Of a DNA stretch of 64,000 nucleotides, positions 1 to 64,000 are shown one piece after another (positions within the stretch are counted from its first letter, which is position 1; every line of letters starts with the position of its first letter). Source of the DNA: Mesorhizobium sp. AR02 (GTDB lineage: Bacteria; Pseudomonadota; Alphaproteobacteria; Rhizobiales; Rhizobiaceae); contig NZ_CP080531.1 of the NCBI RefSeq assembly GCF_024746835.1, forward strand, positions 2,232,001 through 2,296,000, in the 5' to 3' direction. Position numbers and translations under genes: made by a program. Below the pieces are notes generated by a model that was not told the origin of the DNA, did not search any database, and saw only the letters and a list, made by a program, of their open reading frames with translations.

Positions 1-2
1 TC

Positions 3-416
3 CTGATCGGCGAGCGCGGCGTCCTTATCACCGGGCCGTCCGGCGCCGGCAAGACGACGCTGGCGCTGACACTCCTGGACCATTGCCGCGCGCGCGGGCT
101 GTTCTCGCGGCTGATCGGCGACGACAGGCTGCTTGCCGCGGCTCGCGCCGGGCGGCTGGTCTGTCGCGTGCCGGCGACCATCGCCGGTCTCGCCGAAGTG
201 CCTGGGTTCATGCCGCGCCCGCTGCCGTTCGAGCCGGGCGGAGTGATCGACCTGCATGTGAGGCTGGTGCCAAAGGCAGAGATGGCCCGTTTCCAGGAGG
301 AAATCAGCGAGCCGGTCGCAGGCTGCCCAGTGCCGCGTATCGACCTTGCCGAGCGTAACGCCGCCACAGCCCTGCCTGCCGTGATGGCGCGGCTGTCGAT
401 CCCGCCTTTTCTATGA
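3..416 (+). CDS. hprK: HPr kinase/phosphorylase, C-terminal part (cut by window start)
   Basis: The reading frame is open from the first bases of the window and ends in TGA. It encodes 137 residues beginning just before a Walker A loop (GPSGAGKT), followed by a GDD segment and an IAGLAEVPG stretch typical of the HprK catalytic core. Alphaproteobacterial HprK proteins are short and lack the N-terminal domain of the Firmicute enzyme, so little is probably missing. The enzyme phosphorylates and dephosphorylates a regulatory serine of HPr in the cytoplasm. EIIA and HPr genes follow in the same direction, which is the usual order in rhizobia. The start lies outside the window. Confidence 0.88.
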   Translation: MIGERGVLITGPSGAGKTTLALTLLDHCRARGLFSRLIGDDRLLAAARAGRLVCRVPATIAGLAEVPGFMPRPLPFEPGGVIDLHVRLVPKAEMARFQEEISEPVAGCPVPRIDLAERNAATALPAVMARLSIPPFL

Positions 417-580
417 TCCGCCCCGGGTTTTTTGCTGCAATGCGTCAAAATGGCATGGGCCGGCGCAATTTTGGGCTTGTCAACGGGCCGCGCGTCGACA
501 AGATAGCGCTCCCGCCGCCTGGAATGGCTGGCGAGCATAAAATGCGCCTGTGAAGCGGCGATGACGGGAGCCACCAAAGA

Positions 581-982
581 ATGATCGGACTCGTGCTTGT
601 AACGCACGGTCAACTGGCCACCGAGTTCCGACATGCCGTCGAACATGTCGTCGGGCCACAAGACAATTTCGAAACCGTGGCGATCGGTGCCGACGACGAT
701 ATGGAACAGCGTCGCCGCGACATCGTCGACGCCGTCGCCCGTGTCGATACCGGAGCGGGCGTCATCGTGCTGACCGACATGTTCGGCGGCACGCCGTCGA
801 ACCTCGCCATCTCGGTGATGGAGTCCGGCCGCACAGAAGTGATCGCCGGCATGAACCTGCCGATGCTGATCAAGCTGTCCTCGATCCGCAAGGGCGACAA
901 CATGGCAGCGGCTCTCGACGAGGCGCAGGCCGCCGGCCGCAAATACATCAATGTCGCCAGCCAGCTTCTGAGCAGCAAATGA
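581..982 (+). CDS. PTS EIIA component, mannose (EIIA-Man) type
   Basis: The product is a 133-residue single-domain EIIA of the mannose/sorbose family. The N-terminal VLVTHG motif carries the phosphorylatable histidine (His9), and DMFGGTPSN is the other family signature. In alphaproteobacteria this protein receives phosphate from HPr and acts in regulation rather than sugar transport; no EIIB, EIIC or EIID gene is seen here. The stop overlaps the HPr start as ATGA, indicating translational coupling. A GGGAG lies about ten bases before the ATG. The 164 bases between hprK and this gene show nothing I can name. Confidence 0.93.
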   Translation: MIGLVLVTHGQLATEFRHAVEHVVGPQDNFETVAIGADDDMEQRRRDIVDAVARVDTGAGVIVLTDMFGGTPSNLAISVMESGRTEVIAGMNLPMLIKLSSIRKGDNMAAALDEAQAAGRKYINVASQLLSSK

Positions 983-1290
983 ACGCGCTATCCCCGGAAA
1001 GAGACCAGATCGCCAAAGATCCGATCACCAGGGAGTTTCCGATCGTCAACCAGCGCGGCCTGCATGCGCGCGCCTCGGCCAAATTCGTCCAGCTCGCCAG
1101 TGGCTTCAACGCCGCGGTCCATGTCGAGAAGGACGGCGTCAAGGTCGGCGGCACGTCGATCATGGGCCTGATGATGCTTGCCGCCAGCCCCGGCTATTCG
1201 ATCCGCGTCACCGCCAGCGGGCCGGAAGCACTCGAAGTCATGGACGCGCTTGAGCAGCTTGTAGCGTCGCGCTTCGGCGAGGAATGCTGA
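979..1290 (+). CDS. ptsH: Phosphocarrier protein HPr
   Basis: This 103-residue HPr carries the active-site histidine in GLHARAS (His29) and a regulatory serine in GGTSIMGL (Ser60), equivalent to the HprK target Ser46 of Bacillus HPr. An N-terminal extension of about 15 residues precedes the standard fold. The start codon overlaps the EIIA stop by four bases. HPr passes phosphate from enzyme I to the EIIA encoded just upstream, while HprK modifies the serine. Enzyme I is not in the window, so the chain must be completed from another locus. Confidence 0.95.
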   Translation: MNALSPERDQIAKDPITREFPIVNQRGLHARASAKFVQLASGFNAAVHVEKDGVKVGGTSIMGLMMLAASPGYSIRVTASGPEALEVMDALEQLVASRFGEEC

Positions 1291-1330
1291 TCCCGTACAC
1301 CGCCCAATCATGTCCGAGAGACATGCAGGG

Positions 1331-1346
1331 ATAAAGATTTCTTTAT
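1331..1346. promoter_or_regulatory. Palindromic operator candidate upstream of ahcY
   Basis: A perfect inverted repeat with seven-base arms (ATAAAGA / TCTTTAT) around a TT centre lies 126 bases before the ahcY start, in an otherwise GC-rich gap. The AT-rich dyad resembles my recollection of operators for ArsR-family regulators of methionine/SAH metabolism (SahR type). The regulator assignment is inference; the dyad itself is plain in the sequence. Confidence 0.5.
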
Positions 1347-1471
1347 ATCCCATTGTCGTCTCGATGCCGATCTGCTAGTCAGGCCGGCAATTCGCGCCCT
1401 TCGACGCGCCGACCGGCGCGGGCGCATCCGCAACCAATTCGCAGCATAACAATTCGCATCGGAGCACTGCC

Positions 1472-2872
1472 ATGACGGGTAGCAAGGATTATGTGGTCGC
1501 CGACATCTCGCTTGCCGGCTGGGGCCGCAAGGAACTCGATATCGCCGAAACCGAAATGCCGGGCCTGATGGCCTGCCGCGAGGAATTCGGCGCCAAGAAG
1601 CCGCTGAAGGGCGCGCGCATCACCGGCTCGCTGCACATGACCATCCAGACCGCGGTGCTGATCGAGACGCTGAAGGCGCTCGGCGCCGACATCCGCTGGG
1701 CCTCCTGCAACATCTTCTCGACCCAGGACCATGCCGCCGCGGCGATCGCCGAAGCCGGCATTCCGGTCTTCGCCGTCAAGGGTGAGAGCCTCGAACAGTA
1801 CTGGGACTACACCGACCGGATCTTCCAGTGGACCGACGGCGGCCTCTCCAACATGATCCTCGATGATGGCGGCGACGCCACCATGTACATCCTGATCGGC
1901 GCCCGCGCCGAGGCCGGCGAGGACGTGCTGTCCAACCCGCAGAGCGAGGAAGAGGAATATTTCTATGCTCAGGTCAAGAAGCGCCTGAAGGCTTCGCCCG
2001 GCTTCTTCACCAAGCAGAAGGCCGCGATCCGCGGCGTCACCGAAGAGACGACCACCGGCGTCAACCGGCTCTATCAGTTGCAGAAGAAGGGGCTGCTGCC
2101 CTTCCCCGCCATCAACGTCAACGACTCGGTCACCAAGTCGAAGTTCGACAACAAGTATGGCTGCAAGGAATCGCTGGTCGACGGCATCCGTCGCGGCACC
2201 GACACGATGATGGCCGGCAAGGTCGCGGTCGTCTGCGGTTATGGTGACGTCGGCAAGGGCTCGTCGGCCTCGCTCAAGGGTGCCGGTGCCCGCGTTAAGG
2301 TCACCGAGGTCGACCCGATCTGCGCCCTGCAGGCGGCGATGGACGGCTTTGAGGTCGTCACGCTGGAAGATGCGGCTCCGACCGCCGACATCGTCATCAC
2401 CACCACCGGCAACAAGGATGTCGTCACCCTCGACCATATGCGGTCGATGAAGGACATGGTGATCGTCGGCAATATCGGCCACTTCGACAACGAGATCCAG
2501 GTGGCGTCGCTGCGCAATCTGAAATGGACCAACGTCAAGCCGCAGGTCGACATGATCACCTTCCCGGACGGCAAGCGGATGATCCTCTTGTCGGAAGGCC
2601 GCCTGCTCAATCTCGGCAACGCCACCGGCCATCCGAGCTTCGTCATGTCGGCCTCCTTCACCAACCAGGTGCTGGCCCAGATCGAACTGTTCAGCAAGGG
2701 CGAGCAGTACCAGAACCAGGTCTATGTCCTGCCCAAGCATCTCGACGAGAAGGTCGCGCGCCTGCACCTCGACAAGCTCGGCGCCCGCCTGACCGAATTG
2801 TCGGGTGAGCAGGCCGCCTATATCGGCGTCACGCCGCAGGGTCCGTTCAAGCCGGAACACTACCGCTATTAA
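1472..2872 (+). CDS. ahcY: S-adenosylhomocysteine hydrolase
   Basis: The 466-residue product is full length for proteobacterial AhcY. It has the NAD-binding loop [12 protein letters not shown], the ITTTGNKDV segment and the conserved C-terminus PFKPEHYRY. It reversibly hydrolyses S-adenosylhomocysteine to adenosine and homocysteine, relieving product inhibition of methyltransferases. A GGAG sits seven bases before the ATG. The gene follows hprK-EIIA-HPr, a linkage common in rhizobia, but the 181-base gap with its own dyad suggests a separate promoter. A strong terminator lies downstream. Confidence 0.97.
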
Positions 2873-2902
2873 CCAAAGCTAATTTTACTACCAGATATTG
2901 AC

Positions 2903-2937
2903 GCCGGGCGATTGACTTTTCGCCCGGCTTTATTTTT
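2903..2937 (+). terminator. Rho-independent terminator after ahcY
   Basis: Eight-base GC arms (GCCGGGCG / CGCCCGGC) around a ten-base loop are followed by a T-rich run, 30 bases after the ahcY stop. Confidence 0.85.
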
Positions 2938-3071
2938 GCGCGCGATCAGCCTTCACGGCGATTCGGCGAGGGTTTATTGTCACGTGATTCGCGACGCTTC
3001 CGGCCCGAGAGGGGATCAGAGAGGCGCGTTTCAGGGCGGTCTTGCATTCAGGCGGCGGAGAGGACCAAGAC

Positions 3072-5627
3072 ATGCCGGGGCAAAACCCGCACGGAGCGGG
3101 ATCGGCCGTTTCCGGCGGCCATGACGATTCGGGGACTGTAAGCTCGGCCACCCAGGGCGGGCGCCTTTCCTGGCGTGCCCGCGCGGGCGTTTTCCTGGCC
3201 AGCTCCGCGCTGGCCGGTCCGTTGGCCAGCGCTGTCGCGCATGCCGAGAACGCCGCCGTGGCCACCGCCGGGCTGTCGATCAACACGGTCGAAGTCATGC
3301 AGCTTGCCGTGTTCGTCGGTGTGACCGGCGCGGCATTTCTGTCGGCCATCGTTCTCATCCGCGAACGGGCCCGCACCTCGGCGGAGAATGTCGAACTGAG
3401 AAGCCGCGTAGCCGACGTCAACGCAGCACTGCGCCGTTCGGAAGCGCTGCTCAATCTGCGCGACCAGCGTGTGGTCGTCTGGGCCTCGGAAAACAAGAAA
3501 CCCGAACTCATCGGCACATTGCCGGTCGAAAGCGGCGCACCAGAGGAGCGGGCGGCTTTCCTTGCCTTCGGCCGTTGGCTGATGCCGCGCTCGGCGGCGG
3601 CGCTCGAGCATGCCATCGCGGGCTTGCGCGAAAAGGCGAGGCCGTTCGACCTGGTCATCGAATCGCAGGCCGGCGCTCCGCTCGAAGTGCATGGCCGCAA
3701 GAGCGCCGCGCACATCCTGGTGCGGTTTGTCTCGCTTTCCGAGACACAGCGCAGCCAGGCCCGGCTGAAGATCGACAACCAGCGGCTGGCCGCCGACCAT
3801 GACACGATGATCGGCCTGCTCGAGGCGCTGAAGATGCCGGCATGGCTGCGCGACGAGCACGGACGCCTGAAATGGGTCAACCGGGCCTATGCCGACGCGG
3901 TCGAAGCCGAGAGTGCCGAAGCCGCCGTTCGCGACGCCAAGGAGTTTCTTGGCGGCCAGGCGCGCGAGGCGATCGGCGCCCAGCACAAATCACATCCGGT
4001 CTTCGAGCAGTCGCTCTCCACGGTGATCGAAGGCGACCGCCGCGTCTTCGCGGTGACCGACTTCGCCGGTGCCGACGGTTCAGCCGGCCTTGCCTGCGAC
4101 ACCAGCGCCATCGAGACCATTCGCGGCGAATATGAGCGGACGGTGCGCAGCCACGCCGACACGCTCGACCAGCTCAACACCGCCGTCGCCATCTTCGACA
4201 CCGACGAGAAGCTGCGCTTCTTCAACCAGGCCTTCCAGAAACTGTGGGGGCTGGACAGCGGCTTCCTGCACAGCGCGCCTGACAACGCGCTTTTGCTCGA
4301 CCGGCTGCGCAGCGAAGGCAAGATCGCCGAGCAGCCCGAATGGCGCCGCTGGAAGGAAGGCCTGCTCGGCGCCTACCGCGCGGTCGAATCGCAGGAACAT
4401 TGGTGGCATCTGCCTGACGGCAAGACCATCCGCGTCGTCGCCAACCCGCAGCCCAAGGGCGGCGTCACCTGGGTGTTCGAGAACCTGACCGAGAAGATGG
4501 ACCTGGAAAGCCGCTATCGCACAGCGGTGCGGGTCCAGGGCGAGACGCTCGACAATCTCGCCGAAGGCGTGGCGGTGTTCGGTCCCGATGGTCGGCTCCG
4601 CCTGTCGAACCCGGCCTTTGCCACGCTCTGGGGATTGAGTGGCGACGCCGCCAAGCCCAATGTGCACGTCTCCACCATACGCGACCTTTGCGACCGCCAG
4701 GCGGTCGACAGCCCCTGGCCCGGCTTCGTCGCCGCCATCACCGGTTTCGACGACGAGCGCCGCGAACGCCATGGCCAGAGCGAGCTCAACAACGGCACCG
4801 TGCTGCGTTACGCCGTGATTCCACTGCCCAACGGGCAAGTGATGATGACCTTCGTCGACGTCACCGACAGCGTGAATGTCGAACGCGCGCTGAAGGACAA
4901 GAACGAGGCGCTGGAAAAATCAGACCAGCTCAAGAACGACTTCGTCCAGCACGTGTCCTACGAACTGCGTTCGCCGCTGACCAACATCATCGGCTTCACC
5001 GAACTGCTTTCCGTGCCGACGACCGGCCCGCTGAATCAAAAGCAGCGCGAGTATGTCGAGCATGTCAGCTCGTCCTCCTCGGTCCTGCTGACCATCGTCA
5101 ACGACATACTCGACCTTGCGACAGTCGACGCCGGCATCATGCAGCTCGACATTTCCGAGGTGCATGTCGACCGCACCATCGCGGCGGCTGCAGAACTGGT
5201 TGCCGACCGGCTGCAGGAGCATTCGATCCGGCTCGAGGTCGATGCCGCTGCTGCGCCGAAGACGTTCCACGGCGACGAAATCCGCATCCGCCAGATCCTC
5301 TACAATCTGCTCAGCAACGCCGCCAACTACGCGCCGGAAGCCAGCACCATCCGTCTCGCCTGCCGCCATCTGGCGGATGGGGTGGAATTCTCGGTGCATG
5401 ACGACGGTCCCGGCATGCCGCCGGATGTTCTGGATTCGGTGTTCCGCCGCTTCGAACCGCGTACAAATGGCGGACGCCGGCGAGGTGCCGGCCTCGGTCT
5501 GTCGATCGTCAAAAGCTTTGTCGAACTGCATGGCGGCCACGTTCGCATCGAAACCGGCAAGGACAAGGGCACGACCGTCATCTGCACCTTCCCCGACATG
5601 CCGGGCATCCGCGCCGCGGCCGAGTAG
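3072..5627 (+). CDS. divL: DivL-like pseudo-histidine kinase with tyrosine at the phosphorylation site
   Basis: This is an 851-residue membrane sensor kinase. Two hydrophobic segments lie near residues 38-58 and 74-96, followed by a PAS-rich middle, a HisKA helix pair and an HATPase_c domain. The H-box reads SYELRSPL, so the usual phospho-histidine is Tyr630, the hallmark of the cell-cycle regulator DivL. The N-box (LYNLLSNAANYAPE), G1 (DDGPGMP) and G2 (GAGLGLS) boxes are intact. In Caulobacter DivL acts on CckA and reads DivK state. I chose the ATG with a GAGAGGA eight bases upstream; an in-frame ATG at 3042 would add ten residues. Confidence 0.87.
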   Translation: MPGQNPHGAGSAVSGGHDDSGTVSSATQGGRLSWRARAGVFLASSALAGPLASAVAHAENAAVATAGLSINTVEVMQLAVFVGVTGAAFLSAIVLIRERARTSAENVELRSRVADVNAALRRSEALLNLRDQRVVVWASENKKPELIGTLPVESGAPEERAAFLAFGRWLMPRSAAALEHAIAGLREKARPFDLVIESQAGAPLEVHGRKSAAHILVRFVSLSETQRSQARLKIDNQRLAADHDTMIGLLEALKMPAWLRDEHGRLKWVNRAYADAVEAESAEAAVRDAKEFLGGQAREAIGAQHKSHPVFEQSLSTVIEGDRRVFAVTDFAGADGSAGLACDTSAIETIRGEYERTVRSHADTLDQLNTAVAIFDTDEKLRFFNQAFQKLWGLDSGFLHSAPDNALLLDRLRSEGKIAEQPEWRRWKEGLLGAYRAVESQEHWWHLPDGKTIRVVANPQPKGGVTWVFENLTEKMDLESRYRTAVRVQGETLDNLAEGVAVFGPDGRLRLSNPAFATLWGLSGDAAKPNVHVSTIRDLCDRQAVDSPWPGFVAAITGFDDERRERHGQSELNNGTVLRYAVIPLPNGQVMMTFVDVTDSVNVERALKDKNEALEKSDQLKNDFVQHVSYELRSPLTNIIGFTELLSVPTTGPLNQKQREYVEHVSSSSSVLLTIVNDILDLATVDAGIMQLDISEVHVDRTIAAAAELVADRLQEHSIRLEVDAAAAPKTFHGDEIRIRQILYNLLSNAANYAPEASTIRLACRHLADGVEFSVHDDGPGMPPDVLDSVFRRFEPRTNGGRRRGAGLGLSIVKSFVELHGGHVRIETGKDKGTTVICTFPDMPGIRAAAE

Positions 5628-5635
5628 CGCGCTCG

Positions 5636-7147
5636 ATGACGGGCCTGGTGCTGGAGCGGTTGCTCATCGACGAGACACAGACAGCGCGATTGGGTGAAGA
5701 CCTGGCGCTGGCATTGCGTGCCGGCGACGTGCTGGCGCTCAAGGGCGATCTCGGCGCCGGCAAGTCCACTCTCGCACGGGCCCTGATCCGGACGCTGGCG
5801 GACGACACCAGCCTCGACGTGCCAAGCCCGACCTTCACTTTGGTGCAGAGCTACGACACGCGCATCCCGGTCCATCATTTCGATCTCTACCGCTTGTCCT
5901 CGGCAAGCGAGCTCGACGAGCTCGGCTTCGACGAAGCGCTGACGCAAGGTGCTGCCCTGGTCGAATGGCCCGAGCGGGCCGAAGGCTATCTGCCTAAGAC
6001 AACGCTTTCGATCGAACTCGTCCAACATGGCGAGGGCCGGCTGGCGCGAGTGTCCGGGCAAGGGGCGACCTTCGACCGCGCAGCGCGATCGCTGGCCATG
6101 CGCGGTTTTCTGGAAGATGCTGGCTGGGGCGAAGCGCGGCGGCGCCATTTCATCGGCGACGCCTCGGCCCGCTCCTATGAGATCGTCACGCTCGCCGGCC
6201 ACGAGCCGCGCGTGCTGATGAACTCGCCGCGGCTGCTGCTCGGCCCCCCTGTGCGCGACGGCAAACCCTATGCCGTGATCGCGCACACCGCCCAGTCGGT
6301 CTCCGCCTTCGTCGCCATTGACCGCGCCTTGAAGGCCGGCGGCGTCAGCGTTCCGGAAATCCATGCCGAGGACCAGGACCAGGGCTTCCTGCTCATCGAA
6401 CATCTCGGTGCTGAAGGATTTCTCGGCAAGGACGGCGAGCCCATAGCGGAACGCTACGCCGCCGCTGCCGAACTGCTGGCCATGATGCATGGCCGGACCT
6501 GGCCACGGCGCCTGCAAGCCGGACCAGGCAGCTTCCACGAGGTGCCGCCCTTCGACCGCGACGCGATGATGATCGAAGCCGATCTGCTGGTCGACTGGTA
6601 TGTGCCGGCGATATCGGGCGACCCGGCCAGCGACGATCTGCGCACTGGCTACGCCAGGGAATGGAATGCGCTTTTCGACCGGCTGCATGGCAGCGAATAC
6701 ACGCTGATGCTGCGCGACTTCCATTCGCCCAACATCATCTGGCGTCGCGACCGCGCCGGCCATGACCGGCTGGGCATCGTCGATTTCCAGGATGCGCTGA
6801 TCGGGCCTTCAGCCTATGACGTGGCTTCACTGGCCATGGATGCCCGCGTCACCCTATCGCCCGAAATCGAAAAGCGGACGCTCGAAGCCTATGTCGCGGC
6901 GCGCCATGCAGCGGGTGCCTTCGACGAAGCGGGTTTCCTGGAAGCCTATGCAATCATGGCCGCACAGCGCAATTCCAAGATCCTCGGCATTTTCGTGCGG
7001 CTCGAAAAGCGCGATGGCAAACCTTATTATCTGAAGCACCTGCCGCGCATCCGCGACTATCTGCGCCGGGCGCTGTCCCACCCAGCGCTCGCCAGCCTGC
7101 GGGATTTCTATCACGCGCATGGCTTGCTTGAGGAACGAACGCTGTGA
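5636..7147 (+). CDS. TsaE-AmgK fusion: t6A ATPase domain joined to N-acetylmuramate kinase-like domain
   Basis: The 503-residue protein joins two domains. Residues 1-150 are TsaE, with Walker A GDLGAGKST (37-45) and the PSPTFTLVQ segment; TsaE supports N6-threonylcarbamoyladenosine formation in tRNA. From about residue 165 it is an aminoglycoside-phosphotransferase-like kinase with LRDFHSPNI as the catalytic loop and GIVDFQDAL as the metal site, matching AmgK, the anomeric MurNAc/GlcNAc kinase. The next gene is MurU, AmgK's pathway partner, which supports the call. The start is eight bases after the divL stop, and the end overlaps the murU start. Confidence 0.87.
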   Translation: MTGLVLERLLIDETQTARLGEDLALALRAGDVLALKGDLGAGKSTLARALIRTLADDTSLDVPSPTFTLVQSYDTRIPVHHFDLYRLSSASELDELGFDEALTQGAALVEWPERAEGYLPKTTLSIELVQHGEGRLARVSGQGATFDRAARSLAMRGFLEDAGWGEARRRHFIGDASARSYEIVTLAGHEPRVLMNSPRLLLGPPVRDGKPYAVIAHTAQSVSAFVAIDRALKAGGVSVPEIHAEDQDQGFLLIEHLGAEGFLGKDGEPIAERYAAAAELLAMMHGRTWPRRLQAGPGSFHEVPPFDRDAMMIEADLLVDWYVPAISGDPASDDLRTGYAREWNALFDRLHGSEYTLMLRDFHSPNIIWRRDRAGHDRLGIVDFQDALIGPSAYDVASLAMDARVTLSPEIEKRTLEAYVAARHAAGAFDEAGFLEAYAIMAAQRNSKILGIFVRLEKRDGKPYYLKHLPRIRDYLRRALSHPALASLRDFYHAHGLLEERTL

Positions 7148-7890
7148 CAGCAAGACCGGACACTGCCATCGTGCCCAAAACTGCAATCGTACTCGCCGCC
7201 GGGCTCGGCAAGCGCATGCGGCCGATCACCGACACCATCCCCAAGCCGCTGGTCAGGATCGCCGGCAAGACGTTGCTCGACTGGGGACTCGACAGCCTCG
7301 CCGCCGCTGGCGTCGCCAAGGCCGTGGTCAACGTCCACTATCTGCCAGAACAGATCGTCGCCCATGTCGCCGCGCGCCATCTGCCCCACATCATCATTTC
7401 CGATGAGAGCGACCGGCTGCTCGATTCGGCCGGCGGCATCGTCAAGGCGCTGCCGGAACTGGGCGAGCAGCCCTTCTACATCCTCAATGCCGACACGTTC
7501 TGGATCGACCACGGTCCGCTCAATCTTGGCCGCCTCGCCCTTGCATGGGACGCCGCGAAAATGGATATTCTGCTGATGCTGGCGGATCTCCATCAGGCGA
7601 CAGGACACTGTGGCAGCACCGATTTCCTGGTGGCGCCGGACGGTGCCCTGCGGCGTTCGAAAGGCGATCCCGCTGGGCTGATCTATGCCGGCGCGGCGAT
7701 CATCCATCCGCGCCTGTTCGCGGACGCATCGGCCGAACCGCATTCGCTCAACGCCTATTTCGACAAAGCCATTGCCGCCGGCCGCCTGTTCGGCATGCCG
7801 ATGCACGGCCATTGGATCACCGTCGGCACGCCCGATGCCATTCCGCAGGCGGAAGCAGCGGTCGCCGGCGCGTTAGCCGAGATGCAATGA
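7144..7890 (+). CDS. murU: N-acetylmuramate alpha-1-phosphate uridylyltransferase (MurU-like)
   Basis: This is a 248-residue nucleotidyltransferase whose signature LAAGLGKRMRPIT is followed by PKPLV, as in sugar-1-phosphate nucleotidylyltransferases. It also has NADTFW as the metal-binding Asp segment. MurU makes UDP-MurNAc from MurNAc-1-phosphate, bypassing de novo synthesis in the cell-wall recycling route. The start is GTG and overlaps the TGA of the TsaE-AmgK gene by four bases; the end overlaps addB. Assignment to MurU rather than a mannose-1-phosphate enzyme rests on size and the AmgK neighbour. Confidence 0.85.
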   Translation: MTARPDTAIVPKTAIVLAAGLGKRMRPITDTIPKPLVRIAGKTLLDWGLDSLAAAGVAKAVVNVHYLPEQIVAHVAARHLPHIIISDESDRLLDSAGGIVKALPELGEQPFYILNADTFWIDHGPLNLGRLALAWDAAKMDILLMLADLHQATGHCGSTDFLVAPDGALRRSKGDPAGLIYAGAAIIHPRLFADASAEPHSLNAYFDKAIAAGRLFGMPMHGHWITVGTPDAIPQAEAAVAGALAEMQ

Positions 7891-10800
7891 GCGGCTCGAG
7901 CCGCGTTTTCTCGATTCCTTCCGGAGCGCCGTTTCTGCCGACGCTGGCCGAGGCGCTGCTTGCCGGCCGGCTGGTTCCGGGATTTCGGTTCGACGGCGAC
8001 CCGCTCGCTCTGGCCGATGTCACCATCTATGTGCCGACGCGCCGCGCCGCGCGTGCTTTGCGCGGTGTCTTCGTCGACAGCTTGAAAGCACGCGGCGGTG
8101 GCGGTTCGGCGATCCTGCCGGTCATCCGTCCGCTCGGCGAGTTCGATGAGGACGAGGCCGCGTTCGACGCCGAACCATCGGCGGCAATCGATCTCGCGCC
8201 GCCGATCTCGGCAACCGAACGCCTGTTGCTGCTGACGCCGCTGGTGCGGGCGTGGAAACGCCGGCTGCCGGAACATGTGGTGAAGCTTTTCGCGGAGGAA
8301 ATCGTTATCCCCGCTTCCACCGCCGACGCGATCTGGCTGGCGCGCGATCTTGCCGGGCTGATGAATGAGATCGAGACGGAAGGCACCGACTGGGCAAAGC
8401 TCAAGGACCTGGTGACCGGCAGCCTTGCCGGATGGTGGCAGGTGACGCTCGAATTCCTCGGCATCGTCACCGATGCCTGGCCGAAATTCCTGAGCGAGAG
8501 CGACCGCTCCAATCCGGCCGCGCATCGCAGCGCGCTGATCCGCTTCGAGGCGGAGCGGCTGCGGCGCAACCCGCCGGCCGGACCGGTCATCGCCGCGGGA
8601 TCGACCGGTTCGATACCGGCGACGGCTGAACTGCTTGCGGCGATCGCCCGCTTGCCCGGCGGCGCCATCGTGCTGCCCGGGCTCGACCGGACGCTGGACG
8701 AAGCGTCTTTCCAGGCGCTCGTCGCACCCGGCGCGCGGCCGGCCGTGCTTGGCCACCCGCAATATGGCCTGGCCAGGCTGATCGGCAAGATCGGCGTGCT
8801 GCGCTCAGATGTCGAGGAGATCGGCGTGGCCGAACCGCGGCTGGCGCTACGCGCCGCCCTTGTCGGCGAAGCGCTGCGGCCGGCCGAAACAACTGAGCTA
8901 TGGGCCGAGACGCGCAACGGGTTTTCGGCGTCCGACATTGCCGGCGCCTTCGCCGACGTGACGCTGCTCGAGGCAGCCAGCGAACGCGACGAAGCGGTCG
9001 CCATTGCGGTCGCGCTGAAGCAGGCCGTCGAACAGCCCGGCCAAAGGGCGGCTCTCGTTACCGGCGACCGGGCGCTGGCGCGCCGTGTCTCGGTCGAACT
9101 CCAGCGCTTCGGCGTCGTCGCCGACGATTCCGGCGGCACGCCGCTCGCCAACAGCCCAGCGGCCAGTCTGCTCCGACTGGCGCTGGAAGCGGTGTTCCGG
9201 CCGGGCGATCCGGTCGGCCTTTTGTCGCTGCTCAAGCATCCGCTGCTCGGCCTCGGCCTCGAACGCGCCGCTGTGCGCCACGCGGCGGAACTGGTCGAAC
9301 TGGTGGCACTGCGCGGCGGCACCGGCCGCCCCGACATCGTTTCGCTGCCGGAATTGTTCGAAAACCGTCTCACCGGACTGGGCGATGACAGCCGGCCGCC
9401 CTTCTGGTTTTCCCGGCTGACCGTACGTTCAATAGAGGATTCGCGGAACCTTCTTGCACGCCTGGCAGAAGCGCTGGCGCCGCTTTCGGCCTTTCGCAGC
9501 CAGGCGGATGCCGATCTTGCCGCACTGGTCGAAGCCAGCGTCATGGCCCTGGAAAATCTCGGCCGTTCCGCCGATGGCGGCCTGGGCGACCTCTATGCCG
9601 GCGACGCCGGCGAAAAGCTCGCCGACTTGTTGCGCGGGCTGGTCGCGGCATCGGCGCCGCTGTCGTTTGCCGCCGGCGAATGGCCCGATGTGATGGACGC
9701 GCTGGTCGCGCCCGAGACGGTCAAGCCGGCGCAAGGCACCGACAGGAACATCGCCATCTGGGGTGCGCTGGAAGCGCGGTTGCAGGATGTCGACACGCTG
9801 GTCATCGGCGGCCTCAACGAAGGTGTCTGGCCGCGCAAGCCGGAGAGCGACCGCTTCATGTCGCGGCTGATGAAGACCGGCATCGATCTCGAACCGCCCG
9901 AACGGCGCATCGGCCTTGCCGCGCATGATTTCCAGATGGCCATGGGCGCGAGACATGTGGTGCTGGCCCGCTCGGCGCGTTCCGGCGACGCACCGGCCGT
10001 GCCATCGCGCTGGCTGCAGCGCCTCTTGACCTTCATCGGCAATGACCATGCGGCAACCTTGCGCCGGCGCGGCGACGAGCTGCTTGCCTGGGCACGCGCG
10101 CTCGATACCGGTCCAAAGCAGGATTTCGCGCCGCGGCCGCAACCGAAGCCGCCGCTTTCAGTGCGCCCAACGCATTTCTCGGTCACCGAGATCGAGACGT
10201 TGCGTCGTGATCCCTACGCCGTCTATGCGCGAAGAATCCTCGGCCTGATGCCACTCGACCCGGTCATCCGCGATCCCGGTGCCGCCGAGCGCGGCACGCT
10301 TTTCCACGCCATCCTGCATCTGTTCTCCAGCCGCGTGGCCGATCCGCGCGCGCCCGATGCGCTGACCAGCCTCATTGCCGCCGGCCGCGCCTGTTTTGCC
10401 GAGGCCGCCCTTCCGGCCGATGTCGAGGCGGTGTGGTGGCCGCGCTTCGAAAAGCTCGCCGCCAACATCATCGAGTGGGAGCGCACGCGCGCCGATGCGG
10501 TGGTTCGCCGACATGCCGAGGAGCGCGCGGGGAAGACCACCGTCGGACAGTCCGGCGTCACGCTGTCCGGTTATGCCGACCGCGTTGATCTGCTGGCCGG
10601 CGGCATGGCCGATATTTTGGACTACAAGACCGGTTCTTCGCCCTCCAAGGCGCAGGCGCACACGCTGCTGACGCCACAACTGGCGCTGGAAGGCGCACTG
10701 CTGCGGCGTGGCGCGTTCAAGGATTTGGGCGCGCGCGAACCGTCGCAGCTGGCCTTCATCAGGCTGAAGCCGAATGGCGAAGTGTTCGAAGAGTCCATCC

Positions 10801-11021
10801 TTGAACACAACCGCCAGCCAAGGACCGCCGCCGATCTTGCCGAAGAAGCCTGGGCGCGGCTGGAAAAGCTTTTGATCCACTATGGCGACCCGGCGACCGG
10901 CTATCTGTCGCGCGCTCTGCCGTTTCGCGAAGGCGAGACCGACGGCGACTACGACCATCTCGCCCGTGTGCTCGAATGGTCCGCGGGCGGCGATGCCGGT
11001 GACGAGGGAGGGGAGGCATGA
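7887..11021 (+). CDS. addB: Double-strand break repair protein AddB
   Basis: The 1044-residue subunit belongs to the AddAB helicase-nuclease, in the alphaproteobacterial AddB class. The N-terminus (IPSGAPFLPTLAEALL) is family-typical. The C-terminal PD-(D/E)XK nuclease has ADILDYKTG near residue 908. With AddA it processes double-strand ends for RecA, doing the work of RecBCD. I chose the ATG that overlaps the murU stop (ATGA); the frame is open further upstream, but that stretch is a shadow of murU. Four bases overlap addA, so murU, addB and addA are translationally coupled. Confidence 0.93.
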   Translation: MSGSSRVFSIPSGAPFLPTLAEALLAGRLVPGFRFDGDPLALADVTIYVPTRRAARALRGVFVDSLKARGGGGSAILPVIRPLGEFDEDEAAFDAEPSAAIDLAPPISATERLLLLTPLVRAWKRRLPEHVVKLFAEEIVIPASTADAIWLARDLAGLMNEIETEGTDWAKLKDLVTGSLAGWWQVTLEFLGIVTDAWPKFLSESDRSNPAAHRSALIRFEAERLRRNPPAGPVIAAGSTGSIPATAELLAAIARLPGGAIVLPGLDRTLDEASFQALVAPGARPAVLGHPQYGLARLIGKIGVLRSDVEEIGVAEPRLALRAALVGEALRPAETTELWAETRNGFSASDIAGAFADVTLLEAASERDEAVAIAVALKQAVEQPGQRAALVTGDRALARRVSVELQRFGVVADDSGGTPLANSPAASLLRLALEAVFRPGDPVGLLSLLKHPLLGLGLERAAVRHAAELVELVALRGGTGRPDIVSLPELFENRLTGLGDDSRPPFWFSRLTVRSIEDSRNLLARLAEALAPLSAFRSQADADLAALVEASVMALENLGRSADGGLGDLYAGDAGEKLADLLRGLVAASAPLSFAAGEWPDVMDALVAPETVKPAQGTDRNIAIWGALEARLQDVDTLVIGGLNEGVWPRKPESDRFMSRLMKTGIDLEPPERRIGLAAHDFQMAMGARHVVLARSARSGDAPAVPSRWLQRLLTFIGNDHAATLRRRGDELLAWARALDTGPKQDFAPRPQPKPPLSVRPTHFSVTEIETLRRDPYAVYARRILGLMPLDPVIRDPGAAERGTLFHAILHLFSSRVADPRAPDALTSLIAAGRACFAEAALPADVEAVWWPRFEKLAANIIEWERTRADAVVRRHAEERAGKTTVGQSGVTLSGYADRVDLLAGGMADILDYKTGSSPSKAQAHTLLTPQLALEGALLRRGAFKDLGAREPSQLAFIRLKPNGEVFEESILEHNRQPRTAADLAEEAWARLEKLLIHYGDPATGYLSRALPFREGETDGDYDHLARVLEWSAGGDAGDEGGEA

Positions 11022-14000
11022 AGAAGGCCTATCCCATCCCGAGCGATACCGCGACCAGCCAGGCCCGTGCCGCCGATCCCCAGAATTCCGCCTGGGTGTC
11101 GGCCAATGCGGGCTCGGGCAAGACCCATGTGCTGGCCCAGCGCGTCATCCGGCTGCTGCTCAACGGCACCGACCCGTCGAAAATCCTGTGCCTGACCTAT
11201 ACGCGCGCCGCCGCCGCCAACATGTCGAACCGGGTCTTTTCCACGCTGTCGGACTGGACGGTCCTCGGTGACGCCGAGCTGGCCGCGAAGATCGAGGCGC
11301 TGGAAGGACGGCGGCCCGACCGTGACACCATGCGCCGGGCGCGACGTCTGTTCGCCGAGGCGCTGGAAACGCCTGGCGGGCTGAAGATCCAGACCATCCA
11401 CGCCTTCTGCGAATCCGTGCTCCACCAGTTCCCGCTGGAGGCCAACATCCCGGCCCATTTCGAGATGCTCGACGGCCAGATGGAGGCCTCGCTGTTCGCC
11501 GCAGCGCGCCGCGAGATGATTTCCGGCACGGCTGCCGGCAACGCGGATCTTGCCGACGCCTTCGCCACCGTGCTGGAACGTGGCGGCGAGGCCGGTCTCG
11601 ACGCCTTGCTTAGCGAGATCGTGCGCAAGCGCGACGGGCTGCGCCAGTTCCTCGATGCGGTCGGGCTTGACGGATTCCAGCCACTATTCGATGAATTCCA
11701 TTTCCGCCCCGGCCAGACCGCTGAAGGGCTGGCGGCATCGGTGTGGCCGCTGCCCGGCTTCCTGCCGGACTATTTCGTCGGCTTCGCTCAAGCCGCCGAA
11801 GCCACCGACGCCAGATCGGTGTTGAACAACATCCTGCCCTATGCGCGTCAGGCTTTTGCAGAGAGCGATCCCGTTCGCCGGCTGCAACTGCTCGCCAGAG
11901 CCTTCCTGAAGACCGATGGCGATCCCTACGATCCGTCAAAGGCCTTCAAGAAAGCCCTGACCGATCGCCTGCCCGATCTGGCCGAGCGCTATCTCTCGGC
12001 ATCCAGCGCCATCATCGAAACCGTCGACCGGCTGGCGCTGTTCCGCATGCTGGAAGGCACCCGCGCGGCGCTGACCATCGCCGACTGGCTGATCGCCCGC
12101 TACGAAGTGCTGAAGCGCAGCCGCGGCTTTCTCGACTTCAACGATTTGATCACCCGCACCGTCAACCTTCTGGCACGGCCCGATGCCGGCCCCTGGGTGC
12201 AGTACAAGCTCGACCAAGGCATCGACCACATCCTGCTCGATGAGGCGCAGGACACCAGCCCGGATCAATGGGAGGTGGTGAAGCGGCTGGCGGAGGAATT
12301 CTTTGCCGGCTTCGGCGCGCGCGACCGGGTCCACCGCACGGTGTTTGCCGTCGGCGACGAAAAGCAGTCGATCTACTCCTTCCAGGGGGCTGCCCCGGAC
12401 TCGTTCGCCGACAGCCGGCTGCTGTTCGCGGGACGGGTGCGCGATGCCGAAGCGTCCTTCGCCGACCTCAAGCTGACCTGGTCGTTCCGCTCGACCGACG
12501 ACGTGCTGGCCGCCGTCGACCGCGTCTTTGCCGATCCGATCGTACGGCGGGGCATCAGCCATGATCCCGACCCGCTGAGCCACAAGGCGATCCGCACCGA
12601 TGCGCCGGGCTATGTCGAAGTTTGGCCATCGATCGGCGCCGATGTGGTCGATGAGCCCGACGACTGGACGCAGGCGATCGACCATGCTCACGCGCCGGCG
12701 GTGCGCGTTGCCGAGAATGTGGCGGCGACCATTGCCGGCTGGATCGGCAAGGGCGAAATCATCGAAGGCCGAGGCAAGCGGCTGCGGCCAGGCGATGTTC
12801 TGGTGCTGGTGCGCAAGCGCGACAGTTTTGTCCATGCGCTGACGCGAGCCCTCAAGCGCCGCGACATCCCGGTCGCTGGCGCCGACCGGCTGAGCTTGCC
12901 GGGCCATATCGCGGTCAAGGACCTGATCGCGCTCGGCCATCTGCTGATCCAGCCACAGGACGATCTGTCGCTCGCCGCCGTGCTGCGCAGCCCGATCTTC
13001 GACCTGCCTGAGGAGACGCTGTTCACGCTCGCCGCGCAGCGATCGCCCGGCGTGTCGCTGGCCGCTTCGCTGCGCCAGCGCGCCGGCGAAAGCGAAGCCC
13101 TCGCAAAGGTCGTCGCCCAGCTTGATCTCTGGTCTAATGAGGCCGCCTTCAAGCCGGTGTTCGAGTTCTATGCTGGCCTGCTGGCTCGCGATGGCGTGCG
13201 CCGAAAAATGATCGCGCGGCTCGGTCCGGAAGCCGGCGATATTCTCGATGAGTTCCTGAGCTTCTGCCTTGCCGAGGAACGGACCGGCCTGCCCGGACTG
13301 GAAGCTTTCCTGTCGACGCTGGAGAACGCCGGCCCCGAGATCAAGCGTGAGATGGACCAGACGCGTGACGAGGTGCGCGTCATGACCGTGCACGCCGCCA
13401 AGGGGCTGGAGGCGCCGGTGGTGTTCCTGGTCGATGGCGGCTCCGCCCCATTCAGCGACCAGCATCTGCCGCGCCTGATGCCCTTCGGCGGCTCGGGCCG
13501 CAACTTTGACGGCAAGGGCTATCTCTGGCGCTCGGCCAGCGATGTCGCCAACGGCTTTTCGAAAGCGGCGGCCGCGCGTGCACGGGAACTCGCCGACGAC
13601 GAATACCGCCGGCTGCTCTATGTCGGCATGACCCGTGCCGAGGACCGGCTGATCGTCTGCGGCTATCACGGCAAGCGGGCGCCGAACACCGGCACCTGGC
13701 ATTCGATCGTCAGCCGTGCGCTGATCGGTGCGCCCGAGAGCGAACAGCGTCCGCACCCCGCCGGCGGCGACCCGGTGCATCGTTTCCATGTCACCAACCT
13801 GCCCCCGGTCGCGCCAGGCGTCAGTGAACAGGCGCGGCAGGCCGATGCTTTCGAGCCGTTGCCGGTGACCCTGTTCCGGCCCTTGCCGCCTTACGAGGAC
13901 TTGCCGCGTCCGCTGTCGCCATCCGGTGCCTCGGCGCTGATCGAGGAAGGTAAGGAAGCCGTGGTCGACAAGGCCTCGCCGGTGCTGGACGCCGACGCCG

Positions 14001-14530
14001 AGCCTGGCTTCGCCGTGCTGCGCGGGCTCGCCCTGCACAAATTGCTGCAGATGTTGCCTGGCATTGCCGAGGATGAGCGCCCTGGCGCAGCGGAGCGCTA
14101 CCTTGCGCGGGTCGGTGCAGAATGGTCCTCGTCTGAACGGGAAAAGGCTCTGGCATCGGTCATCACCATCCTTGCCGACCCACGCCTCGGCCAACTGTTC
14201 GCGCCATCGTCGCGCGCCGAAGTGGCGATCATGGGTAGCCTGGAGGTCCGAGGAAAAAAGCGTTCCATTTCCGGCAAGATCGACCGGCTGGCGGTGACAG
14301 CGGACACGGTCTCGATCGTCGATTACAAGACCAACCGGCCGGCGCCGGCCTCGCTGGCCGAGGTTCCACCGGCCTATCTGCTGCAACTGGCGCTCTATCG
14401 CGCCCTGCTGCAGCCGCTTTATCCCGGGCGCGAGGTCAAGGCGGCCTTGCTGTTCACCGAAGCGCCACGGCTGATCGAACTGCCGGCCAGCGCTATGGAT
14501 GACGCCCTTGCCCGACTCACAGGAGCGTGA
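11018..14530 (+). CDS. addA: Double-strand break repair helicase AddA
   Basis: This 1170-residue UvrD/Rep-family helicase-nuclease has Walker A NAGSGKTHV (residues 30-38), motif II LLDEAQDTSPD near residue 407, GDEKQSIYSFQGA, VMTVHAAKGLEAPVV, and a C-terminal RecB-type nuclease with SIVDYKTNRP near residue 1100. It forms the AddAB complex with the upstream product. The start overlaps the addB stop by four bases. A very long open frame on the opposite strand (about 11.9-14.9 kb) is a shadow caused by high GC. Confidence 0.96.
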   Translation: MKKAYPIPSDTATSQARAADPQNSAWVSANAGSGKTHVLAQRVIRLLLNGTDPSKILCLTYTRAAAANMSNRVFSTLSDWTVLGDAELAAKIEALEGRRPDRDTMRRARRLFAEALETPGGLKIQTIHAFCESVLHQFPLEANIPAHFEMLDGQMEASLFAAARREMISGTAAGNADLADAFATVLERGGEAGLDALLSEIVRKRDGLRQFLDAVGLDGFQPLFDEFHFRPGQTAEGLAASVWPLPGFLPDYFVGFAQAAEATDARSVLNNILPYARQAFAESDPVRRLQLLARAFLKTDGDPYDPSKAFKKALTDRLPDLAERYLSASSAIIETVDRLALFRMLEGTRAALTIADWLIARYEVLKRSRGFLDFNDLITRTVNLLARPDAGPWVQYKLDQGIDHILLDEAQDTSPDQWEVVKRLAEEFFAGFGARDRVHRTVFAVGDEKQSIYSFQGAAPDSFADSRLLFAGRVRDAEASFADLKLTWSFRSTDDVLAAVDRVFADPIVRRGISHDPDPLSHKAIRTDAPGYVEVWPSIGADVVDEPDDWTQAIDHAHAPAVRVAENVAATIAGWIGKGEIIEGRGKRLRPGDVLVLVRKRDSFVHALTRALKRRDIPVAGADRLSLPGHIAVKDLIALGHLLIQPQDDLSLAAVLRSPIFDLPEETLFTLAAQRSPGVSLAASLRQRAGESEALAKVVAQLDLWSNEAAFKPVFEFYAGLLARDGVRRKMIARLGPEAGDILDEFLSFCLAEERTGLPGLEAFLSTLENAGPEIKREMDQTRDEVRVMTVHAAKGLEAPVVFLVDGGSAPFSDQHLPRLMPFGGSGRNFDGKGYLWRSASDVANGFSKAAAARARELADDEYRRLLYVGMTRAEDRLIVCGYHGKRAPNTGTWHSIVSRALIGAPESEQRPHPAGGDPVHRFHVTNLPPVAPGVSEQARQADAFEPLPVTLFRPLPPYEDLPRPLSPSGASALIEEGKEAVVDKASPVLDADAEPGFAVLRGLALHKLLQMLPGIAEDERPGAAERYLARVGAEWSSSEREKALASVITILADPRLGQLFAPSSRAEVAIMGSLEVRGKKRSISGKIDRLAVTADTVSIVDYKTNRPAPASLAEVPPAYLLQLALYRALLQPLYPGREVKAALLFTEAPRLIELPASAMDDALARLTGA

Positions 14531-14606
14531 CACAAGACCTGCTTGAAGAAGGGCGCGACAACCACCACATTTGGTGCGACAAAGAACTCTCGAAAGGATT
14601 TTCCGC

Positions 14607-14933
14607 ATGGGTGCCACCGTCAAGGTTGACAAGAACAATTTCCAGGCCGACGTGCTCGATGCCAACGTCCCGGTCGTCGTCGACTTCTGGGCGGAATGGT
14701 GCGGCCCGTGCAAGATGATCGCGCCGGCGCTCGAAGACATCGCCACCGAACTTGGCGCCAAGGTCAAGATCGCCAAGCTCAACATCGACGAGAATCCCGA
14801 GCTGGCCGCGCAGTTCGGCGTGCGTTCGATCCCGACTCTGATGATCTTCAAGGGCGGCGAAATGGCCGACATGAAGGTGGGTGCGGCACCGAAGACCGCG
14901 CTGTCGCACTGGATCAATGGCAACCTCGCCTGA
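14607..14933 (+). CDS. trxA: Thioredoxin
   Basis: The 108-residue thioredoxin has the redox motif WAEWCGPCK and the cis-proline segment [12 protein letters not shown]. It reduces cytoplasmic protein disulfides. The chosen ATG has AAAGGA about nine bases upstream; an in-frame start 36 bases earlier would add an unlikely tail. It lies 76 bases after addA in the same direction, an arrangement typical for rhizobia, and is followed by a strong terminator. Confidence 0.96.
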
Positions 14934-14955
14934 TCCCAACTGAATTCCCGATGTC

Positions 14956-14983
14956 AAAGCCCGGCCATCGCGCCGGGCTTTTT
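14956..14983 (+). terminator. Rho-independent terminator after trxA
   Basis: Ten-base arms (AAAGCCCGGC / GCCGGGCTTT) enclose a six-base loop and run into a short T tract, 22 bases after the trxA stop. Confidence 0.9.
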
Positions 14984-15066
14984 GTTGGCGCCATCGCTAG
15001 GCCGTTCTGGCCCTCACGTCTGGCCACTCCATGTCTTCTGTTGGCAGCAGAACCAGGGAGAACGCT

Positions 15067-15348
15067 ATGACCGGATCCGCCAAGGCCACCGTCTTCATCG
15101 ACAATGAGCGCGTCATCGTCACCGAGTACCGCTTCCAGCCGGGCGACAACACCGGCTGGCATCGCCACGGCCACGACTATGTCGTGGTGCCGCTGATGGA
15201 TGGCAAGCTGAAGCTGGTGACCAAGGACGGCGAAACCTTCGCCGAGATGAAAAAAGGCGCGCCCTATTTCCGCAAGGAGGGCGTCGAACATGACGTTATC
15301 AGCGCCAATGACGGCGAGTATGCATTCATCGAGATCGAGTTGAAGTGA
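15067..15348 (+). CDS. Small cupin-domain protein
   Basis: The product is a 93-residue single cupin. WHRHGHDYVVVPL gives the first metal-binding motif (His-X-His), and the EGVEHDV stretch gives the second histidine. Such mini-cupins bind a divalent metal and may be dioxygenases, isomerases or sensors; nothing here narrows the substrate. The ATG follows GGGAG by six bases. It is a single gene between the trxA terminator and the toxin-antitoxin pair. Confidence 0.8.
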   Translation: MTGSAKATVFIDNERVIVTEYRFQPGDNTGWHRHGHDYVVVPLMDGKLKLVTKDGETFAEMKKGAPYFRKEGVEHDVISANDGEYAFIEIELK

Positions 15349-15388
15349 ATCCGCTTATCGCGCACTGGAAATCCATCAGCCGGTCGAG

Positions 15389-15425
15389 CAGGTGATGGCG
15401 TGCCATCACCTGCCATCTTGATGGC
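15389..15425. promoter_or_regulatory. Palindrome pair upstream of the VapBC-type operon, candidate autoregulatory operator
   Basis: An eleven-base perfect inverted repeat (CAGGTGATGGC / GCCATCACCTG, two-base centre) at 15389-15412 is followed immediately by a smaller dyad with GCCAT / ATGGC arms. No T run follows, so it is not an obvious terminator for the cupin gene. It sits 44-80 bases before the antitoxin start, where VapBC complexes usually bind to repress themselves. Operator function is inferred. Confidence 0.55.
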
Positions 15426-15468
15426 AAGGACGGATCGGCCTATATTTCTTCCAGCAAGGGAGTTTTAC

Positions 15469-15717
15469 ATGGCCGAACCACAGCTCTCAGTCCGCAGCGC
15501 AAAAGCACGCGACCTGGCTCATAGGCTTGCTCGTCGTGAAAATCGTTCGATAGCCGACGTGGTCGAACGCGCGCTTGAATCCTACGAGATTCGTGAAGCT
15601 GGACGTGAACCCGCCTCCACCTTCTACGCCAGCCTGACCGCAAGCAGTGGTGTCGACATCGATCTGGAGAAAGTTATTCGCGAAGGGCGCGAGGTTCATC
15701 CAGGAGTTGAGCTTTGA
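15469..15717 (+). CDS. Antitoxin of a VapBC-type pair
   Basis: This 82-residue protein has an N-terminal SVRSAKARDLAHRLARR segment like the transcription-factor-type antitoxins (Rv0623/PSK family), expected to bind DNA. Its C-terminal half should block the toxin. An AAGGGA precedes the ATG by eight bases. The stop overlaps the toxin start by four bases, giving the usual antitoxin-first coupled order. The base composition is somewhat less GC-rich than the flanks, consistent with a mobile module. Confidence 0.8.
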   Translation: MAEPQLSVRSAKARDLAHRLARRENRSIADVVERALESYEIREAGREPASTFYASLTASSGVDIDLEKVIREGREVHPGVEL

Positions 15718-16127
15718 TTTTCGTCGATACCAACGTGATTTCGGAGTCTCTGAAGAAGGCGCCAAACTCGGCAGTGCTGGCGTGGCTTGTCCGTAATGAC
15801 GCTGAACTGGCCCTTCCCACAGTGACGATCGCTGAAATCGCCTTCGGTATTCAAAAGATACGACCTGATGAGCGTGCCGATCGGCTGGAACAGGGACTTT
15901 CCCGATGGCGCCATCGATTTGCCGGCCGGATTTTTGGACTGACGGAAGATGCGGCTTTGGCTTACGGCGAGATCATGGGGGCCGCGACGCGCCAAGGTCG
16001 CGGCATGTCGGCTCCCGATGGCATGATTGCGGCGATAGCGCGCGTGAATGGAGGCCGGCTGGCAACACGCAATCTCAGCGACTTTGGCACCACCAGCCTT
16101 GACCTGATCTCACCGTGGGATTTCTGA
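15714..16127 (+). CDS. vapC: PIN-domain ribonuclease toxin (VapC/FitB type)
   Basis: The 137-residue PIN domain starts at TTG, overlapping the antitoxin TGA. Acidic active-site residues are visible: Asp5 (IFVDTNVIS), Glu41 (TIAEIAFG), Asp102 (APDGMIAAIA) and Asp123 (NLSDF). VapC toxins cleave tRNA or rRNA when the antitoxin is degraded. The motif set looks complete, so the toxin is probably active. The length and FGIQKI region resemble the FitB subgroup. Confidence 0.88.
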   Translation: MIFVDTNVISESLKKAPNSAVLAWLVRNDAELALPTVTIAEIAFGIQKIRPDERADRLEQGLSRWRHRFAGRIFGLTEDAALAYGEIMGAATRQGRGMSAPDGMIAAIARVNGGRLATRNLSDFGTTSLDLISPWDF

Positions 16128-16174
16128 TCGGGCTCTCGGACCACTCGGATTAAAGCCGAACCATCTAAGGCACC

Positions 16175-17500
16175 TCAGGTCGGTGGCGTGCCGTTCTCGG
16201 CCAGCACCGCCCCAGCCAGGTAAAGCGACCCGCCAATCAGGATGCGCGGCGGCGGGCCGTCCCAGGTGTCGCGCAGCAGCATCAGCGCACTGGCGACGGA
16301 ACTCACCGGCTCGGCCGTCAGCCCGGCTTCCGTGGCGCGGATCGCCAGTTCGTCGTTGGGCACGCCGGCATCGCTCAGGCTCACCGGCACGGTGTAGACA
16401 TGCCGGACGAGGCCCTTGAAGGCGCGGAAATAGCCGCTCTGGTCCTTGGTGTTGATCATGCCCGAAATGAGGAACAGCGGGCGCGGGTTCTTTTCCTCCT
16501 GCTCGGCCAGCGCTTCGGCAACGACCACGCCGGCGCCCGGATTGTGGCCGCCGTCGAGCCAGATGTCGGCGCCCTTCGGTGCCAACTCCGCCAGCCGGCC
16601 CTGCGCCAGTTTCTGCATGCGGCCGGGCCAGGCGACATGGGTCATCGCCTTCTCGGCGGCGCGGTGGCTGATCTCGAAGCCGGCCGCCTTGACCGCGGCG
16701 ATCGCGGCGGCCGCATTGGCGAACTGGTGGCGCCCGGGCAGCCGCGGCGGCGGCAGGTCCATCAGGCCGTCCTCGTCCTGGTAGACCATGCGGCCGTTTT
16801 CCTCGAAGGCGAGGAAATCCTGGCCGTAGACGAAGGTCGGGCACTCCAGCCGCTCGGCGGTTTCGATCAGCACCTGCAGCGCCGTCTCGCTCTCCTGCGC
16901 GCCGATCACCACCGGGCAGCCGCGCTTCATGATGCCGGCCTTTTCGGCGGCGATCAGTTCGACACGGTCGCCGAGATAGGCCTCGTGGTCCATCGACACC
17001 GGCATGATCACCGACACGGCGGGTCTCGCGACAACATTGGTGGCGTCGAAGCGGCCGCCAAGACCGACCTCGATGATGGCGACGTCGGCCGGATGTTCCG
17101 AAAACAGGATGAAGGTGACGGCGGTGAGGATCTCGAAGACGGTGATCTTCTGGCCGTCATTGGCCTTGGCGACGCGGGCGATGGCCTCGGCGAAGACATC
17201 GTCGTCGACCAGCCTGCCGCCACCCTCGGCGGCAAGCCGGTAGCGCTCGTGCCAGCTGACCAGGTGCGGCGAGGTGTGGACGTGGACAAGACTGCCTGAA
17301 GCCTCAAGCAATGCCCTGGAGAAGGCGGCGCAGGAGCCCTTGCCGTTGGTGCCGGCGATGTGGATTACCGGCGGCAGCAAGTCCTGCGGGTTGCCAAGCC
17401 GCTCCAAGAGCCGCGTGATGCGGTCGAGCGAAAGGTCGAAGCCTTTCGGGTGAAGCGCCATCAGGGCTTCGATTTCGCGGTCGGCGGCAAGCGTTGTCAT
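16175..17500 (-). CDS. folC: Bifunctional folylpolyglutamate/dihydrofolate synthase
   Basis: This 441-residue Mur-ligase-family enzyme has the ATP loop IHIAGTNGKGS near residue 50 and the FEILTAVTFILF and GLGGRFDATN segments typical of FolC. It adds glutamate to dihydropteroate and folates. The start chosen lies seven bases after GGGA; an alternative ATG is 18 bases upstream. It is the last gene of the minus-strand trp-accD-folC series, the classical proteobacterial accD-folC linkage. A repeat element sits between it and accD. Confidence 0.95.
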   Translation of the reverse strand: MTTLAADREIEALMALHPKGFDLSLDRITRLLERLGNPQDLLPPVIHIAGTNGKGSCAAFSRALLEASGSLVHVHTSPHLVSWHERYRLAAEGGGRLVDDDVFAEAIARVAKANDGQKITVFEILTAVTFILFSEHPADVAIIEVGLGGRFDATNVVARPAVSVIMPVSMDHEAYLGDRVELIAAEKAGIMKRGCPVVIGAQESETALQVLIETAERLECPTFVYGQDFLAFEENGRMVYQDEDGLMDLPPPRLPGRHQFANAAAAIAAVKAAGFEISHRAAEKAMTHVAWPGRMQKLAQGRLAELAPKGADIWLDGGHNPGAGVVVAEALAEQEEKNPRPLFLISGMINTKDQSGYFRAFKGLVRHVYTVPVSLSDAGVPNDELAIRATEAGLTAEPVSSVASALMLLRDTWDGPPPRILIGGSLYLAGAVLAENGTPPT

Positions 17501-17630
17501 GGCAGAATCCCGGCGCATGGCCCGAGGACCAGAATCAATCCCGGAATGGCCATGGCAATCAAAAGGCTACAGCGCGCCATGGACATGACGCAATCGCTGT
17601 TCGCGGCGGCCAAAGCCGCCTTGTTTTTGT

Positions 17631-17677
17631 GCATGTCGTCTTCCCAAAACCGAGGTCACTTTTGGGCGACATACACA
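17631..17677. repeat. Dispersed palindromic repeat, family B copy 1 (accD-folC gap)
   Basis: The 47-base element starts GCATGTCGTC, has CCCAAAACCG in the middle and ends TTTTGGGCGACAT. The CCCAAAA and TTTTGGG arms pair, and the outer ATGTCG and CGACAT also pair. A near-identical copy lies at 26207-26253, including similar bases (TTGTTTTT) just upstream. Confidence 0.8.
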
Positions 17678-17688
17678 GTGTCGCGTCC

Positions 17689-18615
17689 TCAGACCTGCGG
17701 CCTGGCTTCGGCCGCAATGACGGCGGGCGGCAGGATTTCCGGCTCGAGCGGCTTTTGCTCGACCGGCATCTTGAGCAGCATCTTCAACAGCCGCGCGATC
17801 GTTTCGCGCATCTCAAGCCGCGACACCACCATGTCGACCATGCCGTGCTCCATCAGATATTCGGAGCGCTGGAAGCCATCCGGCAGTTTCTCGCGGATGG
17901 TCTGTTCGATGACGCGCGGTCCGGCAAAACCGATCAGCGCACCAGGCTCGGCGATGTGCACGTCGCCCAGCATGGCGTAGGAGGCGGTGACGCCGCCGGT
18001 GGTCGGGTTGGTCAACACGACGATGTAGGGCAGGCCGGCTTCCTTCAGCCGGTCGACGCCGACCGTGGTGCGCGGCAATTGCATCAGGGACAAAATGCCT
18101 TCCTGCATACGGGCGCCGCCGGAGGCGGCAAACAGGATCAGCGGCCGCTTGCGCTGCAAGGCGACTTCGAAACCGTGGACAATGGCGTCACCGGCGGCCA
18201 TGCCGAGCGAGCCGCCCATAAAGGCGAAATCCTGCACCGTCACCACCACCGGCAAGCCTTCGACGGTGCCCAGTGCATTGATGATCGCGTCTTCCAGGCC
18301 GGTCTTGGCCTTTGCATCCTTCAGTCGGTCGACATAGCGCTTCTCGTCGCGGAATTTCAGCGGATCCTGCATGACCTTGGGGTTGTCCAGGGTCTCGTAC
18401 TTGCCGTCGTCGAAGAAGAATCTCAGCCGCTCCTTGGCCGAGATCTTCATATGATGGCCGGATGACGGGATGACGAACTGGTTGGATTCCAGGTCCTTGT
18501 GGAACACCATTTCGCCGGTCTCGGGATCCTTGATCCAGAGATTCTCGGGCATGTCAGTGCGCCGGCCGAGCATCGAGTTGATCTTCGGGCGAACGTAATT
18601 GGTGATCCAGTTCAT
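17689..18615 (-). CDS. accD: Acetyl-CoA carboxylase carboxyltransferase subunit beta
   Basis: The 308-residue product is the beta subunit of carboxyltransferase, which with AccA moves the carboxyl group from biotin to acetyl-CoA to make malonyl-CoA. Crotonase-fold motifs are clear ([41 protein letters not shown]). The N-terminal zinc ribbon of E. coli AccD is recognisable by context, but all four cysteines are replaced (positions 30, 33, 49 and 52 are D, T, I and S). GGAG lies eight bases before the ATG. It lies between trpA and folC. Confidence 0.95.
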
Positions 18616-18663
18616 CGCTTCGGCTCCTGTCCTGACGAAGAGTTGGGTAAAGAGGTAGGAAAA

Positions 18664-19503
18664 CTATTCGGCGGCAGCAAGGCGGGCCGAGCGCACGCCT
18701 TGCGCCAGGCCGCTGACCAGCGTCGCGACGGCCTCGGCCGGGTCTGCGGTCTTTTCGCCCTTCGGCCCCAGCACATTGGCGACCGCGTTGACGATCGCGG
18801 TGCCGACGACGACGCCATCGGCATTGGCGCCGATGACACGCGCCTGCTCAGCGGTCTTGACGCCGAAGCCAACGCAGACCGGCAGGTCCGTGTGGCTCTT
18901 GATGCGCTTGACCGCCGCCGCCACCTTGCCGGTGTCGGCCAGCGCCGAGCCGGTGATGCCGGTCATCGACACGTAATAGACGAAGCCGGACGTGTTCTGC
19001 AGCACCTTGGGAAGGCGCTTGTCGTCGGTGGTCGGCGTCGCAAGCCGGATGAAGTTGATGCCGGCTTTCAGTGCCGGAATACACAGTTCCTCATCCATCT
19101 CCGGCGGCAGGTCGACGACGATCAGGCCATCTATGCCGCTGGCCAGCGCGTCTTTCAGGAAACGGTCGACGCCGTAGATGTAGATCGGGTTGTAATAGCC
19201 CATCAGCACGATCGGCGTTTCGTTGTCACTGGTCCGGAATTCGGCCGCCATCTTCAGCGTCTTGACCAGCGTCTGACCGCCTTTCAGCGCGCGCAGGCCG
19301 GCGGCCTGGATCGCCGGGCCGTCGGCCATCGGATCGGAAAACGGCATGCCGAGTTCGATGATGTCGGCGCCGGCCGTCGGCAGCGCCTTCATGATCGACA
19401 GTGAGGTGTCGTAGTCGGGGTCGCCGCCCATGAAATAGGTGACGAGCGCCGGACGGCCTTCGTTTTTCAGCTTCGCCATGCGGCGGTCGATGCGGGTCGT
19501 CAT
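18664..19503 (-). CDS. trpA: Tryptophan synthase alpha subunit
   Basis: The 279-residue TIM barrel has the family signature [15 protein letters not shown] containing the catalytic glutamate, and a second catalytic aspartate in [10 protein letters not shown]. It cleaves indole-3-glycerol phosphate to indole, which is channelled to TrpB. The start is two bases after the trpB stop, so the two are translationally coupled. accD follows after 48 bases. Confidence 0.97.
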
Positions 19504-19505
19504 GA

Positions 19506-20756
<1,251 letters not shown>

Positions 20757-20780
20757 AGCCGATCTCCTAAATCTTATGTT

Positions 20781-20830
20781 TGAACATGTCCTTGTCGGAA
20801 AACCGGTTCCCACTTTTCCGGAACATGCTC
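20781..20830. repeat. Dispersed palindromic repeat, family A copy 1 (trpF-trpB gap)
   Basis: This 50-base element has CGGAAAA and TTTTCCG arms and outer GAACATG boxes. It lies in the 87-base gap between trpF and trpB and could form a hairpin in the operon transcript. Related sequence is at 62566-62616 and, more distantly, 46484-46520. Confidence 0.7.
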
Positions 20831-20843
20831 TGTTGAACCCCGA

Positions 20844-21503
20844 TCAGGCGGCGCGGTCGTCGCGTGCTGCCCGGACGGCCCGGAAAAACTGTTCGATCAG
20901 CGCCGGATCCTTGACGCCCGGCGCGCTTTCCACGCCGGAGGAAATGTCTATTCCGGGCGGGTTGGCAAGCCGAAGGGCGTCGCCGATGTTGGCGGCGTTG
21001 AGCCCACCGGAAAGCATGTAATCGACGCCGGCGTCAAGGCCGGCGAGGATGCGCCAGTCGAAGGCCACGCCATTGCCGCCCGGCAGCTCAGAGCCCTTCG
21101 GCGGCTTGGCATCGAACAGGAAGCGGTCGGCGACGCCGATGAACGGCTTGATCCGGTCGAGATCGGCGGCCTCGCTGAGCGGCAGCGCCTTCATCACCGG
21201 CAGGCCATAGCGGGCTTTCAGTTCGGCCACCCGCTCGGGTGTTTCCGAGCCGTGCAGCTGCAGCATGTCGGGCTGCATCTTTTCGACAATCCCGTCCAGG
21301 AAGGTGTCGCTGGCGTCGACGGTAACCGCGACCGCCAAGGCCTTGCCGCGCGCCGCTTCGCGCAGGCGCCCGGCTTCAGCCGGCTCGACGTAACGCGGGC
21401 TCTTGGCAAAGAAAATAAAGCCGACATGGCTGGCGCCGCCGGCGAGGGCCGCAGCCATTGCCTGGTCGGTCTTCAAGCCGCAGATTTTGATGTCGAGCGC
21501 CAT
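20844..21503 (-). CDS. trpF: Phosphoribosylanthranilate isomerase
   Basis: The 219-residue TIM barrel begins IKICGLKT, where the cysteine is the catalytic base, and has the phosphate-binding end YMLSGGLNAANIG. It isomerises phosphoribosylanthranilate in tryptophan synthesis. It is the first gene of the trpF-trpB-trpA series; the other trp genes are elsewhere, as is usual in rhizobia. A divergent small gene begins 132 bases away. Confidence 0.95.
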   Translation of the reverse strand: MALDIKICGLKTDQAMAAALAGGASHVGFIFFAKSPRYVEPAEAGRLREAARGKALAVAVTVDASDTFLDGIVEKMQPDMLQLHGSETPERVAELKARYGLPVMKALPLSEAADLDRIKPFIGVADRFLFDAKPPKGSELPGGNGVAFDWRILAGLDAGVDYMLSGGLNAANIGDALRLANPPGIDISSGVESAPGVKDPALIEQFFRAVRAARDDRAA

Positions 21504-21635
21504 GGCGCGGGAATTGGCATGAAACGCGCCAAGAGTCGAGAAAAAGCATGCTGTTTGCCAGCACGGCCAAAGGCGCTACCTATTGATGGACAGCATGTAG
21601 ATTGGATTGACAGCATGCCGGGCGGGAGAAAGATC

Positions 21636-21854
21636 ATGGCTGACAGAACCATTGCTGAACTCAGGCAGAAGATCGCCCAGGCGCGCGAGGTCATCGCGCA
21701 TCTGATGGACAAGGCCGCCTTCAACGGCGCCGAGGCGCATCGCGCGCTGGATTATTTCGGTGGCGATGAATTCGACGGCAACTTCCTGCCATGGCCGCAT
21801 CATGGCGACGAGGGTCTGCGGCCGGATGAGCTCAACGCCGCGAACGATGATTGA
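21636..21854 (+). CDS. Small conserved protein of unknown function
   Basis: This gene encodes 72 residues beginning MADRTIAELRQKIAQ. GGGAGAAAG precedes the ATG at good distance. The first half is predicted helical (AQAREVIAHLMDKAAF) and the acidic second half is aromatic-rich (DYFGGDEFDGNF). There is no signal peptide and no membrane segment. It is divergent from trpF and tail-to-tail with the metallopeptidase gene, whose stop abuts this one with no gap. I do not recognise a family. Confidence 0.65.
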   Translation: MADRTIAELRQKIAQAREVIAHLMDKAAFNGAEAHRALDYFGGDEFDGNFLPWPHHGDEGLRPDELNAANDD

Positions 21855-22613
21855 CTACTCGAACACGATCGCTTGCAGGGCGCCACCATTGCGCTTCAGC
21901 CAGTCCTTGCAGCGGTCGGTGTCGGGGCAGAGTTTTTCGCACAATTTCCAGAATTTCGGGCCGTGGTTCATCTCCTTGAGATGCGCCACCTCATGCGCGA
22001 CGAGATAGTTTATGACCGGCTGCGGCGCCATCATGATGCGCCAGGAGAAGGAGAGATTGCCTTCCGAGGTGCAGGAGCCCCAGCGGCTGGAGGTGTCCTT
22101 GTAGCGGATCGCCTTGGCGCGCTTGCCGAGCGCCTCGGTGTGTTTGATCACCAGCTTCTCGATCTCCTTCTTGGCCTCGCGCTTCAAGAAATCGGCGATG
22201 CGGCGCGGCAGATGTATGCGATCGCCATGCACGATCAGCAGCGGACCGCGCTCGTCACGTGATATGGTGACAGTGCCGCGCTTTGACGGCTCATGGACGA
22301 TGCGGTGCGGTACGCCGCGCACCGGGATCTTGATGCCCGGCCGCACTTGTGGGCGCGTCGGCACCTTGGCGAGGCGCTGTTCCAGCCAGTCCTGATGGCG
22401 GTCGAGGAACCTGTCTACCTCGCCCCGGCGCAAGCCCGGCGGGACGGTGATGCGCAGGCCCTGGCCGCCGGAATCGATGCGCAGCGTCAGGCGTCGTGCC
22501 CGGGCACTCTCGACGATCTTGAGCGGCAGCGTGCGACCGGCGACGCAATATTCGCGCTCCACGACAGGCGTGGACTTGGGCTTCGTCAGATTGCGGAAGA
22601 ATCCGAGGGTCAT
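21855..22613 (-). CDS. YgjP-like (DUF45) zinc metallopeptidase
   Basis: The 252-residue protein has the zinc motif HEVAHLKEMNHG near residue 213 (HEXXH plus a third histidine), the SSRWGSC segment and the VINYLVAHE context of the YgjP/M48-related family. The N-terminal region has a beta-rich domain containing RRLTLRID. It is probably a cytoplasmic protease; substrates in this family are poorly known. The stop abuts the small plus-strand gene. Confidence 0.88.
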   Translation of the reverse strand: MTLGFFRNLTKPKSTPVVEREYCVAGRTLPLKIVESARARRLTLRIDSGGQGLRITVPPGLRRGEVDRFLDRHQDWLEQRLAKVPTRPQVRPGIKIPVRGVPHRIVHEPSKRGTVTISRDERGPLLIVHGDRIHLPRRIADFLKREAKKEIEKLVIKHTEALGKRAKAIRYKDTSSRWGSCTSEGNLSFSWRIMMAPQPVINYLVAHEVAHLKEMNHGPKFWKLCEKLCPDTDRCKDWLKRNGGALQAIVFE

Positions 22614-22649
22614 GGCGGGACGATACGCGATTCGAGAAAAACGACTAGA

Positions 22650-22686
22650 ACAAAAAAGAAACGGCGCCGCTCGCGCGACGCCGTTC
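22650..22686 (-). terminator. Rho-independent terminator after the DUF2852 gene
   Basis: On the minus strand AACGGCG and CGCCGTT arms enclose a twelve-base loop and are followed by TTCTTTTTT. It sits 26 bases after the DUF2852 gene and before the metallopeptidase start. Confidence 0.8.
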
Positions 22687-22711
22687 TCATACCTTGGCGT
22701 GTCGCTCGGCC

Positions 22712-23194
22712 TTAGTCGTCAAGCAGGTTCGAGCCCTTGCCACGCTTGGTGGTGGTGGTGCCGGTGTTCGGATCGGTCTTCGCCGGTGCAGTCGACTTGT
22801 TGCGGTTCGCCATGAAGCGATCGAACTCGTCCTGATCCTTGGCGCGGCGCAATTCGCGGGCGTACTCGTCGAACTGCGTCAGCATCTCGTCGAGCTTGCG
22901 GCGCTCTTCGTTCAGGCGCTCAAGCTCCTTTTCGCGCCAGTCGTCGAAAGCGACGTTGCCGGTGCGGGCGGAGCCATTGCCCCAGCGCGCGGCCTTGTCG
23001 GAACCGCGGCGGCAGCCGGCGAAGATGCCGTCGGTCGCGCGGTTGACGTCACGCTTGAAGCCGTCGAGCCGGTCGCCCCAGATGATGTAGGCGAGCATGG
23101 CGAAGCCGAGCGGCCAGAACACCATGAAGCCGATCACCATCAACGCGATGGTTGCCGGCGTCCAGGCCGGGCGGATCAATGCAGATGTGTTCAT
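22712..23194 (-). CDS. DUF2852 family membrane protein
   Basis: The 160-residue protein has one hydrophobic stretch near residues 14-40 (IALMVIGFMVFWPLGFAML), then a W-rich basic segment, and then a charged helical stretch (KELERLNEERRKLDEM) that could form a coiled coil. The C-terminus is low-complexity and threonine-rich. This pattern matches the alphaproteobacterial DUF2852 family, whose function is not known. It is a single gene with its own terminator. Confidence 0.82.
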   Translation of the reverse strand: MNTSALIRPAWTPATIALMVIGFMVFWPLGFAMLAYIIWGDRLDGFKRDVNRATDGIFAGCRRGSDKAARWGNGSARTGNVAFDDWREKELERLNEERRKLDEMLTQFDEYARELRRAKDQDEFDRFMANRNKSTAPAKTDPNTGTTTTKRGKGSNLLDD

Positions 23195-23311
23195 TTTCTC
23201 CCATTCCTTCGGTTGGAGACAGCCAGGAACGGCTGCGTGGAATCGAAATGGGAAGGCAAAAACGGCGATTCAAGACAATGTCCGCCAAAACCGGACAAGC
23301 TTCTGAAATGA

Positions 23312-24460
23312 TTATCGCTTTTTGAGCATGTCGAGGAAAAGCACGACCAGCCCGGCGATCAGCCCCCAGAATGCGGCGCCGACACCGAACAGCGTCAGCC
23401 CGGAGGCGGTGACGACAAAGGTGACGGTGGCGGCCATGCGGTCGCCCTCATCCTTCAGCGCGATCGCCAGCGCATTGGCGAGCGACGCCATCAGCGCAAG
23501 CCCCGCCACCAATACGATCAGGCTCTGCGGCAGGACGGTGAAGATCGCCACCAGCGAAGCACCGAAAATCGCAAAGACGAGATAGGCAAGCGCATAGAAC
23601 GGCCCGGTCTTCCAGCGCTCGGCGGGGTCGGGATGGACGTCCGGCCCGGTGCAGATCGCCGCCGAGATCGCCGCCAGGTTGGTGGTCGAGCCGCCGAACG
23701 GCGCCGACAGCAGGGAAAACAAGCCGGTGACACCGATCAGCGGGGCGGGCTCTGGGTGGTAGCCGGCGGCGCGCAGCACGGCGAGGCCCGACAGGTTCTG
23801 CGAGGCCATGGTGACGAGGTAGAGCGGCAGCGCCAGACCGATCATCGCCTTGGCGGTGAAATCAGGGGCAATCAGCGTCAGCGTCGATAGTTCCGGTGTC
23901 GGCAGACCGCCGACACGGCCCGTCAGGAAGGCGGCGAGACCGCCACCGATCAGCACCGCCAGCACCGACAGCGCCGGGTTGAACAGGCGGATGACGAAGA
24001 AGGCTGCAATCAGCGGCAGGATCAGCCATGGATCGACCGGAACGGTCTTGACCGCATTGAGGGCGAAGGTGACGACGATGCCGGCCAGCATGCCGGAAGC
24101 CACCGAGGGCGGTATCCTGGAGATCAGCTGTGTCAGCGGCCGAAACAGGCCGGTGGCGATCAACAGGATGGCGGTGATGATGAAAGCGGCCACCGCCTCG
24201 CCGATCGAAAAGCCGGTCGACGCCGCCATCAGCGCCAAGCCTGGTGTCGACCAGGCGGTGATGACAGGCATTTTCGTGCGCCAGGACAGCCACAGGCTCT
24301 CAATCGCCATGGCGAGGCAAATGGTCGTCACCCAGCTTGCCGTCTGAATTTGCGTCGCACCGACCGCGTGGGCGGCGGCAATGACGATGGCCAGCGTGCC
24401 GCCAAAGCCGACGATGGCGGCGACAAAGGCCGAGATCGGGATGGAAAGGCGCATCGTCAC
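23312..24460 (-). CDS. benE: Benzoate/H+ symporter family protein BenE
   Basis: The 382-residue inner-membrane protein has about 11-12 hydrophobic helices. It carries BenE signatures such as ITAWSTPGLALMAAS near residue 67 and FGGSTTNLAAISAAIC, the latter typical of NCS2-like transporters. The family imports benzoate with protons, but no aromatic degradation gene lies nearby, so the substrate is open. It overlaps the hydrolase gene by four bases (GTGA), so the pair is probably one transcript. An ATG six bases inside is an alternative start. Confidence 0.85.
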   Translation of the reverse strand: MTMRLSIPISAFVAAIVGFGGTLAIVIAAAHAVGATQIQTASWVTTICLAMAIESLWLSWRTKMPVITAWSTPGLALMAASTGFSIGEAVAAFIITAILLIATGLFRPLTQLISRIPPSVASGMLAGIVVTFALNAVKTVPVDPWLILPLIAAFFVIRLFNPALSVLAVLIGGGLAAFLTGRVGGLPTPELSTLTLIAPDFTAKAMIGLALPLYLVTMASQNLSGLAVLRAAGYHPEPAPLIGVTGLFSLLSAPFGGSTTNLAAISAAICTGPDVHPDPAERWKTGPFYALAYLVFAIFGASLVAIFTVLPQSLIVLVAGLALMASLANALAIALKDEGDRMAATVTFVVTASGLTLFGVGAAFWGLIAGLVVLFLDMLKKR

Positions 24461-25227
24461 TTGCTCCGCGCGGCCATGTCGCCGACCGCCCGCAGCAGCA
24501 TGTCGAGATCCTGCGGCCGCGACAGGCGGTGGTCGCCGTCAGGGATCAGTGATAGCGTGACATCGTCGGCCGGCAGCAGGCTGACCAGTTTCAACGCATG
24601 GCTCGACGGCACGTCCGGATCGGCCAGGCCTTGCAGGATGTGGACAGGGCAATGCGTGTCGATCGGCCCGGTCATAACCCGGTTGGCGCGCCCATCTTCG
24701 ATCAAAGCGCGTGTGTAGATATACGGCTCAGTGGAATAGTCCGACGGCTCGGCGAAGAAGCCCTTCTCGGCGAGGTCGCGCTTCTGCGCCACTGTCAGCA
24801 CCGGCTCGACCAGCTCAGAGGTAAAATCCGGCGCCGGTGCCAGCAGCACCAGGCCGACGACGTTTGCGTCGCCCGCCTTGCGCAATTCCTGCACCATGCG
24901 CAGCGCGATCCAGGCGCCCATCGACGAGCCGACCAGGATCTGATCGCCCTTGGCAAAATGGCGGAACACGGCAAGGCTTTGCGACAGCCATTTCGAAATC
25001 GTGCCGTCGGCAAATGCGCCACCGGATTCGCCATGGCCGGAATAGTCGTGGCGCAGGAAGGCGCGGCCCTCTTTTGCCGCCCAGTCCGACAGCGTCTCGG
25101 CTTTCGTGCCCAGCATGTCCGACTTGTAGCCGCCCAGCCAGACAATGCCGGGCGTCGAACCCGCCATATGGCGCACGGCAATGCGCGATCCATCGACATC
25201 GAGAAAGGTTGGGGGCGTGGCGGTCAT
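24457..25227 (-). CDS. Alpha/beta hydrolase
   Basis: The 256-residue alpha/beta hydrolase has a nucleophile elbow GSSMGAW near residue 101, an HDYSGHGESGG loop, and a late DGDHRLSRPQD segment with the catalytic histidine. It resembles serine aminopeptidase-like (Hydrolase_4) or palmitoyl-thioesterase ABHD10-like proteins. It is translationally coupled to benE, which hints at joint use, but no substrate can be read. Confidence 0.8.
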   Translation of the reverse strand: MTATPPTFLDVDGSRIAVRHMAGSTPGIVWLGGYKSDMLGTKAETLSDWAAKEGRAFLRHDYSGHGESGGAFADGTISKWLSQSLAVFRHFAKGDQILVGSSMGAWIALRMVQELRKAGDANVVGLVLLAPAPDFTSELVEPVLTVAQKRDLAEKGFFAEPSDYSTEPYIYTRALIEDGRANRVMTGPIDTHCPVHILQGLADPDVPSSHALKLVSLLPADDVTLSLIPDGDHRLSRPQDLDMLLRAVGDMAARSK

Positions 25228-25448
25228 GGCTTTTTCCTCAGGCCCCTCTTTTGGCTCGGGGTTCTTGTGGCACAGCCACAGGCGTGGCGAAAAGTGCTCG
25301 CGCTGTTTCTTTGTTTGGTGCAGGCCAGTGATCAGGGTGATTTTCTGTCAATGCTGTGCTATTGACTCCGCCCGCGCGCTCACCACATTGCGCGTCCACG
25401 CATCAAGACTGACAAATCCTGAACGAAACGGCCAAGGAGACCACGACC

Positions 25449-25985
25449 ATTCGCAGACCTTTCAAAGCAGCGGCGCCGACCAAGGATGGGCCGCGCTCCA
25501 ACCGTGACATCCGGGTTCCCCGGGTCCAGCTTATCGACGCCGAAGGCCAGAACCGCGGCGATGTTTCCATAAACGACGCATTGCTGCTCGCCGAAGAGGC
25601 CGGGCTCGATCTCGTCGAGATATCACCCAATGCGGTACCCCCCGTCGTAAAGATCCTCGATCTCGGCAAGTTGAAATACGCCAACCAGAAGAAGGCGGCC
25701 GAGGCGCGCAAGAACCAGAAGGTCATCGAGATCAAGGAGATCAAGATGCGCCCGAACATTGACAGCCATGACTATGAGACCAAGATGAAGGCGGTGCGCC
25801 GCTTCTTCGAGGAAGGTGACAAGGTCAAGCTGACGTTGCGCTTTCGTGGCCGCGAGATGGCGCATATGGAACTCGGCATGCAGCTTCTGAACAAGGTGCG
25901 CGAAGAAGTGGCGACCATCGCCAAGGTCGAGGCGGAGCCGAAGCTCGAAGGCCGCCAGATGATGATGGTGCTGGCGCCGCGCTAG
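25449..25985 (+). CDS. infC: Translation initiation factor IF-3, starting at ATT
   Basis: The 178-residue IF-3 begins (M)[11 protein letters not shown] at an ATT codon, with AAGGAGA ending eight bases upstream. No ATG, GTG or TTG in frame gives a complete N-terminal domain; the first ATG (25581) would delete about 44 residues including the conserved [11 protein letters not shown]-3 binds the 30S subunit and rejects non-canonical starts, and the rare ATT start is the known basis of its autoregulation. Unlike E. coli, rpmI and rplT are separated from it by a methyltransferase gene. Confidence 0.95.
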
Positions 25986-26206
25986 GCAGACTCCGCTCGC
26001 TTCGCCGGGCGTCGTCTGCTCAGGTTCCCTGATTGTCAAAGGTCCCACGGCAGAATCGCGGGACACTTTTTCAAAGCCTGGATCACGTTAAGGTTAGGCG
26101 CCGCCGTCGCGCTCCAATTTCGCCTGAATTGTGCTACAGGGCGTCCCGACGATCGGCGGGACGCCTGTTTCTCGGCCACAGCTGCGATCGCCGGCTTTGT
26201 TTTTAT

Positions 26207-26253
26207 GCATGTCGTCCTCCCAAAACCGGGGCCACTTTTTGGGCGACATGCAA
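26207..26253. repeat. Dispersed palindromic repeat, family B copy 2
   Basis: This is a near-identical copy of the element at 17631-17677, with CCAAAACC and ACTTTTTGGG arms inside GCATGTCG and GCGACATGC ends. It overlaps the apparent N-terminal extension of the methyltransferase frame, so that extension is probably not translated. Confidence 0.8.
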
Positions 26254-26279
26254 TAGGCTCCTCGACGATCGGATACCTC

Positions 26280-26906
26280 TTGGACAAAGAACTCAAATAC
26301 GGGCTGGGTAACTACCAGCAGATGCGTCGGCTGGTGCTTGCCGTGCTCGTCGTGGTGCTGTTTTTAGCGCTGCTGTTTGGCCAGTCGACCTTCCCGCCCG
26401 AAACGCCGGTGCATGAAACGATCGAGATGTTCGGCGTGCTCTTGATTTTCCTCGGCATCGTCGGGCGACTCTGGGCGACGCTCTATATAGGCGGGCGCAA
26501 ATCCTCCGAGGTCGTGACGGGCGGGCCCTATTCGATCACCCGCAATCCCCTCTATGTCTTCTCGACCGTGGCCGCGGCCGGCGTTGGCGCGCAAATCGGC
26601 TCGTTCTCGGGCATCATCCTGTTCGCGCTGCTCTGCGCCGGCGCCTTCCATATCGTCATCCTGCGCGAGGAGAAATTCCTCAAGGAAGCGCTCGGCGCGC
26701 CGTATGCGGCCTATCTGGCGCGGGTGCCGCGCTTCTTCCCGAAGCTTTCCCTCTACCAGGAGGGCGATACGGGCAGCTTCAAGCCGCGCCTGTTGTTGAC
26801 CACGCTGCTCGACGGCCTGGTGTTCCTGATCGCGCTGCCGGCCTTCGAACTGATCGACGGCGCCCAGCAGTCGGGCATGCTGCCAGTGTGGTTCACGCTG
26901 CCCTGA
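26280..26906 (+). CDS. Isoprenylcysteine carboxyl methyltransferase-family membrane protein
   Basis: The product is a polytopic protein of about 208 residues. The family motif GGPYSITRNPLYVFS is followed by REEKFLKEALG and YLARVPRFFP, as in the ICMT/PEMT/NnrU methyltransferase group, which use S-adenosylmethionine at the membrane. The substrate is unknown. The start is uncertain: TTG at 26280 keeps the LDKELKYGL segment, while ATG at 26322 is the alternative. The longer open frame from 26205 runs through a repeat and is unlikely. It sits between infC and rpmI. Confidence 0.75.
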   Translation: MDKELKYGLGNYQQMRRLVLAVLVVVLFLALLFGQSTFPPETPVHETIEMFGVLLIFLGIVGRLWATLYIGGRKSSEVVTGGPYSITRNPLYVFSTVAAAGVGAQIGSFSGIILFALLCAGAFHIVILREEKFLKEALGAPYAAYLARVPRFFPKLSLYQEGDTGSFKPRLLLTTLLDGLVFLIALPAFELIDGAQQSGMLPVWFTLP

Positions 26907-27089
26907 CCGGGGACAGAGCGTCGCACGGCCTGAGGGTGTTGCACAGCCGCCGTCTTTGACGTATAGGACCGCCGTTCAAGAAAACCGCCCGGCAGGGCAT
27001 GCCGTGGCGGTTTCATTTGCTTTTCGGGCTTTGGTCGGCCCGAAGCGAACAAGAAGCGCGATAGTGCGCCAACAAGACGGAGTAGCAAA

Positions 27090-27293
27090 ATGCCCAAGAT
27101 GAAGACCAAGTCGGCCGCCAAAAAGCGGTTCAAGATCACAGGTACGGGTAAAGTCCTGTCGGCTGCGGCCGGCAAGCGTCACGGCATGATCAAGCGTTCC
27201 AACAAGTTCATTCGAAATGCCCGCGGCACGATGGTTCTGGCTGAACCGGATGGCAAGAAGGTCATCAAGAATTTTCTGCCGAACGGCCTCTGA
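27090..27293 (+). CDS. rpmI: Ribosomal protein L35
   Basis: The 67-residue basic protein has the L35 signature [14 protein letters not shown] and GKRHGM. It is a component of the 50S subunit. The ATG follows GGAG by about eight bases. It forms a pair with rplT. The 183-base gap upstream contains possible AAACCGCC / GGCGGTTT arms (26982-27013) that could form a leader hairpin. Confidence 0.98.
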
Positions 27294-27322
27294 GGCATTC
27301 GGTCCGGACACGCATTTGTTTT

Positions 27323-27367
27323 ACGCAATTCCGAACGGAAAGCCGTCGGGCACCTGGAATTGCTTTT
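27323..27367. repeat. Dispersed palindromic repeat, family C copy 1 (rpmI-rplT gap)
   Basis: The element starts ACGCAATTCC, has GGACGG-like GAACGGAAAGCCG in the middle and ends GGAATTGC. The outer GCAATTCC and GGAATTGC pair perfectly. Copies lie at 31881-31928 and 61303-61350. Here it fills most of the 88-base gap inside a ribosomal-protein operon. Confidence 0.8.
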
Positions 27368-27381
27368 AAGGAGATCATGAC

Positions 27382-27783
27382 ATGGCACGCGTAAAGAGAG
27401 GCGTCACCTCGCACGCCAAGCACAAGAAGGTCCTGAAAGCCGCGAAAGGCTTCTACGGCCGTCGCAAGAACACCATCCGCATCGCCAAGCAGGCGGTGGA
27501 AAAGTCGCTGCAGTACGCTTACCGCGACCGCAAGAACCGCAAGCGCTCGTTCCGCGCGCTGTGGATCCAGCGCATCAACGCCGCGACCCACGAACATGGC
27601 CTGACCTATGGCCGCTTCATCGACGGCCTCAACAAGGCCGGCATCGAGATCGATCGCAAGATCCTGTCCGACATGGCCATCCACGAGCCGCAGGCTTTCG
27701 CAGCCCTGGTCGCCAAGGCCAAGGTGGCGCTCGAATATCTGAAGAACACCACGCCGAACGCTTTTGAAAGCGCTGTCGCCTAA
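27382..27783 (+). CDS. rplT: Ribosomal protein L20
   Basis: The 133-residue basic protein has [15 protein letters not shown] and [10 protein letters not shown], which are L20 signatures. It is required early in 50S assembly and in many bacteria represses its own operon by binding the leader. AAGGAG precedes the ATG. It is followed by a strong terminator. Confidence 0.98.
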
Positions 27784-27822
27784 GACCAGCGCTTCCCAAG
27801 CATTCGCAATTCTGATTTGGGG

Positions 27823-27855
27823 AACCCGCGCTGGCACGGCTGGCGCGGGTTTTTC
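27823..27855 (+). terminator. Rho-independent terminator after rplT
   Basis: Nine-base arms (AACCCGCGC / GCGCGGGTT) enclose an eleven-base loop and lead into TTTC, 40 bases after rplT. Confidence 0.9.
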
Positions 27856-27919
27856 TTATGCCTGAATACCCAACTCAAACGTGACTTTCACGTTAGCGCA
27901 GATTTCCAACGTAGCGAGT

Positions 27920-29023
27920 TTGACCGTGAACGACGCAACCACCGGCCTGGATACGCTTGAAAGCTCACTTCTGGCCGACATCGCATCGGCCGCCGACGAG
28001 CCGGCCATCGAGGCTGTGCGCATCGCGGCCTTCGGCAAGAAGGGCACCGTGTCCGAGATGCTGAAGACGCTTGGCGCCATGACCGCCGAGGAGCGCCAGA
28101 TCAAGGGCCCCGTCATCAACGGCCTCAAGAACCGCGTCACCGAGGCGCTGACGGCCCGCAAGGCCGAACTCAGGGATGTTGCGATCGCCGCGCGACTGGC
28201 CGCCGAAAAGGTCGACGTGACCTTGCCGGTGCGGCAGTCGCCGGCCGAACGCGGCCGCATCCATCCGATCAGCCAGGTCATCGACGAGATCGCGGCGATC
28301 TTCGGCGATCTCGGTTTCGCCATCGCCGAAGGTCCCGATATCGAGACCGACTATTACAACTTCACCGCACTGAATTTCCCCGAGGGACATCCGGCGCGCG
28401 AGATGCACGACACCTTCTTCTTCCAGCCGGACGAGAAGGGCGAGCGCAAGCTTTTGCGCACCCACACCTCGCCGGTGCAGATACGCACCATGGAGAAGCA
28501 GAAGCCGCCGATCCGCATCGTCATCCCCGGCAAGACCTACCGCCAGGATTCGGACGCCACCCACTCGCCGATGTTCCATCAGGTCGAGGGTCTGGTGATC
28601 GACAGATCAGCCAATGTCGCCAACATGAAGTGGGTGTTGGAGGAGTTCTGCAAGGCGTTCTTCGAGGTGCCCTCGGTCAAGATGCGCTTCCGGCCCTCCT
28701 TCTTCCCGTTCACCGAGCCAAGCCTCGAGGTCGACATCCAGTGCGACCGCTCGCGACCCGGCGAAGTGCGCTTCGGTGAAGGCTCCGACTGGATGGAGAT
28801 CCTCGGCTGCGGCATGGTGCACCCCAACGTGCTGAGGGCCGGCGGGCTCGATCCCGACGAGTATCAGGGCTTTGCCTGGGGCATGGGCATCGACCGCATC
28901 GCCATGCTGAAATACGGCATGCCAGATCTGCGCGCCTTCTTCGACGCCGACGTGCGCTGGCTGTCGCACTACGGTTTCAGGCCACTGGACATGCCGACAC
29001 TGTTCGGCGGCTTGAGCGCATGA
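27920..29023 (+). CDS. pheS: Phenylalanine--tRNA ligase alpha subunit
   Basis: About 367 residues encode a class II synthetase alpha subunit. Motifs are clear: [11 protein letters not shown], the [10 protein letters not shown] segment as [41 protein letters not shown], and the motif 3 end [11 protein letters not shown]. It charges tRNA-Phe as an alpha2-beta2 enzyme with PheT. No ATG lies near the N-terminus: TTG (27920), GTG (27926) and a more distant GTG (27881) are all possible, and none has a clear ribosome site. It overlaps the next gene by four bases. Confidence 0.93.
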
Positions 29024-29442
29024 CAGCGCCCCACACCGGTGGCTGCCGCTGCGGTGCCGTGCGGTTCGAGGCTTCGGCTGAACCGCACCACGTCAGCTAT
29101 TGCCATTGCGGTGATTGCCGGCGGGCGAGCGGTGCGCCGGTATCGGCCTTTGTCGGCTTCCTGGCCGATCAGGTCGCCTTCACCGGCAAGGCGCTGAAGA
29201 TGTACGAGAACGGCCCGGTGACGCGCTCCTTCTGCGGCGTCTGCGGCTCGCCGATCGCCTATGTCGACGAGCGGCTGGAAGATCACATCTATTTCATGCT
29301 CGGCGCCATGGACATGCCGGCCGATTTCGAGCCGACGCACCATGCCTATGTCGGCGAGCAGCTACCTTTCCTGCATATGTCCGACGACTTGCCGAGACAC
29401 CTGAAATCAAGCGTCAAAAGACCAGACGGAACAGCCCCATGA
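29020..29442 (+). CDS. GFA (glutathione-dependent formaldehyde-activating/CENP-V) family zinc protein
   Basis: The 140-residue protein has [24 protein letters not shown] and SFCGVCGSP, the spaced cysteines that bind two zinc ions in the GFA/CENP-V fold. Family members are usually named for formaldehyde-glutathione adduct formation, but the function of most is untested. It is wedged between pheS and pheT with four-base overlaps on both sides (ATGA each), so all three should be co-translated. Confidence 0.9.
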
Positions 29443-31847
29443 AAATCACCCTCTCCTGGCTCAAGGATCATCTCGAGACCGACGCCTCGCTCAACGAGAT
29501 CGTCGAGCGGCTGACGTCGATCGGCCTCGAAGTCGAGCATGTCGACGACAAGTCGAGCCTGAAACCTTTCGTCATCGCCAAGGTGCTGACGGCGGTGCAG
29601 CATCCCGATGCCGACAGGCTGCGCGTGCTGACCGTCGATGCCGGCGACGGCAAGGCACCTGTTCAAGTGGTGTGCGGAGCGCCCAACGCCCGCGCCGGCC
29701 TGATCGGCGCCTTCGCCGCGCCCGGCACCTATGTGCCCGGCATCGACGTGACGCTGACGGTCGGCAAGATCCGTGGCGTCGAGAGCCATGGCATGATGTG
29801 TTCCGAGCGTGAGCTGGAACTGTCCGACGAGCACAACGGCATCATCGACCTGCCGGCCGACGCGCCGGTCGGCACCAGCTTTGCGTCCTATGCGCATCTC
29901 GACGATCCGGTCATCGAGATCAATTTGACGCCGAACCGGCCTGATGCCACCAGCGTTTACGGCATTGCCAGGGATCTGGCGGCAAGCGGGCTCGGACGGC
30001 TTGTGGGTGGCGCGATCATGCCGCATGTCGGCGAGGGGCTGTGCCCCATGAAGGTCACGATCGAGGCGCCGGAACTCTGCCCCGGCTTCGCGCTGACGAT
30101 GGTGAGTGGCGTCAAGAACGGCCCATCACCAAAATGGTTGCAGCAGCGCCTGATCGCCATTGGTTTGCGCCCGATCAGCGCCCTGGTCGACATCACCAAC
30201 TATGTCACTTTCGACCGCGGCCGGCCACTGCATGTGTTCGACGCCGCGAAGGTGGCCGGCAACCTCGTGGTGCGCCGCGCCAGGGACGGCGAAAAGGTGC
30301 TGGCGCTGGACGGCCGCGAGTACACGCTGACGCCGGAGATGTGCGTGATTGCTGACGACAATGGCGTCGAATCGATCGCCGGCATCATGGGCGGCGAACA
30401 TTCGGGCTGCGATGAGAGCACCACCGACGTGCTGATCGAATCGGCGCTCTGGGACCCGATCGCAACCGCCCGCACCGGCCGTGCGCTCGGCATCATCACC
30501 GACGCCCGCTACCGCTTCGAGCGCGGCGTCGACCCCGAATTCATGGTGCCGGGCGTCGAACTCGCGACCAGGTTGGTGCTCGATTTCTGCGGCGGAACGC
30601 CGACGGAAATGGAAGTGGCCGGCTATGCCGGGCACAAGCCGAAGATCGTGTCCTTCCCGCTGTCGGAAGTGAAGCGGCTGACGGGCATCGAGGTGCCTAA
30701 GGCGGAAAGCCTCGACATCCTGTCGCGCCTCGGTTTCAAGCCGCTGGGTTCGGGCAATGTCGTCGATGTGGCGGTGCCGTCCTGGCGGCCGGATGTCGAC
30801 GGCAAGGCCGACCTTGTCGAGGAGGTGATGCGCATCCACGGCGTCGACAACATCGCCCCGCAGCCGCTCGGCGCGCATGACGCGGTCAATTCGAAGATCC
30901 TGACCACGCTGCAGGTCCGCACCCGCACCGCCAAGCGGGCGCTTGCCGTGCGCGGCATGATGGAGGCCGTCACCTGGTCGTTCATCCCGGCCAAACATGC
31001 CGAACTGTTCGGCGGCGGCCAGACGGCGCTCAAGCTCGCCAACCCGATCGCCGCCGACATGTCCGACATGCGGCCATCGCTGCTACCGGGGCTGATCACC
31101 GCCGCCCAGCGCAATGCCGACAAGGGCATTGGCGACGTGGCGCTGTTCGAGGTCTCGGGCACGTATGAAGGCGACGGCGCCGACCAGCAGCGGCGCGTGG
31201 CCGCCGGCGTGCGCCGGGGCACCGCCAAGCTCGACGGCTCCGGCCGCAACTGGGCCGGCAATTCAGGCCCGGTCGGCGTGTTCGACGCCAAGGCCGATGC
31301 GATCGCCGCACTCGAAGCCTGCGGCGCGCCCGTCGACCGCCTCCAGATCGAAGCGGGCGGTCCGACCTGGTACCATCCCGGCCGCTCCGGCACGATCAAG
31401 CTGGGGCCGAAAACCGTGCTTGGCACGTTCGGCGAATTCCATCCGAAGACGATGGAAGGTCTAGACGTGTCCGGACCGCTGTGCGGCTTCGAAGTGTTCG
31501 TCGATGCCGTGCCCGAGCCGAAGGCCAAGCCGACCAAGACCAAGCCGAAGCTCGAGCTGTCCGCCTTCCAGGCCGTGAAGCGCGACTTCGCCTTCGTCGT
31601 CGACAAAACGGTCGAGGCCGGCACGCTGGTGCGCGCGGCGTTGGCGGCCGACAAGAAACTGATATCAGGCGTCTCGGTGTTCGATATCTTCGAAGGTGCG
31701 TCGCTCGGCGAGGGCAAAAAATCGATCGCCATCGAAGTGTCGATCCAGCCCGTCGAGAAGACGCTGGCCGACGAGGATTTCGAGGCGCTGGCCAAGCGCA
31801 TTGTCGAAAATGTCGGCAAGCAGACGGGTGGTGTGCTGAGGACGTAG
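29439..31847 (+). CDS. pheT: Phenylalanine--tRNA ligase beta subunit
   Basis: This 802-residue beta subunit starts [14 protein letters not shown]. It has the EMAP/tRNA-binding domain at residues 40-150, B3/B4 editing domain, B5 domain and the C-terminal anticodon-binding FDX-ACB domain ([16 protein letters not shown]). With PheS it charges tRNA-Phe and edits Tyr-tRNA-Phe. The start overlaps the GFA stop. A longer open frame upstream lies antisense or out of frame within the GFA gene and is not real. Confidence 0.97.
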
Positions 31848-31880
31848 AGCGGCTAACGCCGCCCTACGCACTTTGCCCTT

Positions 31881-31928
31881 ACGCAATTCCGGACGGAAAA
31901 CCGCTACGCACTTTTCCTGGAATTGCTT
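31881..31928. repeat. Dispersed palindromic repeat, family C copy 2
   Basis: The element runs from ACGCAATTCC through GGACGGAAAACCG to CCTGGAATTGCTT. It matches the copies at 27323 and 61303 in both ends and most of the middle. It lies just after pheT. Confidence 0.8.
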
Positions 31929-31970
31929 CCGAGGATTGCCGGCAGGTGGCGAATCGCCCTCCAAAGGGCG

Positions 31971-32572
31971 ATGGACCATCTGCGCTATTCCGGTCTGCCG
32001 TTCGAAGCACAACGGTCGGCGTTTCTCGACATCGTCGTGGCGGATCCGCTGGTCCGCGACGCGCTAGTCCGGGCTCGCGCGCTAGCTCTGCCGGACTGGC
32101 TGGTGGTTTCAGGGGCGCTCTATAACAGCGTCTGGAACCATCTGACGGGAAAGCCGTCCGGCTACGGCATCAAGGACGTCGACCTGTTCTATTTCGACGA
32201 CACGGACCTGTCCTATGAGGCCGAGGACGCTGTCATTCGCCGGGCGGCGCGGCATTTCGAAGGGCTGGCCCTGCCGGTCGAGGTGCGTAACCAGGCTCGG
32301 GTGCATCTGTGGTATCCGCAGAAATTCGGACAGCCCTGCCATGCTATCTCAGTTCAAGCCAATCCGTCAGCCATTTCGCCTCGAAGACGCATGCGGTTGG
32401 GGTGCGCTACGACGCTGGCGGGCAGTTGGAGCTGGTGGCGCCGTTCGGGCTGGATGATCTCTTTTCGTTTCGCATCACGCCGAACCGGGTGACGGATAAT
32501 CAGCGCACGCATGAGGCCAAGGGCGCTCGGGCGAAGGAGGCTTGGCCGGAGATCACTGTCTCGCCCTGGTAG
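31971..32572 (+). pseudogene. Nucleotidyltransferase family protein (DUF925/COG3575), frameshifted
   Basis: The first 123 residues are a good match in style to the DUF925 nucleotidyltransferase family: a GALYNSVWN helix followed by GIKDVDLFYFDD with the metal-binding Asp-X-Asp. After FGQPC (ending 32339) the frame turns into an arginine-rich run that looks like nonsense. The expected sequence (LELVAPFGLDDLFSFRITPN) continues in the frame two positions over from 32342 and stops at 32572. Two extra bases, or one lost, around 32340 explain this. It is either a decayed gene or a sequencing error. Confidence 0.75.
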
Positions 32573-32721
32573 GATCAACCCGTTCGAAGCCCCCGGGCGC
32601 GCCGGCGTGACCGCTACAATCGTCACCGGCGTTGTGTGAATCTGAGCGAGGCCATCTATTTTGAACATAGACAGCCGTGTCCGCATGTGAAGAATGGACC
32701 TCACCGATGGAGAGGCACCCA

Positions 32722-32958
32722 ATGATCGCTGACAAAGCCGGATACAAGAGGGAGCGGAGCTATGTCCTTCGGAAATATGGCAGGTCCGTCGAAACCTGCC
32801 ATGTCGCTCACGTTAAGCGCGTGTTAGGCCTTACAAAGGGGCCAGCGCCAAACCGGATTGACCCCAGCGTCGGCGTTAAGGACTGCCCGCTCGCTCTATG
32901 GCCCATAGTCGAGGAAGCCGTCCGACATGTCCACGCCGCCAAGCTGGCGAGTATGTAA
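32722..32958 (+). CDS. Small protein of unknown function in a decayed region
   Basis: The 78-residue product begins MIADKAGYKRERSYV, with GGAGAGG seven bases before the ATG. It is basic, with tyrosines and an HVKRVLGL helix, and has no signal or membrane segment. Composition is less GC-rich than the neighbours. It lies between two broken genes, immediately before the HNH-like pseudogene (spacing five bases), so the two may once have been an operon. I recognise no family. Confidence 0.5.
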   Translation: MIADKAGYKRERSYVLRKYGRSVETCHVAHVKRVLGLTKGPAPNRIDPSVGVKDCPLALWPIVEEAVRHVHAAKLASM

Positions 32959-32963
32959 AGTTT

Positions 32964-33308
32964 ATGCCCAATCGGAACCTCACAATTGACGAACTAGGAA
33001 GGGCCAATGAGCTACTGACGAAGGTCAGGGCACAACTTGCGGAATTGGCCGGCGACGACCCTCTGCTGCTTTTTGCCTATCGCCGAAAAGTGGTGATGAA
33101 AGAAGCAAACCGGCCCACCGTAACAAACTCAAAGCGCTGAAATGGGGATTGCAGGAGCGAAAGTGCGCTCACTGTGGCGAAGAAATGCCGCTCAAATATT
33201 CTGAGCTAAGATCGACAGAACGCGGCTGACGGCTACACGGAAGAAAATACCGAACTCGTACATGCCAAGTGCCACTATGAACGGCAGGCCGCCAAGCGCT
33301 ATACGTGA
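32964..33308 (+). pseudogene. HNH-like zinc-binding protein, broken by two frameshifts
   Basis: Three frames join into one plausible protein. Frame 1 from ATG 32964 gives MPNRNLTIDELGRAN through AYRRKV. A shift near 33090 (probably with a small deletion) leads to DERSKPAHRNKLKALKWG and CAHCGEEMPLKYSEL. One extra A at about 33209 then leads to NAADGYTEENTELVHAKCH, ending at TGA 33308. The CXXC plus N-X-D-GYT-N-LVHXXCH layout is HNH-endonuclease-like. No intact frame covers the whole, so it is not functional as it stands. Confidence 0.7.
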
Positions 33309-33337
33309 TTGTTGGCTTGCAAAGGTTAATCGGTCCG

Positions 33338-33363
33338 AAAAGGGGCGCCTCGGCGCCCTTTTT
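33338..33363. terminator. Bidirectional rho-independent terminator
   Basis: GGGGCGCC and GGCGCCC arms with a two-base loop are flanked by A and T runs on either side. It lies between the HNH-like pseudogene and the converging aldo/keto reductase gene and can serve both. Confidence 0.75.
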
Positions 33364-33383
33364 GATGTTTGCTCGATCACCGG

Positions 33384-34382
<999 letters not shown>

Positions 34383-34475
34383 GCGTCTCCTTGTTGTGAT
34401 GGGAAGGATTTAGTGCCTTGCCTTGTGTTCGATAATCGGCTCATCTGAGCACGGGCCGTTCTATAAAATAGATCA

Positions 34476-35366
34476 ATGAACCGAGCACATCTTTCACAGC
34501 TGGCGGTGCTGGCAACCGTTGCCCAGTGCGGCAGCTTTCGCGGCGCGGCCAGGGAATTGGCCATCGCGCCGTCGGCTGTCAGCCACGCCGTGTCCAGCCT
34601 GGAGGCGCGGCTTGGCGTGCGGCTCTTGGCGCGCAGCACCCGCAGCGTCGCTCCGACCGAGGAAGGCGCGCAGTTGCTGGAGAGGCTGCGTCCGGCTCTG
34701 TCGGAAATCGACCTAGCGCTGGAGACGGCGGTCGAGGCGCGCGACCGGCCGGCCGGGAACCTGCGGCTCAGCGTGCCGCGTACCGCCGCCCATCTGGTAT
34801 TGACGCCACGGCTCAGCGCCTTTGCCGCCGCCTATCCCGACATCGTGCTGGAGATCGTCATCGAGGACCGCTTCACCGATGTCGTCGAGGGCGGTTTCGA
34901 TGCCGGTGTGCGGCTCGGCGAGAGCCTGCAGCGCGACATGATCGCGGTGCGCATCGGACCGGACATGCGCGGCGCGGTGGTCGGCGCGCCATCCTATTTT
35001 GCCGAGCGCCCCAAGCCGCACCACCCGCGCGATCTTGCCGGCCATCGCTGTATCCGCTTCCGCTTCTCCAGCGGCATCCTCTACCGCTGGGAGTTCGCGA
35101 AAAGCGGTGAGGAGATCGAGATTGCCGCGCAGGGGCCGCTGATCCTCGACGAGGACCATCTGATCGCGCAGGCTGCGGTCGACGGCGCTGGGCTCGCCTT
35201 CGTTTTCGAGGACTATGTCCGCGCCCCGCTCGCCGACGGCAGGCTGATCCGCGTGCTGGAGGACTGGTGCCCGTCCTTCGACGGGTTCTTCGTCTATTAT
35301 CCGAGCAGTCGCCATATGCGGCCAGCGCTGAGGGCGTTTGTCGATTTCTTCAAGGTGAGTGGGTAG
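34476..35366 (+). CDS. LysR-family transcriptional regulator
   Basis: The 296-residue regulator has an N-terminal winged helix-turn-helix (GSFRGAARELAIAPSAVS, residues 17-34) and a C-terminal periplasmic-binding-like effector domain. It belongs to the CrgA-like subgroup often divergent from oxidoreductase genes. The shared 93-base gap with the aldo/keto reductase suggests it controls that gene. No effector can be read from the sequence. Confidence 0.93.
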   Translation: MNRAHLSQLAVLATVAQCGSFRGAARELAIAPSAVSHAVSSLEARLGVRLLARSTRSVAPTEEGAQLLERLRPALSEIDLALETAVEARDRPAGNLRLSVPRTAAHLVLTPRLSAFAAAYPDIVLEIVIEDRFTDVVEGGFDAGVRLGESLQRDMIAVRIGPDMRGAVVGAPSYFAERPKPHHPRDLAGHRCIRFRFSSGILYRWEFAKSGEEIEIAAQGPLILDEDHLIAQAAVDGAGLAFVFEDYVRAPLADGRLIRVLEDWCPSFDGFFVYYPSSRHMRPALRAFVDFFKVSG

Positions 35367-35369
35367 GGA

Positions 35370-35505
35370 ACCCTCCCCCTTGTGGGGAGGGTCGGCTCGC
35401 AGTCGCAGCGAAGCGGAGATTGCGAGCCGGGGTGGGGGTAGCGCCCTACGAGGCCCCCCACCCCGATCCGCTTCGCGGATCGACCCTCCCCACAAGGGGG
35501 AGGGT
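35370..35505. repeat. Long composite inverted repeat, family D copy 1
   Basis: The outer 23-base ends (ACCCTCCCCC... and ...GGGGGAGGGT) are near-perfect inverted copies and each is itself a hairpin. Inside are smaller dyads (GGCTCGCA / TGCGAGCC; GATCCGC / GCGGATC) and a GGGGTGGGGG / CCCCCCACCCC pair. The whole unit folds as a branched structure. A shorter relative lies at 43474-43572. Confidence 0.85.
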
Positions 35506-35549
35506 GAAGAGCGCTGGAAGAAAGCTGTCCCTGCATTCGTTCGCCTCCC

Positions 35550-36122
35550 ATGCAGGCATCAATCACCAACACACCAACCCGCTACGGCTGGGCGATGATC
35601 ATCCTCCACTGGCTGATCGGGATCATCTTCATCGGCCAGTTCGCCCTCGGCTTCATCATGGTGCGACTGACCAGCCAACGCACCGCCTTCGAGCTGATCC
35701 AGCTGCACAAATCCCTGGGTTTTCTGCTGCTTGGCCTCATCATCCTGCGTATCGCCTGGCGGCTCGGCAATGCGGCGCCGCCGCTGCCGTCTTCGGTCGG
35801 CGCCCTGGAGCGGAGTTCAGCACCGCTCGCGCATCTGGCGCTCTATGCCTTCCAGATCGCCTTGCCCTTGTCGGGCTGGGCGCTGGTTTCGGTCTCGACG
35901 CTGGAAATCCCGACCATGCCGTTCAACCTGTTCGTGATGCCCAATCTGCCGCTCGCCGAATCCGATGCCGCCGAAAGCTTCTGGGCGGCAGCGCACTGGT
36001 ATCTCGCCTATGCCGGCATCGCGCTCGTCGCGCTCCATGTCGGCGCGGCCCTGCGTCACCACTTCCTGCTGCGCGACAGCGTGCTCACGCGCATGATCAC
36101 GCCTTCGTCAGACGGGGAATAG
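35550..36122 (+). CDS. Cytochrome b561
   Basis: This 190-residue integral membrane protein has four hydrophobic helices. Heme-ligand histidines are placed as in bacterial b561 (ILHWLIGIIF, QLHKSLGF, AHWYLAYAGIALVALHVGAALRHHF). It transfers electrons across the inner membrane, often from quinol. yceI follows after 68 bases, a frequent pairing. The ATG precedes RYGWAMIILHW, the usual N-terminus. Confidence 0.92.
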   Translation: MQASITNTPTRYGWAMIILHWLIGIIFIGQFALGFIMVRLTSQRTAFELIQLHKSLGFLLLGLIILRIAWRLGNAAPPLPSSVGALERSSAPLAHLALYAFQIALPLSGWALVSVSTLEIPTMPFNLFVMPNLPLAESDAAESFWAAAHWYLAYAGIALVALHVGAALRHHFLLRDSVLTRMITPSSDGE

Positions 36123-36190
36123 ACCGGCGACCACGCTCGTTTGTGGGGTGAGGACGCGAAAAGCGTTGCCTCCAGGAAAGGATCAATCCC

Positions 36191-36766
36191 ATGCATGCGC
36201 GCATCCTTGGATTCGCCGCTTTTGCCGCATGCCTTGCCGTGCCCGCAGCCGCGGCAGTGGCGCTGAGCGACGCCGCCGGTAGCTACACGGTCAGCCCGGC
36301 AGGCTCCAGCATCCGTTTCACCATCGGCAAGGCCGGTGGCGGCGGCTTCGATGGCGCCTTCGCCCGCTTCAAGGGCACGATCCGCATCGACAATGGGGAT
36401 GTCGGCCGCTCGAAGGTCGACCTCACCATCTATCCGGAAAGCGTCGGCACCGGCCAGGGCCGCATCGATGCGTTCCTGCGCTCCGACGCGGTGTTCGATG
36501 CGGCCAACAGCCCCGAGATCCAGTTCCGCTCGATCAGCGTGACCCGCACCGGCGACACGTCAGCCCTCGTCACCGGCAGGCTGACGGCGCGCGGCAAGAC
36601 GTTTCCGGAAAAATTCACGGCCGAGCTCAACGGGTTGAAGGGCGGCACGATAAAATTCCATGTCACCGGCAAGGTGCTGCGGTCGCGCTACGGCATGGAT
36701 GTCGGCACGCCGCTCTATTCCAACGTCGTCGACTTCGACATGACGCTGACGGGCAAGCGGGGTTAG
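36191..36766 (+). CDS. YceI family periplasmic protein
   Basis: The 191-residue protein has a clear signal peptide (FAAFAACLAVPAAAAVA, residues 8-24). A lipocalin-like YceI domain follows, with SIRFTIGKAGGG, FARFKGTIRID and the conserved FDMTLTGKR end. YceI proteins bind polyisoprenoids in the periplasm. It lies just after cytochrome b561 in the same direction, and the two are probably co-transcribed. AGGAAAGGATC supplies the ribosome site. Confidence 0.93.
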   Translation: MHARILGFAAFAACLAVPAAAAVALSDAAGSYTVSPAGSSIRFTIGKAGGGGFDGAFARFKGTIRIDNGDVGRSKVDLTIYPESVGTGQGRIDAFLRSDAVFDAANSPEIQFRSISVTRTGDTSALVTGRLTARGKTFPEKFTAELNGLKGGTIKFHVTGKVLRSRYGMDVGTPLYSNVVDFDMTLTGKRG

Positions 36767-36844
36767 TTGCTACGGCACTTCGCATTGGCTTTTCCATCGA
36801 TTTCGGGCAAACCTCGTCTGATGTAACCGACATGGAGATGCGTG

Positions 36845-37831
36845 ATGTTCCGATGGGGTGTGTTGTCGACGGCCAAGATCGGCCGCGAGCAGTTGTTGCC
36901 GGCAATCGTCGAGGCGGAGAACGGCGTGCTGTCGGCGATCGCCAGCCGCGACCTGTCGAAGGCCAAGGCCTTGGGTGAGCGGTTTGGCGCGCGCCATGCC
37001 TTCGGCTCCTACGAGGAACTGCTCGCTTCCAAAGAAGTCGATGGCGTCTATATCCCGCTGCCGACATCGCAGCATGTCGAATGGACGGCGAAAGCCATCG
37101 AAGCGGGAAAACATGTGCTGGTCGAGAAGCCTCTCGCGCTCGACGCCAAAGACATCGCGCCGCTGATCAAGCTGCGCGACGCCAAGAAAGTGCTGGTCTG
37201 CGAAGCCTTCATGGTCATCTACCACCCGCAATGGATCAAGGTGCGCGACCTCATCGCCAGCGGCGCCATCGGCCGGCTGCGCCATGTGCAGGGCGCGTTC
37301 TCCTACTACAATGTCGACCCCAACAACATGCGCAACCAGCTCGACCTCGGCGGCGGCGCGCTGCCCGACATCGGCGTCTATCCGACGGTGTCGACGCGCT
37401 TTTCGACCGGCAAGGAGCCGCTGCGCGTTCAGGCGACGATCGAGCGCGACAAGAAATTCGGTACCGACATCTATTCCTCGATCCGCGCCGATTTCGGCGA
37501 CTTCGAACTGTCCTTCTATTTGTCGACGCAGATGGCGGCGCGCCAGGTGATGGTGTTCCACGGCGAGAAGGGTTTCATCGAGGTCTTTTCCCCGTTCAAT
37601 GCCGGGCTCTACGATCATCACCGCATCGAATTGCACAACCAGAACCACACCGAGGCGCAGGTGTTCCGCTTCCCCGGCACGCAGCAGTACCGGCTGGAGG
37701 TCGAGACCTTCGCGCGCGCCGCACAGGGCGGCAAGGAGCGTGTCTTCACGCTGGAGGAATCCGTGCTCAACCAGAAGGTCATCGATGCCATCTTCCGCGC
37801 CGGCGGCAAGGACGGCTGGGAGGCCGTCTAA
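36845..37831 (+). CDS. Gfo/Idh/MocA family oxidoreductase
   Basis: The 328-residue NAD(P)-dependent dehydrogenase has an N-terminal Rossmann fold ([15 protein letters not shown]) and the EKPLAL motif carrying the catalytic lysine, followed by the MocA C-terminal sheet domain. It probably oxidises or reduces a sugar or inositol derivative; the substrate cannot be told. A GTG three bases upstream is possible but the ATG after GGAG is preferred. The next gene, a flavoprotein, is 43 bases downstream in the same direction. Confidence 0.9.
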
Positions 37832-37874
37832 CTCCTCTCTGCAATAAAATAGCCGGCTAATTCTGGGAGGAAAA

Positions 37875-39533
37875 ATGGCTGACGATGCGGACGTGATCAT
37901 TGTCGGCGCCGGCCTTGCCGGGCTGGTTGCCGCCGCCGAGCTTGCCGAGGCCGGCAAGAAGATCATCATCGTCGACCAGGAGCCGGAGCAGTCGTTGGGC
38001 GGCCAAGCGTTCTGGTCGTTCGGCGGGCTTTTCCTCGTCGATTCGCCTGAGCAACGGCGCATGCGCATTCGCGATTCGCATGATCTGGCGCTTGAGGACT
38101 GGATGGGCACCGCCGCTTTCGACCGGCCGGAGGATTTCTGGCCGCGCAAATGGGCCGAGGCCTATGTCGGCTTCGCCGCCGGCGAGAAACGCTCCTGGCT
38201 CCTGCAACGCGGCCTGAAATTCTTTCCCGTGGTCGGCTGGGCCGAGCGCGGCGGCGGCAATGCCATCGGCCACGGCAATTCGGTGCCGCGCTTCCACATC
38301 ACCTGGGGCACGGGGCCGGGTGTACTCGAGCCCTTTGTCCTGCGCGTGCGCGAGGCGCAGAAGCGTGGATTGGTCAGCTTCAAATTCCGCCACCGGGTCA
38401 ATGAACTGACACGGACGGGCGCTGTCGTGACCGGCGTGCGCGGCGAAATCCTGCAGCCGAGCATGGTCGAGCGCGGCCACCAGAGCTCACGCGATGTCGC
38501 CGGCGATTTCGAGCTGCATGCGCAAGCGGTGATCGTCGCCTCCGGCGGCATCGGCGCCAACCATCAGCTGGTGCGGGAAAACTGGCCCAAGCGGCTCGGC
38601 GCCGCACCAAAACGCATGATCACCGGCGTGCCCGACCATGTCGATGGCCGCATGCTGGCGATCACCGAGGCCGCCGGCGGTTCGATCATCAACCGCGACC
38701 GCATGTGGCACTATGTCGAGGGCATCAAGAACTGGGCGCCGATCTGGACCGAGCATGCGATCCGCATCCTGCCCGGCCCGTCGTCGCTGTGGCTCGACGC
38801 ACATGGCAAAAGGCTACCGGTGCCGCTCTATCCCGGCTTCGACACGCTGGGCACGCTCAGCCACATCATGAGCACCGGCTTCGATTATTCCTGGTTCATC
38901 CTGACCAAGAAGATCATCCAGAAGGAGTTCGCGCTGTCGGGCTCCGAACAGAACCCGGACCTGACCGGCAAGAGCTGGCGCCAGGTGCTCGGTCGCGCCA
39001 CCTCAGGCATTCCGGGTCCGGTGAAGGCCTTCATGGAGAAGGGCGAAGACTTCATCGTCGAGGCCGACCTTTCGACGCTGGTGGCCCGCATGAATGCGCT
39101 GGCCGGTGGCGAGCCGCTGCTCGATCTCGCCCAGGTCGAGCGCGAGATCCGCGCCCGCGACAGGCAACTCGACAATCCGTTCTCCAAGGACATGCAGATC
39201 ACCGCCCTGCGCGGCGCCCGCGCCTATCTCGGCGACAAGCTCATCCGCACGGCCAAGCCGCACAAGATGCTCGACCCGGCGAATGGCCCGCTGATCGCGG
39301 TGCGCCTCAACATCCTGACCCGCAAGACGCTGGGCGGCCTCCAGACCGATCTCGACAGCCGCGTGCTGGGTGAGGATGGTCAACCGGTGCCCGGCCTCTA
39401 CGCCGTCGGCGAAGCCGCCGGTTTCGGTGGCGGCGGCGTGCATGGCTATGCGGCACTGGAAGGCACCTTCCTCGGCGGCTGCATCTTTTCCGGCCGCAGC
39501 GCCGGCCGATCGGCGGCACGCTCGGTGGCGTGA
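37875..39533 (+). CDS. FAD-binding dehydrogenase (KstD/fumarate-reductase-like)
   Basis: The 552-residue flavoprotein has the dinucleotide motif IIVGAGLAGLVAA near residue 9 and a C-terminal FAD-binding block (YAVGEAAGFGGGGVHGYAALEG). It is in the FAD_binding_2 group with 3-ketosteroid dehydrogenases and fumarate reductase flavoproteins, and is often annotated simply as FAD-binding dehydrogenase. It is soluble and has no signal peptide. GGGAGG precedes the ATG. It probably forms a pair with the Gfo/Idh/MocA gene. Confidence 0.88.
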   Translation: MADDADVIIVGAGLAGLVAAAELAEAGKKIIIVDQEPEQSLGGQAFWSFGGLFLVDSPEQRRMRIRDSHDLALEDWMGTAAFDRPEDFWPRKWAEAYVGFAAGEKRSWLLQRGLKFFPVVGWAERGGGNAIGHGNSVPRFHITWGTGPGVLEPFVLRVREAQKRGLVSFKFRHRVNELTRTGAVVTGVRGEILQPSMVERGHQSSRDVAGDFELHAQAVIVASGGIGANHQLVRENWPKRLGAAPKRMITGVPDHVDGRMLAITEAAGGSIINRDRMWHYVEGIKNWAPIWTEHAIRILPGPSSLWLDAHGKRLPVPLYPGFDTLGTLSHIMSTGFDYSWFILTKKIIQKEFALSGSEQNPDLTGKSWRQVLGRATSGIPGPVKAFMEKGEDFIVEADLSTLVARMNALAGGEPLLDLAQVEREIRARDRQLDNPFSKDMQITALRGARAYLGDKLIRTAKPHKMLDPANGPLIAVRLNILTRKTLGGLQTDLDSRVLGEDGQPVPGLYAVGEAAGFGGGGVHGYAALEGTFLGGCIFSGRSAGRSAARSVA

Positions 39534-39724
39534 AACGGCGCCATAGCTGTTGCCTGGGCCCTATACGCCCGGGCGATAAACATATGACTTTTTTATATTT
39601 TTCAGATTTCGCCCGCCTCGAATACAAATGCCGATGCTTTTATCTTTCTGAGTGCAGCCGGTGCTGAGCCGCTGCAGGCGGCCGCCAGCTCGTGGCGGCG
39701 GTACCAGAAAGAAGGAAGTCTTCG

Positions 39725-39916
39725 ATGTTCCTCTCAGACGGGCTTTATCTGCCCACCCATCGCCCTTTGCCGGCGTCGCAGGTCGAACAGATCAGGCGTG
39801 CGGCCAACAGCAATCGCCGGCCGGTCAGCCTGGTCGCGCCGTTCACACCGACATGGTGGCTTCTGGTCGTCGGCGCCTTGCTGGCCGCCGCCGCGATCGC
39901 TGCCCAGCTTTCCTGA
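39725..39916 (+). CDS. Small membrane protein of unknown function
   Basis: The 63-residue product begins MFLSDGLYLPTHRP. AAGGAAG precedes the ATG by eight bases. Residues 41-60 (WWLLVVGALLAAAAIAA) form one transmembrane helix near the C-terminus, with a basic N-terminal cytoplasmic part. The next small gene begins ten bases later. I recognise no family. The 191-base gap upstream contains an AT-rich stretch (39580-39605) that may hold a promoter. Confidence 0.6.
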   Translation: MFLSDGLYLPTHRPLPASQVEQIRRAANSNRRPVSLVAPFTPTWWLLVVGALLAAAAIAAQLS

Positions 39917-39926
39917 GAGGCAGGAG

Positions 39927-40154
39927 ATGACCATGCAAAGCTCCCCTATGTCCCCTGACGGAAACGCGCTTCACCGCTTTGTCGTCGGGCGCGATGGCGA
40001 AGGCCACTGGATCGCGCGTGACGAAGAAGGCCAGACCGGCGGCGTTTTTGCCGACAGGAATTCCGCCGTGCGTTTCGCCACGATGGAAAGCGGCCATCGC
40101 GCCGGTGCGATACGCTTCGCGCCGGCAAGTGTGCGGCTTTCCCTGTTCAACTGA
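39927..40154 (+). CDS. Small protein of unknown function
   Basis: The 75-residue soluble protein begins MTMQSSPMSPDG. It has a compact predicted beta-alpha-beta pattern (HRFVVGRDGEGHWIARDEEG; FADRNSAVRFATMES), similar in feel to DUF2188-type proteins that pair an RDxxG strand with a following helix. Two ATG codons six bases apart could start it; an AGGAG lies before both. It follows the small membrane protein and may share its transcript. Confidence 0.6.
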   Translation: MTMQSSPMSPDGNALHRFVVGRDGEGHWIARDEEGQTGGVFADRNSAVRFATMESGHRAGAIRFAPASVRLSLFN

Positions 40155-40192
40155 GCCGCACCCGGTTCCGAACTGATCGGAACGATCTGGCC

Positions 40193-40777
40193 ATGGACAA
40201 TTCCAACGACACTGCCGGGCCAAACAGCGCCGATCTCGCCGGATTGCTTGATCGCCTCCCGCATGTCGGCAGGCTGCTTGAACACCAGCTTTGGGAGGCG
40301 GCACGCGCCCTGTCGCTCGACAGATCGTCCCGGCAAGGCCGGCGATTTGCCGGTCTGATGGAGGTCGGCGCCATTCTAGACGCCGTCCTCCTGCTGGTCG
40401 CTTCGTCGAAGCCGGAGCGTTCGGTGTCGGCCATCAGCAAGATCGGCGAGCGCTGGTTTTGCTCCATTGAAATCACGTCCGTAGGGCCGCCGACCAAGGC
40501 CAGCGTGGCCGAAGCGGACCACATCGATCTGGCTGCCGCGCTGCTGTCAGCCCTGCTTTCCTCGCACCTCGAAAAGACGGTGCATCCAAGAATTCACTCA
40601 GGAGACTCTGATTGCCATGACACCAGAACAAGCCCGAATGCGCCTGACCGGAGCGATGATCGCGCTGGTAACGCCGTTCACCGACGGCGAGGTCGATCTG
40701 AAGCAACTAACCGCGCTGCTACGCTGGCAGATCGAACAAGGGATCAACGGGCTGGTGCCGTGCGGCACCACAGGTGA
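40193..40777 (+). CDS. Hypothetical protein overlapping the DapA-like gene
   Basis: The open frame gives 194 residues. The first 130 look like real protein (a helical region LLEHQLWEAARALSL, then IGERWFCSIEI and AADHIDLAAALLSALL-type ends). From about residue 142 it runs through the start of the next gene in another frame and becomes arginine-rich and low in structure. The original stop was probably lost by a frameshift near 40590-40620, giving an overlap of 161 bases. I do not recognise a named family. Confidence 0.5.
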   Translation: MDNSNDTAGPNSADLAGLLDRLPHVGRLLEHQLWEAARALSLDRSSRQGRRFAGLMEVGAILDAVLLLVASSKPERSVSAISKIGERWFCSIEITSVGPPTKASVAEADHIDLAAALLSALLSSHLEKTVHPRIHSGDSDCHDTRTSPNAPDRSDDRAGNAVHRRRGRSEATNRAATLADRTRDQRAGAVRHHR

Positions 40778-41570
40778 GGCGCCGACGCTGTCGTGGGAGG
40801 AGCGCCTCGACATCATCGCGCTGTGCGTGAAGATCGCCGGCGGCAGGGTGCCTGTTGTCGCCGGCACCGGAACGAACAGCACCGAGACGACGATCGCCTT
40901 TTCGACAGCCGCCGAAGCCTTTGGCGCCGACGCCGCCCTCATCGTCACGCCCTACTACAACAGGCCGAGCCAGGAAGGGATCTTTCGCCACTTCGAAGCG
41001 GTCGCAGCCAAGGTCAGGATACCGATCATCGTCTACAATGTGCCGGCACGAACCGGCGTCGACCTGGCCGAGGAGACGATCGAGCGCCTGGCGCAGATTC
41101 CGACCATCGTCGGCATCAAGGACGCCACCGGCGATGTGAGCCGGCTATCCACGCTTCCGGCTGTGCTCAGGCGCCGCTTCATCTGCCTCTCCGGCCATGA
41201 CGCGACGGCGTTCGGCTTCAACACGATGGGCGGGCGTGGGACGATCTCGGTGGTCTCCAACGTCGCGCCGCGTCTGTGCGTCGAGATGCATGATGCGTGC
41301 CGGCAGGGCGACCACCACACCGCGCGGGCGATCCATCATCGCCTGCGGCCGCTGATCGCGGCGCTTGAGCTGGAGAGCAATCCGGTGCCGGTCAAGTATG
41401 CGCTGAGCCTGGCGCTGAGCATGAGCCCGGATGTCCGCTTGCCGCTGACTCCGGTCCGCCCTGAAACCGAGGTCGCGATACGCGAGGCCATGTTGACGCT
41501 GAATGGCGGTAGTGCCGGCGTTGTGCAATCAGGACCGGCGCTTGCCTCGTCCACGCCGTGGCGGCTTTGA
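40617..41570 (+). CDS. Dihydrodipicolinate synthase family protein (DapA-like)
   Basis: The 317-residue TIM-barrel lyase has GTTGEAPTLSWEE, the tyrosine of VTPYYNRPSQEG, VYNVPARTGVDL and the Schiff-base lysine in IVGIKDATGD. This fits 4-hydroxy-tetrahydrodipicolinate synthase, which condenses pyruvate and aspartate semialdehyde for lysine. Rhizobia carry several paralogues, and no lysine gene is adjacent, so the true substrate could be another aldehyde. The ATG is twelve bases after GGAG; ATG at 40638 is an alternative. Confidence 0.88.
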   Translation: MTPEQARMRLTGAMIALVTPFTDGEVDLKQLTALLRWQIEQGINGLVPCGTTGEAPTLSWEERLDIIALCVKIAGGRVPVVAGTGTNSTETTIAFSTAAEAFGADAALIVTPYYNRPSQEGIFRHFEAVAAKVRIPIIVYNVPARTGVDLAEETIERLAQIPTIVGIKDATGDVSRLSTLPAVLRRRFICLSGHDATAFGFNTMGGRGTISVVSNVAPRLCVEMHDACRQGDHHTARAIHHRLRPLIAALELESNPVPVKYALSLALSMSPDVRLPLTPVRPETEVAIREAMLTLNGGSAGVVQSGPALASSTPWRL

Positions 41571-41849
41571 CGAAGGCGCTTTGCCATCGATGGCGTAAAC
41601 CAGCCCCGGCTGGACGATCCATTCACCGGTGCGGAGCGCTTCGACATCGAAGCGCCCTGTGCGGTCGCGCAGTACGACGCCGACGAAATGGTATCGCAGT
41701 CCGCTCGCATCGACGACCGTATCGGCGATCGGGTGATCGGCGAGCTGGCCGATAATTGCGCCTTGTTCCCTGAGGTTTGCCAGGACGAAATACTCCGTCG
41801 GCACCCTGTGGTTGACCCCGGAGGTCAGCCAGGCTGAATGTGATTTCAT
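41529..41849 (-). CDS. Hypothetical protein convergent with the DapA-like gene
   Basis: The 106-residue frame has an orderly protein-like middle (TEYFVLANLREQGAIIG, VDASGLRYHFVGVV, RFDVEALRTGEWIVQPGLVY) and a basic C-terminal tail of lysine and arginine. It overlaps the last 42 bases of the DapA-like gene tail to tail. No clear ribosome site is seen, so the start may be further in. No family recognised; it may be a small domain protein of rhizobia. Confidence 0.55.
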   Translation of the reverse strand: MKSHSAWLTSGVNHRVPTEYFVLANLREQGAIIGQLADHPIADTVVDASGLRYHFVGVVLRDRTGRFDVEALRTGEWIVQPGLVYAIDGKAPSSKPPRRGRGKRRS

Positions 41850-41874
41850 GGTCGTCTGAAGCCAGTCTGTTGGT

Positions 41875-41900
41875 CGGGCCGCCGGTCAAACGGCGGCCCG
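41875..41900. other. GC hairpin downstream of the RPD lipoprotein gene
   Basis: CGGGCCGCC and GGCGGCCCG pair perfectly around an eight-base loop. Neither side has a T run, so it is at best a weak terminator between the lipoprotein gene and the hypothetical gene. Confidence 0.4.
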
Positions 41901-41982
41901 GAATTACATAGTCGCTGGCTGCATAGGAATTCGAGAGCAGGTTTTGGCCTTAGATATAAAGGCCGCATATGTCCTGCCGCAG

Positions 41983-42411
41983 TCAGGGTTCCTGCCGACG
42001 CGGCCGGCGCGGCTCGATACAGTCAGGCGACGGCGTCGTCGCCGGACCGCCAGCGCAGCCCGGGCCGCCGGGTTGCATGTCCGGCCGCGGCGCGCAATCG
42101 ATTGCTGGTCCGCCGCAATCAGGCCGATCCGGCCTATCGGGTCTGTCTGGTCGATCGGGCCGATCCGGGCGATCTGGTCTGTCCGGCCAGTCGGGCCTGT
42201 CCGGACGATCCGGCCTATCAGGTCTATCGGGGCGCCATGGCCTGTCCGGCCTATCGGGACGCCAGGGCCTCCATGGCCTGTCGGGCCGGTGGTCACGGTC
42301 GCGCCAATGGTGGTCGCGCCAGGGGCGGTCGCGGTAGTCGTCCGTATCGACGCATGCGCTGAGCGTCGCGGCGCAGATGATGAGCGCCAACGCGCTTCGA
42401 AGCCTGGTCAT
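41983..42411 (-). CDS. Lipoprotein with Arg-Pro-Asp tandem repeats
   Basis: The 142-residue product has a signal peptide ending in a lipobox (CAATLSAC, Cys20). A WRDHHWRDRDHR segment follows, and then residues 42-98 consist almost entirely of RPD/RPW triplets encoded by nine-base repeats. The C-terminus is GP-rich with cysteines. It should be lipidated and exported, with a highly charged polyproline-like extension facing the periplasm or outside. The plus-strand frame over the same bases encodes GLS/GRS collagen-like triplets but has no signal or start, so I favour the minus strand. Confidence 0.65.
   Translation of the reverse strand: MTRLRSALALIICAATLSACVDTDDYRDRPWRDHHWRDRDHRPDRPWRPWRPDRPDRPWRPDRPDRPDRPDRPDWPDRPDRPDRPDRPDRPDRPDRPDCGGPAIDCAPRPDMQPGGPGCAGGPATTPSPDCIEPRRPRRQEP
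42118..42288. repeat. Nine-base tandem repeat tract inside the RPD lipoprotein gene
   Basis: About nineteen degenerate copies of a nine-base unit (GGCCTGTCC / GGCCGATCG type on the plus strand) encode the RPD triplets on the minus strand. Slippage of whole units would change repeat number without breaking the frame. Confidence 0.75.
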
Positions 42412-42523
42412 GCCTGTGATGTCCTGCTGTCGGTCAAACCCAGCGTGGTCTGCACCGCCTGCATTGCACCTGCATTACGCGTCCCTATCCGATCATGCCC
42501 AACTCACAGGATAGGGGAAACGC

Positions 42524-43462
42524 TCACCACAGCCAGGTGCCCTTCCCCAAGGCTGCCACCGCGTCGACGATCCGTGTGAAACTTTCACGGGCGCGGCCGA
42601 CCGTGTGCCGGGCCCTGAGATAGCCGTGCACCAAACCCGGTTCCTCGAACCAGATGGCACGCCCGCCCGCCGCGATGATGCGGTCGCGATAGGTCTCGCC
42701 GTCGGAAGACAGCGGGTCGCATTCGGCAGTGATCAGCACCGTTGGCGGCAGTTTGGCGAAATCGGTGTCGGCCAGCGGCGAGAGCGTTACATCGCCGGTC
42801 CGGTCCGCACCGCCGGTGCGGATGTGCTTGTAGAATTCGAGATCGCGCATGGTCAGCATCGGCGCTTCGGCGTGCGTCACGTAGGAGCCGCTTGAGCGGT
42901 CGCCGCCAAGGCCGGGATAGATCAGCACCTGGCCCACCGGTCGTTTCGTATGGCCGCGTGTGGCGTGAGCGACGGCAGCGCAGAGATTGCCGCCGGCGCT
43001 GTCGCCGCAGAGCAGGATGGGGTGATCACGGGTGGACGCAACCCATGCGAAGGCGCTCATCGCGTCGTCGAAGGCGGCCGGATGCAGATGCTCCGGCGCC
43101 AGCCGGTAATCGACCGAGACCACCTCGTAGCCGGTGCGGGCGCAGAGTTCGGCGCAGACGTCGTCATGGCTGTCCAGCCCGCCGAGGATGAAGCCGCCGC
43201 CATGGATATAGAGCACCGTTGCTGCCGGTTGCGGAGCGGTGCGGTAGATGCGGATCGGAATGTGGTGCGTGGGCGTTGCTATGGAAGAGGTTTCGACCGC
43301 GACACCTTCGGGATAGCCGGCAAAGAATTCCCTGCACATGCGGTCGTAGATCGCGCGCTGCTGGGTGATCGTGTAGTCGATCGTATCGGGCGGATAATAG
43401 GAGTTGGTCTTCTCGATGAAGGCCCAGGTTTCGGCGTCGATGAGGGTCTTGTAGTCGGTCAT
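42524..43462 (-). CDS. Alpha/beta hydrolase, hormone-sensitive lipase family
   Basis: The 312-residue esterase has the oxyanion motif YIHGGGFILGG near residue 85 and nucleophile GDSAGGN near residue 153. The acid is in ECDPLSSDGE and the histidine in GLVHGYLRAR. HSL-family enzymes cleave short-chain esters. It is downstream of caiD in the same direction but separated by a 118-base gap holding an inverted repeat, so membership in the carnitine operon is uncertain. It might supply the missing ester or thioester hydrolysis, which is speculation. Confidence 0.88.
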   Translation of the reverse strand: MTDYKTLIDAETWAFIEKTNSYYPPDTIDYTITQQRAIYDRMCREFFAGYPEGVAVETSSIATPTHHIPIRIYRTAPQPAATVLYIHGGGFILGGLDSHDDVCAELCARTGYEVVSVDYRLAPEHLHPAAFDDAMSAFAWVASTRDHPILLCGDSAGGNLCAAVAHATRGHTKRPVGQVLIYPGLGGDRSSGSYVTHAEAPMLTMRDLEFYKHIRTGGADRTGDVTLSPLADTDFAKLPPTVLITAECDPLSSDGETYRDRIIAAGGRAIWFEEPGLVHGYLRARHTVGRARESFTRIVDAVAALGKGTWLW

Positions 43463-43473
43463 GGAACTCCTTT

Positions 43474-43572
43474 ACCTCCCCCTTCATGGAGGAGGTCGCC
43501 GCGGAACGGCGGGTGGCGGCGCTTCACCCCACCCCGGACCTTCGGTCCGACCCTCCCCATCAAGGGGAGGGT
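43474..43572. repeat. Composite inverted repeat, family D copy 2
   Basis: The ends ACCTCCCCCTTCATGG and CCCTCCCCATCAAGGGG-type copies flank a GGTCCGA / TTCGGTCC dyad. It resembles the 35370-35505 element in its ends and in the CACCCCACCCCGGACC middle. It fills the gap between the hydrolase and caiD genes. Confidence 0.75.
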
Positions 43573-43580
43573 AAAGTGGG

Positions 43581-44363
43581 TCACTTCCCCTTCCACACCG
43601 GATCGCGCTTTTCGGCAAAGGCGCGGAAACCTTCCATGTTGTCTTCCGAGCCATAGAGCGCATCGACCGTGGCCAACTGGCGGCGCGTCACCCGGTTCAT
43701 CGCGTCCTGGAAGGTCAGCGCTTCGGCCACGCGCGCCGTCTCCTTGATCGCGGCGAACACCAGCGGCGGGCCGCTGGCGAGGAGGCGGGCGATCTCCCAG
43801 ACGCGGTCTTCGAGCTTCTCCTTCGACAGCACCTCGTTGACCAGGCCCCAACGATGCGCCTCGGCGACATCCATCCAGCGGCCGGTGAGCAAAAGGTCCA
43901 TGGCGACATGGTAGGGAATGCGCTTCGGCAGCTTGATCGTCGCCGCATCGGCCAGCGTGCCGGCGCGGATTTCGGGCAGCGCGAAGGAGGAATGATCGGA
44001 GGCGTAGATGAGGTCGCAGGACAGCGCCAGCTCGAAGCCGCCGCCGACCGCCATGCCGTTGACGCAGGCGATGACCGGCTTGTTGAGGTCACGCAGTTCC
44101 TGCAGGCCGGCGAAGCCGCCGACGCCATAGTCGCCGTCGACCGCGTCGCCGCCGGCGGCCGCCTTCAGGTCCCAGCCGGCGCAGAAGAACTTGTCGCCTG
44201 ATGTCTTGACGATGGCGACGCGCAATTCCGGATCGTCACGGAACGCCTTGAAGGTCTCGCCCATCAGCCGCGAGGTCTTGAGATCGATGGCGTTGGCCTT
44301 GGGCCGATCAAGCGTGACCTCGAGGATCGAGCCTTCGCGGCGGGTCGAAATGACGTCAGACAT
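43581..44363 (-). CDS. caiD: Carnitinyl-CoA dehydratase / crotonase (CaiD-like)
   Basis: This 260-residue crotonase contains FFCAGWDLKAAAGG and DGDYGVGGFAGLQEL and ends FAEKRDPVWKGK, all strongly like CaiD of the carnitine pathway. It has the oxyanion segment VNGMAVGGGFELALS and the acidic SFALPEIRAG. CaiD hydrates crotonobetainyl-CoA to L-carnitinyl-CoA. It overlaps the acyl-CoA ligase gene by eight bases. Its presence beside carnitine dehydrogenase supports a gamma-butyrobetaine/carnitine pathway rather than general fatty-acid oxidation. Confidence 0.85.
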   Translation of the reverse strand: MSDVISTRREGSILEVTLDRPKANAIDLKTSRLMGETFKAFRDDPELRVAIVKTSGDKFFCAGWDLKAAAGGDAVDGDYGVGGFAGLQELRDLNKPVIACVNGMAVGGGFELALSCDLIYASDHSSFALPEIRAGTLADAATIKLPKRIPYHVAMDLLLTGRWMDVAEAHRWGLVNEVLSKEKLEDRVWEIARLLASGPPLVFAAIKETARVAEALTFQDAMNRVTRRQLATVDALYGSEDNMEGFRAFAEKRDPVWKGK

Positions 44364-46440
44364 TCTTGTTCTCTCCCAGCACCAGCAGCGCGTCGGCGAT
44401 CCAGGCGCCCTTGCCTTCGACGCAAACGATCAGCGGGTTGATGTCGAGTTCCTCGATCTCGCCGGCATTCTTCTGCACGAATCCGGCAATGCCCGCGATA
44501 GCGTCGATGGCGGCCGCGACGTCGGCTTTCGGCCGGCCGCGATAGCCTTCGAGCAGCGGGAACAGTTTGAGGCCGCGCAGTGCGGCCTCAATGTCGTCGC
44601 GCGTCGCCGGCAGCATCAGTGTCACGCTGTCGCGCAACAATTCGACCAGCACGCCGCCGGTGCCGAGCGTCATCACCGCGCCGAACATCGGATCCCTGGT
44701 GAAGCCGACGATCAGCTCGGCGACACCGTCGCGCACCATGCGCTCGACATAGAGCCCGGTGCCGAGTGGCAGCAGATCATGCGCCGCCGTGCTGACGGAT
44801 TCCGCATCCTTGAGGTTGAGCCTGACAGCGCCGACCTCGGACTTATGGGCGACGCCCAGCGCCTTCAGAGCGACAGGAAAGCCGAGCGCCATCGACGAGA
44901 TGACCGCCTCGACCGCATTGCCGGCGCGCTCGCCCTTCGGCACGGGAAGCCCGGCCTTGATCAGCCTAGCCTTCGCTTCAGCCTCATCAGGCGTGACATG
45001 ATCGCCGCCGGCAGCGCCGGAAGCAGACGTGTCGATCGGCTGCGCCTGCGGTTCAGCCCACGCCCAGCCGATGAAGGCCGCTGCGCCTGCGGCATCCATC
45101 GCCTCGGAAATGCCGAACAGCGGCACCATGCCGCGCGCCATCAGTTCGGCGGTGTATTCCTCGGGCAGGTTCTCCGGCAGCGAGGAGACGATCGCACCAT
45201 GCGCCTTGTTGGTCTTCAGCGCCGATTCGAAGGCGCGCAGCGTCGCCCACCAGTCGGTGACCGAGCAGCGGTCCGGGCGCGGAAAGTCGAGCACCAGCAT
45301 GTTGAGGTCGAAACCGCCCGACACCATGGCGGTGAAGGTGGCTGTCATCGCCGGCTCGTTGTTCCAGATGAAGGTGTGGTAATCCAACGGGTTGGCGACC
45401 GCGACCAGCGGCCCGAGCGTCGACTTGACATGGGCGCGGTGTGTTTCCGTCAGAACCGGGAAGTTGACCCAGCGGCCTTCGGCACTGTCGGCCATGACGG
45501 AGGCCTCGCCGCCCGAACAGCTCATCGACGACAGTCTGTAGCCGGGCAGCGGACCGGTGATGTGCAGCAGCTTCAGCGCCTCGATGAAGGCCGGGATGGA
45601 ATCGACGCGGGCGATGCCGAGCCGCCTCAGGAAAGCGCCCGAGGCCGCATCCGAGCCGGCGAGCGAGGCGGTATGCGAGACAGTCGCTTGCCGCGCCTGT
45701 TCGGAGCGGCCGACCTTCATGGCGATGATCGGTTTTTTTAGCTCGCGCGCCCTGGCGGCCAACCGTTCGAAGCCGGCTACGGAGTCAAAAGCCTCGATGT
45801 GCAGGCCGAGCGAGGTGACCCGATCGTCCTCGATCAGGCCGAGCGCCATTTCGGACAGGCCGGTCTGCGCCTGGTTGCCGGCCGTCATCAGGAAGGCGAT
45901 CGGCAGGCCGCGTTTCTGCATCGTCATGTTGATGGCGATGTTGGAGGACTGGGTGATGATGGCAACGCCCTTGCCGCCTTCCTCCAGCCTGATGCCGCCA
46001 TGCTGGTCCGGCCACAAAAGCGCACCGTCGGCATAGTTGATCAGGCCATAGCAATTCGGGCCGATGATCGGCATCTGGCCAGCGGCGGCGACCAGTTCGG
46101 CCTGCAGGCGCTCGCCATCGTCGTCATAGGCCTCGGTTTCGAGGAAGCCGGCGGCAAAGCAGACGGCTCCACCGGCGCCGCGTTCGGCCAGCGCCTTGAC
46201 GACCTCGATGGTGAGGTGCCGGTTGACGCCGACAAAGGCGGCATCCGGCGCGCCGGGCAGATCCGCGACGGACCGATAGGCCTTGCGGCCGGCAACCTCG
46301 TCCTTGGTCGGGTGCACCGGCCAGATTTCGCCGGCAAAACCCATCTTGATCGATTGCGCCACGACGGCGGCGGCCTGCACACCACCGAACACGGCGATCG
46401 ATTTCGGGCGCAGGAGACGTTCGAGTTTATGCATGGTCAT
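44356..46440 (-). CDS. Acyl-CoA ligase, ADP-forming (acetate-CoA ligase family, fused alpha and beta)
   Basis: The 694-residue fused enzyme has an N-terminal CoA-binding Rossmann domain (PKSIAVFGGVQAA), a succinyl-CoA-ligase-like domain with the phospho-histidine motif ATVSHTASLAGSDA, and a C-terminal ATP-grasp domain (GFPVALKALGVAHKSEVG). It makes acyl-CoA from an acid, ATP and CoA, releasing ADP. In this cluster it probably activates gamma-butyrobetaine, crotonobetaine or carnitine, replacing the AMP-forming CaiC and transferase CaiB of enterobacteria. The stop overlaps caiD. Confidence 0.88.
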   Translation of the reverse strand: MTMHKLERLLRPKSIAVFGGVQAAAVVAQSIKMGFAGEIWPVHPTKDEVAGRKAYRSVADLPGAPDAAFVGVNRHLTIEVVKALAERGAGGAVCFAAGFLETEAYDDDGERLQAELVAAAGQMPIIGPNCYGLINYADGALLWPDQHGGIRLEEGGKGVAIITQSSNIAINMTMQKRGLPIAFLMTAGNQAQTGLSEMALGLIEDDRVTSLGLHIEAFDSVAGFERLAARARELKKPIIAMKVGRSEQARQATVSHTASLAGSDAASGAFLRRLGIARVDSIPAFIEALKLLHITGPLPGYRLSSMSCSGGEASVMADSAEGRWVNFPVLTETHRAHVKSTLGPLVAVANPLDYHTFIWNNEPAMTATFTAMVSGGFDLNMLVLDFPRPDRCSVTDWWATLRAFESALKTNKAHGAIVSSLPENLPEEYTAELMARGMVPLFGISEAMDAAGAAAFIGWAWAEPQAQPIDTSASGAAGGDHVTPDEAEAKARLIKAGLPVPKGERAGNAVEAVISSMALGFPVALKALGVAHKSEVGAVRLNLKDAESVSTAAHDLLPLGTGLYVERMVRDGVAELIVGFTRDPMFGAVMTLGTGGVLVELLRDSVTLMLPATRDDIEAALRGLKLFPLLEGYRGRPKADVAAAIDAIAGIAGFVQKNAGEIEELDINPLIVCVEGKGAWIADALLVLGENKNV

Positions 46441-46463
46441 CTTTTCGTTTGAGCGCGATCTCA

Positions 46464-46485
46464 GGACAAACGATCTCGTTTGTCC
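46464..46485. repeat. Perfect ten-base inverted repeat inside the carnitine cluster
   Basis: GGACAAACGA and TCGTTTGTCC pair perfectly around TC, in the only sizeable gap of the minus-strand cluster (80 bases between the acyl-CoA dehydrogenase and ligase genes). It adjoins sequence (46484-46520) related to repeat family A. Confidence 0.75.
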
Positions 46486-46520
46486 AACAAAACCGAATCC
46501 CGGCTTTGGGCGATCATGCT

Positions 46521-47684
46521 CTAAGCTCCGAACGGACGCAGCAGCGCCCGCGAAATAATATGTCGCTGAATCTCCGAAGTGCCTTCCCAGATGCGCTCGA
46601 CGCGGGCGTCGCGCCAGATCCGCTCCAGCGGCAGGTCGTCCATCAGCCCCATGCCACCATGGATCTGGATGGCTTCATCAGCCACGAAAGCCAGCATTTC
46701 GGTGGCCTTCAGCTTGGCCATGGCCATGTCCTGGTCGGTGACGGTGCCCTGATCGTACTTCCAGCCGGCTTCGAACACCATCAGGTCGGCGGCCTTCAGT
46801 TCCGTCGCCATGTCGGCGAGCTTGAACGACACACCCTGGAACTTGCCGATCTGCTGGCCGAACTGCTGGCGCTGCGCGGCATATTCGACGGCATGGCCGA
46901 GCGCCCGCTCGGCGCGGCCGAGACAGGTAGCGCCGACCTGCAGGCGGGTGGCGCCGAGCCAGGAATTGGCGACATCGAAGCCCTTATGCACCTCGCCAAG
47001 AACCTGGCTTGCCGGCAGCCGGCAATCATCGAATTCGAGGATGGCGTTGGTGTAGCCACGATGCGAGACGTTGCGATAGCCGTCGCGCACCGTAAAGCCC
47101 TTGGTGCCCTTGTCGACGAAGAAGGCGGTGATCTTCTTGCGTTTTCCGCGCGGCGAATCCTCTTCGCCGGAAGCCATGAACACGATGGCGAAATCGGCAA
47201 GATCGGCGTGGCTGATAAAATGCTTGGTGCCATTCAGCACCCAATCGTCGCCATCCTGCACCGCGGTCGCCTTCATGCCGCGCAGGTCGGAGCCGGCGCC
47301 CGGCTCGGTCATCGCGAGGCAGTCCCATTTCTCGCCACGGATGCAAGGGAAAAGATACTTTTCGCGCTGCTCCGGCGTGCCGGCAAGCAGGATGTTGGAG
47401 GGGCGCGCCACGCAGGTCCAGTGCAGCGCGTAATTGGCGCGGCCGAGTTCCTTTTCGTAGAGCAGCCAGGTCACCGTATCGAGGCCCGCGCCACCGACAT
47501 CGGCCGGCATGTTGGCGGCATAGAGCCCGGCTTCGATAGCCTTGGCCTTGATCTCTTCGATCAGCTCTCGGCGCAGCACGCCGGTGCGCTCGACCTCGCG
47601 CTCATGCGGATAAAGCTCGTTCTCGACGAAGGCGCGCGTCGTCTCGACGATGAGTTTTTGTTCCTCCGAAAGACCGAAATCCAT
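46521..47684 (-). CDS. Acyl-CoA dehydrogenase (CaiA-like role inferred)
   Basis: The 387-residue FAD enzyme has AMTEPGAGSDLRGMKA and the substrate-binding WVLNGTKHFIS. The C-terminal RIWEGTSEIQRHII contains the catalytic glutamate. General family features fit short/branched-chain acyl-CoA dehydrogenases. By position it probably oxidises gamma-butyrobetainyl-CoA to crotonobetainyl-CoA, the CaiA reaction, although the sequence alone does not fix the substrate. Its start is four bases after the stop of the carnitine dehydrogenase gene. Confidence 0.88.
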   Translation of the reverse strand: MDFGLSEEQKLIVETTRAFVENELYPHEREVERTGVLRRELIEEIKAKAIEAGLYAANMPADVGGAGLDTVTWLLYEKELGRANYALHWTCVARPSNILLAGTPEQREKYLFPCIRGEKWDCLAMTEPGAGSDLRGMKATAVQDGDDWVLNGTKHFISHADLADFAIVFMASGEEDSPRGKRKKITAFFVDKGTKGFTVRDGYRNVSHRGYTNAILEFDDCRLPASQVLGEVHKGFDVANSWLGATRLQVGATCLGRAERALGHAVEYAAQRQQFGQQIGKFQGVSFKLADMATELKAADLMVFEAGWKYDQGTVTDQDMAMAKLKATEMLAFVADEAIQIHGGMGLMDDLPLERIWRDARVERIWEGTSEIQRHIISRALLRPFGA

Positions 47685-47688
47685 GGTC

Positions 47689-48783
47689 TCAGCCCTTCTT
47701 CTTTTTCTTCGGCTTTTCCGCTTTCTTCACCGGCTTCGAGGCCTTGGCCTTCTCGGCCGCCTTGGAGGCCGCCGGCTTCTTTGCCGCCAGCTTGGCCAAC
47801 TGCTTCGTATAGTCCTTGTGCAGCGCGCCGGCGCCCCAGCCCTTGCCTTTGTTCTGCTTCGACAGCGCATCCATGATCGCGACCAGATTGTCGTCGCGGA
47901 TCTTTTCCAGCTCGCGGATCGACAGGCCATGCGCCTGGTCGTCCGACTGGGTGGCGATCAGATCGACCAGCTCGTCGTTGAATTCCGGCACGTCCATCAG
48001 CTTGGTCCACGGCCATTTCAGGCACGGCCCGAACTGCGCCATGAAGTGGCGCATGCCGGCCTCGCCGCCGGCGACGCGATAGACCTGGAACATGCCCATC
48101 TGCGCCCAGCGCAGGCCGAAGCCGTAGCGCATGATGTCGTCGAGTTCCTCGACCGTGCAGATGCCATCCTTGATCAACCACAGCGCCTCGCGCCACGCCG
48201 CTTCGAGCAGGCGGTCACCGACGAAGGCCTCGATCTCCTTGCGGATGACGACCGGCTTCATGCCGATCGAGGCGTAGATCTCCTTGGCGACCTCGATCGC
48301 CTCGGGAAAGGTCTGTTCGCCGCCGACGATTTCGACCAGCGGCAGGAGATAGACCGGGTTGAACGGATGGCCGACGACCAGCCGCTCGGGGTGCTTCTTC
48401 ATCGCCACCTGCATGTCGGTCGGTTTGATACCGGAGGTGGAGGAGCCGACAATGGCGTTGGCCGGCGCATTAGCGTCGATCTCGGCCAGCACCTTGTGCT
48501 TGAGGTCGAGCCGTTCCGGCACGCTTTCCTGGATGAAGTCGGCATCCGCAACCGCCTCGGCAATGGTCTTGGCGAAGGTCAGCTTGCCCTCTTTCGGCAA
48601 GCCGCCGGGCACCATCTGCTTGTAGGCGCGGCGCGCGCCCTTCATCACTTCCGAGACCTTGCGCGAGGCCTCGGGGTCGGGGTCGAAGATCGACACGTCG
48701 ATACCGTTGAGCAGCAGGCGCGCCACCCAGCCGGCGCCGATGACACCGCCGCCGATGGCGGCAGCCTTGTTGATGATGCTCAT
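47689..48783 (-). CDS. L-carnitine dehydrogenase (3-hydroxyacyl-CoA dehydrogenase fold)
   Basis: The 364-residue NAD enzyme begins INKAAAIGGGVIGAGWVARLLLNG. The first part is the Rossmann domain; HPFNPVYLLPLVEIVGG and the GLRWAQMGMFQVYRVAGGE and MRHFMAQFGP region match carnitine 3-dehydrogenases rather than fatty-acid enzymes. It oxidises L-carnitine to 3-dehydrocarnitine. Residues 325-364 form an extra alanine/lysine/proline tail ending in KKKKKG; no thioesterase domain, seen in some fused homologues, is present. It overlaps the HD gene by four bases. Confidence 0.87.
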   Translation of the reverse strand: MSIINKAAAIGGGVIGAGWVARLLLNGIDVSIFDPDPEASRKVSEVMKGARRAYKQMVPGGLPKEGKLTFAKTIAEAVADADFIQESVPERLDLKHKVLAEIDANAPANAIVGSSTSGIKPTDMQVAMKKHPERLVVGHPFNPVYLLPLVEIVGGEQTFPEAIEVAKEIYASIGMKPVVIRKEIEAFVGDRLLEAAWREALWLIKDGICTVEELDDIMRYGFGLRWAQMGMFQVYRVAGGEAGMRHFMAQFGPCLKWPWTKLMDVPEFNDELVDLIATQSDDQAHGLSIRELEKIRDDNLVAIMDALSKQNKGKGWGAGALHKDYTKQLAKLAAKKPAASKAAEKAKASKPVKKAEKPKKKKKG

Positions 48784-49412
48784 GCTGAGGCTCCGGTTCT
48801 TGTCTTGGCTATAGTGGGATCTAGGAGGGGCACGCGCTCGCCGGCGCGGATCACGGATGCGTCGTAGGCCTTGCGGGCGAAGACTTCGAGCACGAAGGGC
48901 CGGAAGAAGTCGATCGGCAGCGTCTCATAGTCGGGATCGAAGCTCGATTGGTCCCAGCGTTCGCAAAACTGGTCGCAGTCATCGAAATAGGCGTGGCCGG
49001 CGAAGCGGCTGCGGGCATGGCGATTGCCGCTGAGATGGTGGGCATAATAGAGGCGCTGGAAGTCGCCGTGCTTCTCCACCACCCAGGTGCATTGCTCGCG
49101 CACGAAGGGCTTCAGGATCGACGCGGCATATTCGTCGTGGTTGTAGGGCGCATAGATGTCGCCGATGTCGTGCAGCAGCGCGCAGGCGATCCAGTCGGTA
49201 TCGGCGCCGTCACGCCAGGCGCGCGTCGCCGCCTGCAGCGAATGGCCGAGCCGGGTGATCTTGTAGCCCGACAGGCCTTCATCGAGCTGCACCAGCGCGT
49301 CGAGCAGACGATCGCCGGTCTTGGCGGCATAGTCGATTTCATGGGCGGTCAGGAACTCGTAATCGTCCTTGTCGCCATCCTTCATCGCGGTGAATTTGAC
49401 GGTATCAGCCAT
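48780..49412 (-). CDS. HD-domain protein, possible PhnZ/MIOX-like di-iron oxygenase
   Basis: The 210-residue HD protein has GHSLQAATRA (His57), ACALLHDIGD (His81-Asp82), NHDEYAASIL (His92), VVEKHGDFQ (His115) and an Asp-rich DDCDQFCERWDQSSFDPDY (Asp147, Asp154). The order H...HD...H...H...D and the SLQ motif fit mixed-valence di-iron oxygenases (PhnZ, MIOX), which need more histidines than phosphohydrolases. It lies between the BKACE gene (15 bases) and carnitine dehydrogenase (4-base overlap), so a role on a carnitine-pathway intermediate is likely. The ATG was chosen because GGGAG lies seven bases before it. Confidence 0.72.
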   Translation of the reverse strand: MADTVKFTAMKDGDKDDYEFLTAHEIDYAAKTGDRLLDALVQLDEGLSGYKITRLGHSLQAATRAWRDGADTDWIACALLHDIGDIYAPYNHDEYAASILKPFVREQCTWVVEKHGDFQRLYYAHHLSGNRHARSRFAGHAYFDDCDQFCERWDQSSFDPDYETLPIDFFRPFVLEVFARKAYDASVIRAGERVPLLDPTIAKTRTGASA

Positions 49413-49427
49413 CACCAAACTCCCGCC

Positions 49428-50351
49428 TTACGCCGCGGCTGCGATCGGTGCCCGCTTGGTCAGGTTCAGCTTCTTGCGCACTTCCTCCGGCCCCAAAATC
49501 CTGGCGCCGAGATTGGTGACGATGCTGGCGGCACGCTCGACCAGTTGCGCGTTGGTGGCGAGCACGCCCTTGTCGAGCCACAGATTGTCTTCCAGCCCGA
49601 CACGGACATTGCCGCCGGCCAGCACCGCGGCTGCGGCATAAGCCATCTGGTTGCGGCCGATGGCGAAGGCCGACCAGTTCCAGGTCGACGGCACGTTGTT
49701 GACCATGGCCATGAAGGTGTTAAGGTCGTCAGGCGCGCCCCACGGCACGCCCATGCAGAGCTGCACCAGCGCGTCGGGGTTCAGCACCTTTTCCTCGACC
49801 AGCTGCTTGGCGAACCAGAGATGGCCGGTGTCGAAGGCCTCGATCTCCGGTTTGACGCCGAGTGCCGTCATCATGCCGCCCATGGCGCGCAGCATGCCTG
49901 GCGTGTTGGTCATGACATAATCGGCCTCGGCGAAGTTCATGGTGCCGCAGTCGAGCGTGCAGATTTCGGGCAGGCACTGGCGCACATGTTCCATACGGTT
50001 GGTGGCGCCGCCCATGTCGGTGCCCTTTTCGTTGAGCGGCAGCGGCGCTTCCGGCGAGCCGAACACCATGTCGCCGCCCATGCCGGCGGTGAGGTTCAGG
50101 ATCACGTCGACTTCTGCCGCGCGGATGCGCTCGGTCACTTCGCGGTAGAGATGCACGTCGCGCCTGGGCTTGCCAGTTTCGGGGTCGCGCACATGGCAGT
50201 GGACGATCGCGGCACCGGCCTTGGCCGCATCGATGGCCGAATCGGCGATCTGCTTGGGCGAACGCGGCACATGCGGGCTGCGATCCTGCGAGCCGCCAGA
50301 TCCGGTCACGGCACAGGTAATGAAAACCTCACGGTTCATCGCAAGCGGCAT
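49428..50351 (-). CDS. Beta-keto acid cleavage enzyme (BKACE, DUF849), dehydrocarnitine-acetyl-CoA type
   Basis: The 307-residue TIM barrel starts MPLAMNREVFITCAVTGSGG. Zinc ligands His51 and His53 are in AIVHCHVRDPETG, and NLTAGMGGDMVFG and GLEDNLWLDKGVLA are the family segments. BKACE enzymes condense a beta-keto acid with acetyl-CoA; beside carnitine dehydrogenase the substrate should be dehydrocarnitine, giving betainyl-CoA and acetoacetate. I chose the ATG after GGAGGAG; the same frame stays open upstream through the divergent regulator. Confidence 0.9.
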   Translation of the reverse strand: MPLAMNREVFITCAVTGSGGSQDRSPHVPRSPKQIADSAIDAAKAGAAIVHCHVRDPETGKPRRDVHLYREVTERIRAAEVDVILNLTAGMGGDMVFGSPEAPLPLNEKGTDMGGATNRMEHVRQCLPEICTLDCGTMNFAEADYVMTNTPGMLRAMGGMMTALGVKPEIEAFDTGHLWFAKQLVEEKVLNPDALVQLCMGVPWGAPDDLNTFMAMVNNVPSTWNWSAFAIGRNQMAYAAAAVLAGGNVRVGLEDNLWLDKGVLATNAQLVERAASIVTNLGARILGPEEVRKKLNLTKRAPIAAAA

Positions 50352-50429
50352 GGAATTCTCCTCCCAATCGAACAGAGGCACAACATTGCGCGACTTGCCG
50401 GCGACTGTTTTACGCTTTACGAAGACGAC

Positions 50430-51410
50430 ATGATAAAAAACGAAAAGATGACAATCTTTCGCTCGGAGCAGTCGCCGCTCAAGGTGACGCTCCTGGTGTT
50501 TTCGGGGGCATCCATTATGTGCGTGGCATGCGCCGTCGATCCGCTGCGCGCTGCCAACCGCATCGCCGGCGAAACCCTGTTCGACTTCAAACTGGTTTCG
50601 GTGACCGGAGAGGCGCCGGTCACGACATGCGGCCTGCCCGTGGCGGTCAGCGGCCGGTTCGATGCGACGGAACCGACCGATGTCCTGGTCGTGGTCGCGG
50701 GCTTCGGCACGCAGAACTATGCCACGTCTGCCTTGCTTGCCGGCCTGCGCCGGGCGGCGCGGTCGGCCCGCGCCTGCGGCGGCGTCGAGGCCGGCACATG
50801 GCTGGTGGCGCGCGCCGGCTTGCTGGAAGGACGCAGCGCCACCACCCATTGGGAAGACATGGAGGACTTTTCGTCCGCCTTTCCGGGCGTCGACGTGCGC
50901 CCCGATCGGTACATCATCGATGGACCGGTCTTCACCACGGGCGGCGCGTCGCCGACCCTGGACCTGATGCTGCACCTGATCCGCACCCGGCTCGGCATGG
51001 CCGTGGCGCTGGATGTGGCAAGCGCGTTCATCTACGACCAGGCGCGCGTGGCGACCGATGCGCAGCCGCTGGTCTCGCTTGGCCGGCTCGATGGCTACGA
51101 CCCACGCCTGGCGCAGGCCATCCGGCTGATGGAGGCGCATGTCGACCAGCCGCTGACCATAGAAGCCATCGCAAAACGTGCCGGGGTGACGGCGCGAACC
51201 CTGGAAAGCATCTTTCGCAAGTCGATCGGCGAGACGCCGGGCGCCTATTATCTCAGGCTGCGCCTGGGTGCGGCGCGACGGCTGGTGGTCGACACGCGTG
51301 TGGCCATGGCGGATATTGCCGGGCGGACAGGGTTCTCGTCCGCCGCGGCATTTTCCAGAGCGTTTTCAAGAGCTTTTGGCGAAGCCCCAGTCAGGCTGCG
51401 GCGCGGTTGA
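50430..51410 (+). CDS. GlxA-family AraC-type regulator (CdhR-like)
   Basis: The 326-residue regulator has an N-terminal DJ-1/PfpI-like domain (LLVFSGASIMCVACAVDPLRAANR, residues about 21-190) and a C-terminal AraC helix-turn-helix pair (IEAIAKRAGVTARTLESIFRKSIGETPGAYY). This is the architecture of CdhR and GbdR, the carnitine and betaine regulators of Pseudomonas. It is divergent from the BKACE gene across 78 bases and should control the cluster in response to carnitine. ATG at 50448 is an alternative start. Twenty bases overlap the convergent HAD gene. Confidence 0.87.
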   Translation: MIKNEKMTIFRSEQSPLKVTLLVFSGASIMCVACAVDPLRAANRIAGETLFDFKLVSVTGEAPVTTCGLPVAVSGRFDATEPTDVLVVVAGFGTQNYATSALLAGLRRAARSARACGGVEAGTWLVARAGLLEGRSATTHWEDMEDFSSAFPGVDVRPDRYIIDGPVFTTGGASPTLDLMLHLIRTRLGMAVALDVASAFIYDQARVATDAQPLVSLGRLDGYDPRLAQAIRLMEAHVDQPLTIEAIAKRAGVTARTLESIFRKSIGETPGAYYLRLRLGAARRLVVDTRVAMADIAGRTGFSSAAAFSRAFSRAFGEAPVRLRRG

Positions 51411-52164
51411 GTATCCAGTCCGCGGCAGCGGCGAGATCGTAGACGATCGCCGTCGGAGGCGGATCGAAGCGTGTTTCATCGCCCGGGCGATACTTGCCTG
51501 TCCGAACGAGCAGTGCCGCGCCAAGTCCCGCACGCAGCGCGCCGGCGACATCGCTTTCCGCATCGTCGCCGACCATGACCGCATCGGCCGCCGGGCAGTT
51601 CACGTCGGCGAGCGCCGAAAGGAAGAAATCCGGCGACGGCTTGCCGAGCACCACGGGGGTCCGGCGGCTGGCGAATTCGAGCGCCGCAACAAACGCGCCG
51701 GCGTCGAGGCTAAACAGGCCGTCCGCATCCCTGAAGGTACGGTTGGTGGCAAGCGCCACGAAATCGGCGCCGGCAACAAGTTTGCGAAACGCTCGGTTGA
51801 GACTGGCATAATCGAAGGCGTCACCGGCATCGCCGACGACGACAGCACACCCGTTCCCGCCCTCCAGTCCGGAGAACTCGGCTTCCAGGTCAGGATGGAC
51901 GAGCAAATGGGGCCGGCAGTCATGGCGGCGCAGCCATTCGACAGCGGCACGGGCCGGCGTCAGCAATTCCGCATCGGTCACCTCGATTCCCAGAGCGGCA
52001 AGCTGCTCGATCATTGCTTTGCGCGGCGTGCGTGTCGTGTTGCTGACAAAGCGGAGCGGCAAGCCAGCCCGGCGCAGGCGCTCGACCGCGGCCACGGCGC
52101 CCGCGATCGGGGTGTCGGCATCATAGACGACACCCAGAAGATCCAGGAGCACCGCGCGTATCAT
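51391..52164 (-). CDS. HAD-superfamily hydrolase (HDHD2-like)
   Basis: This 257-residue phosphatase-like protein has motif I VLLDLLGVVYD with Asp8 present, FVSNTTRTPRK as motif II, PSPDFFLSAL with a lysine before it (GKPSPD), and the acidic pair VGDDAESDV. Cap type resembles the C2-cap HDHD2/PPase group, whose second motif I residue is often not aspartate; here it is leucine-glycine. Substrate unknown. It converges on the carnitine regulator gene with a 20-base overlap. Confidence 0.85.
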   Translation of the reverse strand: MIRAVLLDLLGVVYDADTPIAGAVAAVERLRRAGLPLRFVSNTTRTPRKAMIEQLAALGIEVTDAELLTPARAAVEWLRRHDCRPHLLVHPDLEAEFSGLEGGNGCAVVVGDAGDAFDYASLNRAFRKLVAGADFVALATNRTFRDADGLFSLDAGAFVAALEFASRRTPVVLGKPSPDFFLSALADVNCPAADAVMVGDDAESDVAGALRAGLGAALLVRTGKYRPGDETRFDPPPTAIVYDLAAAADWILNRAAA

Positions 52165-52212
52165 CGGTGAAGGATGGAGAAACAGCCTCCGTTCGTCAAA
52201 TCAAGGAGATTG

Positions 52213-52416
52213 TCAGGCGGCGTTGCGACTTTCGCCGACAATGCGCGAGCGCATGCTATTGGCCAGCACTATTTCAAGTCGCGCGGCGACCGCGCGATCC
52301 CATTCATTTGCTTTGCGGGCACTGTCCTTCGAATGCGGCAGCGCCATCAGCCGATCGATGATCGATCCGGCCTCGCCAGAGGAGAGCAGGGCGTCGATTT
52401 CGCGCTCGTGCTGCAT
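52213..52416 (-). CDS. Small conserved protein of unknown function
   Basis: The 67-residue product begins MQHEREIDALLSSG. AAGGAGG lies seven bases before this ATG, which is better supported than the ATG 30 bases upstream. It is helical and charged (WDRAVAARLEIVLANS) with no signal or membrane segment. It is a lone gene between the HAD hydrolase and xylA. No family recognised. Confidence 0.6.
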   Translation of the reverse strand: MQHEREIDALLSSGEAGSIIDRLMALPHSKDSARKANEWDRAVAARLEIVLANSMRSRIVGESRNAA

Positions 52417-52621
52417 GTGTTCGCCTCCTTCTTTCCTTCCCGCCACATGCCAACACTATACGAGGTACGTGACGGCTGTTTGAAGGCAAGAGCGGGGCGA
52501 TTGAGGGGCAGTGCGGGGCAGAACCTTGTCGTAGGTCCCGCCTCGTGCGCAAAGGCGTTCCGGGTGACGGTTTGGCTATCCCGCCGCCCGGGAAACGGTA
52601 CAAATTGGCGAGAGTCCGCCG

Positions 52622-53947
52622 TCAGACGTAGCGGTTGACGATGTTTTCCAGCAATTCCTGGCGGCCGGAGCGCGGCTGCGGCTCGATCTTCTTCTTCACC
52701 ACGCGCTCGGCAATGTCTTCCAGCGTGCGCTTGCCCGACAGCATCGCCTTGGCCTCAGTGCTGTTCCAGCCAGCATAACGCTCGGCCAGCGGACCCGACA
52801 GCGCCTTGTCCTCGACCATGCGCGCCGCAGCCTTCAGACCGCGTGCGCAAGAGTCCATGCCGCCGATATGGCCGATCAGCAGGTCCTGCGGGTCGAGAGA
52901 CTGGCGGCGCAGCTTGGCGTCGAAATTGGTGCCGCCGGTCTTGAAGCCGCCGGCCTGCAGGACCTGGTAATAGGCCAGCGCCATTTCCGGCACGTTGTTG
53001 GGGAACTGGTCGGTGTCCCAGCCGGACTGGTAGTCGTTGCGGTTCATGTCGATCGAGCCGAAGACGCCGAGCGCGTTGGCCAGCGCCAGTTCGTGCTCGA
53101 AGGAATGGCCCGCCAGGATGGCATGGCCCTGCTCGATGTTGAGTTTTACCTCCTTCTCCAGGCCGAAGCGCTTGAGGAAGCCGTAAACGGTGGCGACGTC
53201 GTAATCGTACTGGTGTTTTGTCGGTTCCTGCGGCTTCGGCTCGATCAGGATGGTGCCTTTGAAGCCGATCTTGTGCTTGTAGTCGACGACGAGGCTGAGG
53301 AAGCGGCCGGCCTGTTCCTGCTCGCGGGCAAGGTCGGTGTTGAGCAGCGTCTCGTAACCCTCGCGCCCGCCCCACAGCACATAGTTCTCGCCTTTCAGCC
53401 GCTTGGTGACGTCGATGCAGCTCTTCACCGTCGCCGCCGCATAGGCAAAGACATCCGGATCGGGATTGGTGGCGGCACCCGACATGAAGCGGCGATTGGA
53501 GAACAGGTTCGCCGTGCCCCACAACAGCTTGACGCCGGTCTGCTTCATCTTGGCCGAAAAATAGTCCGCGATCTCGTCGAGGCGGGCCGCACTTTCGGAG
53601 AAATCCTTGCCCTCGGGCCGCACATCGGCGTCGTGGAAGCAGAAATAGGGCGCGCCGAGCAGCGAGAACATCTCGAAGGCGACATCGGCCTTGAGTTTTG
53701 CCAGTTCCATCGTGTCGATGCCGCCGGCCTTGGGGAACCAGGGACGGTCGAAGGTCTGGCCGCCGAAGGGGTCGCCGCCCGGCCAGGCGAAAGAATGCCA
53801 GTAGGCGACGGCGAAGCGCAGATGGTCTTCCAGCCGCTTGCCGGCGACCATCTCGTCGGGATTGTAGAACCTATAGGCCAGCGGATTGGTCGAATCCGGC
53901 CCCTCATATTTGATCTTCTGGATGTCGCCGAAAAATCCGCTGCTCAT
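52622..53947 (-). CDS. xylA: Xylose isomerase
   Basis: The 441-residue enzyme is full length for the class II xylose isomerases. It has the catalytic histidine in [11 protein letters not shown], the [15 protein letters not shown] segment, metal ligands in [13 protein letters not shown] and [13 protein letters not shown], and [15 protein letters not shown]. It interconverts xylose and xylulose. xylB lies upstream on the same strand but is separated by about 670 bases that hold a plus-strand gene and a repeat, so each probably has its own promoter. Confidence 0.97.
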
Positions 53948-54054
53948 GATTTCTGTCCTCTCTCGAATAGTTCGCCCTGATTACCTCAGGCGTAATTGGT
54001 TTCGGTCCTGGGCTGTTTGAAAAGGCTGATGTCAACAAACAAAGGAGACAGACC

Positions 54055-54417
54055 ATGACCGACCTCAACAGAATTGCCGAGGACTACATCACCGCCTGGA
54101 ACGAAAGCGATGCCGGCCGCCGCGCCGAATTGCTCAAGGCCACCTTCACCGAAGACGTCAGCTATCGCGATCCGCTCATGCAGGGCGATGGCCATGAAGG
54201 CGTCGCCGCGCTGATCGATGGCGTGCAGCAACGCTTTGCCGGCTTCAGGTTCTCGCTGAAAGGCACGCCGGACGGCTTTGCCGACAAGATCCGCTTCTCC
54301 TGGAATCTCGGCCCGGAGGGCGTCCCTTCGGTCATCGAAGGCACCGATATCGGTGTGATTGAGAACGGCCGCCTGAAGAGCGTCACCGGGTTTCTGGACA
54401 AGGTGCCGGCGCAGTGA
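54055..54417 (+). CDS. SnoaL/NTF2-like domain protein
   Basis: This 120-residue protein has the alpha+beta cone layout of SnoaL-like proteins: an N-terminal helix (IAEDYITAWNESDAGRR), FTEDVSYRDPLMQGDGHEG and RFSWNLGPEGVPSVIEGTDIGV. Family members are small isomerases, hydrolases or binding proteins; no activity can be assigned. GGAG lies about ten bases before the ATG. It is divergent from xylA, with 107 bases between them. Confidence 0.83.
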   Translation: MTDLNRIAEDYITAWNESDAGRRAELLKATFTEDVSYRDPLMQGDGHEGVAALIDGVQQRFAGFRFSLKGTPDGFADKIRFSWNLGPEGVPSVIEGTDIGVIENGRLKSVTGFLDKVPAQ

Positions 54418-54444
54418 GGCTAACTGGGTAAGGGAGGCGCCAGG

Positions 54445-54602
54445 CACCCCCCTCTGGCCTGCCGGCCATCTCCCCCGCAAGGGGGGAGATTGGTTGGCAT
54501 CCGCGCCTTCGCCAATCAACCACCTTACAAGACTGGCATACCCGCCGGCGCTGCTAATCTCCCCCCTTGCGGGGGAGATGCCCGGCAGGGCAGAGGGGGG
54601 TG
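54445..54602. repeat. Long inverted repeat element, family E (before xylB end)
   Basis: About 47 bases at each end are near-perfect inverted copies (CACCCCCCTCTG...GGGGGGAGATT and AATCTCCCCCC...AGAGGGGGGTG), each containing a smaller ATCTCCCCC hairpin. The middle contains ATTGGTTG / CCAATCAACC. It fills the gap between the SnoaL-like gene and the xylB stop. Confidence 0.85.
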
Positions 54603-54614
54603 TCTCGCGCTCAC

Positions 54615-56069
54615 TCACGCGGTCACGCCCCTGATCGCCGGATACAGCGCCCGGTAACGGTGATAGGCATCCGCATACGCCCCAGCGAGCGCAGCGTCCG
54701 GTTCAACGGTAGCATCCGTCCTGGGCGCCGTGCACACGGCCAGCGGATCAGCACCGGTCGCCGCGATCAGGCCGAGCCGGGCCGCGCCAAAGGCCGCGCC
54801 GAAATCGCCGTCGGCGGGAATGTCCACCGGCACCTGCAGCGCGGTGGCGATGGCTTTCAGCCAGTAGCGCGAGCGCGAGCCGCCGCCGATGGCCGTCACC
54901 CGCGTCAATGTCGTGCCGGCCGTCTTCAAGGCTTCGAGGCTGTCGCGGAAGGCGAAGGCGACGCCTTCGAGCACCGCTTGCGTCAGCACCGCGCGGCTCG
55001 ATTCATGCGCCAACCCGGTGAAGGACCCGCGAATGGCCGAATCATTGTGCGGCGTGCGCTCGCCCGAGAGATAGGGCAGGAAGGACACGCCGGTCGGCGC
55101 CTTCAGCGTGTCGCCGAGCTCCGAAGTCAGCTCACCGGCGCCTTTGCCTGTGATCTCCGACAGCCAGTTGAGCGAATCGGTCGCCGACAGGATGACGCCC
55201 ATCTGGTGCCAGGTGTCGGGCAGCGCATGGCAGAAGGTGTGGACAGCACTTGCCGGGTTGGGCAGATAGGACGCATTGGCGGCAAACAGCACGCCCGACG
55301 TGCCGAGCGAGACAAAGGCATGGCCGGCACCGACCGTGCCCATGCCGCAAGCCGACGCCGCATTGTCGCCGGCGCCACCGGCGATCGGGATGCCAGCCTC
55401 GATGCCCCATTTCGACGCCAATTCGCCGCGCAGCCCGCCGGCCTTCTGCGTGCCCTCGACCAGAAACGGCATTTGGCTCTCGTCAAGCGAGGTGGCGGCG
55501 AGCAGGTCCAGCGACCAGCGGCGCTTGCCGACATCGAGCCAGGAGGTGCCGGCCGAATCAGACATTTCCGAAATGTGCTCGCCGGTCGCCCAAAGCCGCA
55601 AAAAGTCCTTCGGCAGCAGCACCTTCGCCACTTTGGCGAAGATAGCGGGCTCGTTGTTCTTCACCCAGGCGAGCTTTGGCGCGGTGAAGCCGGGAAAGAC
55701 GATGTTGCCGGTCAGCGCGCGGAAGCGCGGATCGGCGTCCAGCGCGGCCGCCTCGATATGGCTGCGCGTGTCGTTCCACAGGATGCACGGGCGCAGCACA
55801 TGATCGGCCGCATCCAGCAAGGTGGCGCCATGCATCTGGCCCGACAGGCCGATGCCTTTTACGGCCGCGAACTGCCTGGGATGGGAGGCCTTGAGTTCGG
55901 CGATCGCGTCTTCGCAGGCGCGTATCCAGTGGGACGGGTCCTGTTCGGACCAGCCGGGATGCGGCCGCGAGACGTCAAGTGCGCCATGGCCGGAGCCGAC
56001 GACGGTCTGTCCGGCATCGATCAGCAGCGCCTTGACGCCCGACGTGCCCAGGTCGAGGCCGAGATACAT
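54615..56069 (-). CDS. xylB: Xylulokinase
   Basis: The 484-residue FGGY-family kinase begins YLGLDLGTSGVKALLID and has GLSGQMHGATLLD, SDSAGTSWLDV, AGGAGDNAASACGMG and the C-terminal AIGGGSRSRYWLKA adenine-binding loop. It phosphorylates xylulose to xylulose 5-phosphate, feeding the pentose phosphate pathway after XylA. GGAGG lies before the ATG. A 21-base inverted repeat sits 22 bases upstream of the start, and no xylose regulator or transporter is in the window. Confidence 0.96.
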   Translation of the reverse strand: MYLGLDLGTSGVKALLIDAGQTVVGSGHGALDVSRPHPGWSEQDPSHWIRACEDAIAELKASHPRQFAAVKGIGLSGQMHGATLLDAADHVLRPCILWNDTRSHIEAAALDADPRFRALTGNIVFPGFTAPKLAWVKNNEPAIFAKVAKVLLPKDFLRLWATGEHISEMSDSAGTSWLDVGKRRWSLDLLAATSLDESQMPFLVEGTQKAGGLRGELASKWGIEAGIPIAGGAGDNAASACGMGTVGAGHAFVSLGTSGVLFAANASYLPNPASAVHTFCHALPDTWHQMGVILSATDSLNWLSEITGKGAGELTSELGDTLKAPTGVSFLPYLSGERTPHNDSAIRGSFTGLAHESSRAVLTQAVLEGVAFAFRDSLEALKTAGTTLTRVTAIGGGSRSRYWLKAIATALQVPVDIPADGDFGAAFGAARLGLIAATGADPLAVCTAPRTDATVEPDAALAGAYADAYHRYRALYPAIRGVTA

Positions 56070-56090
56070 GTTTTCCTCCCACGTCCTTAT

Positions 56091-56111
56091 TTTTTTCGGA
56101 TCCCGAAAAAA
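56091..56111. promoter_or_regulatory. Inverted repeat at the xylB promoter, candidate operator
   Basis: TTTTTTCGG and CCGAAAAAA pair perfectly around ATC, 22 bases before the xylB start. The arms are too AT-rich at the base for a typical terminator of the TTC38-like gene upstream, so an operator is the better reading. The regulator is not known. Confidence 0.45.
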
Positions 56112-56150
56112 TCTGGCCGAGCCAGTTTTTAAGGCAAGATCCGCTTGCGG

Positions 56151-57473
56151 TCAATTCTCTGACAAATCGGCCGCACGTCGTGCAAGCAGCGCCGACAGCG
56201 GGCTGTCGGGCCGCGCCATCGAACGCTCGGCCGTGAGCGCCCTGGCGAGCGCGCCGTCACCGGCCCGCAGAGCGGCTTCGATCAGCGTCAGGTCGATGAC
56301 ATCGCGCTGCGCGTGGCTGCCGCCGAAGCGGTGCGCAATCGCCCGGATCGGCCGGATCAGGCGCATGGCCTCGGTGTAGTTGCCCTCGCCGAAGGCCTTG
56401 ATGGCCAGCGTCAAGGGATGGCCGACATCCTGGGTGAAAGCTGCATTGTCGTCACTGCCGCGCATGGCCTCACGCTGTGCTTCAAGCAAGGTCCGAGCGG
56501 GTGCATCGAGGCCGGCGCCGACGAAGGCCATCATCGCGTGCGCATCGTTGAAGGCATAGTCGCCGGCGCCGGCCTTGGGCCAATTGGCGGCGAGCGCTGT
56601 CCAGCGGTCGCCGCCATCGACGCCACCGAGATAGAGCCGCCACAGGATTGCCGACGCATCGACCATGTTGAGCGCCATCGTCGATGGTGTGCCGTAGATC
56701 GGTCCGTCATAGAGCGCCAGCACCTCATCGGTCTCGCCAAGATCATAGTGAAACAGCGCCAGGTGCCACCAATTGTGCACCTGCAGGAAGCTTTCCTTTG
56801 TCCACGCTTCGGGATTGGCGCGCATCCAGGCAATGCCATCCCTTTGCCGGCTTTGCATTTCCATGACATGCGCCACGGCGTGTTGCGCCCAGCCGTCACG
56901 AGGCTCGATCTCGACCGCCGTGCGGCCGAGCTTTTCGGCCCTGATATAGTCACCCATCTCCTCCAGCCCGAAGGCCTGCATGCCGAGGATGGCGTGGTAA
57001 CCCGGCATATCGCTCTGCCATGACGGCAAGGCGCGGGCGATGCGGTCGCGCAGCATGCGGGCATTGCCGGTGAAGAAGTCGATCTGGTGCCCGACCTGCA
57101 GTGCCACCGCGTCGAGCGGGGTCTCGATGGCGATATCCTCGAGGATCCCAGCAGCGTCATGCCAGCGCCCATTGGCGAGGTGGCCGAGGGCCAAGACATG
57201 CGCCTGCTCGCGTGTTGTCGCGGCAAGCGGCAGGGCGGCCTCATGGCAGGCCCTGGCCACCGCCGTCGCCTCCCGCTCGGTGGCAAGGCCAAAGAGGTAG
57301 CCCTTGAAGACATGCGCCATGACAAAACCGGGATTTTCCACGATGGCGCGGTCGACGGAGCCGACGGGATCGCCGACGAAGCACTGCAATTGGCGCACCG
57401 CCTGGCTGTAGGGCGTGAACCCCGCTTCCGTCGCACCCGAAAATGCCAGGCCGAATGTGTCCTTGATTGGCAT
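56151..57473 (-). CDS. Tetratricopeptide-repeat protein of the TTC38 family
   Basis: The 440-residue soluble protein has an extended helical-repeat pattern. Segments such as AHVLALGHLANGRWHDAAGILE, WAQHAVAHVMEMQSR and FLQVHNWWHLALFHYDLG are those of TTC38 homologues, found from bacteria to animals. The function is not established. The chosen ATG begins MPIKDTFGLAFSG; an in-frame start 48 bases upstream lacks support. It precedes xylB on the same strand, 81 bases away, but no functional link is evident. Confidence 0.82.
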   Translation of the reverse strand: MPIKDTFGLAFSGATEAGFTPYSQAVRQLQCFVGDPVGSVDRAIVENPGFVMAHVFKGYLFGLATEREATAVARACHEAALPLAATTREQAHVLALGHLANGRWHDAAGILEDIAIETPLDAVALQVGHQIDFFTGNARMLRDRIARALPSWQSDMPGYHAILGMQAFGLEEMGDYIRAEKLGRTAVEIEPRDGWAQHAVAHVMEMQSRQRDGIAWMRANPEAWTKESFLQVHNWWHLALFHYDLGETDEVLALYDGPIYGTPSTMALNMVDASAILWRLYLGGVDGGDRWTALAANWPKAGAGDYAFNDAHAMMAFVGAGLDAPARTLLEAQREAMRGSDDNAAFTQDVGHPLTLAIKAFGEGNYTEAMRLIRPIRAIAHRFGGSHAQRDVIDLTLIEAALRAGDGALARALTAERSMARPDSPLSALLARRAADLSEN

Positions 57474-57697
57474 GCAATGTCCCTTGACCGGCGCGTTGCG
57501 GGCACGATGCCCTCGGTCCAAGGCGATCTTAAAGCATGGGCCACAGACGCGCCAACCATGCAGCGCACGCGTCTACTTCAGTAGATTTTGCAGTTCATCA
57601 ACCATGACGGGCAGATTAGGCTTTGTAAAATCGAACGAATTGTGGCTTCATTGCGGCGCGGCGAGGGGCTTGTAATCGCGATCTGAGAGGGGACGCG

Positions 57698-60544
57698 ATG
57701 CGGCATTTTGAAATACAGCTTCCGAACAGCCGTTCGGAATACGCTGACGAGGCGATTTCTTTGTTGCGGCGAAAGCCGCGGCAAATCCATCCATGGTTTA
57801 TTAGCTTACTTGCAACTACAGCGCTAGTGTTGCTGCCCGGTTCCACGGCCTTGGCGGCCTGCGTGCTGGTTCCATCAGCGGGAAATACCACCTTCACCTG
57901 CGATAGTGGCGATTCGGGCGGCAGCCTCACCGATACCAGCGGCGACAACACGCTGAATTTTCCCGCTGGCGGCACCGGGCGGGTGAGCGGCAACGTCACT
58001 TTCGGCGCCGGCACGGACCGCATCAACATGCAGTCCGGCACCATCACCGGCGCGGTCGACCAGGGTGACGGCACGGATTTCTTCACCATCAGCGGCGGCA
58101 CCGTCGCCGGCAATGTCCAGCAGGGTGCCGGCATCGACGATTTCAACATGAGCGGCGGCCAGATCGGGTCGCTCAACCAGGGCGACGGGCTCGACACCTT
58201 CACCATGACGGGCGGGCGCATCGTCGATTTCTTCGACGATGGCGATCATGCCGTGATGACGGGCGGCCGCATCGGCCGGGTCAACATGAAGCTCGACAAG
58301 AACTATTTCAACATGTCCGGCGGCACCATCGACCGCAACCTCGTCACCGGCTTCGACCAGGACACCATTATCCTCTCCGGCGGCACGATCGGCGGCAACA
58401 TCAGCGTCAGCGGCGGCAATGACAGCGTGACAATCACCGGCGGCACGGTCGGTGGCGATGTGCTGATGAGCTTCGGTTCCGACAGTTTCGTCTGGAATGG
58501 CGGCGGCATCATCTATGGCGCGGTCGATCTCGGCGCCGACAACGACACCGCCAAGCTCAGCAACCTCACCAACGCCAATCTCGGCGGCACGGACGCCCTG
58601 AATGGCGGCCTTGGCACCGACGCGCTGACCTTCGACAACGTCAAGCTCGACGGGATCGCCAGAGTCCAGAACTGGGAAACGGTCGACGCCACCAACGACA
58701 CCCAACTGACGCTCGACGGCACTCTCAAGCTCGGCGACAGCGGCACCGGCACGGGTTCGCTCAGCGTCGATGCTTCGAGCACGCTCTATGGCGGCGGCTT
58801 CAACGCGGCGATCCAGGCCTTCACGGCTGGCCAGCTGGCTCAGGTCACCAATGCCGGACGCATCGACCTGACCAACGGCACCACGGGCGCGACCGACCGG
58901 CTGACGATCTCGGGCAATTATGTCGGTGCCGGCGGCCTGCTGCTTGTCCAGACCGAACTCGGTGACGATTCCTCCGCCTCCGACAGGCTGGTGCTTTCGG
59001 GCGGCACGGCTTCGGGCTCGACCGGCATTTCCGTGGTCAATGTCGGCGGCGCGGGTGCCGCGACCACGCAGGACGGCATCATGGTCGTCCAGGCGGTCAA
59101 CGGCGCCACTTCAGGCGCCACCACATTCGCACTCGACGCCCCGGTCGCCGCTGGCGCCTTCGAATATTATCTGTTCAAGGGCGGCGTCAGCGCCGGCAGC
59201 AACGAAAACTGGTATCTGCGCTCGACGCTGACCACACCGGCGACGCCGGCACCAGCCCCGCCGGCGCTCGAACCCACGCCACCGCCGGAACCCGAACCGC
59301 CCGCGGCCGAACCACCACCCCCGCCGGCATCCGAACTTCCACCGACGCCGCCACCGACCGAGGGCGATATCAACACCCCGCCGGTCGACCCGACACCGCC
59401 GGTGCAGGCCAGCGACCCGGAACCCGAACCGCCGCCGCCGCCACCGCCGCCGCCACCCGCGGATCCGCCGCCACCCCCGCCGGTGGTGCCGACAGAAGCG
59501 CCTGTGCTTCCAGTGCCGACGCTGCCGGGCCCGCCGCCGGTCCAGCCGACGCCGCCGACACCTGGGGCGACCGCGGTGCAGGCAGCCGTGATCCCGCTCT
59601 ATCGCATCGAGGTGCCGGTCTATTCGGCCCTGCCGCCGGTCGCCGAGCACCTGGCGATGACGACGCTCGGCACCTTTCACGAACGGCGGGGTGAGCAAAG
59701 CCTGTTGTCGGATCTGGAACTGTCGCCGGTCTGGGGCCGCATTTTTGGTCAGGACACTGAGATGGGCTGGTCGGGAACGGTGTCGCCCTCCTTTGACGGC
59801 ACGCTGTTCGGCCTTCAGGCAGGCTTCGACGTGTTCGGCCGCGAGACCGCCTCAGGCGGAATCGATCGCGCCGGCCTGTTCGTCGCCTATGCCAGCATGA
59901 AGGGTGACGTGCGCGGCCAGGCGCTGGGATGGAACGATCTGTCCGTCGGCAGCCTCGACGTCAGCGGCACCAGCGTTGGCGGCTACTGGACCCGCATCGG
60001 CCAAAGCGGCTGGTACCTTGACGGCGTCCTCATGGCCACCTTCTTCGGTGGCGACGCGACATCGTCGCGCGATATCGGCATCGATATTGGCGGAACCGGC
60101 GTCACCGCTTCGCTGGAAGGCGGCTATCCCATAGCGCTGGCGCAGGGCTGGACGCTCGAACCGCAGGCGCAACTGGTCTGGCAGCATCTGTCGCTCAACG
60201 ACACCAACGACCGCTTCTCGTCGGTTTCCTTCGGCACCGACGACAGCGTCAGCGGCCGGCTGGGTGTGCGGCTGCAGGGCGAGACCACGATCAACGGCAT
60301 CGCGCTGCAGCCCTACCTCAAGGCCAACATCTGGCATGATTTCGGCGGCATCAGCCATGTCAATTTCGACACCACCGACATCTCGACCGAGGGCCGATCG
60401 ACCTCCTTCGAGTTCGGTGGCGGCGTGGTCGCCAGAGTGACCGACAAGGTCAGCATCTTCGCCACCGGCGACTACACCACCAATCTCGGCGGCGACAAGC
60501 GCCGCATCCTCGAGGGCAATCTGGGTATCAGCGTGAAGTGGTGA
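57698..60544 (+). CDS. Autotransporter with beta-helix passenger and proline-rich linker
   Basis: The 948-residue type V secreted protein has a long basic N-terminus, then a signal core (LATTALVLLPGSTALAA, residues about 39-55). Passenger residues 60-500 are dominated by SGGTIxGN-type repeats of about 18-20 residues, expected to form a right-handed beta-helix. Residues 511-631 are proline-rich (P/E/A). The C-terminal 280 residues are an autotransporter barrel ending in Trp (GISVKW). The passenger is exposed at the surface and may act in adhesion. Gene ends in a strong hairpin. Confidence 0.88.
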   Translation: MRHFEIQLPNSRSEYADEAISLLRRKPRQIHPWFISLLATTALVLLPGSTALAACVLVPSAGNTTFTCDSGDSGGSLTDTSGDNTLNFPAGGTGRVSGNVTFGAGTDRINMQSGTITGAVDQGDGTDFFTISGGTVAGNVQQGAGIDDFNMSGGQIGSLNQGDGLDTFTMTGGRIVDFFDDGDHAVMTGGRIGRVNMKLDKNYFNMSGGTIDRNLVTGFDQDTIILSGGTIGGNISVSGGNDSVTITGGTVGGDVLMSFGSDSFVWNGGGIIYGAVDLGADNDTAKLSNLTNANLGGTDALNGGLGTDALTFDNVKLDGIARVQNWETVDATNDTQLTLDGTLKLGDSGTGTGSLSVDASSTLYGGGFNAAIQAFTAGQLAQVTNAGRIDLTNGTTGATDRLTISGNYVGAGGLLLVQTELGDDSSASDRLVLSGGTASGSTGISVVNVGGAGAATTQDGIMVVQAVNGATSGATTFALDAPVAAGAFEYYLFKGGVSAGSNENWYLRSTLTTPATPAPAPPALEPTPPPEPEPPAAEPPPPPASELPPTPPPTEGDINTPPVDPTPPVQASDPEPEPPPPPPPPPPADPPPPPPVVPTEAPVLPVPTLPGPPPVQPTPPTPGATAVQAAVIPLYRIEVPVYSALPPVAEHLAMTTLGTFHERRGEQSLLSDLELSPVWGRIFGQDTEMGWSGTVSPSFDGTLFGLQAGFDVFGRETASGGIDRAGLFVAYASMKGDVRGQALGWNDLSVGSLDVSGTSVGGYWTRIGQSGWYLDGVLMATFFGGDATSSRDIGIDIGGTGVTASLEGGYPIALAQGWTLEPQAQLVWQHLSLNDTNDRFSSVSFGTDDSVSGRLGVRLQGETTINGIALQPYLKANIWHDFGGISHVNFDTTDISTEGRSTSFEFGGGVVARVTDKVSIFATGDYTTNLGGDKRRILEGNLGISVKW

Positions 60545-60547
60545 ACC

Positions 60548-60584
60548 AGACCATCCGAAACCGGAAACCGGTTTCGGATGGTCT
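60548..60584. terminator. Perfect 17-base inverted repeat between autotransporter and lysE genes
   Basis: AGACCATCCGAAACCGG pairs perfectly with its reverse complement across a three-base loop, four bases after the autotransporter stop and sixteen before the convergent lysE stop. It can terminate both genes, though the T tract is weak. Its GAAACCGG/CCGGTTTC core also recurs in repeat family A. Confidence 0.65.
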
Positions 60585-60599
60585 AATAAAAGAGGCCGC

Positions 60600-61223
60600 C
60601 TAATTGCCCGAGCGCATCGCCACCGTGGCGATGCCGGCGCCGACCAGCAGCGTGCCGCCGGTGCGGTTGAAGATGCGGATCGCCTTGGGATTGCGCACGA
60701 CGTTGCGGGCGCGCGCCGCGATCAGCGCATAGCCGAAGGCATTGGCGAATGCGAGCGCCAGGAAAGTCGTCTCGAAGATCATCATCTGCGTCCAGAAATT
60801 GGCATGCCGGTCGAGGAACTGCGGCAGGAAGGCGACGAAGAAGGTGATGCTTTTCGGGTTGAGCGCGGTGACCAGCCAGGCATGCGCCGTCATCTTGGCG
60901 GGCGACACCACATCGGTTCGCGGCTCGGCCTTCAGCGCGCCGCCGGCGCGGAACAGCTTTACGCCGAGATAGATCAGATAGCCGGCGCCAATCAGCTTCA
61001 GGATGGTGAAGACAGTCGCCGAAGCGGCGAGCAGCGCGCCGATGCCGAGCATCGACAAGGTCATGGCGGTGAAGTCGCCGAGCGCCACGCCAACCGCCAT
61101 CGGCAAGGCGGTGCGCCAGCCCTGGCCCAGCGCATAGGACACGACCAGCAGGATGGTCGGGCCCGGAATGATGAGGAGGATGGTCGAAGCGGCGGCGAAA
61201 GCGGCCCAGTTTTCGAAGGACAT
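60600..61223 (-). CDS. LysE family amino-acid exporter
   Basis: The 207-residue membrane protein has the LysE/RhtB signature IIPGPTILLVVSYALGQG near residue 18, and six hydrophobic helices with a KSITFFVAFLPQFLD segment. It exports amino acids or related metabolites; the specific substrate cannot be told. I chose the ATG after AGGGAG; a longer open frame upstream enters a repeat. It is convergent with the autotransporter gene. Confidence 0.9.
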   Translation of the reverse strand: MSFENWAAFAAASTILLIIPGPTILLVVSYALGQGWRTALPMAVGVALGDFTAMTLSMLGIGALLAASATVFTILKLIGAGYLIYLGVKLFRAGGALKAEPRTDVVSPAKMTAHAWLVTALNPKSITFFVAFLPQFLDRHANFWTQMMIFETTFLALAFANAFGYALIAARARNVVRNPKAIRIFNRTGGTLLVGAGIATVAMRSGN

Positions 61224-61302
61224 GTCTGTTCTCCCTTGGGTTAAGGAAAAGGATAAATCCTGAACCCCGGGAGAATGTAAAGAGGCCTGATTTTTGTTTT
61301 TT

Positions 61303-61350
61303 GCGCAATTGCGGGCGGAAGATCGCCACGCACTTTTTCCTGGAATTGCC
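61303..61350. repeat. Dispersed palindromic repeat, family C copy 3
   Basis: The element runs from GCGCAATTGC through GGGCGGAAGATCG to CCTGGAATTGCC, aligning with the copies at 27323 and 31881. It lies upstream of lysE and downstream of the 40-residue gene. Confidence 0.75.
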
Positions 61351-61380
61351 GCTATCAATTGCGCCAAAGGCAGGTCGGCG

Positions 61381-61503
61381 TCAGTTCGCGCCGATCAGCG
61401 TGCTCAATATATCGGCGAGGCTGACATTGGCACCGAGAACCAATGCGGCCGCGACAATGGCAGCGGCAAAAAGCTTGATGTCGGTTTTTAACGTCTTGCA
61501 CAT
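61381..61503 (-). CDS. Forty-residue single-span membrane peptide
   Basis: A short frame reads MCKTLKTDIKLFAAAIVAA and continues into LVLGANVSLADILSTLIGAN, then TGA. GAGGGG lies five bases before the ATG. Residues 10-28 form a transmembrane or signal-like helix. It has a basic N-terminus and a hydrophobic core typical of real small membrane proteins, so chance is unlikely but not excluded. It stands alone between lysE and the L,D-transpeptidase. No family recognised. Confidence 0.5.
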   Translation of the reverse strand: MCKTLKTDIKLFAAAIVAAALVLGANVSLADILSTLIGAN

Positions 61504-61741
61504 GGAGGCCCCTCGCTGATCGCCTGATGGGTAGGAAAGGCCGGTGCCGGGATTATGACCCGAGCTGGGTCTTTTTGTGCAGGAGCGCTCGATTGGCGGT
61601 CAGCCAGCACCGCCTGATGCCGCCAGGAACCGCGCAAATGCAGGTAACGCAAGACATTCACGCTTTATCAACCATGAATGATGAAAATGCCCATTATCCG
61701 GCCGGACCGTGCTTCCCGCCGACAGCGTAGGGTTTGGGTAT

Positions 61742-62512
61742 ATGCGTGAGTTGCCGCAAGGTCTGACGCCGCCACGAAACGGCGACGCAATCGAAACCGA
61801 TCATCATCCTTCCCGCCGCGCCATCCTGTCCGGGGCAGGTGCGCTGGCGCTGCTCAGCGCCGCCGGCTGTTCGACCTCGGGCGACGGCGGTATGCCGATG
61901 CTGCAGCTCGACAATACGGTCACTGGTTCAGTGCCGCCGATACGGCCGGCGATCAGCGTCGACAAGAACATCACCAGCGCCGATGTCATGTATGCCGCTT
62001 TGACCGACAACGGCTTCAACGTGCCGGAAGTGCCCTATCTCAAGGTCAAGCCAGAATTCCGCCGCCAGATCGTCGTCGACACCACCGGCGAAGCGCCCGG
62101 CACCATCGTCGTCCATCTCAAGGAGCGCATGCTCTATCTCGTCCAGCCAGGCGGCGACGCCATCCGCTACGGCGTCGGCATCGGCAAGGACGGCTTCCGC
62201 TGGTCCGGCCGCGCCAACATCCAGTATGGACGGGAATGGCCGACCTGGACGCCGCCGCCGGAGATGATCCAGCGCAAGCCCGAACTGGTGAAGTGGCAAG
62301 GCGGCCAGCCTGGCGGCCTCACCAACCCGCTCGGCGCGCGTGCCCTCTACATCTACCAGGACGGCAAGGACACCGGCTACCGCATCCATGGCTCGCCCGA
62401 ATGGTGGAGCATCGGCCAGGCGATGTCGTCGGGCTGCGTGCGCCTGATCGACCAGGACATCATCGACCTCTACAGCCGCGTCTCGAAGAAAAACCCTGTC
62501 GTCGTCATGTGA
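61742..62512 (+). CDS. L,D-transpeptidase (YkuD/ErfK type), Tat-like lipoprotein
   Basis: The 256-residue protein has a twin-arginine start (SRRAILSGAGALALL) ending in a lipobox (SAAGC, Cys43), so export as a lipoprotein is likely. The YkuD domain runs from about residue 110 (IVVHLKERMLYLV) to the catalytic block HGSPEWWSIGQAMSSGCVRL, containing the catalytic cysteine and histidine. It makes 3-3 peptidoglycan crosslinks or attaches proteins. The ATG at 61742 avoids a weak upstream extension. A terminator follows. Confidence 0.93.
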   Translation: MRELPQGLTPPRNGDAIETDHHPSRRAILSGAGALALLSAAGCSTSGDGGMPMLQLDNTVTGSVPPIRPAISVDKNITSADVMYAALTDNGFNVPEVPYLKVKPEFRRQIVVDTTGEAPGTIVVHLKERMLYLVQPGGDAIRYGVGIGKDGFRWSGRANIQYGREWPTWTPPPEMIQRKPELVKWQGGQPGGLTNPLGARALYIYQDGKDTGYRIHGSPEWWSIGQAMSSGCVRLIDQDIIDLYSRVSKKNPVVVM

Positions 62513-62520
62513 TCGTTTGG

Positions 62521-62541
62521 GCGGCCACCGTGGCCGCTTTT
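62521..62541 (+). terminator. Rho-independent terminator after the L,D-transpeptidase gene
   Basis: GCGGCCA and TGGCCGC arms with a three-base loop lead into TTTT, eight bases after the stop. Confidence 0.85.
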
Positions 62542-62565
62542 ATCGTCCCGTTCGGGCAGGATCTT

Positions 62566-62616
62566 TGCCGAAACCGGTTTCCACCCTCGGGTCAGACCCG
62601 AGGGCATGCTTTTCGG
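62566..62616. repeat. Palindromic repeat, family A copy 2
   Basis: This copy contains CCGAAACCGGTTTCC followed by a perfect CCCTCGGG / CCCGAGGG hairpin and ends GGCATGCTTTTCGG. The ACCGGTTTCCAC part and the CATGCT end match the element at 20781-20830. It lies before the phosphofructokinase gene. Confidence 0.65.
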
Positions 62617-62699
62617 GATCACGCCCGACTCCCCCGTTGCGCGATGCGGCAAGACAGGCCAAGGTGCCTTGAAAACCATCGCCTCGGGAGACGTCAGGA

Positions 62700-63866
62700 A
62701 TGGCCGGAACTTTTGTCATCGCGCAGGGCGGCGGCCCGACCGCCGTCATCAACCAGACCGTGGTCGGCGCCACGCTGGAGATCCGCAAACGGCATCCCGG
62801 CGCCAAGGTGCTGGGTTCCATCCACGGCGTGCGCGGCATTCGTGACGGCAATTATGTCGACCTCTCCGCCATCCCCGAAGACCGGTTGCGACTGATTGCG
62901 GGAACGCCGAGTGCCGCACTCGGCTCGACGCGTGACAAACCGGATGCGGCGTATTGCGATGTCATCCTCAATGGGTTGAAAAAGGCCGGGGCCGATGCCT
63001 TCATCTATATTGGCGGCAACGACACGTCGGGCACGCAGCAGATCCTGACCGATGCCGCCGGCGGCAGCATCGCTTTTGTTCATGCGCCAAAAACCATCGA
63101 CAACGATCTTGAGGAGAACGACCACACGCCGGGCTTTATCTCGGCCGCCGAATTCGTCGCCGGCGCCTTCCTGTCCGTCGATCTCGATTTTCGCGCCTTG
63201 CCCGGCATCTATGTCGGCATCGTCATGGGTAGGCACGCCGGCTTCCTGACGGCCGCGGCCGCGGCCTGGCAACTCGACTCCGACAGCGGCCCGCACCTGG
63301 TCTACGTGCCGGAACGGCCATTCTCGGCGGCCGGCTTCATCGATGATGTCCGCGCCACGCTCGACCGCCACAAGCGCTGCATCGTCGCCGTTTCGGAAGG
63401 GGTGAGCACCGCCGACGGCAAGGCGCTGGTCGAAAGCCTGGTGCCGCCGGACAAGCTCGAGCGCGACGCGCATGGCAACGTCAAGCTGTCGGGCAGCGAC
63501 CTGCCGGCTGCACTTGAGCGCGCATTGGCCGAGGGGCTGCCGGGCAAGCGGGCGCGTGTCGACGCGCTCGGCTACATGCCGCGCGGTTATATCGGCGCCA
63601 TCAGCGCGGTCGACGCGCAGGAGGCCCTCGATGCCGGCGCCTTCGCCGTCTCCGTCGCCGAACAGGGCGGCGGCTCGGTGGCGCTGCAGTATGATGGCAC
63701 CAAGACGGTGCTGAAGAAGGTGCCGCTGAAGAATGTCGCCGGCAAGACCCGCCACATGCCCGACGACTTCATGAAGCCCGACGTCAACCAGCTGTCCGAG
63801 GCTGGCATGGCCTATCTCAAGCGGCTGGTGCCGGAAAAGTACAAGGTCGGGAAGCCGTTCGTCTGA
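62700..63866 (+). CDS. 6-phosphofructokinase, pyrophosphate-dependent type
   Basis: The 388-residue enzyme has IAQGGGPTAVINQ, GGNDTS (105-110), PKTIDND (130-136) and MGRHAGF (176-182). The aspartate in GGNDT and the lysine of PKTIDND replace the glycines that let ATP bind in bacterial ATP-dependent enzymes, so PPi is the expected phosphoryl donor. It interconverts fructose 6-phosphate and fructose 1,6-bisphosphate. Many rhizobia lack ATP-PFK, and this reversible enzyme may serve both directions. GGGAG and AGGA precede the ATG. Confidence 0.9.
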   Translation: MAGTFVIAQGGGPTAVINQTVVGATLEIRKRHPGAKVLGSIHGVRGIRDGNYVDLSAIPEDRLRLIAGTPSAALGSTRDKPDAAYCDVILNGLKKAGADAFIYIGGNDTSGTQQILTDAAGGSIAFVHAPKTIDNDLEENDHTPGFISAAEFVAGAFLSVDLDFRALPGIYVGIVMGRHAGFLTAAAAAWQLDSDSGPHLVYVPERPFSAAGFIDDVRATLDRHKRCIVAVSEGVSTADGKALVESLVPPDKLERDAHGNVKLSGSDLPAALERALAEGLPGKRARVDALGYMPRGYIGAISAVDAQEALDAGAFAVSVAEQGGGSVALQYDGTKTVLKKVPLKNVAGKTRHMPDDFMKPDVNQLSEAGMAYLKRLVPEKYKVGKPFV

Positions 63867-63882
63867 TGCGGGTTCAGCCATA

Positions 63883-64000
63883 ATGCGGGGCTGGTTCAGC
63901 AAGAGCATCGTCGACGACAAGACGACGATGCTCACCGAGCCATTCGTGCATGACTATGTGCGCGCCAACATCTGGCATCTGCGCGGCCGCGACGCCGACC
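63883..64000 (+). CDS. MBL-fold metallohydrolase, N-terminal fragment (cut by window end)
   Basis: The frame starts with ATG 17 bases after the phosphofructokinase stop and stays open to the window end. The 39 visible residues (LTEPFVHDYVRANIWHLRG then RDAD) match the N-terminus of rhizobial MBL-fold hydrolases, where the next residues usually read LLVDTG. The metal-binding motif lies beyond the window. It is probably co-transcribed with the phosphofructokinase gene. Confidence 0.6.
   Translation, partial: MRGWFSKSIVDDKTTMLTEPFVHDYVRANIWHLRGRDAD

Follow-up and report, generated by a model that had tools for sequence, protein, structure and literature searches.

To our knowledge, few HD oxygenases have been characterized. 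PMC10574752 presents PhnY-PhnZ and TmpA-TmpB as the known gene layouts of a hydroxylase with an HD oxygenase, and names glycine betaine as the product of TmpB. A YxxE loop is described for PhnZ and TmpB, but not for MIOX, in PMC8177086. The same review lists, among the traits of HD phosphohydrolases, an Arg three positions ahead of the first His; it also reports two extra His residues between HD and D in the dinuclear phosphatase YqeK, and the ligand order H..HD..H..HH..D in HD-GYP proteins and other phosphodiesterases. With extra histidines in YqeK and HD-GYP proteins, the order H-HD-H-H-D alone does not exclude a hydrolase, and the preliminary description of the gene studied here, which had taken this order to tell oxygenases from phosphohydrolases, cannot be upheld on that point.

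Carnitine breakdown yields glycine betaine. A carnitine pathway of S. meliloti was reportedly worked out by Bazire in 2019, and five of its enzymes are said to be sufficient to convert gamma-butyrobetaine to betaine; the gene set of the operon analyzed here fits this pathway. The bifunctional carnitine dehydrogenase of S. meliloti is quoted in PMC12482172, which cites the Bazire study.

The window, by which we mean the whole stretch of 64,000 nucleotides analyzed from Mesorhizobium sp. AR02 (NZ_CP080531.1, positions 2,232,001 to 2,296,000), contains an HD-domain gene between those for a beta-keto acid cleavage enzyme (BKACE) and a carnitine 3-dehydrogenase (Table 1). Its reading frame, the first five ligand residues and the SLQ signature are placed as first described, and the tight spacing is real: the HD start lies 15 bp behind the BKACE stop, and the HD stop shares 4 bp (ATGA) with the dehydrogenase start. 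The 4-bp overlap was found in 35 of 59 loci having both genes, a count in which one locus can appear more than once. The dehydrogenase covers model positions 1-346 of 495 (NF005716). Among the operon genes scanned, no thioesterase-family gene that could supply a betainyl-CoA thioesterase was identified, nor, among the flanking ones, a gene for an Fe/2-oxoglutarate hydroxylase, TmpA-like hydroxylases included; other parts of the genome contain four 4HBT_2 genes. A small open reading frame nearby (41983-42411, minus strand) consists mostly of P-D-R-P repeats behind a lipoprotein-like start, matches no Pfam family at E 1e-4, and may not be a gene.

Table 1. Features of the HD gene, its product and its surroundings (positions within the window).
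Feature	Position	Strand	Basis or remark
HD-domain protein, oxygenase-like, 210 aa	48780..49412	-	ATG start; subject of this study
H57, first metal ligand, H-S-L-Q60 motif	49242..49244	-	173/173 distinct relatives; aligned to TmpB
H81-D82, HD motif ligands	49167..49172	-	173/173 distinct relatives; aligned to TmpB
H92, ligand	49137..49139	-	173/173 distinct relatives; aligned to TmpB
H115, ligand	49068..49070	-	173/173 distinct relatives; aligned to TmpB
D154, last ligand	48951..48953	-	173/173 distinct relatives; aligned to last TmpB Asp
R54, three before H57, invariant	49251..49253	-	173/173 distinct relatives
D85, after HDIG	49158..49160	-	comparison with TmpB-type proteins and MIOX
Q119, four after H115	49056..49058	-	comparison with TmpB-type proteins
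F158, four after D154	48939..48941	-	comparison with TmpB-type proteins and MIOX
BKACE, upstream neighbour	49428..50351	-	Pfam PF05853, 9.6e-98
Carnitine 3-dehydrogenase without C-terminal (thioesterase) part, Lys/Ala-rich tail	47689..48783	-	NF005716, 2.4e-179, above cut-off
Acyl-CoA dehydrogenase	46521..47684	-	profile matches
ATP-grasp acyl-CoA ligase	44356..46440	-	profile matches
Enoyl-CoA hydratase family; best model crotonobetainyl-CoA hydratase, under cut-off	43581..44363	-	NF002936, 3e-95
Alpha/beta hydrolase	42524..43462	-	recognized in 12/13 related named loci (L142-L154)
Divergent DJ-1/AraC-type regulator	50430..51410	+	strand opposite to the operon genes

Of about 232 matches (recounted on a rebuilt set of loci), 219 were kept, and these gave 173 distinct sequences, a set that leaves out matches containing a stop, shorter than 150 aa, or representing second pieces. 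The ligand order H..HD..H..H..D is kept in every one of the 173 and aligns with the ligands of TmpB. R54, H57, H81, D82, N91, H92, W110, H115, F118, Q119, D154 and F158 are invariant, and position 60 is Q in 170. The sixth ligand had been left between Asp 147 and Asp 154; we assign it to D154 and reject D147, because D154 is universal whereas only 48 of the 173 have D at position 147. Against curated NCBIfam models, the protein matches Phn-HD at 3e-8 (33.3 bits, cut-off 214.6), PhnZ1 at 1e-6 (28.1 bits, cut-off 300) and TmpB at 7e-5 (22.6 bits, cut-off 300), all far under the cut-offs. Its Pfam HD match (6e-5) is just above cut-off, and that to Pfam MIOX (PF05153; 1e-3, 18.9 bits, cut-off 25) extends over residues 34-94 only; the MIOX profile alignment takes in residues 37-96 only, and its H-D-E-Y match was read and counted separately. 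The predicted fold is closer to HD diiron oxygenases than to HD hydrolases by a wide margin. Profile, predicted fold and ligand alignment agree with the kinship to HD diiron oxygenases that had been proposed, and the proposed superposition on PhnZ held at the level of predicted fold and alignment only; by these measures, the protein appears to be kin to PhnZ and TmpB, and less closely to MIOX. A dN/dS of 0.10-0.21 (ten relatives, two with identical protein) indicates that the gene is under purifying selection.

All 40 family members tested match the Phn-HD and TmpB models weakly, so that, with permissive thresholds, they could be mistaken for phosphonate genes. The phnZ abundances published for the ocean disagree widely, according to PMC10574752, and the weak matches of the family may be linked with this disagreement.

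The residues around the ligands were compared with 19 of 20 TmpB-type loci (L277 was omitted for a stop) and two MIOX sequences. Three positions before the first His, R occurs in 173 of 173 family members, M (11), Q (6) or I (2) in the TmpB-type proteins and Q in both MIOX sequences. After HDxG (position 85), 171 family members have D and 2 have E, against H (17), L (1) or Y (1) in the TmpB type and K in both MIOX. Every TmpB-type protein has a Lys four positions after the last His, where the HD family has Q119. Another Lys stands four positions after the last Asp in all 19 (one with Glu for Asp) and in both MIOX, where the family has F158. The YxxE loop ahead of the first ligand is found in 17 of the 19 TmpB-type sequences; Y47 together with E50 occurs in none of the 173 family members, and the HD protein itself reads L-S-G-Y at 47-50. 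Judged from these alignments, the first shell is retained in the HD family and the surrounding pocket is rebuilt. With the YxxE loop, the His after HDxG and both Lys residues replaced, the substrate analogy with TmpB, on which the preliminary description relied, is weak.

An ortholog with at least 89% identity is present in 31 of the 37 Mesorhizobium genomes searched (the window's own included; one ortholog is split in two). Among 31 loci of the genus, 30 from this search and one from another, BKACE is the immediate upstream neighbour of the HD gene in all, and the dehydrogenase its immediate downstream neighbour in 30, the remaining locus ending there; 13 additional named loci (L142-L154) have the same gene order. 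The flanking genes are constant in the genus loci, which supports the carnitine operon membership that had been claimed. Across the Rhizobiaceae, the dehydrogenase was found at 55% identity or more in 96 of 151 genomes, and the HD gene, counted by eye, within 1 kb of it in 11 of these 96. The 30 best-scoring rhizobial dehydrogenase matches, a non-random set with three loci from Mesorhizobium, have the HD gene between BKACE and dehydrogenase in 8 cases, BKACE directly before the dehydrogenase in 21, and no recognized BKACE in 1. The gene can therefore be called locked between its neighbours within the genus, but in the carnitine clusters of Rhizobiaceae it is optional. As the dehydrogenases of all 30 loci are short (314-392 aa), presence of the HD gene cannot be predicted from the absence of a fused thioesterase. 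The HD gene also occurs together with dehydrogenases of 477-502 aa, namely in Hoeflea (L157, where the match to the fused model spans positions 1-486 of 495) and in the Rhodobacteraceae-type loci L155, L160, L161 and L180, and in L111 HD and BKACE are separated by a 4HBT_2 thioesterase gene on the opposite strand. Neighbouring genes were called by a codon-usage caller, which merged or trimmed some of them. Lipocalin-like genes adjoin BKACE, HD or carnitine dehydrogenase in L161, L180 and L261.

Clusters of proteins related to the HD protein number 7,225 in one search and at least 7,999 in another, and the subfamily, apparently a large, unstudied branch, ranges from rhizobia to SAR11. The open PMC literature yielded no description of the subfamily or of an HD protein in carnitine clusters; database names of several relatives ("peptidase", "predicted HD phosphohydrolase") are unsupported by the present searches. 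We compiled 107 dereplicated loci, each with at least 900 bp upstream and 65 with 3 kb on both sides. A hydroxylase gene lies immediately upstream on the same strand in 20 of them, TmpA-like TauD in 6 and PhyH in 14 (for example L073, L093, L109, L102, L192 and L195), and 87 have no TauD/PhyH-type dioxygenase there; one further locus has such a gene within 3 kb, and none beyond. Because such loci supplied the dioxygenase queries, and full flanks are available for only 65 of the 107, the count speaks for tight placement and is not an unbiased rate. L073, a plasmid locus of P. aeruginosa, also has genes for choline dehydrogenase and aldehyde dehydrogenase.

Both L193 and the paralogous locus in the genome of the window have Rieske-type genes next to HD. 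The paralogue, a second family copy with 69% identity (G000:C2:4407208-4407819, L082), stands behind amidohydrolase and small Rieske protein genes. L193, from Pelagibius, combines HD with genes for a Rieske oxygenase alpha subunit, an AraC/DJ-1 regulator, acyl-CoA dehydrogenase, a ligase and a hydratase-like protein, and is possibly another carnitine-type cluster. In Rhodobacteraceae, a PhyH dioxygenase gene directly precedes HD (L085, L088, L156, L164, L168, L184 and others). A gene of roughly 1,040 aa is often found close by; in L184, the one case tested, it is of the valyl-tRNA synthetase type. SAR11-type loci (L095, L098, L196-L200, L204, L206, L212, L213 and L218) have HD before a glutamate-cysteine ligase-like gene; in the one tested (L196), it lies between purF and genes for a glutamate-cysteine ligase-like protein and glutathione synthetase. 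These SAR11-type settings have no obvious link to quaternary amines. Further unlike settings feature AlkZ-like, urate oxidase and LuxR-type regulator genes.

In a quickly built tree of 110 of the 173 sequences, with SH-aLRT support only, the carnitine-cluster members form a 9-row clade (93) inside a 45-row clade (98, starred), to which the roseobacter proteins with a PhyH partner also belong. L052/L111, which also belong to a BKACE/dehydrogenase cluster, branch apart, beside SAR11. This placement suggests that the association with carnitine genes probably arose twice, by separate recruitments of HD into BKACE/dehydrogenase clusters.

Together, our data suggest that the HD protein is an oxygenase of an undescribed subfamily with a hydroxylated, probably quaternary-amine substrate, a reading to which we assign a probability of roughly 0.52. 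It builds on the conserved ligand set, the predicted-fold kinship, the operon membership and the recurrent hydroxylase neighbours, all of which the analysis establishes; from there we infer metal identity, O2 use, substrate and products. The six protein ligands would hold two irons, one of which would bind the CH-OH oxygen of the substrate and the other O2. The C-H bond would then be attacked and the adjacent bond cleaved, according to R-CH(OH)-X + O2 -> R-COOH + X-OH. In other branches of the subfamily, the hydroxyl could stem from a TmpA-like, PhyH or Rieske-type hydroxylase encoded next door, while in the carnitine operon it would arise from the dehydrogenase and hydratase steps encoded there, so that the substrate would most likely be carnitine, a close derivative or a side product. 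A carnitine or betaine substrate is plausible, and the HD step would be an optional branch beside the dehydrogenase/BKACE route. Several observations weigh against this reading: the invariant R54 is described as a hydrolase trait in PMC8177086, the TmpB pocket residues are replaced, and 87 of 107 loci are without an immediately upstream dioxygenase. The settings with purF and glutathione genes (SAR11), urate oxidase or valyl-tRNA synthetase show no quaternary amine, and as the invariant residues are common to members outside carnitine clusters, they are no pointer to carnitine. In addition, 21 of 30 rhizobial loci have no HD gene between BKACE and dehydrogenase, and the five S. meliloti enzymes are said to be enough.

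Within the oxygenase reading, a diiron enzyme cleaving carnitine itself, L-carnitine + O2 -> glycine betaine + glycolate, is a tentative idea that we consider improbable. The single step would by-pass the dehydrogenase, BKACE and the thioesterase. Its atoms balance, and L-carnitine has the same (R) arrangement as the TmpB substrate, with CH2-COO- in place of the phosphonate. On chemical grounds we object that the chelate would be six-membered and not five-membered.

Among the alternatives, a dinuclear HD phosphohydrolase, that is, a phosphatase or phosphodiesterase acting on an operon-linked metabolite or signal, is unlikely. The Arg before the first His and the extra His of YqeK and HD-GYP proteins, both as given in PMC8177086, suit it, as does the name "predicted HD phosphohydrolase" of some relatives, but fold prediction and profiles place the protein nearest the oxygenases by a wide margin, the acidic D85 and the loss of positive pocket residues are ill-suited to a phosphate group, and hydroxylase neighbours recur. 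Taking an absent Arg at this position as the mark of an oxygenase is our own reading and not a stated rule, and the HD family with its R54 does not conform to it.

We are also doubtful that the protein is an HD oxygenase of this subfamily with a substrate unrelated to carnitine, placed in the operon through co-regulation or because both routes yield the same product, for instance glycine betaine. The many unrelated contexts of the subfamily and the dispensability of the gene in carnitine clusters would fit, and so would a second genome (G222:C52, L295), where genes for TmpA-like, TmpB (above cut-off), TauD-type, BKACE and long carnitine dehydrogenase proteins follow one another in this order on one strand. 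A different HD oxygenase subfamily can thus also adjoin a carnitine cluster, and the common product glycine betaine may be the reason. Against such a coincidence stand the apparently two separate recruitments into BKACE/dehydrogenase clusters and the recurring tight coupling with the dehydrogenase gene.

Clearance of a side product of the pathway, for example D-carnitine or the trimethylaminoacetone formed by decarboxylation of dehydrocarnitine, is very unlikely. It would explain why an optional gene adjoins those for enzymes making and using dehydrocarnitine, and trimethylaminoacetone has been observed in Citrobacter carnitine metabolism (PMC12482172), but nothing points to it directly and, by our reasoning, a plain ketone has no CH-OH of the kind attacked by this enzyme class. 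The short dehydrogenase and the lack of a thioesterase-family gene among the operon genes scanned would fit a replacement of the betainyl-CoA thioesterase that is elsewhere fused to carnitine dehydrogenase; this is hardly credible, since HD coexists with long dehydrogenases (477-502 aa) and with a separate 4HBT_2 gene (L111), 21 of 30 rhizobial loci combine a short dehydrogenase with no HD gene between it and BKACE, and the genome has the four 4HBT_2 genes mentioned above. That PhnZ and TmpB are the closest characterized relatives does not rescue the notion of a second phosphonate oxygenase with TmpB or PhnZ function, which can practically be set aside given the replaced pocket features, scores below all model cut-offs, and a separate TmpA (548 bits) directly before TmpB (329.5 bits) in the same genome, both above cut-off (G000:C2:5826152-5827824, L294).

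The HD family, with thousands of clusters, keeps the metal ligands and changes much of the substrate pocket. If its members are oxygenases, the chemistry known for the fold would represent only a small fraction of its range, and the breakdown of carnitine would include a so far undescribed oxygen-dependent branch. Should direct cleavage of carnitine be true, the subfamily (7,225 clusters) would represent an extensive group of HD oxygenases that cleave C-C bonds, some of them acting behind diverse hydroxylases.

Compared with the S. meliloti L-carnitine pathway, the locus is alike in the clustering of BKACE, carnitine dehydrogenase, acyl-CoA dehydrogenase, CoA ligase and hydratase genes, and differs in the HD gene between BKACE and dehydrogenase and in a dehydrogenase without fused thioesterase. 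Set against TmpB, the (R)-1-hydroxy-2-trimethylaminoethylphosphonate oxygenase, the HD protein is without YxxE, has D85 instead of His, Q119 and F158 instead of Lys and R54 instead of M, Q or I, has shorter spacings, lacks the L-Q-G-G stretch found in 17 of 19 TmpB-type sequences, and lacks a TmpA-like neighbour within the scanned operon genes. PhnZ, the 2-amino-1-hydroxyethylphosphonate oxygenase, has the YxxE loop, Q at the position of R54, H after HDLG at that of D85, and a partner dioxygenase that is absent here. MIOX is longer (a 249-position model against 210 aa) and has a long insert between HD and the next His, which the HD protein does not share, and its K after HDxG and K four positions after the last Asp are both replaced in the HD protein.
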